In this document: positions 1 through 53,042 of the stretch, piece after piece
Position numbering within the stretch: the stretch's first letter is position 1
Layout of the letters: each line of letters begins with the position of its first letter
Made by a program: the position numbers and the translations under genes
From: Bacilli bacterium
GTDB taxonomy: Bacteria > Bacillota_I > Bacilli_A > RF39 > UBA660
Assembly (NCBI GenBank): GCA_017511945.1
Contig: JAFWHR010000013.1
Coordinates: 1 to 53,042, forward strand
Reading direction: 5' to 3'
DNA: 53,042 nucleotides
The notes under the pieces: model-generated
Databases searched by the model: none
What the model saw: the letters and a program-made list of their open reading frames with translations, nothing else
What the model was told of the DNA's origin: nothing

Positions 1-750
1 ATTAGTTTTTAAATCATATCCTATTAGATCATTATCTTTATTAAAACCAGATTTATATAGTTTATCTATCATTATTGTTTTAAGGTATTCATCATCTCCA
101 TTAATAAATAGTATTTTATCTTTCATTCCATCTAGTATTTCAAGTTTTGCTTTAAATATGTTTTCTTTACTTTTAAAATTTCCTATATGAGATGATCCTA
201 TATTGGTAATAACTGATATATCCGGTTTAATTAATTTAGATAGGTAAGATATTTCATTATAGTGGTTCATACCTAGTTCTAGTATTAGTATTTGAGTATC
301 TTTTTTTAGTTTAAAAATTGATAGGGGAATACCTATATTGTTATTGTAGTTTTTAATATTAGTTTGAACTTTATATTTTGTCTTTAGAACATTATAAAGC
401 ATATCTCTAGTTGTAGTTTTTCCCATACTTCCCGTTATTCCTATTACGAGAGGTCTATATTTATCTAATATGTATTTTGCTATTAAAGATAAAACTTTAG
501 TTGTGTCTTCCACTAAAATGTAAGGAAAGTTAACTTCTATATATTTAGAAGATAAAAACAATATACATCCATTTTTAATAGATTCCTCTATAAAGTCATG
601 TCCATCTTTATTATTTCCTATAATAGGTATGAATATGTCATTATTAACTATCCTTTTAGAGTTAATTTTAATATCTTTAAATGAAGTATTTAAATTAATT
701 TTACCTATTAATTTACCCTTAGTTATGGATAATAGTTCTTTAATTTTCAA
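1..750 (-). CDS. murF: MurF, UDP-MurNAc-tripeptide--D-Ala-D-Ala ligase (partial)
   Basis: Read on the minus strand, this frame stays open to the window edge, so the C-terminal part is missing. The product ligates D-Ala-D-Ala onto the UDP-MurNAc-tripeptide in the cytoplasm, the last soluble step before lipid I. Visible marks are the Mur-ligase P-loop GITGSMGKTTTRDML at about residues 110-124, the LELGMNHYNEI segment typical of MurF, and ITNIGSSHIGNF shortly after. The start chosen is TTG at 750 because GGTGA lies five bases upstream; an in-frame ATG at 762 has no ribosome site. It is divergent from spoIVFA. A second Mur ligase (murD) lies near the other end of the window. Confidence 0.93.
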   Translation of the reverse strand, partial: MKIKELLSITKGKLIGKINLNTSFKDIKINSKRIVNNDIFIPIIGNNKDGHDFIEESIKNGCILFLSSKYIEVNFPYILVEDTTKVLSLIAKYILDKYRPLVIGITGSMGKTTTRDMLYNVLKTKYKVQTNIKNYNNNIGIPLSIFKLKKDTQILILELGMNHYNEISYLSKLIKPDISVITNIGSSHIGNFKSKENIFKAKLEILDGMKDKILFINGDDEYLKTIMIDKLYKSGFNKDNDLIGYDLKTN

Positions 751-826
751 TTTAATCACCATTAAATTTTATGTAATGTGTTCTAAAAATATAATTTAAT
801 AATAGTTTATTAGTAGGTGATTAACT

Positions 827-1345
827 GTGAATAGAATATCTAAATTATTAAGTAAGTTTTTAGTTTTTATAATAATCGTTTTAACTTGTATGATTGTATT
901 AAAGTCAAATGTAAAACTTAGAAGTTATGTATATAAAAACGTATTTCAAAAGAATTTAAAGTTTGCTAAAATAGATGAATTATATGAGAAGTATTTCGGA
1001 TCTATTATGCCTGATAATGAAGTTAAAACTGTATCTGTAGAAAAGTTAAACTATTCAAAGAAAGAAGAGTACAATAACGGAGTTAAACTAAAGGTTTCTG
1101 AAAGTTACATAGTTCCTAATTTAAGAAATGGTATTGTCACATCTATAGAAAATAAAGATGGAAAAAATAATGTAGTTATAGAAGATGCGGATGGTGTTCA
1201 AATAAACTACAGTTTATTAAAAGAAGTTAAAGTGTCTATGTACGATTATGTAAAAAAAGGTGATACTATAGGAAGTGTAGATAATGAATTAATAATAGAG
1301 TTTACTAAAGATGGAAAGAAGGTGGATTATAAAAAATATATTTAA
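827..1345 (+). CDS. spoIVFA: SpoIVFA-like membrane protein with M23-type C-terminal domain
   Basis: In B. subtilis SpoIVFA is a membrane-bound regulator that holds the SpoIVFB protease inactive in the forespore outer membrane until signalled. This 172-residue protein has one membrane segment near residues 10-27 and a C-terminal degenerate LytM/M23-like fold: a GIVTSIENKDG strand, VVIEDADGVQINYS, then VKKGDTIGSV. It lacks the metal-binding H-x-H motif, as expected for SpoIVFA. The start is GTG with AGGTGA before it. It overlaps spoIVFB by 35 bases and sits in the exact spoIVFA-spoIVFB-rplU order of Bacillus, which is the strongest support. Whether the organism sporulates is not shown here. Confidence 0.75.
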   Translation: MNRISKLLSKFLVFIIIVLTCMIVLKSNVKLRSYVYKNVFQKNLKFAKIDELYEKYFGSIMPDNEVKTVSVEKLNYSKKEEYNNGVKLKVSESYIVPNLRNGIVTSIENKDGKNNVVIEDADGVQINYSLLKEVKVSMYDYVKKGDTIGSVDNELIIEFTKDGKKVDYKKYI

Positions 1346-2057
1346 AATCCATCCTTTTTATTTAATTTGTCTGTTAATTTGTTCATTTACTGGTCATTTA
1401 AAAGATTACATCATGATAAGTATAATTATATTATTCCATGAATTTGGACATATATTAGTTTCAATCATCTACAAATGGAAAATAGATAAAGTAGTAATAT
1501 TACCATTTGGGGCAATTACAATATTTAACGAATACATTAATAGACCTTTAAAAGAAGAGTGGTTTATCTTAATATTTGGTCCTATATTTCAGTTAGTACT
1601 ATCTTTTTTTTTAAATGATAAATATGCATATTATAGTAATGTCATTTTACTTTTTAATCTTCTTCCTATATATCCTTTAGATGGATCAAAAATATTAAAT
1701 ATATTATTAAATAAGTTTATAAGTTTTAAAAAGTCACATTTACTAACCATATATATTTCTTTTATAACAGTTGTATTTATAATATATAAATCATCTTTTA
1801 ACTTAATTTTAGTTTTAATACTACTGTTCATATCTAAAAGTATATTAAAAGAGTATAAAAATCACAGTTTAATATTTAATAGGTTTTTATTAGAGAGGTA
1901 TAATAACAATTTTAAATTTAAAAAATATAAATACATAAACTCATTAGATTTAAATAAGATGAAAAAAGATTATAGACATTTTTTTAAAAGTAAAAATGGA
2001 TATATAACAGAAAAGGAAAATTTAAAAAAAAGGTTTGACTTTAACAGTAAAAAATGA
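1311..2057 (+). CDS. spoIVFB: SpoIVFB-like intramembrane metalloprotease (M50, site-2 protease)
   Basis: A polytopic zinc protease; in Bacillus it cleaves pro-sigma-K. HEFGH at residues 43-47 gives two zinc ligands and the catalytic Glu, and LLPIYPLDG places Asp124 as the third ligand. The LPFGA and NRPLKEE stretches and the FLLERY motif near residue 190 follow the Bacillus SpoIVFB plan closely, including the C-terminal cytoplasmic region. About 248 residues is shorter than the Bacillus protein (288), mainly at the C-terminus. The start is uncertain: ATG 1311 has no ribosome site, while AAGGTGG at about 1318-1324 would serve an ATT (1326) or ATA (1329) codon in the same frame. Followed directly by the L21 leader. 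Confidence 0.88.
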   Translation: MERRWIIKNIFKIHPFYLICLLICSFTGHLKDYIMISIIILFHEFGHILVSIIYKWKIDKVVILPFGAITIFNEYINRPLKEEWFILIFGPIFQLVLSFFLNDKYAYYSNVILLFNLLPIYPLDGSKILNILLNKFISFKKSHLLTIYISFITVVFIIYKSSFNLILVLILLFISKSILKEYKNHSLIFNRFLLERYNNNFKFKKYKYINSLDLNKMKKDYRHFFKSKNGYITEKENLKKRFDFNSKK

Positions 2058-2150
2058 TAGAATTTATTGATGTAGAGCTTCCTCTACAACCGCACAGAAG
2101 AGGTTTAAAATTATTACCTCAATGGCGAGTCTTAGATTTTAAAGGAGGTT
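2058..2150 (+). promoter_or_regulatory. L21 leader RNA (rplU 5' leader)
   Basis: The gap between spoIVFB and rplU holds a perfect 6-bp hairpin (GTAGAG at 2072-2077 with CTCTAC at 2082-2087) followed by an ACCGCACAGAAGAGG stretch. Position and sequence match my memory of the L21 leader found before rplU in Firmicutes, thought to mediate autoregulation. A covariance search with the Rfam L21_leader model would settle it. Confidence 0.6.
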
Positions 2151-2156
2151 AAAAAG

Positions 2157-2456
2157 ATGAAAGCAGTATTTAAAGCATGCGGAAAGCAGTATTATGCTGA
2201 AGAAGGTAGCGTTTTATACTTAGAAAAACTAGATGCTAAAGAAGGGGATAAGATTACATTTGATGAGGTATTAATGTTAGATGATAAAGTAGGTAGTCCT
2301 CTAATCAAAGGAGCAAAAGTAGAAGCTAAAGTAATAAAACACGGTAAACAGAAAAAGATTAAAGTTTACAAATACAGACAGAAGAAAAAATATAGAAGAA
2401 CTCAAGGACATCGTCAGCCATATACTAAGGTTGAAATATCTAAGGTAATTGGATAA
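2157..2456 (+). CDS. rplU: 50S ribosomal protein L21
   Basis: A 99-residue protein of normal length that binds 23S rRNA. It starts MKAVFKACGKQYYAEEG and ends with the basic KYRQKKKYRRTQGHRQPYT stretch typical of L21. AAAGGAGG precedes the ATG. First gene of the rplU-prp-rpmA operon; its stop codon overlaps the prp start (TAATG). Confidence 0.98.
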   Translation: MKAVFKACGKQYYAEEGSVLYLEKLDAKEGDKITFDEVLMLDDKVGSPLIKGAKVEAKVIKHGKQKKIKVYKYRQKKKYRRTQGHRQPYTKVEISKVIG

Positions 2457-2749
2457 TGACAAAAGTTACTATTTCAAAAGATCATATTGAAATAAAAGGT
2501 CATGCGATGTATGATGTTCATGGAAGAGATATCGTATGTGCATCTATAAGCTGTATAGTTATAACAAGTGTTAATGGCATATTATCAATAGATGAGAGTT
2601 ATTTAAAATACTCTAATAAATCTGGTTATATATCTATAGATATACTAAAACATGATAAAATAGTAGACAGACTTATAGATAACATGATAAATTTATTAAA
2701 AGAGTTAAGTGATCAGTATAAAAAAAATATACAGATAAAGGAGGTATAA
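2456..2749 (+). CDS. prp: Ribosomal-processing cysteine protease Prp
   Basis: Prp (YsxB family) removes the N-terminal extension of ribosomal protein L27 in Firmicutes and relatives. The conserved catalytic pair is visible: His16 in KGHAMYD and Cys28 in DIVCASIS, twelve residues apart as in the characterised Staphylococcus enzyme. At 97 residues the length is normal. It lies between rplU and rpmA, and the neighbouring L27 carries the matching cleavage extension, so enzyme and substrate are encoded side by side. Confidence 0.95.
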
Positions 2750-2753
2750 TCTT

Positions 2754-3032
2754 ATGTTAAAGTTAAATATACAATTATTTGCCCACAAAAAGGGACAAGG
2801 TTCAACTAAAAACGGAAGAGATTCAGAGTCTAAAAGACTTGGCGCTAAAGCAGCAGATGGTGAAGTTGTATCAGGTGGATCTATTTTATACCGTCAAAGA
2901 GGAACTAAAATATATCCTGGAATAAATGTCGGAAAAGGAAAAGATGATACATTATTTGCCAAAATAACTGGTAAAGTTAAATTTGAAAGACTTGGAAGAG
3001 ATAGAAAACAGGTTAGTGTATATCCAGAATAA
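2754..3032 (+). CDS. rpmA: 50S ribosomal protein L27 with cleavable N-terminal extension
   Basis: L27 reaches into the peptidyl transferase centre. This 92-residue form begins [14 protein letters not shown]: the first nine residues form the extension removed by Prp in Firmicutes, after Phe9, exposing AHKKG. The body ([24 protein letters not shown]) is standard. GGAGG precedes the ATG by nine bases, and a terminator follows 1 bp after the stop. Confidence 0.98.
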
Positions 3033-3053
3033 GAAACATTAGTTTCTTTTTTT
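3032..3053 (+). terminator. Rho-independent terminator after rpmA
   Basis: AGAAAC, loop ATTA, GTTTCT, then a T run. It ends the rplU operon and marks the left edge of the accessory island. Confidence 0.85.
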
Positions 3054-3139
3054 CTATTATGAAAAACGCAACTTTAATTAATATCAAGGTTGTACTTCAA
3101 ATTTAAATTGATAATTTAAATTAACAAATTCTTTTTTTA

Positions 3140-3168
3140 TTGACAAATGTGCAAAAATATAGTAATGT
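3140..3168 (+). promoter_or_regulatory. Promoter upstream of the RNA repeats
   Basis: TTGACA (3140-3145), 17 bases, TAATGT (3163-3168). A second, extended -10 (TGCTATCAT, 3214-3222) lies downstream and would start transcription near 3229, at the base of the hairpin described next. Either could drive the R1-R2 RNA. Confidence 0.6.
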
Positions 3169-3228
3169 ATCAATTACACGTTGAGAAAAAAACTTTATTT
3201 TTTTTCAAAAATGTGCTATCATTTATTT

Positions 3229-3247
3229 GGAATAGGTATTCTATTCC
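3229..3247 (+). other. Perfect hairpin or operator, GGAATAG/CTATTCC
   Basis: A 7-bp inverted repeat with loop GTATT. It begins about seven bases after the extended -10 at 3217-3222, so it could be the 5' cap hairpin of the repeat RNA, or a protein operator. Confidence 0.55.
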
Positions 3248-3251
3248 AATA

Positions 3252-3310
3252 TGTACAATGCGAATTGCATAGAGAAGTGTATATGATGAACTTGTAAGTC
3301 AATTTGGTTC
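3252..3310 (+). ncRNA. Structured RNA repeat copy R1 (candidate RNA antitoxin)
   Basis: First of three copies of an element with conserved GC-[6-bp stem]-CAT-N-RAGAAG-...-GATGAA-...-AAG order. Stem strands are GAATTG (3262-3267) and CAATTT (3300-3305). A 5' GC is bulged and an outer stem AAT/GTT surrounds it. The unit begins TGTACA, as does the next copy at 3311, giving a 59-base period. Reading it as an RNA antitoxin is inference from position. Confidence 0.6.
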
Positions 3311-3370
3311 TGTACATTGAGCGAGTAGCATAAAGAAGCGTAAGCGATGAATTAATAAGTCTACTCTTGA
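3311..3370 (+). ncRNA. Structured RNA repeat copy R2 (candidate RNA antitoxin)
   Basis: Second copy. Inner stem GAGTAG (3323-3328) pairs with CTACTC (3361-3366), with both strands changed relative to R1 and R3 so that pairing is kept. A bulged GC (3321-3322) and outer pairing TTGA/TTGA surround it. The internal AAGAAG and CGATGAA blocks are shared. It runs directly into the terminator ahead of the toxin-like gene. Confidence 0.6.
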
Positions 3371-3396
3371 GGGACAAGGCGTCCCTCTATTATTTT
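3369..3396 (+). terminator. Terminator between RNA repeats and toxin-like gene
   Basis: GAGGGAC, loop AAGGC, GTCCCTC, then TATTATTTTTTT. Its place between repeats and coding gene is where type III toxin-antitoxin loci carry a leaky terminator that sets the RNA to toxin ratio. Confidence 0.85.
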
Positions 3397-3413
3397 TTTA
3401 GGAGTGACTAATT

Positions 3414-3824
3414 ATGGCTAGTATTTTTTTGAAAAAATATGAAAACGGAAGTATATATCATATAAATTTTGGTAGAACATTTCATCCTGAATTAAAAAGC
3501 AAACATTTAGGAGTATTATTTAACATTAAATCCTCCAACAATATGATCTTATGTTTGCCAATGACTAGTCCAAAGAAAAAACATTTTAAAACAGTTGATG
3601 CATTTAATAATAGAGATATTTATAATTTAAAATACCCACATTTATATTACATCAAAGAGACAGATTCTATGGTTTTATTAGAACAATTTAGAACAATTTC
3701 AAAAGCTAGAATTGAATCACAATATAAAAATCCAAGTTCAAATCAAAAAGTTATATTATCTATTAATGAACAAGAAAAGTTAAAAAAATCATTTAAAAAA
3801 TTTGTTTCTAATATATTAAAATAG
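3414..3824 (+). CDS. PemK/MazF or ToxN-fold toxin-like endoribonuclease
   Basis: A 136-residue protein with the layout of the MazF/Kid/ToxN fold: GSIYHINFGR near residues 12-21 (first strand), LGVLFNI, then MILCLPMTSPKK near 45-56 (the conserved P-[LIM]-TS element) and VLLEQFRTISKARI near 78-91, the typical MazF-family motif. A basic C-terminal helix follows. Family members cleave RNA; activity here is inferred. AGGAG lies 9 bases before the ATG. No protein antitoxin gene sits next to it. Instead, two structured RNA repeats and a terminator precede it and a third repeat follows, which resembles type III systems (ToxIN, CptIN, TenpIN) more than a mazEF pair. Confidence 0.72.
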   Translation: MASIFLKKYENGSIYHINFGRTFHPELKSKHLGVLFNIKSSNNMILCLPMTSPKKKHFKTVDAFNNRDIYNLKYPHLYYIKETDSMVLLEQFRTISKARIESQYKNPSSNQKVILSINEQEKLKKSFKKFVSNILK

Positions 3825-3854
3825 TATTATTTTCTAATTATTAGTCATAATATA

Positions 3855-3906
3855 TAATGCGGGTAGCATTGAGAAGAAATCGATGAACTTATAAGCCTAC
3901 CCATTA
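3855..3906 (+). ncRNA. Structured RNA repeat copy R3, downstream of toxin-like gene
   Basis: Third copy of the repeat. Stem GGGTAG (3861-3866) with CTACCC (3897-3902), outer stem TAAT (3855-3858) with ATTA (3903-3906), bulged GC (3859-3860). Inside, CATTGA pairs with TCGATG around GAAGAAA. GAGAAG, CGATGAA and CTTATAAG match the other copies. It lies about 30 bases after the toxin stop and before two hairpins. Confidence 0.6.
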
Positions 3907-3958
3907 GAACAGTAAGAACTGTTCTTCTAAGTTAGTTCTTAATTGAACTAGCTATTTT
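3906..3958 (+). terminator. Double hairpin terminator after R3
   Basis: First hairpin AGAACAG, loop TAAGAA, CTGTTCT. Second hairpin GTTAGTTC, loop TTAATT, GAACTAGC, then TATTTTTTTT. The second is a good intrinsic terminator closing the toxin/R3 transcript. Confidence 0.8.
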
Positions 3959-4027
3959 TTTTATACAACAAATTATGTGAAATTCAACATAAGTATATGA
4001 AAAAATTAATAAATTTTGCAAAAACTA

Positions 4028-4056
4028 TTGACGAGGTGTACCCCTTATGACATAAT
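4028..4056 (+). promoter_or_regulatory. Promoter for the 4100-4440 unit
   Basis: TTGACG (4028-4033), 17 bases, CATAAT (4051-4056). No other gene lies between it and the 32-codon ORF at 4100. Confidence 0.65.
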
Positions 4057-4099
4057 GTATATGTAATCAGATGAGATCACTAGAAAAGAGGTGAGTTAA

Positions 4100-4198
4100 T
4101 TGGAATTATCTATAAAATTATGGATAATAAAAATCACTTTTGGAATTCAGGTACGAAGCAAGAAAACCAAAAAAGTGATTATGAGAAGACGGATTTAA
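4100..4198 (+). CDS. Small ORF, 32 residues, hydrophobic-basic peptide within a folded RNA
   Basis: A TTG start with an excellent site (GAGGTGA, 6 bases upstream), a start type used elsewhere in this genome. The peptide begins MELSIKLWIIKITFGI, a hydrophobic half, followed by a lysine/arginine-rich half ending in MRRRI. The same DNA folds strongly: GGAATTA/TAATTCC closes the whole ORF, ATTATCTAT pairs with ATGGATAAT, and AATCACTTTTGG pairs with CCAAAAAAGTGATT (12 bp, about 4132-4180). It may be a toxin-like or leader peptide, or the RNA fold may be the functional product. I do not recognise a family. Confidence 0.4.
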   Translation: MELSIKLWIIKITFGIQVRSKKTKKVIMRRRI

Positions 4199-4254
4199 TT
4201 CCATCTCTCGATTAAATTATATGATTTTATAGTACAATTGTCAATTTAATATAC

Positions 4255-4440
4255 ATGAAAGATAAATTTAATAAAAGAGAATATGATCGTGAATATTCAA
4301 AAGAACATTATTCACAGTTTAAAGCAAAATTAAAAAAAGATGATATGGTAGAACTTAATGGACTATTAAAAAAATACAATCTAAACAAGACACAGTTTGT
4401 TATGAAGGCAAAAGAATTATTAGAGAAAGGTAAATTATAA
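4255..4440 (+). CDS. Small ribbon-helix-helix-like protein (hypothetical)
   Basis: A 61-residue, highly charged protein. After a Tyr/Lys-rich N-terminus, the segment KLKKDDMVELNGLLKKYNLNKTQFVMKAKELLEKG looks like one strand and two helices of an Arc/MetJ-type ribbon-helix-helix DNA-binding unit. That is a weak structural reading. No ribosome site precedes the ATG and the upstream frame closes at 4222, so translation may be coupled or leaderless. It ends just before a terminator. Such proteins are common as repressors or antitoxins on small mobile elements. Confidence 0.55.
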   Translation: MKDKFNKREYDREYSKEHYSQFKAKLKKDDMVELNGLLKKYNLNKTQFVMKAKELLEKGKL

Positions 4441-4446
4441 AAAAAT

Positions 4447-4481
4447 GACTCTAGCATTTGCTAAAGTCGAGTGTATTTTTT
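4447..4481 (+). terminator. Terminator after the small DNA-binding-like gene
   Basis: GACTCTAGCA, loop TT, TGCTAAAGTC (one mismatch), then a short spacer and six T. Confidence 0.75.
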
Positions 4482-4521
4482 CTGTATCTCTATAAATTAA
4501 ATAATTAATTTCTAAATATTA

Positions 4522-4563
4522 TTTTGGACTTGTTTTGGACTTGTTTTTGTGTTTTTGGACTAG
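4522..4563. repeat. Short tandem repeat, TTTTGGACTTG type
   Basis: TTTTGGACTTG occurs twice back to back (4522-4543), and a variant TTTTTGGACTAG follows at 4552-4563. It is non-coding and sits between the accessory genes and tRNA-Arg. It could be part of an old integration site or recombinase-binding site, but there is no direct evidence. Confidence 0.5.
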
Positions 4564-4631
4564 TTTTTTTTAAAAAAACGTGTTCACGAAGTAAGACATA
4601 AAGCCTCACAAAAACGTTAAAACAAAGAAAA

Positions 4632-4650
4632 AGCCTTGATTTACAAGACT
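4632..4650 (-). terminator. Terminator of tRNA-Arg (minus strand)
   Basis: On the minus strand AGTCTTG, loop TAAAT, CAAGGCT is followed by a T run. Confidence 0.75.
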
Positions 4651-4663
4651 TTTAATTTTTAAG

Positions 4664-4740
<77 letters not shown>

Positions 4741-4808
4741 AACTGAACATGTAAATTATACAATATTTTAAAAAAAATATCAAGTTTATTTTAAAAAAAT
4801 CTAAAAAA

Positions 4809-4817
4809 TGTTATAAT
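4809..4817 (+). promoter_or_regulatory. Extended -10 promoter of eno
   Basis: TG-T-TATAAT with only a weak -35. The 5' leader would be barely longer than the AGGTGA ribosome site. Confidence 0.6.
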
Positions 4818-4835
4818 CTAAAGTAGGTGATAAAA

Positions 4836-6056
4836 ATGTCAAAGATAAAAGATATTAAAGCGAGAGAAATATTAGATTCAAGAGGAAATCCGACAGTTGA
4901 AGTTGATGTATTTTTAGAAAGTGGAATTATGGCAAGAGCCTCTGTTCCATCAGGTGCTTCAACTGGACAAAGAGAGGCTATAGAACTTAGAGATAATGAT
5001 AAAAAAAGATATAATGGTATGGGAGTATTAAAAGCAGTAAACAATGTAAATACAGTTATAAAAGAAAATTTAATAGGAATGGACTGTTTAGAACAGAGAG
5101 ATATCGATAATACAATGATTAAACTTGATGGAACTAAAAATAAAAGTAGACTTGGCGCAAATGCTATCTTAGGTGTTTCTATGGCCTGTTTAAAAGCATC
5201 TTCAGAATATAAAAAAATACCTCTTCATAAATATTTTGGTGAAAGTATTTCCATGCCAAACGCAATGATGAACATATTAAATGGTGGAATGCATGCCTCT
5301 AACGGATTAGATTTTCAAGAATTTATGATAATTCCACAGTCAAATACTTTTAAAGAAAGACTTAGAATTGGTGATGAAGTATTTCAAAGTTTAAAGAAAG
5401 TTTTAAAGGAAAACAATTTAAGCACTAATGTTGGAGATGAAGGAGGTTTTGCTCCTGATATAAGTACTAATAAAGAGGCGTTGGATTTAATCATAAAAGC
5501 TATAAAAATAGCCGGATATAATCCAGGTAAAGATGTGTTTATCGGACTTGATGTTGCCGCATCAGAGTTTTATGAAAATGGAATATACAAATTAGAAAAT
5601 AGAGAGTTATCTTCTGATGAAATGATAGAATATTTTAAGGACCTAATAGACGAATACCCCATAATATCTATTGAAGATCCTCTAGATGAAAATGATTGGG
5701 AAGGATTTAAAAAGTTTACTGAAATATTAGGTGATAAGATTCAAATTGTCGGTGACGATTTATTTGTCACAAATAGAGAGTATTTAAAAAAAGGAATAGA
5801 TATGAATGTCTGTAACGCAATTTTAATAAAGATAAATCAAATTGGAACTATTTCAGAAACCTTAGATACTATTAAACTTGCTAAAGATAGTGGCTATAAT
5901 ACTATAATATCTCATAGAAGCGGAGAGACAGAGGATACTACTATCGCATCACTTTCAGTGGGACTTAATTTAGGCCAAATAAAAACAGGATCTCTTTCGA
6001 GAACTGACAGAACGTGTAAGTATAACGAATTACTTAGAATAGAGGAAGAGTTATGA
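4836..6056 (+). CDS. eno: Enolase
   Basis: Converts 2-phosphoglycerate to phosphoenolpyruvate in glycolysis. Hallmarks are [15 protein letters not shown] at the N-terminus, the SGASTG loop, GDEGGFAPD, the magnesium ligands in [17 protein letters not shown] and GDDLFVTN, the catalytic Lys in [10 protein letters not shown] and the [13 protein letters not shown] loop. At 406 residues it is about 25 shorter than most bacterial enolases, ending right after [14 protein letters not shown] is placed for ATG 4836; a GTG at 4827 lies inside that site and is rejected. The stop overlaps the next start (ATGA), coupling glycolysis to a prepilin gene. Confidence 0.98.
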
Positions 6057-6403
6057 AAAGAGGATTTACACTAATTGAACTTATAGGAACTATCGTAATA
6101 CTAGGACTTATTTTAGTGTTAATTGTTCCAACTATTTCAAATAGTTTAAAAAAAGGTGTTAGTGATGCCGATAATACTACTATAGAAAACATTAAAAGAG
6201 CTGCTAGAAACTATGCTTCTGATAATAAAGATAGTACATGTGTTTATGTATCTACTTTACAATCTCAAGGCTATTTAGATGATAGTTTATTATGGCCATC
6301 TGATAAAACAGAAGTTTCAGGTAAAGTAACAATTATCAAAACAACTAATAATGCAGGTAAAATTAAATACACATTAAAGTATGAAAAAGAAGGAAATTGT
6401 TAA
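6053..6403 (+). CDS. Type IV prepilin-like protein (first copy)
   Basis: A 116-residue protein with a class III signal: MKRG then FTLIEL, so prepilin peptidase would cut after Gly4 and leave Phe1 with Glu at +5. A hydrophobic helix to about residue 30 follows, then a small soluble domain with two cysteines (near residues 63 and 116). Products of this kind assemble in type IV pili, competence pili or pseudopili. It overlaps enolase by 4 bases. The assembly genes (peptidase, ATPase) are not in the window. It ends 4 bases into the convergent DUF192 gene. Confidence 0.88.
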
Positions 6404-6684
6404 GATTTAAATATATTTCCTATCTTATAATTATCTGAATAAAACTGTGGCATTTCATAAGTAAATGTCACTTTCTTTTTTGGCATAATAATTCTATTAG
6501 GTTTTACATCTCTATATATGTATAGTATTTTATTATTCTTATCAGTAAGTACTATATCTATATTTACTCTCATAAAAAACGTGTGCACGCCGTTGCAACT
6601 AATTTTAAGTATGTAATCAAATTTCTTTAAAAACATGAGTCCTTTTAACTTTTTAAAAAAACTATCCGCACATTTAACCTTCAT
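6400..6684 (-). CDS. DUF192 family protein
   Basis: A 94-residue protein on the minus strand. The GLMFLKKFDYIL and CNGVHTFFMRVNIDIVLTD segments match DUF192, a small beta-rich family of unknown function; in several Firmicutes it is encoded beside Tad/Flp pilus genes. Here it lies between a type IV prepilin and an Flp-like pilin, which fits that association. There is no signal peptide. GGTGG precedes the ATG by five bases. Confidence 0.8.
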   Translation of the reverse strand: MKVKCADSFFKKLKGLMFLKKFDYILKISCNGVHTFFMRVNIDIVLTDKNNKILYIYRDVKPNRIIMPKKKVTFTYEMPQFYSDNYKIGNIFKS

Positions 6685-6729
6685 ATTTCCACCATTTACA
6701 CTATATCACTTTTATATGTAAAAATCTAC

Positions 6730-6758
6730 TTGATTTTTTTATTAATCTTTAATATAAT
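6730..6758 (+). promoter_or_regulatory. Promoter of the Flp-like pilin gene
   Basis: TTGATT (6730-6735), 17 bases, TATAAT (6753-6758). It overlaps the longest possible reading frame, showing that the start at 6790 is the right one. Confidence 0.8.
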
Positions 6759-6789
6759 TGACTTAGAAGAAATAGAAAAGAGGATGTGT

Positions 6790-6981
6790 ATGAAGTTAAA
6801 TAATAAAGGTCAAGCTTTAGTTGAGTACTTACTTATAATCGCAGTTGTAAGTGTAATTGTCGTAAGTGTCGTTAAACTACTTGGAGGATATCTTCAAGAT
6901 TCAATGACTAAATCATCTTGTAAACTTATAGATAAGACATATGTAGAAGGATCAAAACCTGGTGAGGGTTCTTGTCAGTAA
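6790..6981 (+). CDS. Flp/Tad-type pilin-like protein
   Basis: A 63-residue protein: MKLNNKG, then QALVEYLLIIAVVSVIVVSVVKLLGG. Cleavage after Gly7 would put Glu at +5 and Tyr at +6, the Flp pilin signature (G-x4-EY). A short polar tail has two cysteines, possibly a disulphide. The start is set by GAGGA upstream of ATG 6790 and by the promoter, which lies upstream. A terminator follows directly, so the gene is transcribed alone. Confidence 0.8.
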   Translation: MKLNNKGQALVEYLLIIAVVSVIVVSVVKLLGGYLQDSMTKSSCKLIDKTYVEGSKPGEGSCQ

Positions 6982-7001
6982 AAGATAATTTTTATCTTTT
7001 T
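6979..7001 (+). terminator. Terminator after the Flp-like pilin gene
   Basis: AAAGATAA, loop TTT, TTATCTTT and further T, beginning at the stop codon. Confidence 0.75.
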
Positions 7002-7007
7002 TAATAT

Positions 7008-7364
7008 ATGAAAAAGAAAATTATAACTTTAATGCTCAACATAGTAACTTTAGGATTATACACATTTTATGTAGGGGCAAAACTTGATGTTTACGAGAAA
7101 GATGCTTGGTATCAAAAATGGTATTTATGGGTAATTGGATTTTTACTAGGAATAATACCTGGAATTGTAATGCTTTTAATATTTTATATTAAGGTAGGAT
7201 GTTTAGTTTCAGAAAAGTTAAATGTTCCAATGCAAAAGTATTATTCATATCCTTATGTTTGGATTTTCTGTTTTATAGTCCCAATATTAGGCTGGTCTAT
7301 ATTTACAGTTTTAAACATATATGTCCATACTTGGTATTGTGCATATCTTGAAAGTGGTGATTGA
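7008..7364 (+). CDS. Small multi-pass membrane protein, unknown function
   Basis: 118 residues with about three hydrophobic segments (residues 5-23, 38-62, 82-108) and aromatic-rich edges. I do not recognise the family. There is no ribosome site upstream of the ATG, which lies only about 7 bases after the terminator T run, so either the mRNA is leaderless or it is read through. Its end overlaps the GGTGA site of nusB, suggesting coupling to nusB. Confidence 0.65.
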   Translation: MKKKIITLMLNIVTLGLYTFYVGAKLDVYEKDAWYQKWYLWVIGFLLGIIPGIVMLLIFYIKVGCLVSEKLNVPMQKYYSYPYVWIFCFIVPILGWSIFTVLNIYVHTWYCAYLESGD

Positions 7365-7365
7365 A

Positions 7366-7767
7366 TTGATAACTAGAAGTGAACTTAGAAAAAAGATAAT
7401 GACTATTTTATATCAAATAGAACTGTACGATAAAAATAAAATAGAATATGATTTAGAAACCGTAATTAAACAAAATACAGTTATAGATAGTGAATTTGTC
7501 AAAGATATAGTATTTGGAGTTGTTACTTATAAAAGTGAAATTGACTCTTTAGCTAACAAACATTTATCAAATTGGTCTATAGATAGACTAGGAAACACCG
7601 ATATCGCAATACTTAGAATGGGAATATATGAACTTATTTATACATCAACCCCTCCAGTAGTTGCGATAAATGAAGCAGTAGAACTTGCAAAAGAGTATTC
7701 AGATGAAAAGGTTTGTAAAATGATAAATGCATGTCTAGATAAAATATATAAAGAGGAAGAAAAGTGA
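7366..7767 (+). CDS. nusB: Transcription antitermination protein NusB
   Basis: A 133-residue RNA-binding protein that joins the rRNA antitermination complex with NusE. The start is TTG 7366, five bases after GGTGA; the frame can be extended upstream to 7321 but those codons have no site and lie within the preceding gene. Family blocks seen: SELRKKIMTILYQIEL, HLSNWSIDRLGNTDIAILRMGIYEL and INEAVELAKEYSDEKVCKMINACLDKI. NusB-xseA-xseB order is common in Firmicutes. Its stop overlaps the xseA start. Confidence 0.95.
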   Translation: MITRSELRKKIMTILYQIELYDKNKIEYDLETVIKQNTVIDSEFVKDIVFGVVTYKSEIDSLANKHLSNWSIDRLGNTDIAILRMGIYELIYTSTPPVVAINEAVELAKEYSDEKVCKMINACLDKIYKEEEK

Positions 7768-9101
7768 AAGATAAGTATTTAACAGTTAGTGCGATAACTA
7801 GATATTTAAAATCGAGGTTTGATTTAGATGAAAACCTTCAGACAGTATTTTTAAAAGGTGAGATTTCTAACTTTAAAGCCCATACATCTGGTCACTTTTA
7901 TTTTTCCCTAAAAGACGAAAACAGTAAAATTAACGCAGTTATGTTTAGAAGTCAAACTAAAAACGTTTTATTTAAACCAAAAGATGGAATGAAAGTATTA
8001 CTTACAGGAAGAATTAGTCTATATGAAGCGATGGGAAGCTACCAGATATATGTAGATGAGATGATAGAAGATGGTGTGGGCAATTTATATTTAGCATTTG
8101 AACAGTTAAAAGAAAAACTATCTAAAGAAGGTCTATTTGATGAAAGTCATAAACAAAAAATACCAAAAGTACCTAAAAAAGTTGGAATTATAACTGCGCC
8201 AACTGGTGCGGCAATTAGAGATATCATAACGACAATTAAAAGGAGATTTAACGTATGTGAAACTATTCTTTTTCCAACTCTCGTTCAAGGTGAAAATGCC
8301 AAAGAAGATATAGTTAAAAATATTAAAAAAGCCCAAGAATACGATTTGGATGTACTTATTATAGGTAGAGGTGGAGGATCTATTGAGGATTTGTGGCCAT
8401 TTAATGAAGAGATTGTCGCAAGAGCCATATATGAATGCAAAATTCCGACAATATCGGCAGTTGGTCATGAGATAGATTTTACCATTTCAGATTTTGTCGC
8501 TGACCTAAGGGCTCCGACACCAACGGCAGCTGCTGAACTTGCTGTTCCTAATATGGCAGATTTGAAAAGTAAACTAAACGGATATTTAATCAGGTTAAAC
8601 GAGGGAATATATAAAAAGATAAATTACAATAAATTATATCTTGATTCAGTTAAAAATTCATTTGTAATTAAAAATCCAATGGTAATGTATGAAAATAAAA
8701 GACAAAATTTAGATTTACTATCTGAAAAAATCAATTCATTAGTTACAAATAGCTTAAAAAATCATAGAGATAAAATTACATTAATCAAAAAATCTTACAT
8801 ATTTTATAGTCCCGATATGATATATAAAAAGTATAGAGATAAAATAGATAGTATTAAAAGTAGTTATGTACTATCAAATCCTATGATTTTGTATAAAGAT
8901 AAAAAGAGTGAAATTAAAAACATAATTGAAAAGTTAGAACTATTAAATCCTTTAAACATTTTAAATAGAGGTTATAGTATTTCTTATTTAGATGAAAAAG
9001 TTATTAAAAGTATTAAAAAAGTTAAGAAAAATGATAATATTTCAATCAGAGTTTCCGATGGAATTATTAAAACAAAAGCAGTAGAAGTGGAGGATAAATG
9101 A
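7764..9101 (+). CDS. xseA: Exodeoxyribonuclease VII large subunit
   Basis: Catalytic subunit of ExoVII, which degrades single-stranded DNA in both directions. The OB-fold DNA-binding domain covers about residues 1-100 (FLKGEISNFKAHTSGHFYFSLKD), the catalytic domain 120-320 (VGIITAPTGAAIRDI, IIGRGGGSIEDLWPFNEE, SAVGHEIDFTISDFVADLRAPTPTAAAE), followed by a long helical region that binds the small subunit. 445 residues is normal. The start is GTG with GAGGAAG upstream, overlapping nusB by 4 bases. Confidence 0.97.
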   Translation: MKDKYLTVSAITRYLKSRFDLDENLQTVFLKGEISNFKAHTSGHFYFSLKDENSKINAVMFRSQTKNVLFKPKDGMKVLLTGRISLYEAMGSYQIYVDEMIEDGVGNLYLAFEQLKEKLSKEGLFDESHKQKIPKVPKKVGIITAPTGAAIRDIITTIKRRFNVCETILFPTLVQGENAKEDIVKNIKKAQEYDLDVLIIGRGGGSIEDLWPFNEEIVARAIYECKIPTISAVGHEIDFTISDFVADLRAPTPTAAAELAVPNMADLKSKLNGYLIRLNEGIYKKINYNKLYLDSVKNSFVIKNPMVMYENKRQNLDLLSEKINSLVTNSLKNHRDKITLIKKSYIFYSPDMIYKKYRDKIDSIKSSYVLSNPMILYKDKKSEIKNIIEKLELLNPLNILNRGYSISYLDEKVIKSIKKVKKNDNISIRVSDGIIKTKAVEVEDK

Positions 9102-9313
9102 TGGCTAAAAAATTTGAAGATAAAGTTAAAGAATTAGAAGAGATAATTACCGTATTAGAAAATGGAGATGTCTCACTAGATGAATCTATTAAAAAGTATA
9201 CTGAAGCGATGAAACTCGTTAAAGAATGTGATGATGAGTTAAAAACAGTGGAAGATAAGATAAGTAAGATAGTATCTGAAAATGGAGAACTAAAAGACTT
9301 TACAGTTGAGTGA
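9098..9313 (+). CDS. xseB: Exodeoxyribonuclease VII small subunit
   Basis: A 71-residue helical protein: FEDKVKELEEIITVLENGDVSLDESIKKYTEAMKL is the XseB signature. Several copies wrap the helical arm of XseA. It overlaps the xseA stop. Two adjacent ATG codons (9098 and 9101) follow GGAGG; the first has the better spacing. Confidence 0.95.
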   Translation: MMAKKFEDKVKELEEIITVLENGDVSLDESIKKYTEAMKLVKECDDELKTVEDKISKIVSENGELKDFTVE

Positions 9314-9329
9314 AAGTAGGAAAATATAT

Positions 9330-9704
9330 ATGAAAAATGGTTTTACTTTAATAGAACTACTTGGAGTAATTGTAATAATAAGTGTACTTGCTTTAATAAC
9401 TATTCCAATTATTGACAGTTCATTAAATAAGGGAAAACAAAACTTATCTGATATTCAAAAAGAACAACTTATAAAAAGTTTAAAGGACTACTATTCATCA
9501 AATATTGATGAGTTATCTAATGTAAATGGGAAAGCATGTAAAACAATATCAGAACTTCAAGAATTTCTACCAGATGATATAAAAGATCCTAAAAATAATA
9601 AGGATTATAATGTAAAAGTATGTGTTGAAAAGAAATCTGTAACATGTACATCACATTTAGATGATAGTTGTTATAATTATTCTTACACTGTAGAAGATAA
9701 CTAA
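9330..9704 (+). CDS. Type IV prepilin-like protein (second copy)
   Basis: A 124-residue protein with MKNG then FTLIELLGVIVIISVLALITIPII, a perfect class III prepilin signal and N-terminal helix with Glu5. The soluble part holds five cysteines (KACK, VCVEKKSVTCTSHLDDSC), more than in the first prepilin. The start is ATG 9330; a TTG at 9306 inside the xseB end lacks the signal context. It follows xseB by 16 bases, so, like the enolase-linked copy, it is carried in a housekeeping operon. Confidence 0.87.
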   Translation: MKNGFTLIELLGVIVIISVLALITIPIIDSSLNKGKQNLSDIQKEQLIKSLKDYYSSNIDELSNVNGKACKTISELQEFLPDDIKDPKNNKDYNVKVCVEKKSVTCTSHLDDSCYNYSYTVEDN

Positions 9705-9716
9705 AGGAGTTAATTT

Positions 9717-11231
9717 ATGGATAGTAGGCAGTATTTAAAATTAATTAGAGATACTTTTGATGAAACATTAGATGAATTTGATACATCATATGAAAAAAGG
9801 GAGTTTGACGACGTATTTACAGAATTGATTCACAGTTTATTAGAAACTAAAGATGATGATTACGATAGCATATTTAACTATTTAGTTAAAAATTATTTAA
9901 AATCAATTGAAGCCATATCTAAATTATCGCCAGGATTGTCTACAGGACTATACGATGAAAAGGGAAATATTAAAATAAATACCTATAATGGAAAAATGTC
10001 AGATATCCCAAACGATGATGAGATTGCAGAAGATACAGTATTTGATGCATCCAGTATGACAAAAATGTTTACCTCGGTATTACTTTTAAAAGAGTCAGAA
10101 AGAGGAAATATAGATTTAAATAAAAAGTTTTCAGACTATAATCCACTACTTAGTAAAGTAGATGTAAAAATAATTGATGCTTTAAGATTTGGCGTCAATT
10201 TAAGAACTGATGGAAGATTAGATGAGCCAAATATCTCTAAAAAGATAAGAGTAGAGAGATTAAAAAGTACATATGTTTTTGAAAGAGATACTTTTATATA
10301 TAGCGATATTCCATACATGCTGGTGCCACTTCTATTTGGGAAAACTTTAGAAGAAGCAACAGAAAACTATTTAAATAATTTTTATGAACTATATAGAGAT
10401 GAACTAGGTCTATCTAAAACCGGTTACAGTTTAATTAATATGACAGGTGGCACTGTTAATTTAGATCTTATAAACGATATTTACAGTAAAGATGGACTAT
10501 TCGATCCTAAAGCGAATATGTTTGAAAAACAAATTGGCTATATATCAGGTCATGCCGGTGTAACGACGACAGTTAAAGATTTAGAAAAACTGTTTAAAAG
10601 TCTGTCACATGGACTATTATCTGATTCATCTTTAAAAGAATTAATTACTGCAGCACACGATACCGACATTTTACTAGATAAAAATGGTAATGAAGTAATT
10701 AGAAATGGAAAAAAAGTATACATAAACCGCGGAATGGGAGTTTATTTAAATAAAGGCAATATCAGAATAAGTGATATGCCATCTAGATTTAGTCCTTCAT
10801 CATTTGCGTCAGCAGGATCAACTGGTACTTACTGTATATATGATATTTCAAATGGACTAAACATGATTTATCTATCTAATGCGAGAAGTGGATCATATAG
10901 TAAATGGATAAATACCGGTGATTATATTTACGGTGATAAAAATGATCAAATGTCAAAAAATTATGGGACAACTTTAATATCTGGTACTGGTAGTATGAAA
11001 GATGGTAGCATAATTAGAGAGAATGGAACAGCTATGACATATACAAGAGCAACCAATAATTTTAAAGAAGAAGGACTTAGAACTTTATTAAAACTTAGAA
11101 TTGCCAAAAAAGTACTTGTAAAAAAAGCCAAAATAGAATTATCTGACATATTACTAGATGAAGAGTTAAGTAAAATAGAAGAGGTATTTAGTGGAAATAA
11201 TAGTAAAAAAATCAAATTAAAAAGAGCTTGA
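9717..11231 (+). CDS. Beta-lactamase-like serine hydrolase (class C / esterase family), no signal peptide
   Basis: A 504-residue member of the serine beta-lactamase-like superfamily. The nucleophile motif SMTK is at residues 113-116 in FDASSMTKMF, and YSD at 195-197 stands in the Tyr position. Conserved SGHAGVTTTVKDLEKL lies near 275-290, and SAGSTGTY near 365 is the likely third motif. No signal peptide or membrane anchor is visible, so it acts in the cytoplasm unless exported otherwise; this points to an esterase or peptidase rather than antibiotic resistance. AAAGGAG precedes the ATG. It shares a transcription unit with the prepilin upstream and ends in a two-way terminator. Confidence 0.82.
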   Translation: MDSRQYLKLIRDTFDETLDEFDTSYEKREFDDVFTELIHSLLETKDDDYDSIFNYLVKNYLKSIEAISKLSPGLSTGLYDEKGNIKINTYNGKMSDIPNDDEIAEDTVFDASSMTKMFTSVLLLKESERGNIDLNKKFSDYNPLLSKVDVKIIDALRFGVNLRTDGRLDEPNISKKIRVERLKSTYVFERDTFIYSDIPYMLVPLLFGKTLEEATENYLNNFYELYRDELGLSKTGYSLINMTGGTVNLDLINDIYSKDGLFDPKANMFEKQIGYISGHAGVTTTVKDLEKLFKSLSHGLLSDSSLKELITAAHDTDILLDKNGNEVIRNGKKVYINRGMGVYLNKGNIRISDMPSRFSPSSFASAGSTGTYCIYDISNGLNMIYLSNARSGSYSKWINTGDYIYGDKNDQMSKNYGTTLISGTGSMKDGSIIRENGTAMTYTRATNNFKEEGLRTLLKLRIAKKVLVKKAKIELSDILLDEELSKIEEVFSGNNSKKIKLKRA

Positions 11232-11246
11232 GAGCTCTTTTATATT
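11221..11246. terminator. Bidirectional terminator between the serine hydrolase and lexA
   Basis: AAAGAGCT, loop TGAG, AGCTCTTT, flanked by A-rich and T-rich runs, so it can stop transcription from both convergent genes. Confidence 0.85.
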
Positions 11247-11857
11247 TTTCTATAAAGTCCTATCGCTTTACCTAATATAACTACATTATCTAATATAATA
11301 GGATCCATGGTGTCATTTTCAGGCTGAAGTCTAAAATGTCTTTTTTCTTTGTAAAAAGTTTTAAGAGTAACCTCATTGTCATCTGTCATCGCAACAACAA
11401 TTTCTCCATTTCTCGCATGACTTCTTCTTTCAACTATAACTACATCTCCATCTAAAATACCCGCATTAATCATACTAGTCCCATCAACTTTAAGTGTAAA
11501 TACTTCCTTTCCTTTTGGAAGTAAATAACTTGGAAGGGCAAAAAACTCATCTGGCATTTCAATAGCCTCTATTGGACTTCCTGCAGTAATTTTACCGAGC
11601 AAAGGAACCTCAGTAACTAATTCATTTTCCTTTTCAAATTCATTTTTAACAAGTAGTTCTATTGCTCTATTTCTAGAACTGCCTTTTCTTATAAACCCCT
11701 TTGTCTCTAAATTGTTTAAATGTGCTTGTATAGTAGCAGGTGATGAGATGTCAAGTTTTTCTCCTATCTCTCTAACTGTAGGTGGATATCCGTGAGATAC
11801 AATATATTCTTTGACACATTTTAAGACATCTTCCTGCCTTTTTGTAAGTTTTTCCAT
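11240..11857 (-). CDS. lexA: LexA, SOS repressor
   Basis: Repressor of the DNA-damage response with RecA-stimulated self-cleavage. The winged-helix domain fills residues 1-70 (TKRQEDVLKCVKEYIVSHGYPPTVREIGEKLDISSPATIQAHLNNLETKG). The cleavage site is Ala92-Gly93 in KITAGSPIE, the catalytic Ser128 is in GTSMINAG and Lys166 in EVTLKTFYK. 205 residues is normal. AGGAGG precedes ATG 11857; a longer frame upstream lies in the promoter. The gene is divergent from a small membrane ORF and yneF, as in Bacillus. Confidence 0.97.
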   Translation of the reverse strand: MEKLTKRQEDVLKCVKEYIVSHGYPPTVREIGEKLDISSPATIQAHLNNLETKGFIRKGSSRNRAIELLVKNEFEKENELVTEVPLLGKITAGSPIEAIEMPDEFFALPSYLLPKGKEVFTLKVDGTSMINAGILDGDVVIVERRSHARNGEIVVAMTDDNEVTLKTFYKEKRHFRLQPENDTMDPIILDNVVILGKAIGLYRKI

Positions 11858-11882
11858 GAAAATTCCTCCTTTAATCATAAAA

Positions 11883-11922
11883 AGTATAACAAAAAAAAGT
11901 GTAAATGTCAAACATTTGTTTT
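11883..11922 (-). promoter_or_regulatory. lexA promoter with LexA-box-like palindrome
   Basis: On the minus strand, TTGACA (11911-11906), 17 bases, TATACT (11888-11883). The palindrome AAAC-ATTT-GTTT at 11910-11921 overlaps the -35 and resembles the Gram-positive SOS box (GAAC-N4-GTTC) in layout. Autorepression is the expected role; binding is inferred. Confidence 0.65.
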
Positions 11923-11931
11923 AAAAATGTA

Positions 11932-11960
11932 TTGACACGAACAAATATACGTGTTATAGT
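11932..11960 (+). promoter_or_regulatory. SOS-type promoter of the small membrane ORF
   Basis: TTGACA (11932-11937), 17 bases, TATAGT (11955-11960). The spacer carries CGAACAAATATACG, whose left half matches the Gram-positive LexA box (CGAAC). The site would be blocked by a repressor bound between -35 and -10. Confidence 0.6.
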
Positions 11961-11984
11961 TATATTGCAGAAGGAGGTAAGAGT

Positions 11985-12131
11985 ATGGAAATGATAAAAA
12001 GTAAAACTGTGATCGCATTTTTCGCGCTTGTATTGGTGGTGAGTTATATATCGGCCTTGGATGGTGCGAAGACAAATAGTGCGTCAAACAGATCGAACCT
12101 CATCTCGAATAAATCTGATTATAATGCATAA
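11985..12131 (+). CDS. Small single-pass membrane protein, candidate SOS division inhibitor (YneA position)
   Basis: A 48-residue protein preceded by AAGGAGG. After MEMIKSK, residues 8-24 form one membrane helix (TVIAFFALVLVVSYISA), followed by a polar Ser/Asn/Lys tail facing outside. It has no LysM domain, unlike Bacillus YneA. Evidence for an SOS role is position (divergent from lexA, upstream of yneF) and a promoter carrying a LexA-box-like half site. Small single-pass SOS division inhibitors such as SidA, SosA and YneA share this layout. The function is inference. Confidence 0.6.
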   Translation: MEMIKSKTVIAFFALVLVVSYISALDGAKTNSASNRSNLISNKSDYNA

Positions 12132-12192
12132 TATTATAAAAAACTTGTAATTTAAAATCATTTTTAGTAAAATGAATTTAGGAGGTAATTAT

Positions 12193-12408
12193 ATGGCATT
12201 ATTTTTAGATATATTAAAAGTTGTTATTGGACTGGTAGTTGGAGTTGTTATTGGATTTTTAATCGCAAAAAAATATACTGAAAAACAACTTAAGGAAAAT
12301 CCACCTATAAATGAAAAGATGATTAAGGCTTTGATGATGGGTATGGGAAGAAAACCAAGTCAAAAACAGGTTAATCAAATGATGAAGTCAATGCAAAAGT
12401 ATATGTAA
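12193..12408 (+). CDS. yneF: YneF family (UPF0154) membrane protein
   Basis: 71 residues. An N-terminal membrane helix with a glycine zipper ([19 protein letters not shown]) is followed by the family block [32 protein letters not shown], nearly as in B. subtilis YneF. Function is unknown. AGGAGG precedes ATG 12193. It sits in the lexA-yneA-yneF neighbourhood seen in Bacillus. Only a T-rich stretch, with no clear hairpin, follows it. Confidence 0.92.
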
Positions 12409-12469
12409 GCATTGATTTTTTTCTTTTTTCTTTTTCTAAAATGTGCTAAACTGTATGTAGGTGAGAATC

Positions 12470-13741
12470 ATGAGTGCAAATTTATATCCAGCTGATAGTT
12501 ATATAGTAAAAAATGCGACAGTTTTAAACAATGAAGATAGAATGGTACTAATTAAACTGTATGAACCAGTAATAGGTTCTACCGCTGTTAGCCTATATTA
12601 TACCTTTTGGTCTAATCTAGATTCCATGAGTATAATGTCAACGGAATATACTCACCATTATCTAATGGCAAGTATGAGATTAAAATTAGAAGACATTTTA
12701 GAAGCAAGAGAAAAACTAGAGGGAATTGGCCTAATTAAGACTTATGTAAAGGAATCAAGTGTAAATAGTTATATTTATGAATTATACTCTCCTTTAAGTC
12801 CTAAAGAGTTTATCGATAGTCCAATACTATCCGTGACTTTAAAAAGTAATGTCGGGAAAAGAGAATACAATAGAATACTTAAATTCTTTGAAATTCCTAA
12901 AATTGATTTAAAGGGATATAAAGATATCACCCTTAAATTTAGTGAAGTATTTGATTCTATCTCAAATTACGATGTAGATGAAAATGAAAACATAAGAAAA
13001 GTTAAAAATATAGATGTAACTATCGATGAAAAGATTGATTTAAACAGCATATTATCATTAATACCATCAGAAATACTTAATAAAAGATCTATTAGTAATG
13101 AGACAAAATCTCTTATTTACAAACTTTCATTTATATACAATTTAGATGAAGATGAGATGACTGACTTAATAAGAAATTCGGTAGATGAAAAACACGTAAT
13201 TGATAAAAAGTTACTTAGAGATAATTGTCACAATTACTATACTTTTGAAAATAATAGTTCAACTCCTAGTTTAATATATAAAAAGCAGCCTGAGTATCTT
13301 AGAAAAAAGGTAAGTGATACTTCTAAAAAATCTAAGATGATATACACTTTTGAAAATGAGACACCATATGACTTTTTATCAGGTAGAAATAGAGGAGTTA
13401 AACCGAGTAAAAACGATTTAAAACTAATTGAACAATTACTTATAGATTATGAACTATCTCCTGGTGTCGTTAATGTGCTTATAGATTATGTGCTTAGAAT
13501 AAACGATAACAAACTGATTAAAAACTATTGTCTTACAATAGCTAGCCAGTGGAAGAGAAGTAATATAAAGACAGTAGAAGAGGCTATGGAGATATGCAAA
13601 AGAGAAAATAGTAAGAAAAAGTCTAGAGTTAAAAAAGTTAAAAAGGAAGAAAAACCCAATTGGTATGATAAAAAATTAGAACAGTCTAAAGCCACTGATG
13701 AAGATATCAAAAAATTAGACGACATATTAAATAGTCTTTAA
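12470..13741 (+). CDS. dnaB: DnaB-type replication initiation / membrane attachment protein
   Basis: The Firmicute DnaB (not the helicase) works with DnaD and DnaI to load the replicative helicase at oriC. It begins MSANLYPADSYIVKNATVLNNEDRMVLIKLYEPVIGSTAVSLYYTFW, a winged-helix DDBH1 domain typical of this family. A DDBH2-like domain lies near residues 310-380 (LIEQLLIDYELSPGVVNVLIDYVL ... ASQWKRSNIKTVEEA). The 423-residue length fits. AGGTGA precedes ATG 12470. It is followed after 10 bases by dnaI, the normal partner. Confidence 0.93.
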   Translation: MSANLYPADSYIVKNATVLNNEDRMVLIKLYEPVIGSTAVSLYYTFWSNLDSMSIMSTEYTHHYLMASMRLKLEDILEAREKLEGIGLIKTYVKESSVNSYIYELYSPLSPKEFIDSPILSVTLKSNVGKREYNRILKFFEIPKIDLKGYKDITLKFSEVFDSISNYDVDENENIRKVKNIDVTIDEKIDLNSILSLIPSEILNKRSISNETKSLIYKLSFIYNLDEDEMTDLIRNSVDEKHVIDKKLLRDNCHNYYTFENNSSTPSLIYKKQPEYLRKKVSDTSKKSKMIYTFENETPYDFLSGRNRGVKPSKNDLKLIEQLLIDYELSPGVVNVLIDYVLRINDNKLIKNYCLTIASQWKRSNIKTVEEAMEICKRENSKKKSRVKKVKKEEKPNWYDKKLEQSKATDEDIKKLDDILNSL

Positions 13742-13751
13742 GGAGGAACTT

Positions 13752-14675
13752 ATGGAAAAAATAAATCAACATTTAAAAAGTAACAAAAACTTATCTTTAG
13801 AACTAGATGATGCTTATGATGAAGCATTAAAAGATAGAGAATTTAAATCATTTGTCTCTAAAATCAAACTTAAAAGAGAAATACTTAAAAAGTACACATC
13901 ACTATTAGAAGAAAGTTCAAAAGAGTACAGTAACTGTACAAAATGCCGAGGAATAATGGAGTGTAAAAACAAATTAGAGGGATATGCCTATCTTCCTAAA
14001 GTTAGTGAAAGCTCTTTAGAATTTTCCTATAGAGCGTGCAAATACAAAAAGAAAATAGATAGAGAAAATAAATATCATGAAAATACACTTTTGTATAGCG
14101 TGCCAGATGAGATTAAAAACGCCAGTATGAAAAATATATATAAAACAGATAAAAAGAGATATGACACTATATCTAAACTGGCAAAATTCATAAAAGAATA
14201 TAAAAAAGATAAAAATCAAAAAGGTCTATATATATGTGGTAATTTTGGGAGCGGAAAAACATATTTAGTTGCAGCTACATTTAATGAACTTGCTAAAGAT
14301 GGAATTAAAAGTGCGATAGTATTTTGGCCGGAGTTTTTGAATGATTTAAAGTCTTCATTTAACTCTCCTTTAAAAACAGAGTTTTCATCTAAATATAATT
14401 CAGTTAAGAAAGCACCAATTTTACTAATTGATGACATAGGAGCAGAATCAGTAAGTCAGTGGAGTAGAGATGAAATATTGTGTCCTATACTTCAGTATAG
14501 AATGGATAGTAAACTCCCGACATTTTTTACATCTAATTTAGATTTAGATGCCCTTGAAACTCATTTAGCTATAACATCTAAAGGTGATGAAATAGTAAAA
14601 TCTGGAAGAGTCATTTCTAGAATTAAGCAGTTAACTGACTATCAGGAACTTATTTCTAAAAATTTAAGGAAGTGA
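13752..14675 (+). CDS. dnaI: DnaI, primosomal helicase loader
   Basis: An AAA+ ATPase that delivers the replicative helicase. The N-terminal half has the zinc-type cysteines (NCTKCRGIMEC near residues 60-70 and a further Cys near 97). The Walker A motif GNFGSGKT is at 163-170 and Walker B LLIDDIGAES has Asp227. Sensor-type FTSNLDLDALETHL follows. 307 residues matches the family. GGAGG lies nine bases upstream; the gene is co-transcribed with dnaB. Confidence 0.95.
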   Translation: MEKINQHLKSNKNLSLELDDAYDEALKDREFKSFVSKIKLKREILKKYTSLLEESSKEYSNCTKCRGIMECKNKLEGYAYLPKVSESSLEFSYRACKYKKKIDRENKYHENTLLYSVPDEIKNASMKNIYKTDKKRYDTISKLAKFIKEYKKDKNQKGLYICGNFGSGKTYLVAATFNELAKDGIKSAIVFWPEFLNDLKSSFNSPLKTEFSSKYNSVKKAPILLIDDIGAESVSQWSRDEILCPILQYRMDSKLPTFFTSNLDLDALETHLAITSKGDEIVKSGRVISRIKQLTDYQELISKNLRK

Positions 14676-14681
14676 AAAGAA

Positions 14682-15281
14682 ATGTTAGAGATTAATACCC
14701 AAAGCAGTATAAAAATAGAAGGTATATATTTTGATCCATTTAAAATTAAAGAAGAAAGACACGATGCCAAAGTCATATTTATAACTCACTCTCACTATGA
14801 TCATTTTGATATTAATAGCATTAAAAAGGTAAAAAATGAAAACACAATTATCATAGTCCCAAATGATGAAGAGATACTATTTAGTTTAAAAAGTGAAAAC
14901 GTTTTTGTTGTAGAACCTTCAAGAGAATATGAAATAGGTAATATCAAATTTAAGACAGTGCCATCTTACAATATAGAAAAGCCATTTCACAAAAGAGAAT
15001 ATGGATGGATAGGGTATGTAGTAAAACTTGATAAAACATATTACATAATGGGAGATACAGATTTAACTGAAGAATCAAAAAACGTAAAATGTGATCATCT
15101 ATTTGTTCCAATAGGAGGAACTTATACGATGGACTATAAAGAAGCAGCTAATCTTACAAATATAATTAAACCTAAAATAGTCACTCCCATTCATTATGGT
15201 TCTATAATAGGAGATAAAAGTTTATCACTTAAGTTCAAAAAGTTAGTTGACAAATCGATAGAAGTAAAAATCATTTTATAA
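14682..15281 (+). CDS. Metallo-beta-lactamase-fold hydrolase (UlaG/YtkL-like)
   Basis: A 199-residue metal-dependent hydrolase. HSHYDHFD gives ligands His36, His38, Asp40 and His41; MGDTDLTEE near 123 supplies the next Asp and PIHYGS near 170 a His. This is the short L-ascorbate-lactonase-like or UPF0173 class, whose substrates are mostly unknown. It lies 6 bases after dnaI and is therefore probably in the same transcript. It ends at the T-box operon promoter. Confidence 0.85.
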   Translation: MLEINTQSSIKIEGIYFDPFKIKEERHDAKVIFITHSHYDHFDINSIKKVKNENTIIIVPNDEEILFSLKSENVFVVEPSREYEIGNIKFKTVPSYNIEKPFHKREYGWIGYVVKLDKTYYIMGDTDLTEESKNVKCDHLFVPIGGTYTMDYKEAANLTNIIKPKIVTPIHYGSIIGDKSLSLKFKKLVDKSIEVKIIL

Positions 15282-15285
15282 ACAC

Positions 15286-15525
15286 TTGTAAAACATACGT
15301 AATATGTGTTAAAATGAGTACATAAGTGATGAAGAGGACAACACTTTTAAGAGAGTATTTAATAGAGAGTTTGGAATTGGTGGAATCCAAATAAATAACC
15401 TTAAATAGTTACTACCTTGGAGCTGCGTAATTCGCCGGTAATTAAACCGTTATCTTTAAAATTAAGTAAAACAAAGGATGGTACCGTGCTTATGCACTCC
15501 TTACAAATCAGTAAGGAGTTTTTAA
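15286..15525 (+). promoter_or_regulatory. T-box riboswitch, threonine type, with promoter
   Basis: The promoter is TTGTAA (15286-15291) with TAAAAT near 15310. The leader has the AGTGATGAAGAGGAC entry, the GGAATTGGTGGAATCC distal arm, a specifier region with ACT-ACC (15411-15416, both Thr codons) before TTGGAGCTGC, and the T-box AAGGATGGTACCGTG (about 15474-15488). The terminator is ACTCCTTAC, loop AAATCA, GTAAGGAGT, T run (15496-15523). Uncharged tRNA-Thr should favour antitermination. Confidence 0.95.
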
Positions 15526-15545
15526 TTTATTAAGGAGTAGAAAAA

Positions 15546-15926
15546 ATGACGAGAAAAGAGATTAATTCATCACCCATAGTTGGTATGAAGTACTTTTTAG
15601 AAGTTTATTATGGGGTAAGTGAAGATATAGTTTCAAAGATTTCACTTCACTCACATAAATCGATAAGTAAAATTGCATCCCTATATGGTCTTAAACTTTC
15701 TAAGATGAGTTTTGATAGTGTATCTAGAGAAATGATCGCAAGAGGGGAAGTATTGCTTGTTATTGATCACTTTAACAATCTAGCCCCATACATTAATCCT
15801 ACTATTGATTTAATAGATGAGTATGAAACGACTATGGATGAGAAATTTGTATCATGTGAGATAAATGAGGAGGAAGAATATGATAAACATAAAGGAAGAC
15901 AAAAGATTAAACACTTTAAATCATAG
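15546..15926 (+). CDS. Hypothetical protein under T-box control
   Basis: A 126-residue protein I do not recognise. AAGGAG precedes the ATG. The N-terminal part has small helices (SPIVGMKYFLEVYYG, SHKSISKIASLYGLKLSKMS), then a hydrophobic patch VLLVIDHF, an acidic stretch EINEEEEYDKHKG and a basic end. It lies between the threonine T-box and thrS, so its level follows threonyl-tRNA charging. Its last 47 bases overlap thrS in another frame, an unusually long overlap; the thrS ribosome site is inside this gene. It could be a ThrRS-associated factor, but that is a guess. Confidence 0.75.
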   Translation: MTRKEINSSPIVGMKYFLEVYYGVSEDIVSKISLHSHKSISKIASLYGLKLSKMSFDSVSREMIARGEVLLVIDHFNNLAPYINPTIDLIDEYETTMDEKFVSCEINEEEEYDKHKGRQKIKHFKS

Positions 15927-17627
15927 CTGTGCGCATTTGCTCGCCCAAGCAGTAATGCATTTATATAAAGATGCAAAGTTATGGGTTGGACCAGTAATAG
16001 ATGAGGGATTTTACTATGATATAGATTTAAATGGTAAAACTTTGACAGAAGATGATTTAAATAAAATATCTAAAGAGATGAAAAAACTTGCAAAAGACGG
16101 AAAGAGAATATATAGAGAAGAGTTAACTAAAAAAGAAGCTCTAGAAAAGTTTAAAGATAATCCTTATAAAGTAGATATTATAGAAAAAATAAGTGATGAT
16201 GAAATAATTAGCTGCTACAGCCAAGGTGATTTTACAGATTTATGTAGAGGGCCTCATGTAGATTCATTAAAAGAATGTAAAAACTTTAAGTTACTTAAAT
16301 TTTCAGGTTCATATTATAAAGGAGACTCTAAAAATAAAGTTCTTCAGAGAATATATGGCGTATGTTTTGATTCCAAAGAAGCTTTAGAAAATCATTTAAA
16401 AGAGTTAGAAGAAGCTAAAGAAAGAGACCATAGAAAAATAGGAAAAGAACTAGGAATATTTATGATGAATGACCTAGTTGGAAAGGGACTTCCAATATGG
16501 CTTCCAGATGGTTATACACTTTGGAGAACGATTCAAAATTACATAACAGATAAAGAGATTACACATGGATATAAACATGTTCATACTCCAGATTTAGGAA
16601 ACGTCAATTTATATAAAACTTCAGGACACTTTGATCACTATCAAGAAGATATGTTTCCAATTATGGATTTAGATAATGAACAGTACGTTTTAAGACCTAT
16701 GAACTGTCCTCATCACATGGTAATATTTGGAAATAAACTTCACTCATATAAAGACCTTCCAATTAGAATAGCAGAGATAGCTAATGACTTTAGATATGAA
16801 GCAGCAGGAGCAGTTAAAGGAATTGAAAGAGCGAGATGCTTTACTCAAAACGATTCTCATATATTCTGCACAAAAGATCAAATTAAGTCAGAATTTAAAG
16901 GTGTATTAAATTTGATAATTGAAGTATATAAAGACTTTAATATAGACATAACTAAAAATAAATTTAGATTATCTTTAAGAGATGAAGAAGATAAAGTTAA
17001 ATACTTTCAAGACGATGAGATGTGGAATAGCGCTGAGTCAGCCTTAAGGGAAGTATTGGATGAACTTAAAGTAGATTATTTTGAAGCTAAAGGAGAAGCT
17101 GCATTTTATGGACCTAAACTAGATATTTTAATTAAACCTGCTGTAGGAAATGAAGTAGCCATTCCAACCATTCAACTTGACTTCCTACTTCCTAGAAAAT
17201 TTGATTTAAAATACATAAATGATAAAGGTGAAAAGGAAACGCCAATTGTCATTCATAGAGCTATTTTAGGTTCACTTGATAGATTTATAGCATTCCTACT
17301 TGAAGAGACTAAAGGAGCTCTTCCACTTTGGCTTTCACCAAATCAGATAAACATAATACCTGTAAATAATGAATACCATTTAGACTACTGTAAAAATATT
17401 TTAGAAAAACTAGACGAATTTAGAGTTAAATTAGATAGTAGAGATGAGAAGTTATCTTATAAAATGAGGGAAAGTCAAATAAAAAAAATACCTTATACTC
17501 TAGTATTGGGTGATAAGGAAAAAGAAGAGGGACTTGTAAGTTATAGAAAGTACTCTTCAAAAGAAACGGTCAGTTTAAAACTAAAAGATTTTATTAAAAT
17601 GATAAAAAAAGAGATAGAGGAAAAAAG

Positions 17628-17631
<4 letters not shown>
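15880..17631 (+). CDS. thrS: Threonine--tRNA ligase, lacking the N-terminal TGS domain
   Basis: Charges tRNA-Thr. The start ATG 15880 follows GAGGAGG; upstream codons to 15865 lie inside that site. At 583 residues it is about 60 shorter than usual: it begins directly with the editing domain (LNHSCAHLLAQAV, then CRGPHVDS), so the TGS domain is absent. The class II catalytic core is complete: zinc-site MNCPHHMVIF, RIAEIANDFRYEAAGAVKGIERARCFTQND, PIVIHRAILGSLDRFIAFLLEE. The C-terminal anticodon domain follows. Regulated by the upstream T-box; the stop overlaps the next start. Confidence 0.97.
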
Positions 17632-19680
<2,049 letters not shown>

Positions 19681-19716
19681 TATTTTTCTTCAATATAATT
19701 GTTAAAGGTGAAGTAC

Positions 19717-20247
19717 ATGAAAGAAAAAATAATTAGTATAATTGATAAGATGGAAGGATCGTTACTAGGAATAGGTATTGATGATAGTAATATGCTTGAC
19801 AAGATAGAAGAAAATGAAAAAATAGATCTTTGTTATATACTTAGTAATGGAAATAAAACTGATAAAAAATTTAAACTTTTCAAAAAAGGGAAAAATAAAA
19901 CAGTTAATATTAGAAAATTAAAAAAACATTTTAAGAAGAAATCTATAGATAACATAGTATGCGATTATGAAGTTATAAAAAAACATATTAGATCTTTTCA
20001 ATCAGGAAGTGTATACGTAAATAGAGGCAAACTGTATATATATGGTAATATTAAAGATTTAAAAAACTTAGAAAAGAGATATAAAAGATATACAGATGAA
20101 GTTATCTTAGAGAAAAATACCAGATCATTTTTACTAATAGTAGATAATTCAAAAACAAAAAACAACATAGTTAAGGATAATATCTATAGAATTAGCGATT
20201 TATTTAATGATGTTTTGGATTTTTTAACGGAACTTCTTGCAAACTAA
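19717..20247 (+). CDS. Hypothetical basic protein
   Basis: 176 residues, very rich in Lys, Asn and Asp. The start is ATG 19717 after AAGGTGA; a TTG at 19699 has no site. The N-terminus (MEGSLLGIGIDDSNMLDKIEENEKIDLCYILS) has the rhythm of a strand-loop-helix, as in a nucleotide or SAM-binding fold, but no certain glycine motif. A basic KKHFKKKS region and an IIYGN-like strand follow. There are no membrane segments. It sits 37 bases after lysS and before the secE promoter. Family unknown to me. Confidence 0.65.
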   Translation: MKEKIISIIDKMEGSLLGIGIDDSNMLDKIEENEKIDLCYILSNGNKTDKKFKLFKKGKNKTVNIRKLKKHFKKKSIDNIVCDYEVIKKHIRSFQSGSVYVNRGKLYIYGNIKDLKNLEKRYKRYTDEVILEKNTRSFLLIVDNSKTKNNIVKDNIYRISDLFNDVLDFLTELLAN

Positions 20248-20255
20248 AAAAACAC

Positions 20256-20284
20256 TTGACTGTTACGTGTATAAATGATAATAT
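20256..20284 (+). promoter_or_regulatory. Promoter of secE-nusG
   Basis: TTGACT (20256-20261), 17 bases, TAATAT (20279-20284). Confidence 0.8.
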
Positions 20285-20313
20285 ACATGTAGACACAGAG
20301 AGGTGTTTTTATT

Positions 20314-20355
20314 TTGGATTGTTTCATATTATTAAAAGTAGGTGAAAGTTTATGA
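20314..20355 (+). CDS. Possible 13-residue leader peptide before secE
   Basis: A TTG codon eight bases after AGAGAGGTG opens a 13-codon frame (MDCFILLKVGESL) whose TGA overlaps the secE ATG by ATGA. Overlap and spacing suggest translational coupling, or a remnant at the spot where rpmG is often found. secE has its own AGGTGA, so the peptide may be chance. Confidence 0.3.
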   Translation: MDCFILLKVGESL

Positions 20356-20549
20356 AGAAAGATTCAAAGAAAAAAGAAGGATTTTTCAAAGGGGTTAAAA
20401 ATGAAATAAAGCAGGTAAGGTGGCCAAGTAAAAAAGAGATGGGTAAATATTCTCTTGCAGTATTACTATGCATTATTATACTATCTGTATTCTTTACCAC
20501 ATCAGATGTAATTATATCAGCCGTTAAATCCTTTTTAGGAGGACTTTAG
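20352..20549 (+). CDS. secE: SecE, preprotein translocase subunit
   Basis: A 65-residue single-pass protein of the SecYEG channel. The cytoplasmic amphipathic part has the SecE block VKNEIKQVRWPSKKEM, followed by one membrane helix (residues 33-53). AGGTGA precedes the ATG. It is one base upstream of nusG, the standard arrangement. Confidence 0.97.
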   Translation: MKKDSKKKEGFFKGVKNEIKQVRWPSKKEMGKYSLAVLLCIIILSVFFTTSDVIISAVKSFLGGL

Positions 20550-20550
20550 T

Positions 20551-21075
20551 ATGGAAAAACAGTGGTATGTCGTCAATACTTATTCAGGTCACGAGAATAA
20601 GGTTAAAGAAAAACTTGAGATGCGTGCAAGTTCAATGGATATGGAAGATTACATCTTAAGAGTTGTCGTACCAGAAACTAAAGAGATAGACGCAAAAGGA
20701 AAAGAGAAAGTAACAAAACTATTTCCGGGATACATTTTAGTTGAAATGGTCATGACTGATGAGGCGTGGTTTATAGTTAGAAATACACCTGGAGTAACCG
20801 GATTTATAGGATCATCAGGTAAAGGAGCAAAACCTTTTCCATTAACTCCAATGGAAGTAGATAAGATATTAAGTTCTATGGGTATGAGTAGATTAGATGC
20901 AAGTAGTGAACTTAAAGAAGGAGAAAGCGTCAAAGTTATATCTGGACCATTTGAAGGAATGATGGGAACTATTAAATCAGTAGATATAGACAATGCTAAA
21001 TTAGAAGTATCTATAGATTTGTTTGGTCAGGAAACTACAGTAGAACTAAATTTTTCAGAAATAACAAAGGATTAG
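20551..21075 (+). CDS. nusG: Transcription termination/antitermination factor NusG
   Basis: A 174-residue RNA polymerase-binding factor. The NGN domain is WYVVNTYSGHENKVKEKLE through PGYILVEMVMTDEAWFIVRNTPGVTGFIGS; the KOW domain is VKVISGPFEGMMGTIKSVD. AGGAGG overlaps the end of secE. Normal length, no insertion. Confidence 0.98.
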   Translation: MEKQWYVVNTYSGHENKVKEKLEMRASSMDMEDYILRVVVPETKEIDAKGKEKVTKLFPGYILVEMVMTDEAWFIVRNTPGVTGFIGSSGKGAKPFPLTPMEVDKILSSMGMSRLDASSELKEGESVKVISGPFEGMMGTIKSVDIDNAKLEVSIDLFGQETTVELNFSEITKD

Positions 21076-21104
21076 TTTACAAAATAGTAAAAAAATGTTA
21101 TTAT
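21076..21104 (+). promoter_or_regulatory. Promoter of rplK-rplA
   Basis: TTTACA (21076-21081), 17 bases, TATTAT (21099-21104) with TG before it. It begins right after the nusG stop. Confidence 0.75.
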
Positions 21105-21114
21105 TAAATCGCTA

Positions 21115-21193
21115 TATTTTTTAGATATAGATTTAGTGGGAGATTTGAATGTTAATAAGCGGATCATTTGAACCACTCACGAAAAATTATTAT
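21115..21193 (+). promoter_or_regulatory. rplK leader, probable L1/L11-type autoregulatory hairpin
   Basis: AGTGG (21135-21139) pairs with CCACT (21173-21177), enclosing a GAGATTTGAATG-like arm. A GTGGGAG...CCAC element at this place precedes rplK in Firmicutes and is thought to be the L1 binding site on mRNA. The assignment is from position and pattern. Confidence 0.5.
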
Positions 21194-21207
21194 AGGAGGT
21201 GTTTTTC

Positions 21208-21630
21208 GTGGCAAATGTAGTAAATAAAATAAAGATACAAATACCTGCTGGAAAAGCAACACCAGCTCCACCAGTCGGTACAGCTTTAGGACCTGCGGGA
21301 ATTAATTTAGGAGATTTCTGCAGCAAATTCAATGATGCAACTAGAGATAAAATGGGTGATATACTTCCAGTTGAAATTTCAATCTATGAAGATAGAAGTT
21401 TTGACTTCGTAGTTAAAACTCCACCAGCAGCCTTTTTAATTAAAAGAGCATTAAAATTAAAAAAAGGTTCTAGTACTGGTAGAAAAGATACAGTTGGTAC
21501 CTTAACCAAGGATCAACTTAGAGAAATTGCCGAGATTAAATTACCTGATTTAAACTGTTATGATGTAGAGTCAGCTATGAAAATAGTTGAAGGAACAGCT
21601 TTAAATATGGGTGTAGAAGTAGAAAAATAA
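21208..21630 (+). CDS. rplK: 50S ribosomal protein L11
   Basis: 140 residues, stalk-base protein. [33 protein letters not shown] and [35 protein letters not shown] are standard. The start is GTG 21208 after AGGAGG; the in-frame GTG at 21199 overlaps that site. Confidence 0.98.
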
Positions 21631-21688
21631 TTACCAAAAATAAGTTGGGAGGAAAAAATCCGCAAAAACCACAAAGGAGGTAAATTAA

Positions 21689-22384
21689 ATGAAAAAAGGT
21701 AAAAAATATGTATCAGCAGCTGAAAAGATAGATAGGCATAATGCATATTCTAAAGAAGAAGCTATTAAACTTGTTAAAGAGACTTCATACGCATCTTTTG
21801 ATGCTTCAGTAGAACTATCAATGAGATTAAATTTAGATACTAAAAAAGCTGATCAACAGTTAAGAGGAGCGATAGTACTACCTAAAGGAACTGGTAAAAC
21901 TAAAAAGGTTTTAGTAATTGCTAAAGGAGAAGGCGCTAAAGCAGCCAAAGAAGCCGGTGCAGATTATGTCGGAGATATTGATATGATTGAAAAAATTCAA
22001 AAGGAAAACTGGTTTGATTTCGATACTTTAATCGCAACTCCAGACATGATGCCAAGCCTTGGTAAAATAGGTAGAATTTTAGGACCTAAAGGTCTTATGC
22101 CAAACCCTAAAACTGGAACAGTTACAACAGATACTAAAAAAGCAGTAGAAGAAGTTAAAAAAGGAAGAGTAGAGTATAGAACAGATTCATATGGAAACGT
22201 TCACGCTCTAATTGGAAAAGTTTCATTTTCTGATGAAGACTTACTTGAAAACCTAAATACTTTTGTCTCTTTGATCGTTAAATCTAAACCTTCAGTTGTC
22301 AAAGGAACTTATGTTAAAAACATATCACTTTCATCAACTCAAGGACCTGGAATAAAAGTAGATATAAACAGTTTTGACTTTTAA
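21689..22384 (+). CDS. rplA: 50S ribosomal protein L1
   Basis: 231 residues, L1 stalk protein and translational repressor of its own operon. Blocks [33 protein letters not shown] and [23 protein letters not shown] are clear. AGGAGG precedes the ATG. The next promoter (rplJ) lies in its last codons. Confidence 0.98.
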
Positions 22385-22402
22385 TAGTTAAAATGATATA
22401 AT
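22374..22402 (+). promoter_or_regulatory. Promoter of rplJ-rplL, overlapping the rplA end
   Basis: TTGACT (22374-22379) inside the last rplA codons, 17 bases, TATAAT (22397-22402) preceded by TG. Confidence 0.8.
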
Positions 22403-22409
22403 TAATTTG

Positions 22410-22507
22410 TTTTAGAAATTATGCCGTAGACAGTAGGTGCAAATGCTTAATTTCCTACCGAGGAATAAAAACCTTAAATAGCTCTACGCATAATGCATAG
22501 AGTTTTT
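22410..22507 (+). promoter_or_regulatory. L10 leader with attenuator terminator
   Basis: GCCGTAGACAGTAGGTGC ... TTCCTACCGAGGAATAAA is the L10 leader core, bound by the L10(L12)4 complex. It ends in CTCTA-c-GCA-TAA-TGC-a-TAGAG with a T run (22482-22507), an intrinsic terminator expected to mediate autoregulatory attenuation. Confidence 0.9.
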
Positions 22508-22528
22508 ATTGTTAAGGAGGTGTTTTTA

Positions 22529-23023
22529 ATGGCAAATCAGAAGATATTAGATCAAAAGCAAAAAGTGATTGACGAGATAGCAGAAAAGACAAAAAATTCA
22601 TCTTCAGTAGTATTATTTGAATATCAAGGACTTACTACAGAGGATACAAATAATTTGAGAAGAATGTTAAAAGAAAGTGGTTCAGAGTTTAAAATCTATA
22701 AAAACACTCTAACTAAAAGAGCATTTGACTCTTTAAATATAGATATGGATGATGAGTTAACAGGACCTAAAGCAATCGCATTTTCAGATGATTCAATCGC
22801 TCCAATTAAAGTTTTATATGACTTCAGTAAAAAGAATAAAGCTTTAGTCGTTAAAAAGGGATTGATTGATGGTGAAATTACTGAAGAAGATAAACTTAGA
22901 GAGCTTTCTAAAATACCATCTAGAGAAGGACTACTTACAATGCTTGCAGGTGGCCTAATAGGTACTGTTAGAAACTTATCAATAGCTCTTGATTTAAGAG
23001 CAAATCAATTAGAAGAAAAATAG
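22529..23023 (+). CDS. rplJ: 50S ribosomal protein L10
   Basis: 164 residues, base of the L7/L12 stalk. Starts at ATG 22529 after AAGGAGG; the frame upstream runs into the attenuator hairpin. KNSSSVVLFEYQGLTTEDTNNLRRMLKESGSEFKIYKNTL is the L10 RNA-binding block, and the C-terminal helix that carries L7/L12 is present. Confidence 0.97.
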   Translation: MANQKILDQKQKVIDEIAEKTKNSSSVVLFEYQGLTTEDTNNLRRMLKESGSEFKIYKNTLTKRAFDSLNIDMDDELTGPKAIAFSDDSIAPIKVLYDFSKKNKALVVKKGLIDGEITEEDKLRELSKIPSREGLLTMLAGGLIGTVRNLSIALDLRANQLEEK

Positions 23024-23042
23024 AGAGAAAGGAATGATAAAT

Positions 23043-23411
23043 ATGGCAAAACTTACAAAAGAGGAATTTATTAAAAGTTTAAATGAAATGTCACTACTTG
23101 AAATTAAAGAGTTAGTTGACGCAATGAAGGAGGAATACGGAGTTGATCCTAGTGCAGTTGCAGCCGCACCAGTTGCCGCAGCTACTGAAGAAGCTGAAGG
23201 ACCATCTACAGTTACAGTTACATTAACTGCTGCTGGGCCAAACAAACTTCCAGTAATTAAGTTAATTAAAGAAGCTACTGGACTTGGACTTAAAGAAGCT
23301 AAGGCAATAGCTGATAACGGAGGAGCAGTTAAAGAAAATATTCCTTCAAGTGAAGCTGAAGAATTAAAAGCAAAATTCGAAGAAGCTGGCGCTACAGTAG
23401 AAGTAAAATAA
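23043..23411 (+). CDS. rplL: 50S ribosomal protein L7/L12
   Basis: 122 residues. N-terminal dimer helix, Ala-rich hinge (AVAAAPVAAA), and the C-terminal domain GPNKLPVIKLIKEATGLGLKEAKAIADNGGA that contacts translation factors. AAAGGA fits ATG 23043; ATG 23034 touches the site and is rejected. Confidence 0.98.
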   Translation: MAKLTKEEFIKSLNEMSLLEIKELVDAMKEEYGVDPSAVAAAPVAAATEEAEGPSTVTVTLTAAGPNKLPVIKLIKEATGLGLKEAKAIADNGGAVKENIPSSEAEELKAKFEEAGATVEVK

Positions 23412-23419
23412 TTACAAGC

Positions 23420-23457
23420 TTTAAAGAGCCTGCACTATTAAATAATAGTGTGGGCTT
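23420..23457 (+). terminator. Hairpin between rplL and the methyltransferase gene
   Basis: A long imperfect stem (AAAGAGCCTGCACTATT with AATAGTGTGGGCTTT) but no T run. It may be a partial attenuator or an RNA processing site that lowers downstream expression relative to L7/L12. Confidence 0.55.
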
Positions 23458-23484
23458 TAGCCGTTTATTAAAGAGGGTGAAATT

Positions 23485-24069
23485 GTGAATCACTATTTTA
23501 CAAATGATTATAGTAAAACCGATGAAAAAATGATTAAAGTTATCATTAATGATGAACATTTTAAATTCATAACTGATAGAAATACCTTTTCAAAAAGTGG
23601 TTTAGATTTTGGAACCAGATCATTACTTGAAAATTTAGATTTAAAAAGTATAAAAGGTGACATTCTAGATTTAGGTTGTGGCTGGGGACCGATTGGAATA
23701 TATATAAAAAAGTTAACTGAATCAAATGTATTTATGTCTGACGTAAACATAAAAGCGCTTAATCTATCTAAAAAAAATGCACAGATAAATAAAGTAGACG
23801 TCAATGTAATAGAAAGTAATTCTTTTGAAAATATTAACAATAAATTTGACTATATAATTACTAATCCACCTATTAGAATTGGTAAAGATAAACTTTATGA
23901 AATACTTAACAGTTCACTTAACCATTTAAAAGAAAATGGGAAATTATATTTTGTAATTAACAAAAATCAAGGTGCGAAAAGTACTATAAAAGATTTTAGT
24001 AAAAACTATAAAGTTGAAGTAATTAAAAAAAATAAAGGTTTTTTCATTATTTGTATTCAAAATCGTTGA
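23485..24069 (+). CDS. RsmC/YbxB-like rRNA methyltransferase
   Basis: A 194-residue class I SAM-dependent methyltransferase. The SAM motif is ILDLGCGWGPIGIYI (near residues 60-75) and the catalytic NPPIRIGK near 128-135, the motif of the RsmC/YbxB group that modifies guanine N2 in rRNA. The N-terminus HYFTNDYSKTDEKMIKV also fits YbxB. Located between rplL and rpoB as ybxB is in B. subtilis. AGAGGGTGA precedes the GTG/ATG start region. Confidence 0.9.
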   Translation: MNHYFTNDYSKTDEKMIKVIINDEHFKFITDRNTFSKSGLDFGTRSLLENLDLKSIKGDILDLGCGWGPIGIYIKKLTESNVFMSDVNIKALNLSKKNAQINKVDVNVIESNSFENINNKFDYIITNPPIRIGKDKLYEILNSSLNHLKENGKLYFVINKNQGAKSTIKDFSKNYKVEVIKKNKGFFIICIQNR

Positions 24070-24094
24070 CAATTAGAAGAAAAATCTTTATAAT
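24066..24094 (+). promoter_or_regulatory. Promoter of rpoB-rpoC
   Basis: TTGACA (24066-24071), 17 bases, TATAAT (24089-24094); overlaps the methyltransferase stop. The leader to the TTG start carries a small hairpin GTACC/GGTAC. Confidence 0.88.
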
Positions 24095-24165
24095 TATAAA
24101 TTGGCGACATGTACCCTTGTAGAGGTACAAAATTGTTTAAAAATCTATTGTTTAGGGGTGAAATC

Positions 24166-27100
24166 TTGGCTTATAAAATTAAAAAAGTAAACAAATATCG
24201 TGAGAGAAGAAACTATGCAAAAACTGAAAATGCAATTGAACTTACAAACTTACTAGAAATCCAAAAAAAATCTTATAGTTGGTTTATCGAAAATGGAATT
24301 AAAGAAGTATTTGATGACATATTTCCAGTAGAGAGTTTTACTGGTAATTTGTCATTGGAATTCGGAGATTATTCTTTTGATGAACCTAGGTATAATATCA
24401 AACAGTGTAAAGAGAGGTATTCTACTTATTCTGCGCCACTTAAAGTAGATGCTAGACTTTTTAACGTTGAATCTGGAGAGGTGAAAGAGCAGGAGATCTA
24501 TTTAGGTGATATGCCTATAATGACCGAAAGCGGAGCCTTTATAATTAATGGTGCTGAAAGAGTTGTCGTATCTCAGCTCGTTAGAAGTCCCTCAGTTTAT
24601 TTCGGAAAAGAGATAGATAAGAAAAATGGAAGAATTATATCTACTTGTCAAATAATTCCAACTAGAGGAACTTGGCTTGAACTTGAAACTGATGCCAGAG
24701 ATATCGTATACGTTAGAATTGATAGAACTAGAAAAGTTCCAATCACAACTTTACTTAGAGCCGTTGGTCTATCTAGTGATAGTGATATAAACGATCTATT
24801 CGGAGAAAACGATTATGTCATTAAAACTATTGAAAAAGATACAAATAAAAATACAGATGAGGCTTTAATAGATATTCATTCTAAATTAAGACCTGGTGAA
24901 CCTTCTACTTTAGAAAGTGCGAAAAACCAATTGATTACTAGATTTTTCGATGCATTTAGATATGATTTAGCTAAAGTTGGAAGATATAAATTCAATAAAA
25001 AATTAAATGTTTTAGATCGTCTTTTAGGATGCACACTTGCTGAAACTATCAAAGATGGAAATAAAGTAATCGCAAAAGAAGGTACTTTAGTAGATAAAGA
25101 AGTTTTAGAAAGTTTAAAACCTATTTTTGAAAAAGGTTATGGCATGGTAGATGCTCTAGTAAATCCAGACTTAGACAACTATGGAAGCGTTCAAATAGTT
25201 AAAGTTTACTCTAAAGTAAATCCTGAAAAAATAGTTAAAATAATTGGTAATGATCAAAGTATAGATGTAAAAAGACTTACGACATCTGATATATATGCAT
25301 CGGTATCATACTATTTAAATCTGCAAGATGGAATTGGATCATACGATGAGATAGATCACTTATCAAACAGACGTGTAAGACAAGTTGGAGAACTATTACA
25401 AAATCAATTTAGAATTGGTATAAGCAGAATTGAGAGAATGATTAGAGATAGAATGAGTACTCAGGATATATCTGAGGTAACTCCTAAGAGTCTAATTAAT
25501 ATTAGACCACTAACTGCTTCTATTAAAGAGTTCTTCGGTTCGTCACAACTATCTCAGTTCATGGATCAGATTAATCCAGTTGCTGAACTAACACATAAGA
25601 GAAGACTTTCATCATTAGGACCAGGTGGATTATCTAAAGATAGAGCCGGAATGGACGTCCGTGATGTAAACCCATCTCATTATGGAAGACTTTGTCCTGT
25701 AGAATCACCAGAAGGACCTAACATCGGACTTATTACTTCACTTGCATCTTATGCGAGAGTAAATGAATATGGATTTATAATGACTCCATATAGAAAAGTA
25801 GAAAACGGTAAATTAACAGATGAGATAAAATACATGACTGCTGATGAGGAATTAGAATACTATATTGCCCCTGCAACATCAGCTGATGGTAAAAAGATAA
25901 TAGAAGAAAATGTAGCTGTCAGATATAAAAGTGATAACTTAATTATTCCAAGTGAAAAAGTAGAATATATAGATGTATCACCTCAGCAAATAATATCTAT
26001 AACTACTAGTGGAATACCTTTCTTGGAACACGACGATGGTAAAAGAGCCTTAATGGGTGCGAACATGCAAAGACAGGCAATCCCACTTTTAGAAGCTGAA
26101 GCCCCTTTAATCGGAACTGGAGTTGAAGCAATTGCTGCAAGAGATTCAGGAGTAGTTATTACTTCTAAAGCAGACGGTGTCGTTAAATATGTGGATGCGA
26201 GAAAGATTATAATTAAAAATGCTAAAGGAACTGATACATATTACATGGATGGTTTTGAGAGAAGTAACATGGGTACATGTTATCACCAAAGACCTATTGT
26301 AAGAAAAGGCGACAAAGTTAAAGTAGGAGAAGTTATAGCCGATGGACCATCTACAGATAAAGGTGAGATGGCACTAGGTAAAAACTTAACTATAGCGTTT
26401 GTAAACTATGATGGTTACAACTACGAAGATGCAGTTATTTTAAATGAAAGATTAGTTAAAGATGATGTATTTACATCAATTCACATTAAAGATTATGAAA
26501 TAGATTGTAGAGATACTAAACTTGGACCAGAGGAATTTACGAGAGATATTCCAAACGTATCTGAAGAAGCTAGAAAGAACTTAGATGAAAACGGTATTAT
26601 CAGAATCGGTACCGAAGTTAAAGATGATGACATATTAGTTGGTAAAGTTACCCCTAAAGGAATGGCAGAACTTACAAGTGAAGAAAAACTACTTCACGCT
26701 ATATTTGGAGAAAAAACTAGAGAAGTTAGAGATACATCACTTAGAGTTCAGCACGGTGGTGGAGGTATTGTTCACGATGTTCAGATATTATCTAAAGAAG
26801 ATAATGAAGAACTACCTGCTGGAGTATCTAAAAAGATTAGAGTTTATATCGCTCAAAAGAGAAAAATTGGTGTCGGTGATAAAATATCAGGTAGACACGG
26901 AAACAAAGGTGTAGTATCACTAGTACTTCCAGAGGAAGATATGCCTTACACTAAAGAAGGTAAGACAGTAGATATATTACTTAACCCACTTGGAGTTCCT
27001 TCTCGTATGAATTTAGGTCAGATTTTAGAACTTCACTTAGGTATGGCAGCTAAAAACTTAAATATCCATGTAGCAACCCCAGTATTTGATGGAGCTACCC

Positions 27101-27810
27101 GTGAAGAGATTATAGATGCTTTAGGTGAAGCTGGACTAGATAAAGATGGCAAGATGGAACTGTACGATGGAAGAACTGGAGAAAAATTTGATAACAGAAT
27201 TTCTGTCGGAGTTATGTACATGATCAAATTAGACCACATGGTTGATGATAAACTTCACGCAAGATCAACTGGACCATATTCACTTGTCACTCAGCAGCCA
27301 CTTGGTGGTAAAGCTCAGTTTGGTGGTCAGAGATTTGGTGAGATGGAAGTTTGGGCACTATATGCTTATGGTGCGGCTAACATCTTACAGGAAATGATGA
27401 CTGTTAAATCAGACGATGTAATTGGAAGAGTTAAAGTATATGAGTCACTAGTTAAAGGTGAAGAGTTACCTAAATCAGGAGTTCCTGAGAGTTTCAGAGT
27501 TGTAATTAAAGAGTTCCAGGCGTTAGGACTTGATATAACTGTACTTAATGAAGAAGGAAGATTTGTCGAGTTAAAAGAATTAGAAGAAGCAGAAAAAGAA
27601 TCTTTCGTACCTGATACCGATTTAGAATCTGAAATCTTAAAAGAAAAAGAAGCTAATCAAAAGTTAAAAGAAAGTGCGAATGATTCTAAAGAACTTACTG
27701 AAGAGTTAGATGACTTAAAAGAAGAGATAAATTTAGATGAACCTTTAGAAGGTGAAGATGATTCTTTAGAAACTGAAGTTGAATCTAAAGAGGAAGGGGA
27801 GGATAAATAA
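24166..27810 (+). CDS. rpoB: RNA polymerase beta subunit
   Basis: 1214 residues. The start is TTG 24166 after AGGGGTGA: the protein begins [17 protein letters not shown] after the initiator, aligned with Bacillus RpoB; the open frame upstream is leader. The rifampicin region ([32 protein letters not shown]) is wild-type in pattern. Conserved GRHGNKG and the C-terminal [26 protein letters not shown] are present. A Glu-rich acidic tail of about 75 residues ends the protein, as in Firmicutes. Overlaps rpoC start (TAATG). Confidence 0.99.
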
Positions 27811-30800
27811 TGGATGCAAATAGCTTTGAAGGCTTAAGAATAGCCATTGCCTCACCAGAAAAGATACGTGCATGGTCTTATGGAGAAGTTAAAAAAGCCG
27901 AGACTATGAATTATAGAACATTAAAACCCGAAAGAGATGGACTATTTTGTGAAAAGATATTCGGACCTACTAAGGATTTTGAATGTTCATGTGGTAAGTA
28001 TAAAAGACTTAGATATAAAAATATAATTTGTGACAGATGTGGAGTTGAAGTTACTAAGGCAAAAGTACGTAGAGAGCGTATGGGTCATATAGAACTTGCA
28101 ACCCCTGTGTCTCACATATGGTTTTTCAAAGGTGTACCTTCTAGAATGGGGTTAGTTTTAGATATGTCACCTAGAGAACTAGAAGAAGTATTATATTTCG
28201 TCTCATATGTAGTTTTAGATCCAGGAAGTACACCACTTGAGAAAAAACAGACTATAAGTGATAAAGATTATAGAACTTACTATGAAAAATATGGTGATAC
28301 TTTTAGAGTAGGAATGGGTGCGGAAGCTATAGAGGAACTACTTAAAGAAGTAGATCTTCAAAAAGAAGTAGATGATATTAAGGAAGAGATTTCTAAGATT
28401 AAAGATTCATCAAGTCAAAAGAGAGTAAGACTAATTAAAAGGTTAGATGTCTTAGATGCATTTTTAGAGTCAGGTAACAGACCAGAGTGGATGATTTTAA
28501 CTGCTCTTCCTGTAATACCACCAGAGCTTAGACCGATGATTCAATTAGATGGTGGAAGATTTGCTACTTCAGATTTAAATGACTTATATAGAAGAGTTAT
28601 AAATAGAAATAATAGACTTAAAAAGTTAATTGAACTTCAAGCTCCTTCTATAATAATTCAAAATGAGAAGAGAATGCTTCAAGAAGCAGTTGACGCTCTA
28701 TTCGATAATGGAAGACGTGGTAAAAATATAACTGGTCCAGGTAATAGACCACTTAAATCACTATCTTCAATGCTTAAAGGAAAACAAGGAAGATTTAGAC
28801 AGAATTTATTAGGTAAACGTGTCGATTATTCAGCTCGTTCAGTTATCGTTGTTGGACCATCACTTAAAATGTACGAGTGTGGTATTCCAAAAGAAATGGC
28901 TCTAGAACTGTTTAAACCACATGTCATTAACGGTCTTGTAACTAAAGAAATTGCAAGTAATATTAAAGCTGCAAAGAGAATGATAGAAAATCAAGATGAG
29001 AGAGTTTGGGATATCGTAGAAGAGAAGATTAAGGAGCACCCAGTTCTTCTTAATAGAGCTCCTACATTGCACAGACTTTCAATTCAAGCATTTGAACCTA
29101 AACTAATTGATGGTAAAGCAATTAGACTTCACCCACTCGTGTGTGCAGGATTCAATGCGGACTTCGATGGAGATCAGATGGCAGTACACGTTCCTATATC
29201 AGATGCTGCTCAAGCTGAAGCGAGACTACTTATGCTTTCAGCCAACAATATATTATCTCCAAAAGATGGTTCTCCAATAGCTACTCCTGGACAAGATATG
29301 GTTTTAGGTAATTACTATCTAACTATGGAAAAAGAAGCAGAAGAAGGAGAAGGACGCATATTTAAAGATTCAAACGATGTAATTATGGCTTATGAGAGAA
29401 GAGAGATTACACTACATACGAGAATAGCTCTTCCAGTAAAATCATTTAGACATAAAATATTCCCTGATAAATACATGGATAAATACTTAGTTACAACTCC
29501 TGGTAAAATAATATTTAATGAGATATTCCCAGACACATTCCAGTATATCAATGATGGAAGTTCTGATAACGCTCTTAAGACAACTCCTTCTAAATATTTT
29601 ATCGAAAGAGGTAAAAATATACCAGAAGAGATAAAGAAAATGCCTTTAGTTAAAGCATTTAATAAAGGAGCAATTGTAAGGTTAATCGCACAGATATATA
29701 AGAGATATCAGACAACTGAAACATCTATTATGCTTGATGCGATTAAGGATTTAGGATTTAAATATTCAACTTTATCTGGAATAAGTATATCTATAGATGA
29801 ATTTAAAGAATCTGAAATTAAAAAAGAAGTAATTGAAAAAGCTAGAGAAAAAGTTGAAAAGATCACTAAACAGTTTAGAAGAGGTTTAATTACCGATCAA
29901 GAGAGATATGAGAATGTAATTGAAACTTGGTTTGATGCTAAAAATAAAATATATGATGATTTAGACAAAGCATTAAAATCTAATCCTTATTCTCCAATTA
30001 CGATGATGATAGAATCAAAAGCTAGAGGATCAATAGATCAATATGGACAGATGGCTGGAATGCGTGGTATCATGCTTAAACCGAATGGTGACTATGTAGA
30101 AATACCTATATTATCTTCATTTGGTGAAGGAATGACCGTATCAGAGTTCTTTACATCTACTCATGGTACTCGTAAAGGTGCGGTTGATACAGCCCTTAAA
30201 ACAGCTGATGCTGGTTATCTAACAAGAAGACTAGTAGACGTTGTACAAGATGTCATAGTTAAAGAAGATGATTGTGGATCTGATAGTGGAGTCTTAGCTG
30301 AAGCATTCTACAATTCGGATGGTACATTAATCGAATCATTAGAAGAGAGAATAATAGGAAGATATACTAGTAAGAAAGTATATAAACCGGATAGTAAAGA
30401 TGTACTTGTGGATAAAGATGTATATATAACTGAATCTATCGCTGAGAAAATAGTTAAAGCCGGAATTACTAAAGTACCAATTAGATCAGTTCTCACATGT
30501 AAAACAGATCACGGTGTTTGTAGAAAGTGTTATGGAAGAAACTTAGCTACTGGATTTGATGTTGAAATAGGTGAGGCTGTCGGAATTATGGCTGCTCAGT
30601 CAATTGGAGAGCCAGGAACTCAGCTTACCATGAGAAACTTCAACACAGGTGGAGTTGCCGGTGGAGACGATATCACTCAAGGTCTTCCACGTGTTACTGA
30701 AATATTTGAAGCTAGAAACCCTAAAGGAAAAGCTACCATTTCTGAAATTAACGGTGTTGTAACTGAGATTAAAGAAGATGGCGGAACATATAAGATATTT

Positions 30801-31445
30801 GTTAAAAATGATGTCGAGACTGTCGAACATACATCTAACTATGGATCTAAACTTGCAGTAGAAAAAGGTGAAGAAGTTAAAGCTGGTCAGAGACTTACAC
30901 ATGGAGCAATCAACCCTAAAGAACTACTTGTTGTAACAGACCCTATAACTGTTCAGCAGTATATACTATTTGAAATTCAAAAAGTTTATAGATCTCAAGG
31001 TGTTGATATATCTGATAAACACGTGGAGATTATGGCTAGAAGAATGATTTCTAAGATTAAAATAATAGATTCAGGTGATTCTCTATTCTTACCTGGTACG
31101 ATGGTGAATATAATTGACTTTACTAAAGAGAATAAGAATTTAATACTTAATGGTAAAAAACCATCAACTGGTAAACCAGTACTATTAGGTATTACAAAAG
31201 CATCATTAGAAACTGATTCATTCTTATCAGCTGCATCATTCCAAGAGACTACGAGAATATTAACTGATGCTGCTGTACATGGTAGAGTAGATCATTTAAA
31301 TGGTTTAAAAGAAAACGTAATTATAGGTAAGTTAATACCTGCTGGAACTGGTGCGAAGAAATATAAAGAAGCACAGTACAGTTTAGAAAACGAGATATTA
31401 ACTGAAGAGCCTTTAGAGGCATTAGAACAAGAACTTATGGATTAG
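27810..31445 (+). CDS. rpoC: RNA polymerase beta' subunit
   Basis: 1211 residues. Zinc finger [20 protein letters not shown] at the N-terminus, active-site [12 protein letters not shown] with the three Mg-binding Asp, bridge and trigger helix region [25 protein letters not shown], second zinc site with [11 protein letters not shown]. Firmicute type without the large insertions of proteobacteria. The stop codon lies inside a terminator stem. Confidence 0.99.
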
Positions 31446-31456
31446 TTCTTGTTTTA
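31425..31456 (+). terminator. Terminator over the rpoC stop codon
   Basis: AACAAGAACT, loop around TATGGATT, AGTTCTTGTT, then TTAATT. A strong stem with a weak T run. Confidence 0.65.
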
Positions 31457-31461
31457 ATTAA

Positions 31462-31490
31462 TTGACAAAAATAAATATATATAGTAATAT
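31462..31490 (+). promoter_or_regulatory. Promoter of the DUF4116 gene
   Basis: TTGACA (31462-31467), 17 bases, TAATAT (31485-31490). Confidence 0.8.
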
Positions 31491-31514
31491 ATCAAACTTG
31501 AATAGGAGGTATTT

Positions 31515-32564
31515 ATGGCAAAAATAGAAAAAAGTTTTGAAGCATTATCACATGTTAAAAATGGCGGAAGTTTAAAAGATATATTTAAAAACGTTATAAC
31601 ACATCAAATGTGCGAAATAGCAGTTTCATTAAATGGTATGGAGATTAAAAATGTTCCTGTAAAACTTAGAACTAGAGATTTGTTTTTAACTGCAATTAGA
31701 AATAACGGAATGGCTTTTGGTTTATTTTCAAATCATCTTATAGTAGACAGTAATGAAAGAAAATGCTATAGTCAAGATGAAGAAATTGTTAGTGAGGCAT
31801 TTTCATCAAACAAAGAATCACTAAAATTTGCAGATGAAAAAATTCAAAAGAAATATGTTAAAGAAGATATTAATAATTTAAAATATACTGCAGATTTTGT
31901 TGCATTAGATATAGTTAAACATAATGTAGAAGTGTTAAGATATGCAAATGAGAAATTTGTGCTTATGATGGTTAAGAGTAGTGGACTATTACTTAAGTTT
32001 GTAGGTGATTATGCTGAAAAAAAGGATATAGTTTCATTTGGAGTTAGAAATAATGGAATGGCTTTACAATATGCTAATAGTTTTAAAAATGATCCAGAGA
32101 TAGTTGAACTTGCCTATGAATCAGACAATAGGTCATTAAAATATGCATCAGATAGTATTCAATTAAAATATATTAAGAATAACTGTTTTAATTTGCAGTA
32201 TGCATCTGACAAAATAAAAGATGATAAAGATGCTACTTTATTAGCCGTTTCAATTGATGGTAGAACACTTAAATATGCATCAAATAGATTACAGAATGAT
32301 TATGAAGTTGTTATGACTGCTGTATCAAATAGAGGAGTTGCTTTAGCATCTGCCAGTAGGAAACTTTCTAATGAAAAAGATATCGTTATGAAGGCAGTTG
32401 AGCAAAACGGTTATTCTTTAGCATTTGCCAGTGATGATTTATGCAATGATAGAGATGTAGTATTAACAGCTGTAGCAAATGGCTTTGATTCTATAGAATT
32501 TGCAGGAAAAGATTTAAGAAAAGATAGAGATATTTTTAGTGCAAGAAATATTGCAAGAAGATAA
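31515..32564 (+). CDS. DUF4116 repeat protein
   Basis: A 349-residue helical repeat protein. Units of about 25-35 residues carry the DUF4116 pattern: D-x-E/D-V/I-V-x2-A-V-x2-N/R-G-x2-L-x-YAS (for example DDKDATLLAVSIDGRTLKYAS, NDYEVVMTAVSNRGVALASAS, DRDVVLTAVANGFDSIEFAG). DUF4116 repeats occur widely in uncultured Firmicutes, protists and giant viruses, function unknown. No signal peptide. AGGAGG precedes the ATG. Followed by a small gene that probably shares its transcript. Confidence 0.85.
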   Translation: MAKIEKSFEALSHVKNGGSLKDIFKNVITHQMCEIAVSLNGMEIKNVPVKLRTRDLFLTAIRNNGMAFGLFSNHLIVDSNERKCYSQDEEIVSEAFSSNKESLKFADEKIQKKYVKEDINNLKYTADFVALDIVKHNVEVLRYANEKFVLMMVKSSGLLLKFVGDYAEKKDIVSFGVRNNGMALQYANSFKNDPEIVELAYESDNRSLKYASDSIQLKYIKNNCFNLQYASDKIKDDKDATLLAVSIDGRTLKYASNRLQNDYEVVMTAVSNRGVALASASRKLSNEKDIVMKAVEQNGYSLAFASDDLCNDRDVVLTAVANGFDSIEFAGKDLRKDRDIFSARNIARR

Positions 32565-32604
32565 TATTTATAAAGAATTATAATATTTTAGGAGGAGAAT
32601 TGAT

Positions 32605-32982
32605 ATGGATAATAATGAAATTTTAAATAATGAAGAAATTGAAGTTAGAAGAAGTTTAGATGGTGAAATATATTTTGCTAATCCAACAGCAGAATATGAT
32701 TACTTTATGAAACGTATGGATGCTATATCTAAATATAGTAATGAATTTTTTAGAGAAATTGCAATCCTAAAGTTAGCAAATAGATATATGAAAGCTTTAG
32801 CTATGCTTAGAGAAGAAAATTCTTTTGACTCTGAGACGTTAGCAGACGTTTATTATGATATTTTAAATCGTCTTGGAATTGAGCAATATTGTATTGAGGG
32901 AGAAATAGATAATTATATTAAAACTCATGATATTGATTTTACTAAAAAGAGTAATATGGTTGTATCTTCTAGAAGAAGATAG
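32605..32982 (+). CDS. Hypothetical protein
   Basis: 125 residues, no family recognised. Acidic and largely helical (AEYDYFMKRMDAISKYSNEFFREIAILKLANRYMKALAML) with a basic Ser/Arg end. AGGAGG precedes the ATG. It lies 40 bases after the DUF4116 gene and before a clear terminator, so the two form one unit. Confidence 0.7.
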   Translation: MDNNEILNNEEIEVRRSLDGEIYFANPTAEYDYFMKRMDAISKYSNEFFREIAILKLANRYMKALAMLREENSFDSETLADVYYDILNRLGIEQYCIEGEIDNYIKTHDIDFTKKSNMVVSSRRR

Positions 32983-33010
32983 GAGTTTTAAGATAAAGTA
33001 GCTAAATTGG

Positions 33011-33033
33011 AAGCATATTTTTATGCTTTTTTA
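33011..33033 (+). terminator. Terminator of the DUF4116 unit
   Basis: AAGCATA, loop TTTT, TATGCTT and T run. Confidence 0.88.
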
Positions 33034-33158
33034 CTTTACTAAATTAAACCTTTGCAAATCATAATTTAAACATAGAGAAGTATTTAATATCAAAGAGATA
33101 TAAAAAAATAATATTAAAAAATGTGTTATAATATACAAAAAAAAGAAAGGAAATCAGT

Positions 33159-33701
33159 ATGAATGTCATATTCTTAGACTTTGATGGTGTTTTAGATACT
33201 ATTCACTATAAATCATATGAAGACGTTGAAAAAAGAGTAAAAATTCTATCAGATATATGTAAGAAATACGACTGTAAAGTTGTTATCGAAGCTGCTGCTA
33301 AAGATGCGATAGACGAAGATACTATGCAAATATATGGTAAATGGGTAAACTACATTTTTAGTTTGTTTAAAAAATATGAAATTGAATGCATTGGAAGAAC
33401 CCCAAACGTCAGAAAAAAATATACAGACACTTCGTATATGGATATGTGGAAGGAGGATGAAATAAGACTTTATTTGTATAGACATCCTGAAATAAAACAC
33501 TACTGCATAATCGATGATGATGATCTTCAGCCCTATAATTCTGATCTCAATAAAGTAAGAGATCACTTAGTACAAACAGTTTATTATTCAGATAATCCAA
33601 AAGAAGAAGGTTTAAAAGAATCGCATAGTGAAAAAATAGGTGAAGTATTAAAAAAAGAAAACAAAATAAGAAAGTTAGTTTTAAAAAGAAAAAGATTATA
33701 A
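33159..33701 (+). CDS. HAD-like hydrolase (HAD domain of Swiss-army-knife RNA repair type)
   Basis: A 180-residue protein. Motif I DFDGVLDT has Asp7 and Asp9; the motif IV-like Asp cluster is CIIDDDDLQPY near residue 120. This short HAD type (HAD_SAK) is found alone in many bacteria and within RNA-repair proteins. The motif II position, normally Ser/Thr (VISSSWR-like), reads VVIEAAAK here, so phosphotransfer may be impaired. A basic tail follows. AAAGGAAA and an extended -10 (TGTTATAAT) precede it. Confidence 0.75.
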   Translation: MNVIFLDFDGVLDTIHYKSYEDVEKRVKILSDICKKYDCKVVIEAAAKDAIDEDTMQIYGKWVNYIFSLFKKYEIECIGRTPNVRKKYTDTSYMDMWKEDEIRLYLYRHPEIKHYCIIDDDDLQPYNSDLNKVRDHLVQTVYYSDNPKEEGLKESHSEKIGEVLKKENKIRKLVLKRKRL

Positions 33702-33721
33702 TTATTATTTTATACAATATT

Positions 33722-33750
33722 TAGGAAGAAGTGAAATATCTTCCTTTTAA
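33722..33750 (+). terminator. Terminator after the HAD-like gene
   Basis: AGGAAGA, a 9-base loop, TCTTCCT, then TTTAAT. Confidence 0.7.
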
Positions 33751-33766
33751 TATGATATAATGATAA

Positions 33767-34888
33767 TTGGAGAGTGATTTTATAAAAAGAGAAAAGACTG
33801 TAATAAAGACAAGTATTATAAGTATTGGGGCGAATATCGTACTAGCAGCCTTTAAAGCATTTGTTGGACTTGTTTCAAATTCAATAGCTATCGTGTCAGA
33901 TGCTGTTAATAACTTAAGTGATGCCCTATCTGGTATTATTACTATAGTAGGTACAAAACTCGCAGGAAGATCTCCAGATAGAAATCATCCATATGGATAT
34001 GGAAGAATTGAGTATATGACATCTTTTATTGTATCAGGTATCGTATTATATGCGGGTATTACTGCTTTAATAGAATCAGTTAAAAAGATTATAAAACCTG
34101 AAGTAGCAGATTATAGTTTAGTTACTTTAGTTATATTAACATCCGGAATAATTGTCAAATTTATCCTTGGAGCATATGTTAAGAAAAAGGGAAGAGAAGT
34201 TAATTCTGATTCTTTAATTGCAAGTGGCTCAGATGCTTTTAATGATGCTTTGCTATCAATTTCAGTATTAGTTTGTGCGGTAATATACATAACCATTCAT
34301 GTAAGTTTGGAAGCCTATGTAGGTACGTTTTTATCACTATTTATAATTAAATCAGGTCTTGAGTTAATAAAAGAATCTGTAGATAATATTTTAGAAACTA
34401 GAATTGAAAGTGAACTATCAAGTAAAATTGTAAAGGAAGTTATTAAAGAAAAGGAAGTTGAGGGAGCATTTGATTTAATATTAAACAATTATGGACCAGA
34501 TAAATACTTAGGATCGGTTCACATTGAACTAAAAGATAATCTCTCAGTTGCTGATGTAGATAGAATATCCAGAAGTATTACAAATAATGTGATGGAAAAA
34601 TACGGTGTTATTTTGCACACGATAGGAGTCTATTCGATAAATACGAAAGACAAAAAGATAATGAATATTCAAAAAGACATAACTAAAATAGTGTTTTCTC
34701 ATAAAGGGATTTTACAGATGCATGGATTTTATTTAGATGAGAAAAATAAGACAATCAGTTTTGATATTATAATAGATTTTAAGATAAAAAATAGAGAAGA
34801 ATTATATAGAGAAATATATGATGAAGTTAAAAATAAATATAGTATATATAAAATAAATATAACTTTAGATATAGATGTGAGTGATTAA
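33767..34888 (+). CDS. Cation diffusion facilitator transporter (first copy)
   Basis: 373 residues: six membrane helices (about residues 12-200) and a long C-terminal cytoplasmic domain. In helix 2 SDAVNNLSD offers N48-x3-D52, in helix 5 GSDAFNDALLS offers D-x3-D; this pattern resembles the manganese group of CDF proteins, though specificity is inferred. NHPYGYGRIEY after helix 2 is the family hallmark. The start is unclear: TTG 33767 sits just after an extended -10 (TGATATAAT), while GGAGAGTGA would serve an ATA at 33782 in the same frame. Confidence 0.88.
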   Translation: MESDFIKREKTVIKTSIISIGANIVLAAFKAFVGLVSNSIAIVSDAVNNLSDALSGIITIVGTKLAGRSPDRNHPYGYGRIEYMTSFIVSGIVLYAGITALIESVKKIIKPEVADYSLVTLVILTSGIIVKFILGAYVKKKGREVNSDSLIASGSDAFNDALLSISVLVCAVIYITIHVSLEAYVGTFLSLFIIKSGLELIKESVDNILETRIESELSSKIVKEVIKEKEVEGAFDLILNNYGPDKYLGSVHIELKDNLSVADVDRISRSITNNVMEKYGVILHTIGVYSINTKDKKIMNIQKDITKIVFSHKGILQMHGFYLDEKNKTISFDIIIDFKIKNREELYREIYDEVKNKYSIYKINITLDIDVSD

Positions 34889-34902
34889 AAAGGTGATGTT
34901 AT

Positions 34903-36060
34903 TTGGATTTAAAAAGAGAAATAGAAAGATTACTGAGTTTAGAAAAATTTAATAATTTAAATAAAGAACAAAAATCTATGGTTGCTGAAGCAATATATGC
35001 TAATAGTTTAATTTTATCAGAAAGACAAAGAGAAAAATATTTTAGAATAATTGAAGAAAGACTAAATTCCATAGAATGTTTAGATGATGATAATTATTAT
35101 GAAAATGGTATTTGTTATGGTGGAATAGTAAAGACTGATGTTGCAAGAGAAACGATTGATGAAGATGGTTTAGTCTTTCCTTTTATCTATGATTTAAAAT
35201 ATAAGATAATTCAAAGTCCTTTTGGAAGACTTACCAAATCAATTCTCCATGAATTTGGACATTTAACTTGCAAAAAAGAAAATGTTAATTTAAATGCTGA
35301 GAAAGTAAGAAGCAGAGATGATGTTTTGCACATTGATAAAGGTGGACTTGTAATAACTGAAGGATTTGTAAGTGAGTATGGACAGGCTCTTACAGAAACG
35401 ATGGACGAATTTACTACATTTTTATCATACAAAGCTTATTTAAAAGATATTGATATAAATATTAATGATCGTTTAAGAAAATTTGCAGCAAATCACGGTT
35501 TAGAACTTGAAAATCATTCAAAATCCGATGGAATTTTATATGATAATTTATATAGCAGTTACCCTGAAGAAGAACTGTCGTATGATAATGATTATATGAC
35601 TAGCATGTTCAACCTAATTTATAACAGATATAGTCCACTAACTAAACTTATTATGCATTCGTTTCAAAATCCAATGTTTAATGAAAATGATTTAAAAGAA
35701 TCATATAAAAATGGTGGTGGATTAGAAGCAAGTGTTGATGGAACACCTATTAACGATTTCTTTTACGCATATTATGAGTCATCATTTCATACTGAAGATA
35801 TATTTAATAAAATGATGGGTAATGATGCCTGGAAAGTTTTCTGTAAGGAATTTGATAGTAAAATGCACTTTACAGATATAGATTATGATTTCATAGAGGG
35901 AAGTATAGATTATTTTAGACAATTTTATGAAAAAAGGATTGAGAACTATTTGAATAGGGGATTGATAACAGAAATAGAGGCGAAAGAGAGACTTTCGGAA
36001 TATAACGATACATATGAATTATGTAATAATCACTACTTTGCAAATTCAAAAAAGAAATAG
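34903..36060 (+). CDS. Putative zinc metalloprotease-like protein (HEFGH)
   Basis: 385 residues, no recognised family beyond the zinc motif ILHEFGH (His116, Glu117, His120). Residues near 150-175 (GGLVITEGFVSEYGQALTETMDEFTTFLSY) look like the second part of a gluzincin site, with possible third ligand Glu. No signal peptide or membrane segment, so it seems cytosolic. The start is TTG after AAGGTGATG. It lies 14 bases after the CDF gene and ends at a strong terminator, so both are in one operon. Confidence 0.7.
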   Translation: MDLKREIERLLSLEKFNNLNKEQKSMVAEAIYANSLILSERQREKYFRIIEERLNSIECLDDDNYYENGICYGGIVKTDVARETIDEDGLVFPFIYDLKYKIIQSPFGRLTKSILHEFGHLTCKKENVNLNAEKVRSRDDVLHIDKGGLVITEGFVSEYGQALTETMDEFTTFLSYKAYLKDIDININDRLRKFAANHGLELENHSKSDGILYDNLYSSYPEEELSYDNDYMTSMFNLIYNRYSPLTKLIMHSFQNPMFNENDLKESYKNGGGLEASVDGTPINDFFYAYYESSFHTEDIFNKMMGNDAWKVFCKEFDSKMHFTDIDYDFIEGSIDYFRQFYEKRIENYLNRGLITEIEAKERLSEYNDTYELCNNHYFANSKKK

Positions 36061-36082
36061 TCTAGTTAATTAAAAATGTAAT

Positions 36083-36109
36083 AGCACGGATTTAATCTGT
36101 GCTTTTTTT
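36083..36109 (+). terminator. Terminator after the HEFGH gene
   Basis: AGCACGGAT, loop TTA, ATCTGTGCT, then seven T. Confidence 0.92.
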
Positions 36110-36279
36110 ATATAATTAGAGTTCTTTTCCAAATAATAGAATAAAATAATTGTTTTGATGCATATATATAAAGAGGATACCATAGATTTATTAATATATT
36201 ACAATACTAAAAATAATTCAAAAAGATCTTAAATTATAATTTTGAATTAAAAAGCTTTGAAAAATGAGGAGGCCTTAGA

Positions 36280-37755
36280 ATGAAAAAAGGTATTTTATTA
36301 AAATTAATAGTTTTGTTTACTTTTTTTATTCCATCTTTTGCCTTAGCTATGGATTTAAATGAAGCTGAGCAAATGGATGTATTAAATAACACTGAACAAA
36401 TTCAAAATGAAAATATTGAGAACAATGTGACACAAGAAGATGTAATTCATGAGGCAAGTAATGAACAGAATGATGAAGGAAATATAGTAAGTTTGGATAA
36501 TGATGAACATAGAGTTGAAATGATTATAAGAAAAGTAGATGAGAATGGAAATAGTTTAGAAGGTGCAGTACTTCAAATAATAGATTCTAATGGCATTGTA
36601 GTTGATGAATGGGTATCTGATGGTACTTTTCATACTATTATGCTTAAAGAAGGTGATTATGTACTTCATGAAAAGCAGGCTCCAAATAACTATATTATAG
36701 CTGAGGATAAACCATTTACCGTTAAAGTAGGAATAAGTGAGCTTGATGCTGGTGTTGACTTTTCTGATTTACCTTGTAACCATTACGGTGGAACGCCTTT
36801 ATACTATGTAGAGATTAATGGAGTAAGAAGTGAAGTGTATTGTATAAACCAAGATTTAGAAACTCCTGATGATAATTCAAAATACGATGGTGTAATAATA
36901 AAGCCAGATAATATTAAAGATTTTACTCAGCAGTCAGTATATGTAGATGCTCATCAAAACAAGAGTTTAACAGATATTTCTGATCAGTCACTCAGCTTAC
37001 AACAGTTGTATGACAAAGTTTTAGACATTATTTATCATAGACAAAAGGCTTCAGAGATTTTTAGCGATTTAAGAGAAGCAGAAATTAGATATGTAACTGA
37101 GTCTGCACTTAAAAATTATGTAAATGCTGGTCTAACAAGAGTACAAAGAGTATCTATAAATAGTGCACCTGAAAACTATCAGAGTATGGATTATTATATT
37201 ACTGATGATGGTAAATATATATGGTATTTGTATCCTTGGTATAGAAGTTTTATATATGATCCAAATGCACCAATAGGAAAAGATATATTTAAAACTGTTA
37301 TAGGTAGCGGTGATGCTTTTGGCAATTTAGCTAGACATTGGAATTCAGGTCATAATGCTAAAAGAAGTGAAGAGGTAAGAAAACAAATTGCAAGATATTA
37401 TGAATTATATCAGTATTTAATCAGTGATAGTGATTATCATCCATCTGATATGCATTTATATGTTTATGCATCAAATGATAAGTCATTAGACATGTCAGAT
37501 TTAAATTTTGATGGGGGTGCCTATCAAAACCTATTAGGTGTAGTTTGGTATAATCCCCATGATGAAAATGTGAAAATGGAGATTATTTATGTTAATAAAG
37601 AAGTTCCTAAAGAAAATTATCCAAAAGATACTTATAAAGAAACTTTAATTATTAATCCACAAACTGGTGACAATATAAATATCTATGTTATATCATTAAC
37701 TATAAGTATAGCATTGTTAACTAGTCAATATCTGAGAAAAATAGTTATGCGATGA
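36280..37755 (+). CDS. Wall-anchored surface protein with SpaA-like and thioester-like domains, NPQTG signal
   Basis: 491 residues. A signal peptide ends at FALA (residue 23). An acidic, Asn/Glu-rich linker follows to about 75, then a SpaA-type prealbumin fold (EMIIRKVDENGNSLEGAVLQI ... YVLHEKQAPNNYII) to about 150. The rest resembles a thioester domain: Cys188 lies in EVYCINQD, but the Gln partner position (TQxA) reads TESA (Glu274). The C-terminus has NPQTGD, a hydrophobic helix and LRKIVMR, a sortase signal with Asn in place of Leu. AGGAGG precedes the ATG; a strong hairpin follows. Confidence 0.82.
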   Translation: MKKGILLKLIVLFTFFIPSFALAMDLNEAEQMDVLNNTEQIQNENIENNVTQEDVIHEASNEQNDEGNIVSLDNDEHRVEMIIRKVDENGNSLEGAVLQIIDSNGIVVDEWVSDGTFHTIMLKEGDYVLHEKQAPNNYIIAEDKPFTVKVGISELDAGVDFSDLPCNHYGGTPLYYVEINGVRSEVYCINQDLETPDDNSKYDGVIIKPDNIKDFTQQSVYVDAHQNKSLTDISDQSLSLQQLYDKVLDIIYHRQKASEIFSDLREAEIRYVTESALKNYVNAGLTRVQRVSINSAPENYQSMDYYITDDGKYIWYLYPWYRSFIYDPNAPIGKDIFKTVIGSGDAFGNLARHWNSGHNAKRSEEVRKQIARYYELYQYLISDSDYHPSDMHLYVYASNDKSLDMSDLNFDGGAYQNLLGVVWYNPHDENVKMEIIYVNKEVPKENYPKDTYKETLIINPQTGDNINIYVISLTISIALLTSQYLRKIVMR

Positions 37756-37756
37756 T

Positions 37757-37790
37757 AAAACTGTTAAGATTTCAAAATTTTAACAGTTTT
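37757..37790. terminator. Strong terminator after the surface protein
   Basis: AAAACTGTTAA and TTAACAGTTTT form an 11-bp stem; the flanks allow termination in both directions. Confidence 0.85.
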
Positions 37791-37927
37791 ATTAATAATT
37801 AATTACACTCTGATTAGATTAAAACCCATCTAATAACAAAATCTATAATAGTAATAAGATAAACTAAAAAAATGCAATATAATTTAAAAATTTAATGTTA
37901 TAATGATTGCAAGAGGGTAGTAGTTTT

Positions 37928-40105
37928 ATGAGTAGTAAGTATTATAAAGGGTTAGATGTTATGAGAGTTCTTTCATGTATAGCTGTTTTGCTTTATCATA
38001 TAGGTTTATTAAAAGGAGGATATTTAGCAGTATGTATATTCTTTGTATTAAGTGGATATCTATCTGTAATGTCTGGATTTAAAAAAGACGAATTTTCTTT
38101 TAAAAAGTATTATTTAAGTAGACTAAAAAAAGTATACTTACCACTTTTTATAGTAGTATTCATAACAGTATTTTGCTTTGCAAACAGCGACTGGATTAAT
38201 TTAAAGCAAGAGACCACTTCCATAATATTTGGGTATAACAACTACTGGCAGCTTAATGCCAATTTAGATTATTTTGTCAAACTTGCTGCATCACCATTTA
38301 CTCATTTGTGGTATATATCGATTCTCATTCAATTTGAAATAGTATTTCCTATATTGTTTTTTGGTCTTAGAGGGTTAGGACAAAAAATAAGTAAAGTTAC
38401 TCCATGTATATTTCTAATAATACTAAGCATAATGAGTTACTTATTATTTAAAAGTAATGTTTCAAGTGATAATTTAATGGTTGCCTATTATGATACTTTT
38501 TGTAGATTGTTTTCAGTATCATTAGGAATATTATTAGGATTTATCCATGTATATTATGGTTCATTTGTTTTAAAAAATAAAAATATTAGAGATATATTAT
38601 TTTGGATATATATATCTATTGTTTTGATAATGTGCTTATTTGTAGATTCAAAATCAAAATTATTATGCCAAAGCATGCTTGCAACTAGTTTGATAAGTAT
38701 GCGTTTAATCGGTTATGGAAGAGTTTTTAATCATAAAAATGATAAATTTGATAGAATTATTTCAATGATTTCTAAACTAAGTTATGAGATATACTTAGTG
38801 CAGTATCCTGTCATATTTTTCTTTCAAAGTATTAATATTAGTAGTTTAATTAAAATTCCACTTATAATAATTATTACATTTATCATATCTTATATTTTAA
38901 ACTTCGCACTCAAATATAGAAAAAATAGAATAGTTAAGATAGTTATATTAATTCCAATTATTTTATTAAGTTTATTTGGACTATACAAATATATAAGTTC
39001 AAAAGATTATGCTAAAGAGATGAAAAAATTAGAAGAAGATTTAAATAAAAACAGAAAAGTAATAGTAGAGAGACAAAAGAAGTATAAAGCCCAAGAAGAA
39101 AAAGAAAAAAGCGAATGGGAAAATATGCTAAATGACATAAACAACAGTGAAAAAGAAATTGAAAGTGTAGTTAAAAATTTAAAAATAGTCGGTGTCGGTG
39201 ATTCAATTATGGAACTAACTGTAAATAACCTTTATGATCAGTTTCCCAATGGCTATTTCGATGCAAAAGTAAATAGGACAGAAAAACAATCTATAGATGT
39301 CATATCAGACCTTAAGAAAAAAGGTATACTTGGTGATATAGTATTGTTAAATGTCGGAACAAATGGCAACTGTCCTGTAAGCTGCAAAGAAAACTTAATT
39401 GAGGCTATTGGTGATAGAAGAATATTTTGGGTAAATGCGACTAATCCCGATTATGATACATTTAATCCAATTTTAAAAGAAGTTGCTGAAAAGCATGACA
39501 ATATTCATATAATTGATTGGATAAGTGTGGCAAATGCTCATCCGGAATATTTGATTAAAGATAAAGTTCATCCAAGCGTAACTGGATGTAAAGTATTTGC
39601 TGAGACGATTTATAATGCTATATATAGGGAGTACTTAGAAGAAATTAATTCTAAAAAAATCGAAAAGATAAAGAAGTATGAAGAAAAAGAAAAGAATAAA
39701 ATTACGTTTATTGGTAATGACTTACTTTTAGAAATATATGATCAACTTTCAAAAAAATATAGTGATTCAGAAATTATCATTGATAAAGATTTTACTTATA
39801 AAACTTTAGTGAAAAAAATAAAGAGTAAAATAAATGATAAATCACTTTCAAGTAATGTAGTCTTATTATTTAACAAACAGGCAAAATTGACTGAAAAAGA
39901 GTATAAAAAAATAATTGAAATGCTTAAAGGATACAATTTATATGTCACGTTGATGGACAGAAGTATTTTTCTAGATGACGTCAATATGATTAATTTTTAT
40001 AGTGAACTTAAGAAAAACAAAGATTATCTCAAAATTGATGGGGTTCATTTAACAGATAATGGAATAGAATCACTCGTTAAACTAATAGATAGCACTTTGA
40101 AGTAA
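37928..40105 (+). CDS. OatA-like O-acetyltransferase with two SGNH domains
   Basis: 725 residues. The N-terminal acyltransferase-3 membrane domain (about 1-350) begins KGLDVMRVLSCIAVLLYHIG and contains FFVLSGYL. A charged coiled segment (360-415) leads to an extracellular SGNH esterase-like domain: GDSIM with Ser426, LLNVGTNG near 480, DKVHPSVTG with His548. After another Lys/Glu coil, a second SGNH-like fold follows: GND at 596-598 where GDS is expected, and DGVHLTDNG with His707. So domain 2 keeps the Asp/His block but not the Ser. Such enzymes O-acetylate peptidoglycan or glycans. Start ATG 37928 follows GAGGG and an extended -10. Confidence 0.87.
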   Translation: MSSKYYKGLDVMRVLSCIAVLLYHIGLLKGGYLAVCIFFVLSGYLSVMSGFKKDEFSFKKYYLSRLKKVYLPLFIVVFITVFCFANSDWINLKQETTSIIFGYNNYWQLNANLDYFVKLAASPFTHLWYISILIQFEIVFPILFFGLRGLGQKISKVTPCIFLIILSIMSYLLFKSNVSSDNLMVAYYDTFCRLFSVSLGILLGFIHVYYGSFVLKNKNIRDILFWIYISIVLIMCLFVDSKSKLLCQSMLATSLISMRLIGYGRVFNHKNDKFDRIISMISKLSYEIYLVQYPVIFFFQSINISSLIKIPLIIIITFIISYILNFALKYRKNRIVKIVILIPIILLSLFGLYKYISSKDYAKEMKKLEEDLNKNRKVIVERQKKYKAQEEKEKSEWENMLNDINNSEKEIESVVKNLKIVGVGDSIMELTVNNLYDQFPNGYFDAKVNRTEKQSIDVISDLKKKGILGDIVLLNVGTNGNCPVSCKENLIEAIGDRRIFWVNATNPDYDTFNPILKEVAEKHDNIHIIDWISVANAHPEYLIKDKVHPSVTGCKVFAETIYNAIYREYLEEINSKKIEKIKKYEEKEKNKITFIGNDLLLEIYDQLSKKYSDSEIIIDKDFTYKTLVKKIKSKINDKSLSSNVVLLFNKQAKLTEKEYKKIIEMLKGYNLYVTLMDRSIFLDDVNMINFYSELKKNKDYLKIDGVHLTDNGIESLVKLIDSTLK

Positions 40106-40211
40106 TATATAACTGAATATGGATATGAAAAAAATAATTTAAATTTGTGATATAATAATCAATAGAATAGTGGCCAATTAATTATAAGATTTAAAGAAGG
40201 GATAAACAATC

Positions 40212-41060
40212 GTGAAAGAAAAGAAATTAATAGTATTAACAGCAGTTTTAAATTTTATTTCTGCTTCATTAAAATTTATTTTAGGAATAGTATTCTCATT
40301 TTCAACATTGATAGCAGATTCTATCCAGTCTTTTCTAGATTTTATTACTGATATAATAAGTTTAGTAGTAAATAAAATTGGAAAGAGGAGAGCCAATAAA
40401 ACATATCCATTTGGCTATGGACAGGTATACTATTTGTCCAATATTTTTACAGGATTATTATTACTTTTTATTGGACTATTTATTTTCTATGAGGTGTTCT
40501 CATTTAAGAGTAAATTCATTCCAAATATAATTATATTAATTGGATTATTAATAGTTTTAATTATTAAAGGATTAGTAATTTTTTTGATTAAAAAATATTT
40601 GAACAGTACTAAAAGTGAATCTTTGGTTGAATCATATAAAGAATCAAAAGCAGATTTTATATCTACTTGTGTCGTAATAGTAGTATTAATTCTAACTTTT
40701 TTTGAAAAATACATACCAAATTATATAAATGTTGATAAGATTGGTAGTATATGTATGGCAATATATATATTTTATACTTCAATAAAAATAATAATATCTA
40801 ACATAAGGGGAATTCTTACAAATGATGAAGGAAATGATGAACTTAAACATAATATAAAAAAAGAACTTAAACAATTTAGAGAATTTCGTGTTGCGAATAT
40901 TAAAATAATTAAGATGTCATATTATTATAGTGTTTTTCTACAAATTGATGTAAATAATAATATTAAAATAAAAGATTACTTAATAATTGAGAAAAAAATA
41001 AAAAAACATTTAAAATCCTCAAATAAATTGATTAAGTATATTGATGTGGAACCATTATAA
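40212..41060 (+). CDS. Cation diffusion facilitator transporter (second copy)
   Basis: 282 residues, about six membrane helices and a short C-terminal domain. Helix 2 has LIADSIQSFLDFITD, followed by the hallmark KTYPFGYGQVYYLSN; helix 5 has ESKADFISTCVV. The metal-site residues differ from the first copy, so the substrate probably differs too. The start is GTG with AAGGGA upstream and TGATATAAT as extended -10. It ends 20 bases before the P-type ATPase, suggesting a metal-homeostasis operon. Confidence 0.87.
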   Translation: MKEKKLIVLTAVLNFISASLKFILGIVFSFSTLIADSIQSFLDFITDIISLVVNKIGKRRANKTYPFGYGQVYYLSNIFTGLLLLFIGLFIFYEVFSFKSKFIPNIIILIGLLIVLIIKGLVIFLIKKYLNSTKSESLVESYKESKADFISTCVVIVVLILTFFEKYIPNYINVDKIGSICMAIYIFYTSIKIIISNIRGILTNDEGNDELKHNIKKELKQFREFRVANIKIIKMSYYYSVFLQIDVNNNIKIKDYLIIEKKIKKHLKSSNKLIKYIDVEPL

Positions 41061-41080
41061 GTTAGTTATACGGAGGTATT

Positions 41081-43693
41081 ATGTATTATAACGAAGAAAT
41101 AGAAAAAGTAATTAAAAAATTAAATTCAAACAAAGAGGGTCTTCAACTTAATGAGGTAGAAAGCAGATTAAAAAAATATGGCAAAAATATTTTGCCTCAT
41201 AAAAAAAGGCCGTCATTTTTAAAGCTGTATTTAAAACAATTTAAATCACCAATTGAACTCATCTTAGTCTTTACAATTGTTGTTTCATTTTTAGTAGGAG
41301 AAACAATAGATGCCAGTGTTATTACGTTTATAATTTTAGTTGATACTATTATGGGAGCATATCAAGAGAATAAAGCTTTAAAGTCTGCTGAAAGTTTAAA
41401 TAACTTGTTAAGAAGCAAAAGTAAAGTTCTAAGAGATGGCAAAGAATATAATATTGATTCGGAAAACATTGTCGTTGGTGATATTTTACTCTTAGAAAGT
41501 GGAGATAGAATTAATGCTGATGCTAGAATTATAGAATCAACTAATTTGCAAGTGGATGAGTCTATATTGACAGGAGAAAGTCTTAATGTTCAAAAAAATA
41601 ATCAGTTATTAAGTGATAATACTATCTTAGCCGAAAGAAAAAATATGCTTTATGCTGGTTGTAGTGTAATTACAGGTAGAGTTCAAGCTATAGTAACATC
41701 AACAGGCATTGAAACAGAAATTGGTAAGATATTTAAGCAAGTAGTAGATACCGAAGAGGAAAAGACTCCCCTTACAATTAGAATGGAAAAATTTTCAAAA
41801 CAAATCAGCATCATCATAATCATTATCGCAATAGTTTCTGCTATTATTTTGTATATAAATGGGCATAACTCCAGTAGTATTTTTTTATCGGTTGTCGCTT
41901 TAGCAATATCAGCTATGCCAGAAGGTTTACCACTTGCGTTAACTATGGCATTAACAATCGCTTCAAATAAAATGAGTAAGAAGAATGTGATAGTTAAAAA
42001 CCTAAGTTCTGTTGAAGCTTTAGGTAGTTGTACGGTTATAGCGAGTGATAAAACTGGAACGCTTACAGTTAATGAACAAACAGCAAGAAAAATTGTTCTT
42101 AAATCAGGCAAAATGATTGAAGTTACAGGTACAGGATACAATGATAATGGAGAAGTGATAATTACTGATAAAAATAATAAAGATGACGTTACTAAAATAA
42201 TTAATTTATGTGCATTGAATAATGAAGCAAACTTTGTAAAAAAAGGAAATAAATTCAACTATTTTGGAGATTCAATAGATATAGCATTCTTAGTTTTAAA
42301 AGAAAAATATGATACCAAATTAAATTATATTCAAGAAAAAATGATATCATATGAATCAGAAAAACAATATTCAGCAGTTTTTTACAAAGAAAACGGAAGA
42401 CTAAAATGTACCGTTAAAGGTTCTTTGGAAAAAATAATGTCATTTTCAGAAAAAAAAGAAGAATATGTAAAACAAAATGAAAAGTTGTCAGAGGAAGGTT
42501 ATCGTGTTATTGCCGTTTGTGATGGTTATGTAAATAGTGTGGAAGAAAAGGAGATAAAAAATCTAGAATTCTTAGGTATGGTAGCTTTTATTGACCCTGT
42601 AAGAAAAGAAGTTAAGAATTCAATTAAGGAATGTCAAGAAGCAGGAATAAAAGTTATAATGATAACAGGTGATCATCCAGCAACCGCTTTAACGATAGCA
42701 AAAGAATTAAGTCTTGCAGTGAATAAAAATGAAGTAACAACAGGTATAGAACTAGCAGCAGTTTACGAAAAAGGTCAAAAATCTTTTGATGAATATATAA
42801 AACAAATTAAAGTGTTTTCTAGAGTAACACCAACAGATAAACTAAAAATAGTGGAATCTTTAAAAAGAAGTGGAGAATTTGTTGCTGTAACAGGTGATGG
42901 AGTAAATGATGCTCCTGCAATAAAAACAGCTAATATTGGAGTTGCAATGGGTAGTGGTACAGATGTAGCAATCGATACAGCTGACCTAATTGTTATGGAT
43001 GACAATTTCACATCTATAGTCGAAGGGATAAAAGAAGGAAGAATAGCATATTCAAATATAAGAAAAATTGTGTTATTCCTACTTTCGTGTGGAATTGCAG
43101 AGGTTTTATTCTATTTGTTTGCAGTATGTCTAGGTTATGATTTACCATTAGTTGCAATTCAACTTTTATGGATTAATATTGTTACTGATGGACTTCAAGA
43201 TATGGCTTTATCATTTGAAAAAGGAAGCGATGATATAATGAAAGAAAAGCCGAGAAGTACTAATGAGCCACTGTTTAGTAAAGATTTAATAATTGAAGTT
43301 TTAATATTTGGATTAACAATATCATTTATGATTTTTACAGTTTGGAAATACTTAATGGATAATAATACAAACCTTCTTATTGCACGAAGTACTATTATGT
43401 TAATAATGGTATTTATACAAAATCTTCATGTATTAAATTGTAGAAATGAAAAGAATAGTATATTTACAACATCTCTTTTAACTAATCCTCTAATAATAAT
43501 AACAATTATAGGATCTATATTATTGCAAATATTAGTGATTAATATTCCAATTTTATCTAAATTTTTAAAAATATCAGTTTTACCATTTGATACAATAATT
43601 ATATCCTTTGCATTTTCACTATTAATAATATTAGTGTCAGAAGTATATAAATTAATATATAGAAAGTTTCAAAATCTTCACACGAAGTTATAA
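41081..43693 (+). CDS. Calcium-type P-type ATPase (P2)
   Basis: 870 residues, of the SERCA/PMCA-like bacterial Ca2+ ATPase class. Actuator TGES is at 164-167, helix 4 has SAMPEGLPLAL (PEGL 280-283), the phosphorylated Asp323 is in SDKTGTLT, the hinge has TGDGVNDAPA, and helix 6 reads LLWINIVTDGLQDMALSFE with the Asn and Asp ligands of Ca2+ pumps. The N-terminal EGLQLNEVESRLKKYGKN is the cation-ATPase N-domain. CGGAGG-like site upstream. Probably exports Ca2+; Mn2+ is possible. Directly follows a CDF transporter. Confidence 0.93.
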   Translation: MYYNEEIEKVIKKLNSNKEGLQLNEVESRLKKYGKNILPHKKRPSFLKLYLKQFKSPIELILVFTIVVSFLVGETIDASVITFIILVDTIMGAYQENKALKSAESLNNLLRSKSKVLRDGKEYNIDSENIVVGDILLLESGDRINADARIIESTNLQVDESILTGESLNVQKNNQLLSDNTILAERKNMLYAGCSVITGRVQAIVTSTGIETEIGKIFKQVVDTEEEKTPLTIRMEKFSKQISIIIIIIAIVSAIILYINGHNSSSIFLSVVALAISAMPEGLPLALTMALTIASNKMSKKNVIVKNLSSVEALGSCTVIASDKTGTLTVNEQTARKIVLKSGKMIEVTGTGYNDNGEVIITDKNNKDDVTKIINLCALNNEANFVKKGNKFNYFGDSIDIAFLVLKEKYDTKLNYIQEKMISYESEKQYSAVFYKENGRLKCTVKGSLEKIMSFSEKKEEYVKQNEKLSEEGYRVIAVCDGYVNSVEEKEIKNLEFLGMVAFIDPVRKEVKNSIKECQEAGIKVIMITGDHPATALTIAKELSLAVNKNEVTTGIELAAVYEKGQKSFDEYIKQIKVFSRVTPTDKLKIVESLKRSGEFVAVTGDGVNDAPAIKTANIGVAMGSGTDVAIDTADLIVMDDNFTSIVEGIKEGRIAYSNIRKIVLFLLSCGIAEVLFYLFAVCLGYDLPLVAIQLLWINIVTDGLQDMALSFEKGSDDIMKEKPRSTNEPLFSKDLIIEVLIFGLTISFMIFTVWKYLMDNNTNLLIARSTIMLIMVFIQNLHVLNCRNEKNSIFTTSLLTNPLIIITIIGSILLQILVINIPILSKFLKISVLPFDTIIISFAFSLLIILVSEVYKLIYRKFQNLHTKL

Positions 43694-43918
43694 GAAAATT
43701 CTGAAAGGATAGTAAAAATGAAGTCTATTCATTTATTAGTGTAAAAGATATTTTAGCCTTATACTATTCTATATTTGAAAATTGGTTTAAGTTAATGACA
43801 GGAAAAGAGCAAAAGTGAAAGTTAAAAGTTTACAATACATGATAAGAAATCTGTTTTTTATCCAATAAGTTTTTTATATTATACAATTGAATAAAACGAT
43901 ATGGTTTATGTCACAAAA

Positions 43919-43950
43919 AAAAGAATTTGATTATAAAGTCAAATTCTTTT
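43919..43950. terminator. Terminator hairpin between the ATPase region and tRNA-Met
   Basis: AAAGAATTTGA pairs with TCAAATTCTTT. On the minus strand it is followed by eight T and ends tRNA-Met; on the plus strand the T run is short. The 43694-43918 stretch before it holds no gene I can support. Confidence 0.8.
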
Positions 43951-43960
43951 AATTATCTAT

Positions 43961-44037
43961 TGGTAGCGAGAGGGGGATTCGAACCCTCGACAACACGGGT
44001 ATGAACCGTGCGCTCTAGCCAACTGAGCTATCTCGCC
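43961..44037 (-). tRNA. tRNA-Met (anticodon CAT), elongator type
   Basis: Minus strand: acceptor GGCGAGA with TCTCGCT, D-arm AGCTCAGTTGGCTAGAGC, anticodon loop TTCATAC, T-loop GTTCGAATC, encoded CCA. Close in sequence to the elongator tRNA-Met of Bacillus. The initiator type would lack the first acceptor pair and have GGG/CCC in the anticodon stem; neither is seen. tRNA-Ile2 cannot be fully excluded. Confidence 0.93.
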
Positions 44038-44150
44038 AAGTAACAAAATAATTATAACAAATTTAAAATGATAAAACAATACTTTTGTAGAACAAATTTT
44101 TAATATATTATTAAGTTTAATTAATCAAATCTATATTTTTTATAAATTGT

Positions 44151-44179
44151 TTGTAAATTAGTAAAAAAAATGGTATAGT
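44151..44179 (+). promoter_or_regulatory. Promoter of the AMP-forming ligase gene
   Basis: TTGTAA (44151-44156), 17 bases, TATAGT (44174-44179). Confidence 0.7.
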
Positions 44180-44218
44180 TAGAGTGTAGTATGTTTTAAA
44201 ATCAGGGAGGAATGAAAG

Positions 44219-46084
44219 ATGATTGAAAATTTACAAATTAACGAAGAGAGTTTAAATGGTGTTATTGAAAATGCTAGATTAGACAAATCGTTTACGGGTT
44301 ATCCATCAATAGATAAACCGTGGTTAAAGTATTACGAAAGAGAGTTTGACGAAAGTGAAATACCTGATATGTCCATATATCAACTTGCTCTTTTATCAAA
44401 TAAAGACAATATGAATAAAACAGCTATCGATTTAAGAACAGGTGCGAATGATTATGAAAAAGGTATTAAAATATCTTATGGTACACTTTTTAAAAGAATT
44501 TTAATGGATGCTAAAGCTGCATCGATAATTGGAGTAAAGAAAAATGAAATAGTTCCATTTATTCTTCCAAATGTTCCAGAAGCAAGAATACTCGTATATT
44601 CTAGTAGTGTGATTGGATCTACTACATACCCAGTTTCACCACTAATGCCAGAAAACCAATTAGAAGAATTTATAAGTAGTAATGAGATAAAAAATCTGTT
44701 TATATTTAATGCTTTTTATGAGAAATACTCAAAGGCCTTAAAGAAGACTAACTTATCAAATATAATTGTCTTAGATGGTAGTGAGTCATTACCAAGTTAT
44801 ATTAGAGTCTTTAAAGATATTAAAGAAAAGTTAACTGGAGAAAAGAAAGACATTATAAAATACGATAAGAGGGTATTTCCCTATAATGAATTTATAAAAT
44901 ACAGAAAAGATTTTACAGGAGATATAGAACCTTTTTATGATGAAAATCATATTGCCGCAATAATTGGAACGAGCGGTACTACAGGCTTACCTAAAGGTGT
45001 CTGTCTATCTGATAGAAATATAAACACAGCCGCACTTTCTTATAAGAATGGAAAAGTGTTTGAGGGAAATATGATGGATGCCCTTATACCATCAATAGGC
45101 TATGGAATATCTATGCTTCACTATCAAACAGTTGATGGTAAATACATATATCTAATCCCAGAACTATTAACCGATAGATTTCCAGAAGCACTAAGTAAAA
45201 TAAAGCCAGAAAACTTCCCAGGAGGACCAGTTCATTATATTAATTTATTAGGAAGTGAAGAGTTTAAAAATGGAAAGATAGACAACTTTAAAAACCTAAT
45301 ATCAGGAGGAGCTTCTCTACCAAATGCTGTTGAAAGTGAATTAAATGGAGTTAGTGAAGGATATAAAGAAGAGGGAGTAAATGATGATATAGTTGTTAGA
45401 CAAGGATATGGACTATCAGAAAACGTCGCTATATGCTCTTTCTCAAAGAGAGGCTCGTATGCCTTTGGAAGCGTTGGAATTCCTGTACCTTATCTTATTG
45501 TGGGTGTTTTTAAACCAGATACCGATGAAGAACTTAAATACGGTGAACCTGGAGAGTTATGTATTACTGGCCCGTCAGTAATGGAGAAGTATTTAAACAA
45601 TGATGAAGAGACAGATAAAGTTGTAAAAATTCATAGAGATGGTAAAAGATGGATACACACTAAAGATATAGCTTATATGGATGAAGATGGTCATATATTC
45701 CACGTAGATAGAATAAAAAACATATTTATGAGAACGGGATTTAACGTACATCCATCTAAGATATCAGAATTTATAAATACCCTTCCTTATGTTTCCAACA
45801 GTGTCGTAATAGGATTTGACCATCCTAAGGAAGTATGCGTACCAATAGCTTTTGTACAGTTAGATGAAACAATGGTTAAAGGAATGACAGATGACATGGT
45901 AGAAGATATACTAATGAAAGAGTGTTATAGTAACTTAGAGGAGACATCAGTACCATATGAGTTTGTATTTGTAGATGATCTTCCTATTAACTTAGGTGGA
46001 AAGATTGATGTCAGAAAGATAAAATCACAGTCAGATATAGATTTAAATAAAGGAAAAGTTAAAAAGAGATTATATTTTAATTAA
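44219..46084 (+). CDS. AMP-binding acyl-CoA synthetase-like ligase
   Basis: 621 residues, ANL superfamily adenylating enzyme. Phosphate-binding loop IIGTSGTTGLPKG at about 248-260, QGYGLSENVA near 395, the hinge Asp in YMDEDGHIFHVDRIKN near 490 and the C-terminal catalytic Lys in LGGKIDVRKI near 600. Substrate is unknown; fatty or other acyl acid activation is likely. GGGAGG precedes the ATG. The sensor-kinase-like gene follows after 19 bases. Confidence 0.88.
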   Translation: MIENLQINEESLNGVIENARLDKSFTGYPSIDKPWLKYYEREFDESEIPDMSIYQLALLSNKDNMNKTAIDLRTGANDYEKGIKISYGTLFKRILMDAKAASIIGVKKNEIVPFILPNVPEARILVYSSSVIGSTTYPVSPLMPENQLEEFISSNEIKNLFIFNAFYEKYSKALKKTNLSNIIVLDGSESLPSYIRVFKDIKEKLTGEKKDIIKYDKRVFPYNEFIKYRKDFTGDIEPFYDENHIAAIIGTSGTTGLPKGVCLSDRNINTAALSYKNGKVFEGNMMDALIPSIGYGISMLHYQTVDGKYIYLIPELLTDRFPEALSKIKPENFPGGPVHYINLLGSEEFKNGKIDNFKNLISGGASLPNAVESELNGVSEGYKEEGVNDDIVVRQGYGLSENVAICSFSKRGSYAFGSVGIPVPYLIVGVFKPDTDEELKYGEPGELCITGPSVMEKYLNNDEETDKVVKIHRDGKRWIHTKDIAYMDEDGHIFHVDRIKNIFMRTGFNVHPSKISEFINTLPYVSNSVVIGFDHPKEVCVPIAFVQLDETMVKGMTDDMVEDILMKECYSNLEETSVPYEFVFVDDLPINLGGKIDVRKIKSQSDIDLNKGKVKKRLYFN

Positions 46085-46103
46085 AAGAAAGAAGGGTGCT
46101 TAA

Positions 46104-47891
46104 ATGATTGGAGTTTCATTTTCAATTTGCTGTCTAATATTTTTAATAATACTTTTGATATTTTATTTATCTAAACCTAGACTTAAAACGATTAACAACA
46201 AACTTTTTAAGTATTTACTTATTATAAACATAATAGGAGTATTTATTGATGTCGGAGGATTTTACAGTTTTAAGTATCTAGGAATTGGCAGTTATATAAA
46301 CATAGTGATATCAAAAGTATACTTGATATATTATTTAACTTACATATTCTGTTTTATGTTATACATATATAATGTTTCGACAGGTAAAATTAAAAAAAAT
46401 CTCACTAAATTTTTAACCATTTTTTCACTGTCAGTTTTATTAGTTGTTTTTCTTCCAATTGAACTTCACTTTGAAAATGATATCGGATATTCATATGGAC
46501 TAAGTGTGAATTTAGCATATTCTATAGCCGGAATAATGATGGCGTTAATGGTATATTATCTTTTTAAATACATAAAGAAAAATGGATATAAAGAGTACAT
46601 TCCACTTATTGCTTTTGTCGTACTTACAGTTATTACAGTAACCGTCCAGAAGATAAAACCAGAAGTAACTATGCTTCTTCTATCTAATACAATAGTAACT
46701 TATCTTATGTATTTTACTATTGAAAATCCAGATATCCAAATGATGGAAGAGTTATACAAAAATAAAAAGTTAATTGAAAAATCATCTGAGGATACTTCTA
46801 ATTTCCTATTTAGAATGACAGAAGACATTAAAAAACCTATAAATGACATAATTGATATAAGTAGTGACATGATGAAGATAAGCGATGTTAGTGATTTAAA
46901 AGATGGCAGCAAAATAGTAAATAATAAAGCAAAAGAATTAGAATACTTAGTTAATGATGCATTAGACGTATCATTAATGAGCACAAAAAATCTAAAAATA
47001 TTTAACAATAGATATAATCCGAATACATTATTTGATGAGTTAAAAGCACTAATAGAAACTGAAATTAGTAGGGAAGTTAGATTTGAATATCACATAAGTT
47101 CTACAATTCCGTCATATCTTTATGGAGACTCTATTAAACTAAAACAGGCTGTTTATTCTGTCTTAGAAAATTCTGTTCAAAATACTAAAGAAGGTTATAT
47201 CAGCTTATCTATCGATTCAATTGTAAAATATGATGTATGTAGATTACTGATTAGTATATCAGATTCAGGTAGTGGCATGAACATCGAAGAAGTAAATAAT
47301 ATACTTAGTTTGAATATTGATGATCTATCTCAAATCGACTTAAAAAGTGAAAAGAAAATTTACAATTTAAAAGAGATAAAAAAAATGACTATGATTATGG
47401 GTGGAAATCTGATAGTTAAAAGTGAAGAGGATAAAGGAACATCTGTAAGTATAACTATAGACCAAAAAATAGTTGAAAGTAAAAATCTTGATCTTTCTAA
47501 GAAGTTAGATTTATATGAGCAGAGTTTACACAAAAATAAAAGGATAATGGTAGTGGATGATGATGCCGGAGAACTTGCGACTATCGTTAAGATATTAGAA
47601 AAAAATGATATGAGTGTAAATAGTTCACTGTTTGGACGTGATTTATTAGAAAAAATATCTAGAGGACAGAATTTTGATTTGATAATTCTAGATGATGAAA
47701 CTTCTACTATAAGTGGTTATGAAATGTTAAAGGAACTTAAGAAAAATGAAAAATTTAAAACACCTGTCATAATCATGATAGATGATAGTAAGGAATTTAT
47801 AAAACTCCACTTTTTGAAAGATGGATTTGCAGATGTAATTATGAAGTCTAAGTTAAAAAGTGAAATTGAAAGAGTATTGAAGAGGTTTTAA
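46104..47891 (+). CDS. Degenerate hybrid sensor histidine kinase with receiver domain
   Basis: 595 residues. Six or seven membrane helices (1-205), then a DHp-like helix where NFLFRMTEDIKKPIND stands for the usual F-x3-SHELRTPL: Glu240 replaces the phospho-accepting His. The ATPase domain keeps an N-box-like ENSVQN (355-360), DSGSGM (387-392) and GTSVSI. A receiver domain at 479-595 has Asp485-487, the acceptor Asp530 in LIILDDE and Lys581, but the switch Thr is Ile559. It thus looks unable to autophosphorylate yet may bind ATP and accept phosphate. AAAGAAGGG precedes the ATG. Co-transcribed with the ligase upstream. Confidence 0.8.
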   Translation: MIGVSFSICCLIFLIILLIFYLSKPRLKTINNKLFKYLLIINIIGVFIDVGGFYSFKYLGIGSYINIVISKVYLIYYLTYIFCFMLYIYNVSTGKIKKNLTKFLTIFSLSVLLVVFLPIELHFENDIGYSYGLSVNLAYSIAGIMMALMVYYLFKYIKKNGYKEYIPLIAFVVLTVITVTVQKIKPEVTMLLLSNTIVTYLMYFTIENPDIQMMEELYKNKKLIEKSSEDTSNFLFRMTEDIKKPINDIIDISSDMMKISDVSDLKDGSKIVNNKAKELEYLVNDALDVSLMSTKNLKIFNNRYNPNTLFDELKALIETEISREVRFEYHISSTIPSYLYGDSIKLKQAVYSVLENSVQNTKEGYISLSIDSIVKYDVCRLLISISDSGSGMNIEEVNNILSLNIDDLSQIDLKSEKKIYNLKEIKKMTMIMGGNLIVKSEEDKGTSVSITIDQKIVESKNLDLSKKLDLYEQSLHKNKRIMVVDDDAGELATIVKILEKNDMSVNSSLFGRDLLEKISRGQNFDLIILDDETSTISGYEMLKELKKNEKFKTPVIIMIDDSKEFIKLHFLKDGFADVIMKSKLKSEIERVLKRF

Positions 47892-47903
47892 ATACCTCTT
47901 TTT
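47880..47903 (+). terminator. Terminator after the sensor kinase gene
   Basis: AAGAGGT, loop TTTAAAT, ACCTCTT and T run. Confidence 0.85.
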
Positions 47904-47918
47904 ACAATTGAAAAAAGA

Positions 47919-49325
47919 CTATTTAAAAAGTTTGTAATAGTCTTTATAATTATTTTCATCATAAATGTATTCAAATTTTTTATCTTTATCTTTATACATT
48001 TTAATAACTAACTCTCTTAGTTTTTCCTTGTTTTCATCTTCGAAGTATTCAAATGGAATAATTACACTATTAGACTCATTAACCCCAAGTTCACTAAATA
48101 CTTCAAGAGGAGTTACTACTACTTTAGTATTTAAAGATAGAGCTTCTATAATTGAGTATGGACAGGCTTCGCTATCGCTTAACAAGACAAAGTAATCACT
48201 ATCTTTAATGTATGGATATGGATTTACCGTTCTATGTCTATAAATAAGTCCAGAAGAATTTGTCCCTTCATTTTTATCTGTAAATAAATTCCAAGTATAA
48301 GGAATATCTTCTTCATCTAATATATTTGCTATTTTAATTATTCTATCTGCTTTTTTAACGTCCGCACTTCTCTGAGCCGATACTAACTTTAAATGTGGTT
48401 TAACATAATCCTCTAATTTAAAAGGATTTAACACATAATCAATTTTATCAGAGTTATAGTAATCCATTGCTTTATTTGCTGATGCTTTAGACACTGCAAT
48501 GTACTTAGTGTATAGATCATCTTCACATTTTTGAGTATATGTATAATCGGCCATATTGCCATGGATGAATAGATAATTTTCATCAAGAGGATATAAGTTA
48601 TTAGGGTAGTAGAATGTCGAATATGTGACAAATAGTCTATCACAAGTGTAATTTATAAAGGGGTTTCTTTTAATACATTTAAAGTTTTTTTCAAATCTAT
48701 TTAAAGTAATATCAGTAATCTCATCATATAGTACTACTATTTCAAATTTATCTTTAAAACATTTTCCAATATTATCTATCCACGTCACATAACCGTTAAA
48801 AATAGTGTTGCAGTACTGTCCAACGTATATTATATTTTTATAATGTACAGATTTTTTAACATCTCTTAGAGGAAATAAACTTAATATACTTTTGCAATTG
48901 GGATTATGTGTATAAATAATATCTGTAATTACTTTATTTTTTTTAAATAAAGCAAAGTTGTATTTTTCTTCTATAAACTTAATTAATACTTCTTTTTTAT
49001 ATATAAAGTTCCATATGTACATTCCAAATTCAGGTTTATTGTTTATTAGAATTTCTTCATTTTTTAAACTCTTTATTTCATTTACATATTTGTAATCAAT
49101 TTTGTAATTCATATAGCAGCTGTCAAATTCATCATTTGTTTTATTAAGTATTAAGTCTATGTAATTTGGACTGATTAAATCATTTTCATTGATAAATACA
49201 ACATATTTACCTTTTGAACTTTTTACATCTTTAAGTAAATCTTTTCCATCTGAAAATATTATTTCAAATTTACCATTTGATTTTAAATCATAACTTTTTC
49301 CTAAAATGATAACTGTAAGTTTCAA
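47919..49325 (-). CDS. Two-domain glycosyltransferase (GT-A-like plus GT-B type)
   Basis: 468 residues on the minus strand. The N-terminal third looks like a trimmed family-2 fold: after VIILGKSYD, GKYVVFINENDLISPNYI occupies the place of the usual FLDSDD segment but lacks a clear DxD. From about residue 165 a GT-B fold begins (NIIYVGQYCNTIFNGYVTWIDNIG), ending in the GT1/GT4 donor-binding region YFVLLSDSEACPYSIIEALSLNTKVV. Start TTG 49325 follows AAAGGGGTG; promoter TTGATA-17-TAAAAT. No membrane segment. Probably makes a cell-surface glycan or glycolipid; target unknown. Confidence 0.8.
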   Translation of the reverse strand: MKLTVIILGKSYDLKSNGKFEIIFSDGKDLLKDVKSSKGKYVVFINENDLISPNYIDLILNKTNDEFDSCYMNYKIDYKYVNEIKSLKNEEILINNKPEFGMYIWNFIYKKEVLIKFIEEKYNFALFKKNKVITDIIYTHNPNCKSILSLFPLRDVKKSVHYKNIIYVGQYCNTIFNGYVTWIDNIGKCFKDKFEIVVLYDEITDITLNRFEKNFKCIKRNPFINYTCDRLFVTYSTFYYPNNLYPLDENYLFIHGNMADYTYTQKCEDDLYTKYIAVSKASANKAMDYYNSDKIDYVLNPFKLEDYVKPHLKLVSAQRSADVKKADRIIKIANILDEEDIPYTWNLFTDKNEGTNSSGLIYRHRTVNPYPYIKDSDYFVLLSDSEACPYSIIEALSLNTKVVVTPLEVFSELGVNESNSVIIPFEYFEDENKEKLRELVIKMYKDKDKKFEYIYDENNYKDYYKLFK

Positions 49326-49351
49326 TAGAAACACCCCTTTACATTAATTAC

Positions 49352-49380
49352 ATTTTACTATTATTTTATTTAATTATCAA
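49352..49380 (-). promoter_or_regulatory. Promoter of the glycosyltransferase gene
   Basis: Minus strand TTGATA (49380-49375), 17 bases, TAAAAT (49357-49352). Confidence 0.7.
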
Positions 49381-49407
49381 TATTTGTTTCTAATTTTTAA
49401 TTACTTT

Positions 49408-49416
49408 TGGTATAAT
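49408..49416 (+). promoter_or_regulatory. Extended -10 promoter of murD
   Basis: TG-G-TATAAT, weak -35. Confidence 0.65.
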
Positions 49417-49436
49417 AAAAGTAAAGAGGTGTTTAT

Positions 49437-50747
49437 ATGTTTGAAAATAGAAAAATATTTATACTAGGTATGGGGAAAAGTGGCGTTTCAGTAGCCAAAT
49501 TTCTCTCAAAAAACAACGATATTTTAATTACAGATATGAAAGATAATAAAGATGTAAGTATGTTAAAAAACAGGGGAATAAACGTCATCATAACTGATAA
49601 ACAAGAAGATCTTTTAGATGATACTTTTGATGTAGTTGTAAAAAATCCCGGAGTTAAATTAGATCATCCAGTAGTTTTAAAAGCATCTAACTTAAACATT
49701 CCGGTAATAACCGAACTTGAGGTCGCTTATAGATATTTACCAAAAGTAAAAATAGTTGGAATAACTGGATCTAATGGAAAAACCACTACGACAACTTTAA
49801 CGTATGAAATATTAAAAAGAGCAGGACTTTCCGTTCATTTAGCTGGAAACATAGGAATTCCACTTTGTGATCAAATAGATGATATCAAAGATGGAGATAT
49901 TTTAGTTATTGAAATATCATCTCATCAACTTGCAAATTTAGATAAGTTTAAAGTTGATATTGCAGTTCTTACAAATTTTTCTGAAGTTCATTTAGATCAT
50001 TTCGGAACATATGAAAATTATAAAAATAATAAACTTAGAATATTTAAATATCAAAATGAAGATGATATTGCAATTATAAATAAATCCGATAGAGAAGTAT
50101 ATGAAAAAACTTTAAATCTAAAATCTAAAAAACTCTATTTTTCATCAAAGGAAAGTGCGGACATATGCATTAAAGATAACTATATAGTATATAGTGATAA
50201 GATTAAACTGTCAGATATTAAATTAAAAGGAATGCACAACTATGAAAATATCATGGCGTCAATATTAGTATCGATGCAGTTTAATGTAAAAAAAGAATAC
50301 ATAATGGACGTTTTAACAACATTCGGTGGGGTTTCTCATAGGATGGAATTTGTCAAAAATGTAGAAGGAAGAGACTTCTATAACGATTCCAAAGCGACAA
50401 ATGTTGTCTCTACCATAACAGCACTAAAGTCATTTGATTCACCAGTAATACTGATATTAGGAGGTTTAGATAGAGGACACAGTTTTGATGATCTAGTGCC
50501 ATATTTAAATCACGTTAAATTAATCGTGTGTTACGGACAGACTAAAAATAGAATAAAACAATTTGCCGAAAATAACAATATAGAGGTTACAGTTGTAGAT
50601 GATGTAAAACAAGCTGCTAGAGTCTCATATGAAAAATCTAATAAAGGAGATACAATCCTTCTCTCACCAGCTTGTGCCAGTTGGGACCAGTGGAATAATT
50701 TCGAAGAAAGGGGAGACGCCTTTAAAAGTGCCATTAAAAATCTATGA
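49437..50747 (+). CDS. murD: MurD, UDP-MurNAc-L-alanine--D-glutamate ligase
   Basis: 436 residues. Adds D-Glu to UDP-MurNAc-L-Ala. N-terminal Rossmann-like ILGMGKSGVSVAKFL, ATP loop GITGSNGKTTTTTL near residues 108-121, AGNIGIPL, EISSHQLANL and TNFSEVHLDHFG with the metal-binding His, NDSKATNVVSTITAL and the C-terminal LILGGLDRG. AAAGAGGTG precedes the ATG. Stands alone between promoter and terminator, away from other mur genes except the partial murF. Confidence 0.97.
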   Translation: MFENRKIFILGMGKSGVSVAKFLSKNNDILITDMKDNKDVSMLKNRGINVIITDKQEDLLDDTFDVVVKNPGVKLDHPVVLKASNLNIPVITELEVAYRYLPKVKIVGITGSNGKTTTTTLTYEILKRAGLSVHLAGNIGIPLCDQIDDIKDGDILVIEISSHQLANLDKFKVDIAVLTNFSEVHLDHFGTYENYKNNKLRIFKYQNEDDIAIINKSDREVYEKTLNLKSKKLYFSSKESADICIKDNYIVYSDKIKLSDIKLKGMHNYENIMASILVSMQFNVKKEYIMDVLTTFGGVSHRMEFVKNVEGRDFYNDSKATNVVSTITALKSFDSPVILILGGLDRGHSFDDLVPYLNHVKLIVCYGQTKNRIKQFAENNNIEVTVVDDVKQAARVSYEKSNKGDTILLSPACASWDQWNNFEERGDAFKSAIKNL

Positions 50748-50764
50748 AACAATAGATTTTTTTC
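50736..50764 (+). terminator. Terminator after murD
   Basis: AAAAATCTAT, loop GAAACA, ATAGATTTTT; the murD stop is in the loop. Confidence 0.88.
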
Positions 50765-50934
50765 TGTAAAAAATAGTAAAGTTTTATTAAAATGGGTAGA
50801 AATAGTATAAAATATTTGATATAATTTACTTGTAAATTTTAGATGAATTCACCATTTGTAATGATGAATCTTAAAAAGACTGTTATTTTATAAAGGATAA
50901 CTTGGGTCTATAATATGAAAGAGAGGAAAATATT

Positions 50935-52581
50935 ATGAGAAGATTTAAACTTTTCAAACAGGCTAAACACATGAGAGCCGAAAGCATTCCAATGAAGATT
51001 TGGATGAATATTAAAACTAATGTTGTTAGTAGTAGAGTAGGAATAGCTATTGCATCTACTTTATCATTAGCAGCTACCCTTGCAACTGCATCTCCTGCAC
51101 TTGCTGAGGAAAATCAAATTCAAGATACTACAAATGCCAATACTACAGAGCAAACTCTAGATAGTGTAGTTCAAACAAACGATATTCCAATTGTTACTGA
51201 ACAAACTTTAGAGACTCCAGTTGTTTCACAGGCGCAGATAATTGATGCGGTTGTACCAACGATAGAAGAAGCACCAGTACAAGAGACAGGTGTATTTGAA
51301 TCAGCTCCAGTAGTTGAAACACCAGTCGTAGAACAAACTGTACAAGAAACTCCAGTCGTAGAACAAACTGTACAAGAAACTCCAGTTGTTGAACAAACTG
51401 TACAAGAAACTCCAGTTGTAGAGCAAACTGTACAAGATACAGTTGATTACACTTCCATGACACCTGGAAAACCTACACCAGTTTATGTTGATGAAAATCA
51501 AAATGTTTCTAACGAACAAACTGTAGAACCTATTACTCAGAATGAATCTGGACAAGTAGTTGTCAATGTAGATGTACCTGAGACAACTGAAGGTATTAAG
51601 CAAGTTAATGAAGAAGTTAGTCAGCAATTTGGTGAGGGTAATGATGTTATTGTGAATGATCAAACACAAAACAATAATCAAGCAACACCAGTTCAAACAG
51701 CAACACAAGCTACGGATAATTCACAAGAGACATCTACAAATTATAAAATAGTTGTTATATATGATAGAGAAACAGGCAAACCTATTTTAACGACTGAGGG
51801 TCCTGTATTTGGGACAACAGGAGCTCATATTGGGCTAAATAATGAACAGTGGCAGAAATTTTTAGATGAACATCCAGAATATAAAGATGCTGAAAAATAT
51901 CCATATAGTTATTTCTTAGATGAAAATGGTAATTTTAATGAAAATAAGTATAGAAGAGACAAGGAGTTTGAAAATAAAGATTTAAATCAACCTGAAACAG
52001 AATTAGGAAATAAACCAACAACTCCGCCATCAACACCAACAGAGCCAACACCAGAACCAACACCAGAACCAACACCAGAACCAACACCAGAACCAACTCC
52101 AGAACCAAAACCTGAACCAAAACCTGAGCCTCAGCCACAACCAGAACCAACACCTCAACCAGTACCACAACCAATACCAGAAACTCCTATATATGACGAA
52201 ACACTACCACAGACATCTGATCCAACAGTTGCAGCACAAGGAATTGCCGCTGCTGGAGCAGCCGCACTAGGAGCTGCTGCAATGGTTAGAAAAAGACGTG
52301 AAGATGAAGAGGAAAAAATTGCAGAACCTGCTCAAAATGAAGAGGGAAAAATTGTAGAACCCGTTCAAGAAGTTAAACAAGTCGATACATCAAGAGTTAA
52401 TGAGGGGAAAGTTGATGCAATAATGAACGATATTTATGCAAAAACTGGAATTGAGCCTCCAAAACATCTTGACCCAAATAAGGCAGAAGAATATGCAAAC
52501 TTAGTAAATGCAAAACAAGAAGTAGAAAGCTTATTTGATGAAAGCAATCCTGTAAATACAAATTCAAGAGGATCTATGTAA
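50935..52581 (+). CDS. Repeat-rich surface protein, LPQTS signal and long C-terminal tail
   Basis: 548 residues. A long basic N-terminus leads to a hydrophobic signal segment ending ASPALA (about residue 58). Four 10-residue repeats of the TPVVEQTVQE type occupy about 129-168. A globular part near 270-345 has YKIVVIYDRETGKPILTTEG. Then about 50 residues of Pro-Glu/Thr (PEPT) spacer. LPQTS is at 424-428, with an Ala/Gly-rich hydrophobic stretch and VRKRRED. Unlike classic sortase substrates, about 95 charged residues follow. It could be sortase-anchored or remain as a transmembrane protein with a cytoplasmic tail. GAGAGG precedes the ATG. Confidence 0.8.
   Translation: MRRFKLFKQAKHMRAESIPMKIWMNIKTNVVSSRVGIAIASTLSLAATLATASPALAEENQIQDTTNANTTEQTLDSVVQTNDIPIVTEQTLETPVVSQAQIIDAVVPTIEEAPVQETGVFESAPVVETPVVEQTVQETPVVEQTVQETPVVEQTVQETPVVEQTVQDTVDYTSMTPGKPTPVYVDENQNVSNEQTVEPITQNESGQVVVNVDVPETTEGIKQVNEEVSQQFGEGNDVIVNDQTQNNNQATPVQTATQATDNSQETSTNYKIVVIYDRETGKPILTTEGPVFGTTGAHIGLNNEQWQKFLDEHPEYKDAEKYPYSYFLDENGNFNENKYRRDKEFENKDLNQPETELGNKPTTPPSTPTEPTPEPTPEPTPEPTPEPTPEPKPEPKPEPQPQPEPTPQPVPQPIPETPIYDETLPQTSDPTVAAQGIAAAGAAALGAAAMVRKRREDEEEKIAEPAQNEEGKIVEPVQEVKQVDTSRVNEGKVDAIMNDIYAKTGIEPPKHLDPNKAEEYANLVNAKQEVESLFDESNPVNTNSRGSM
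51319..51438 (+). repeat. Four 30-bp coding repeats
   Basis: Four tandem 30-base units encode the TPVVEQTVQE motif. The units differ at only a few bases, so the copy number could vary by slippage or recombination. Confidence 0.9.
52037..52183 (+). repeat. Pro-Glu-Pro-Thr coding repeat
   Basis: CCAACACCAGAA-type 12-base units encode PTPE repeats, then PKPE and PQPE variants: a rigid wall-spanning spacer. Low complexity, so apparent frames on the other strand are artefacts. Confidence 0.88.
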
Positions 52582-52592
52582 GGGGAACAATT

Positions 52593-53042
52593 ATGAAAAA
52601 TATTAAAAAAATAAGTACAATTATATGTACACTATTGATAGTTTTGACAGTAGTATTTACTGGTATTAAACCAGTAAGTGCTGCACCTCAAACAATTACA
52701 GTTAACCAAGAAGGAATTATGAAATCTTTCATTGGAACTGAACAAGATGGATTTAGATGGGCTAAATATAGAACTGACGGTGGAATCGTAGGTTACTGTT
52801 TAGATGTAAATAAAAAATGGCCTGAGTCATCACTTACAATGACTTTATCAGGAGAGGCAGATGCTGGAATTAAATATATTCTCGAAAATGGTTATCCCAA
52901 TAAAAAAATCTATGATAATGGTGATGTAGATAGATTCATCACACAAGGTGCGATTTGGTGGTATTTATCTGATAGAGGTGAAGGTGCTGTATCTGAAGTT
53001 TTAACTAAAACTGGTGCAGAGGCCTATACTGGAATCAGAGCA
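52593..53042 (+). CDS. Thioester-domain (TQxA) adhesin, N-terminal part
   Basis: Open to the window end; 150 residues visible. The signal peptide ends at PVSA (about residue 30). The thioester domain has Cys69 in VGYCLDVNKKWP and Gln118 in FITQGAIWWYL, the TQxA motif; in characterised family members this pair forms an internal thioester that binds host or surface amines covalently. AAGGGGAAC precedes ATG 52593. It lies 11 bases after the LPQTS protein, so the two are co-transcribed. Confidence 0.88.
   Translation, partial: MKNIKKISTIICTLLIVLTVVFTGIKPVSAAPQTITVNQEGIMKSFIGTEQDGFRWAKYRTDGGIVGYCLDVNKKWPESSLTMTLSGEADAGIKYILENGYPNKKIYDNGDVDRFITQGAIWWYLSDRGEGAVSEVLTKTGAEAYTGIRA

Follow-up and report, generated by a model that had tools for sequence, protein, structure and literature searches.

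A lexA-linked family of small membrane proteins as a probable minimal SOS division inhibitor in uncultured gut Bacilli

What does the short ORF that faces lexA in this genome encode, and does it belong to the SOS response? The locus was studied in a stretch of 53,042 nucleotides from a Bacilli bacterium (contig JAFWHR010000013.1), which is referred to as the window. The lexA product was a full-length LexA that scored 228 bits against TIGR00498, over the cut-off, and its translation most likely started at the ATG at 11857 rather than at the TTG farther upstream with which the longest ORF opens. The divergent ORF had a strong Shine-Dalgarno sequence (AGGAGG) ahead of its ATG, and its product, MEMIKSKTVIAFFALVLVVSYISALDGAKTNSASNRSNLISNKSDYNA, had one N-terminal helix followed by a polar tail. 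A preliminary description of the locus had proposed divergent promoters with 17-bp spacers for lexA and the ORF. This was confirmed, since both promoters scored 11/12 and were the top two promoter-like sites in a 2.4-kb scan (Table 1). Separately, the interval upstream of lexA in window coordinates (9306-9704 and 9717-11231) encoded an N-terminal signal of the pilin type (MKNGFTLIELL) and a protein with a beta-lactamase fold (PF00144, 8e-15).

Table 1. Positions of the lexA-linked features in the window and of the homologous copies in prophage early regions
Feature	Locus	Position	Strand	Details
lexA (SOS repressor; HTH and S24 autopeptidase)	window	11243..11857	-	PF01726 2.6e-23, PF00717 2.4e-32
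lexA promoter	window	11883..11911	-	TTGACA (11911-11906), 17-bp spacer, TATACT (11888-11883)
LexA-like palindrome over the lexA -35	window	11909..11922		CAAACATTTGTTTT; relatives have CAAACATTTGTTTG or CAAACAAATGTTTG in this position
ORF promoter	window	11932..11960	+	TTGACA (11932-11937), 17-bp spacer, TATAGT (11955-11960)
Predicted LexA box of the ORF	window	11938..11951		CGAACAAATATACG; start of the ORF promoter spacer, one half-site intact
48-codon ORF	window	11985..12131	+	N-terminus basic; single membrane helix at about residues 8-27; tail short and polar
yneF (UPF0154), 3' neighbour of the ORF	window	12184..12408	+	PF03672 2.5e-29
Prophage copy	L254	1822-1938	-	
Prophage copy	L255	2009-2155	+	
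Prophage copy	L257	about 50-184	-	
Prophage copy	L258	1920-2066	+	
Prophage copy	L261	about 1878-2024	-	
Prophage copy	L262	1644-1778	+	

The palindrome or half-palindrome that had been noticed at each promoter was also recovered, as CAAACATTTGTTTT at the lexA -35 and as CGAACAAATATACG in the spacer of the ORF promoter. At no more than one mismatch, the lexA palindrome was found once in the window against 0.16 expected. The ORF box fitted 8 of the 10 fixed positions of CGAACNNNNGTTCG (mostly 9 of 10 in congeners), and at two mismatches this pattern was found five times in the window against 3.9 expected, which was no excess over chance. An 8/10 match at the fixed position directly after the -35 had a probability of about 1e-4. 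Since the ORF box was nonsignificant in the window alone, the case for it depended on relatives, where conservation lifted the box beyond chance. The same nonsignificance spoke for a chance ORF that happened to lie beside lexA, with the lexA promoter alone being relevant.

We therefore turned to the lexA loci of relatives. When 99 genomes were searched for LexA, almost every congener and genome of the same family was found to carry lexA. A further 80 lexA loci were picked as the nearest LexA matches in a public collection of genomes, most of them metagenome-assembled bacteria. The named members of the latter set included Candidatus Pelethosoma, Scybalousia and Onthousia; NCBI taxonomy places Pelethosoma in Mycoplasmatota incertae sedis, and we take this group to be the GTDB order RF39, family UBA660. 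The preliminary description had suggested looking in relatives for ORFs of 40-60 residues divergent from lexA, and had regarded a lack of conservation there as the outcome that would count against it. The opposite was seen: 121 of the 138 non-redundant family loci had an upstream ORF of 40-62 aa that was preceded by a ribosome-binding site and encoded a hydrophobic helix. In 117 loci this one-helix ORF was accompanied by a second LexA box matching at least 8/10 positions; four loci had the ORF without such a box, and 17 were scored with neither. The co-occurrence of ORF and box gave a Fisher P of 2.5e-18, a value that overstates independence because the loci were related to one another and 80 of them were picked as nearest LexA matches. 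A second box of that quality occurred in 1.6% of shuffled regions, and an intact TTGACA started exactly 6 bp before the box in 105 of the 117 loci.

The loci that lacked the ORF were spread over several genera (e.g., G051, G053, G057 and G058 from the 99-genome search). L197 (identical to L228) kept two LexA boxes and an ORF of only 28 codons that was nearly the membrane helix alone; it was scored among the 17, yet it represented a threshold case and not a loss. Three loci from another family with larger genomes (f11; L060, L062 and L237) had a different 57-residue membrane ORF divergent from lexA, with three LexA-like boxes. None of the loci returned by the LexA searches at the class and phylum levels could be identified as coming from Bacillus or Staphylococcus.

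The ORF was a conserved protein-coding gene. Within the genus, the first 28 codons had a mean dN of 0.35, a mean dS of 1.06 and a mean dN/dS of about 0.33, with third positions varying most, so that the codons were under purifying substitution. A chance ORF was thus refuted at the family level by this ratio together with the 117 of 138 loci that carried both ORF and box. For the window itself this explanation was very improbable, given that sequence, length, promoter, box and ribosome-binding site were conserved over many genera.

Family members had a median size of 47 aa with a median tail of 22 residues, and their consensus was MExLKxKxxIALxVMVLGVSYIxAxDN...NA, where K7 was invariant and E2, K5, I10, G18 and Y21 nearly so. 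The N-terminal side of the helix was more positive than the C-terminal side in 110 of 121 members, and an N-in/C-out orientation is accordingly expected. A structure model (mean pLDDT 72) showed a single helix at residues 3-37 that was confident in its membrane part only, and confidence in the tail was low. As had been claimed at the outset, the small protein was predicted to have one membrane helix, a polar tail and no LysM domain. Namely, no LysM match was found by Pfam or NCBIfam in the window protein or in 25 relatives, and 48 aa leave no room for this domain. The same databases gave no match for the small protein to any family, including the named inhibitor families. A more divergent subgroup had an invariant R and an invariant L immediately behind the helix, and its tail carried the motif R-[VI]-x-x-L-[ED]. 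Comparison of the profiles of the two lexA-linked subgroups gave a probability of 59%, which leaves the common descent of all lexA-linked members putative.

The window copy was not a typical member of the family. The nearly invariant G18 was V, and over the first 28 residues its identity to relatives was 0.44 against 0.61 expected at the same LexA distance (four pairs). Together with the degraded box (8/10), this less typical protein suggests that the window copy may be weakened or retuned.

Other SOS genes were also considered. In the genome of the window, the strict pattern CGAANNNNNGTTYG matched three times, none of them at the ORF or recA, and its reversed control matched five times. Because one-mismatch genome scans were near control levels overall, boxes were used only where they lay in promoter position. 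A LexA-like box, AGAACAAATGTTCG, was present upstream of recA in this genome, and in relatives similar boxes preceded genes that we read by eye as Y-family polymerase, uvrA, ruvA and recO. In five loci (L027, L032, L034, L036 and L044), the space separating the promoters of lexA and the ORF contained a further LexA-like box, for a total of three. Additionally, a LexA-like box was located about 25-40 bp upstream of a gene whose product we judged by eye to be an HD-domain phosphohydrolase in L130, L134 and L142. In L137 such a box lay between the HD-domain gene (likewise read by eye) and a thyA-like gene, and the two genes were adjacent in some genomes. This phosphohydrolase gene is a possible further SOS target.

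The genomic context fitted a role in cell division. Two relatives (L292 and L294) had the order lexA|ORF-tkt-yneF, while in the window yneF followed the ORF directly. We take the B. subtilis order to be yneA beside lexA and upstream of tkt and yneF, which is the same place; on this understanding the ORF indeed occupied the yneA position, as first suggested. The genome of the window also encoded a Prc/CtpA-type protease and, at G000:C13:26552-27631, an FtsW-like protein. The latter scored 223 bits and so fell short of the curated threshold of 337.5, as most control genomes also did. In L294, a weak full-length SirA match (2440-2844; Pfam E 0.0018, below cut-off) was located between tkt and yneF, presumably the place of sirA in B. 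subtilis; such a match was unexpected in a reduced genome.

Our leading explanation was that LexA represses the ORF and that the ORF encodes a minimal bitopic, LysM-less SOS division inhibitor, a functional counterpart of YneA and SosA, and we consider this probable. It was supported by the gene order, the predicted topology, the absence of LysM and the presence of FtsW and a CtpA-type protease, as well as by the co-occurrence of ORF and box, the fixed promoter geometry, the purifying substitution and the recA box. The promoter and box sequences support LexA control of the ORF. According to the proposed mechanism, LexA bound to the box just after the -35 would block transcription of the ORF, and RecA-triggered cleavage of LexA would free the promoter. 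The small protein would then insert with its N-terminus inside and its C-terminus outside. Through its helix, together with the conserved basic N-terminus, it would attach to the divisome, with FtsW as the most likely partner by analogy with YneA. The outer tail of about 20 residues would prevent the synthesis of septal wall, tag the protein for removal by the CtpA-type protease, or both. We infer division arrest by the small protein, as well as LexA binding, damage induction, FtsW as the target and proteolytic reset, from these features. The explanation was weakened by the lack of a sequence match to named inhibitors, by the degraded box in the window and by the absence of the gene from some members. 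Moreover, the transmembrane segment of YneA localises without LysM but leaves division uninhibited (PMC13396833); by the mechanism of YneA, a tail of 22 residues may therefore be insufficient.

Two other functions were compatible with a small LexA-regulated membrane protein. First, it could be a toxin of the TisB/DinQ kind, where damage induces a membrane peptide that lowers the membrane potential and leads to dormancy with no divisome target. TisB and DinQ are SOS-linked single-helix peptides (PMC11575346, PMC3567139), so that SOS control, small size and a single helix would be shared. On the other hand, the predicted 5' leader of only about 18-25 nt would leave little room for type I antisense control, the basic N-terminus and the polar tail were conserved in the small family, and the ORF occupied the yneA position; we regard this alternative as unlikely. 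Second, the protein could have another SOS role, such as modulating a membrane-located complex for repair, transport or proteolysis. The support at hand concerned regulation and topology, and sequence by itself gives no function, but the characterised Gram-positive genes of such anatomy beside lexA are division inhibitors (PMC6851548), and we consider this role unlikely, slightly more so than a toxin.

Homologues of the small protein were also found away from lexA. Five copies were located in bacterial genomes (G012:C57, G203:C31, G203:C72, G330:C3 and G439:C32) and one more in an IMG/VR contig (L262). They were clearly homologous to the lexA-linked copies (e.g., 53% identity, E 1e-10), and their neighbours across the prophage loci included integrases, an HTH or CI-like repressor, replication genes, DnaD-like helicase loaders and a Sak4-type protein. 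No LexA box of at least 8/10 was present within 250 bp upstream of the five copies from bacterial genomes. Viral scans with alignment A4, the window protein and the G330:C3 copy found no relative, a scan with another prophage copy returned L262 again and nothing else, and a PHROGs scan of the L262 copy gave no match. The early-region location of these homologues was consistent with a protein acting on a host process. We tentatively propose, with somewhat less than even confidence, that temperate phages use LexA-free homologues of the host checkpoint to stop host division, in which case the protein would be among the smallest inhibitors and would be employed by host and phage alike. The prophage copies suggest that phages use the same handle on host division, and they could serve the same purpose as Kil and DicB. 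To our knowledge, neither Kil nor DicB is a homologue of any host SOS gene. Lambda Kil and DicB are likewise small phage- or prophage-expressed proteins that stop division, but they act through FtsZ/ZipA or MinC (PMC3961180, PMC4967827).

If correct, the leading explanation would mean that the lexA-linked, membrane-anchored division checkpoint also operates in a large, uncultured lineage of gut bacteria; no SOS division inhibitor of this lineage was found in the open-licence PubMed Central papers searched. Known Gram-positive SOS division inhibitors have little sequence in common, but commonly adjoin lexA and have one transmembrane helix and an outer C-terminus (PMC6851548). YneA of B. subtilis resembles the small protein in its position beside lexA, its LexA control and its bitopic membrane topology (PMC13396833, PMC6051672). 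Its transmembrane segment targets TM7 of FtsW, whereas its LysM is required to block synthesis (PMC13396833), and the protein is cleared by CtpA (PMC6051672). YneA needs K5/E6 and residues of the helix, and the small family resembles it in keeping basic and acidic residues before the helix. Since YneA has about 103 aa and includes an essential LysM domain that binds peptidoglycan and is missing here, membership of the YneA family was excluded. SidA of Caulobacter, as described in PMC6851548 and PMC13396833, is also a small membrane-anchored SOS inhibitor without LysM that acts on late division proteins; however, it is alphaproteobacterial, is predicted to bind the other side of FtsW TM7, and shows no evidence of homology to the small family.

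The closest anatomy was that of staphylococcal SosA, which is divergent from lexA, SOS-controlled and LysM-less, has one N-terminal transmembrane segment and an outer C-terminal tail, and is limited by CtpA (PMC6851548), a type of protease that the host of the window copy also had. The small family shared this arrangement, with the topology taken from the positive-inside bias and the predicted helix. However, SosA has 77 aa and a longer conserved membrane-proximal tail with residues essential for activity, while the family members had 40-62 aa and lacked the staphylococcal tail; the small family had no NCBIfam match, and any membership of the SosA family is at most putative. Because the outer segment was even shorter than that of SosA, the inhibitory step would have to reside within the helix or within some 20 residues. 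A natural minimal inhibitor without LysM would sharpen the question of what beyond the helix blocks FtsW in YneA and SosA. The preliminary description had suggested a previously undescribed short SOS division inhibitor. This stands as the leading explanation and with respect to the sequence family, since neither the family nor its brevity nor its prophage relatives were found described in the open-licence PubMed Central literature, but not with respect to the concept, which was known from LysM-less SosA (PMC6851548).
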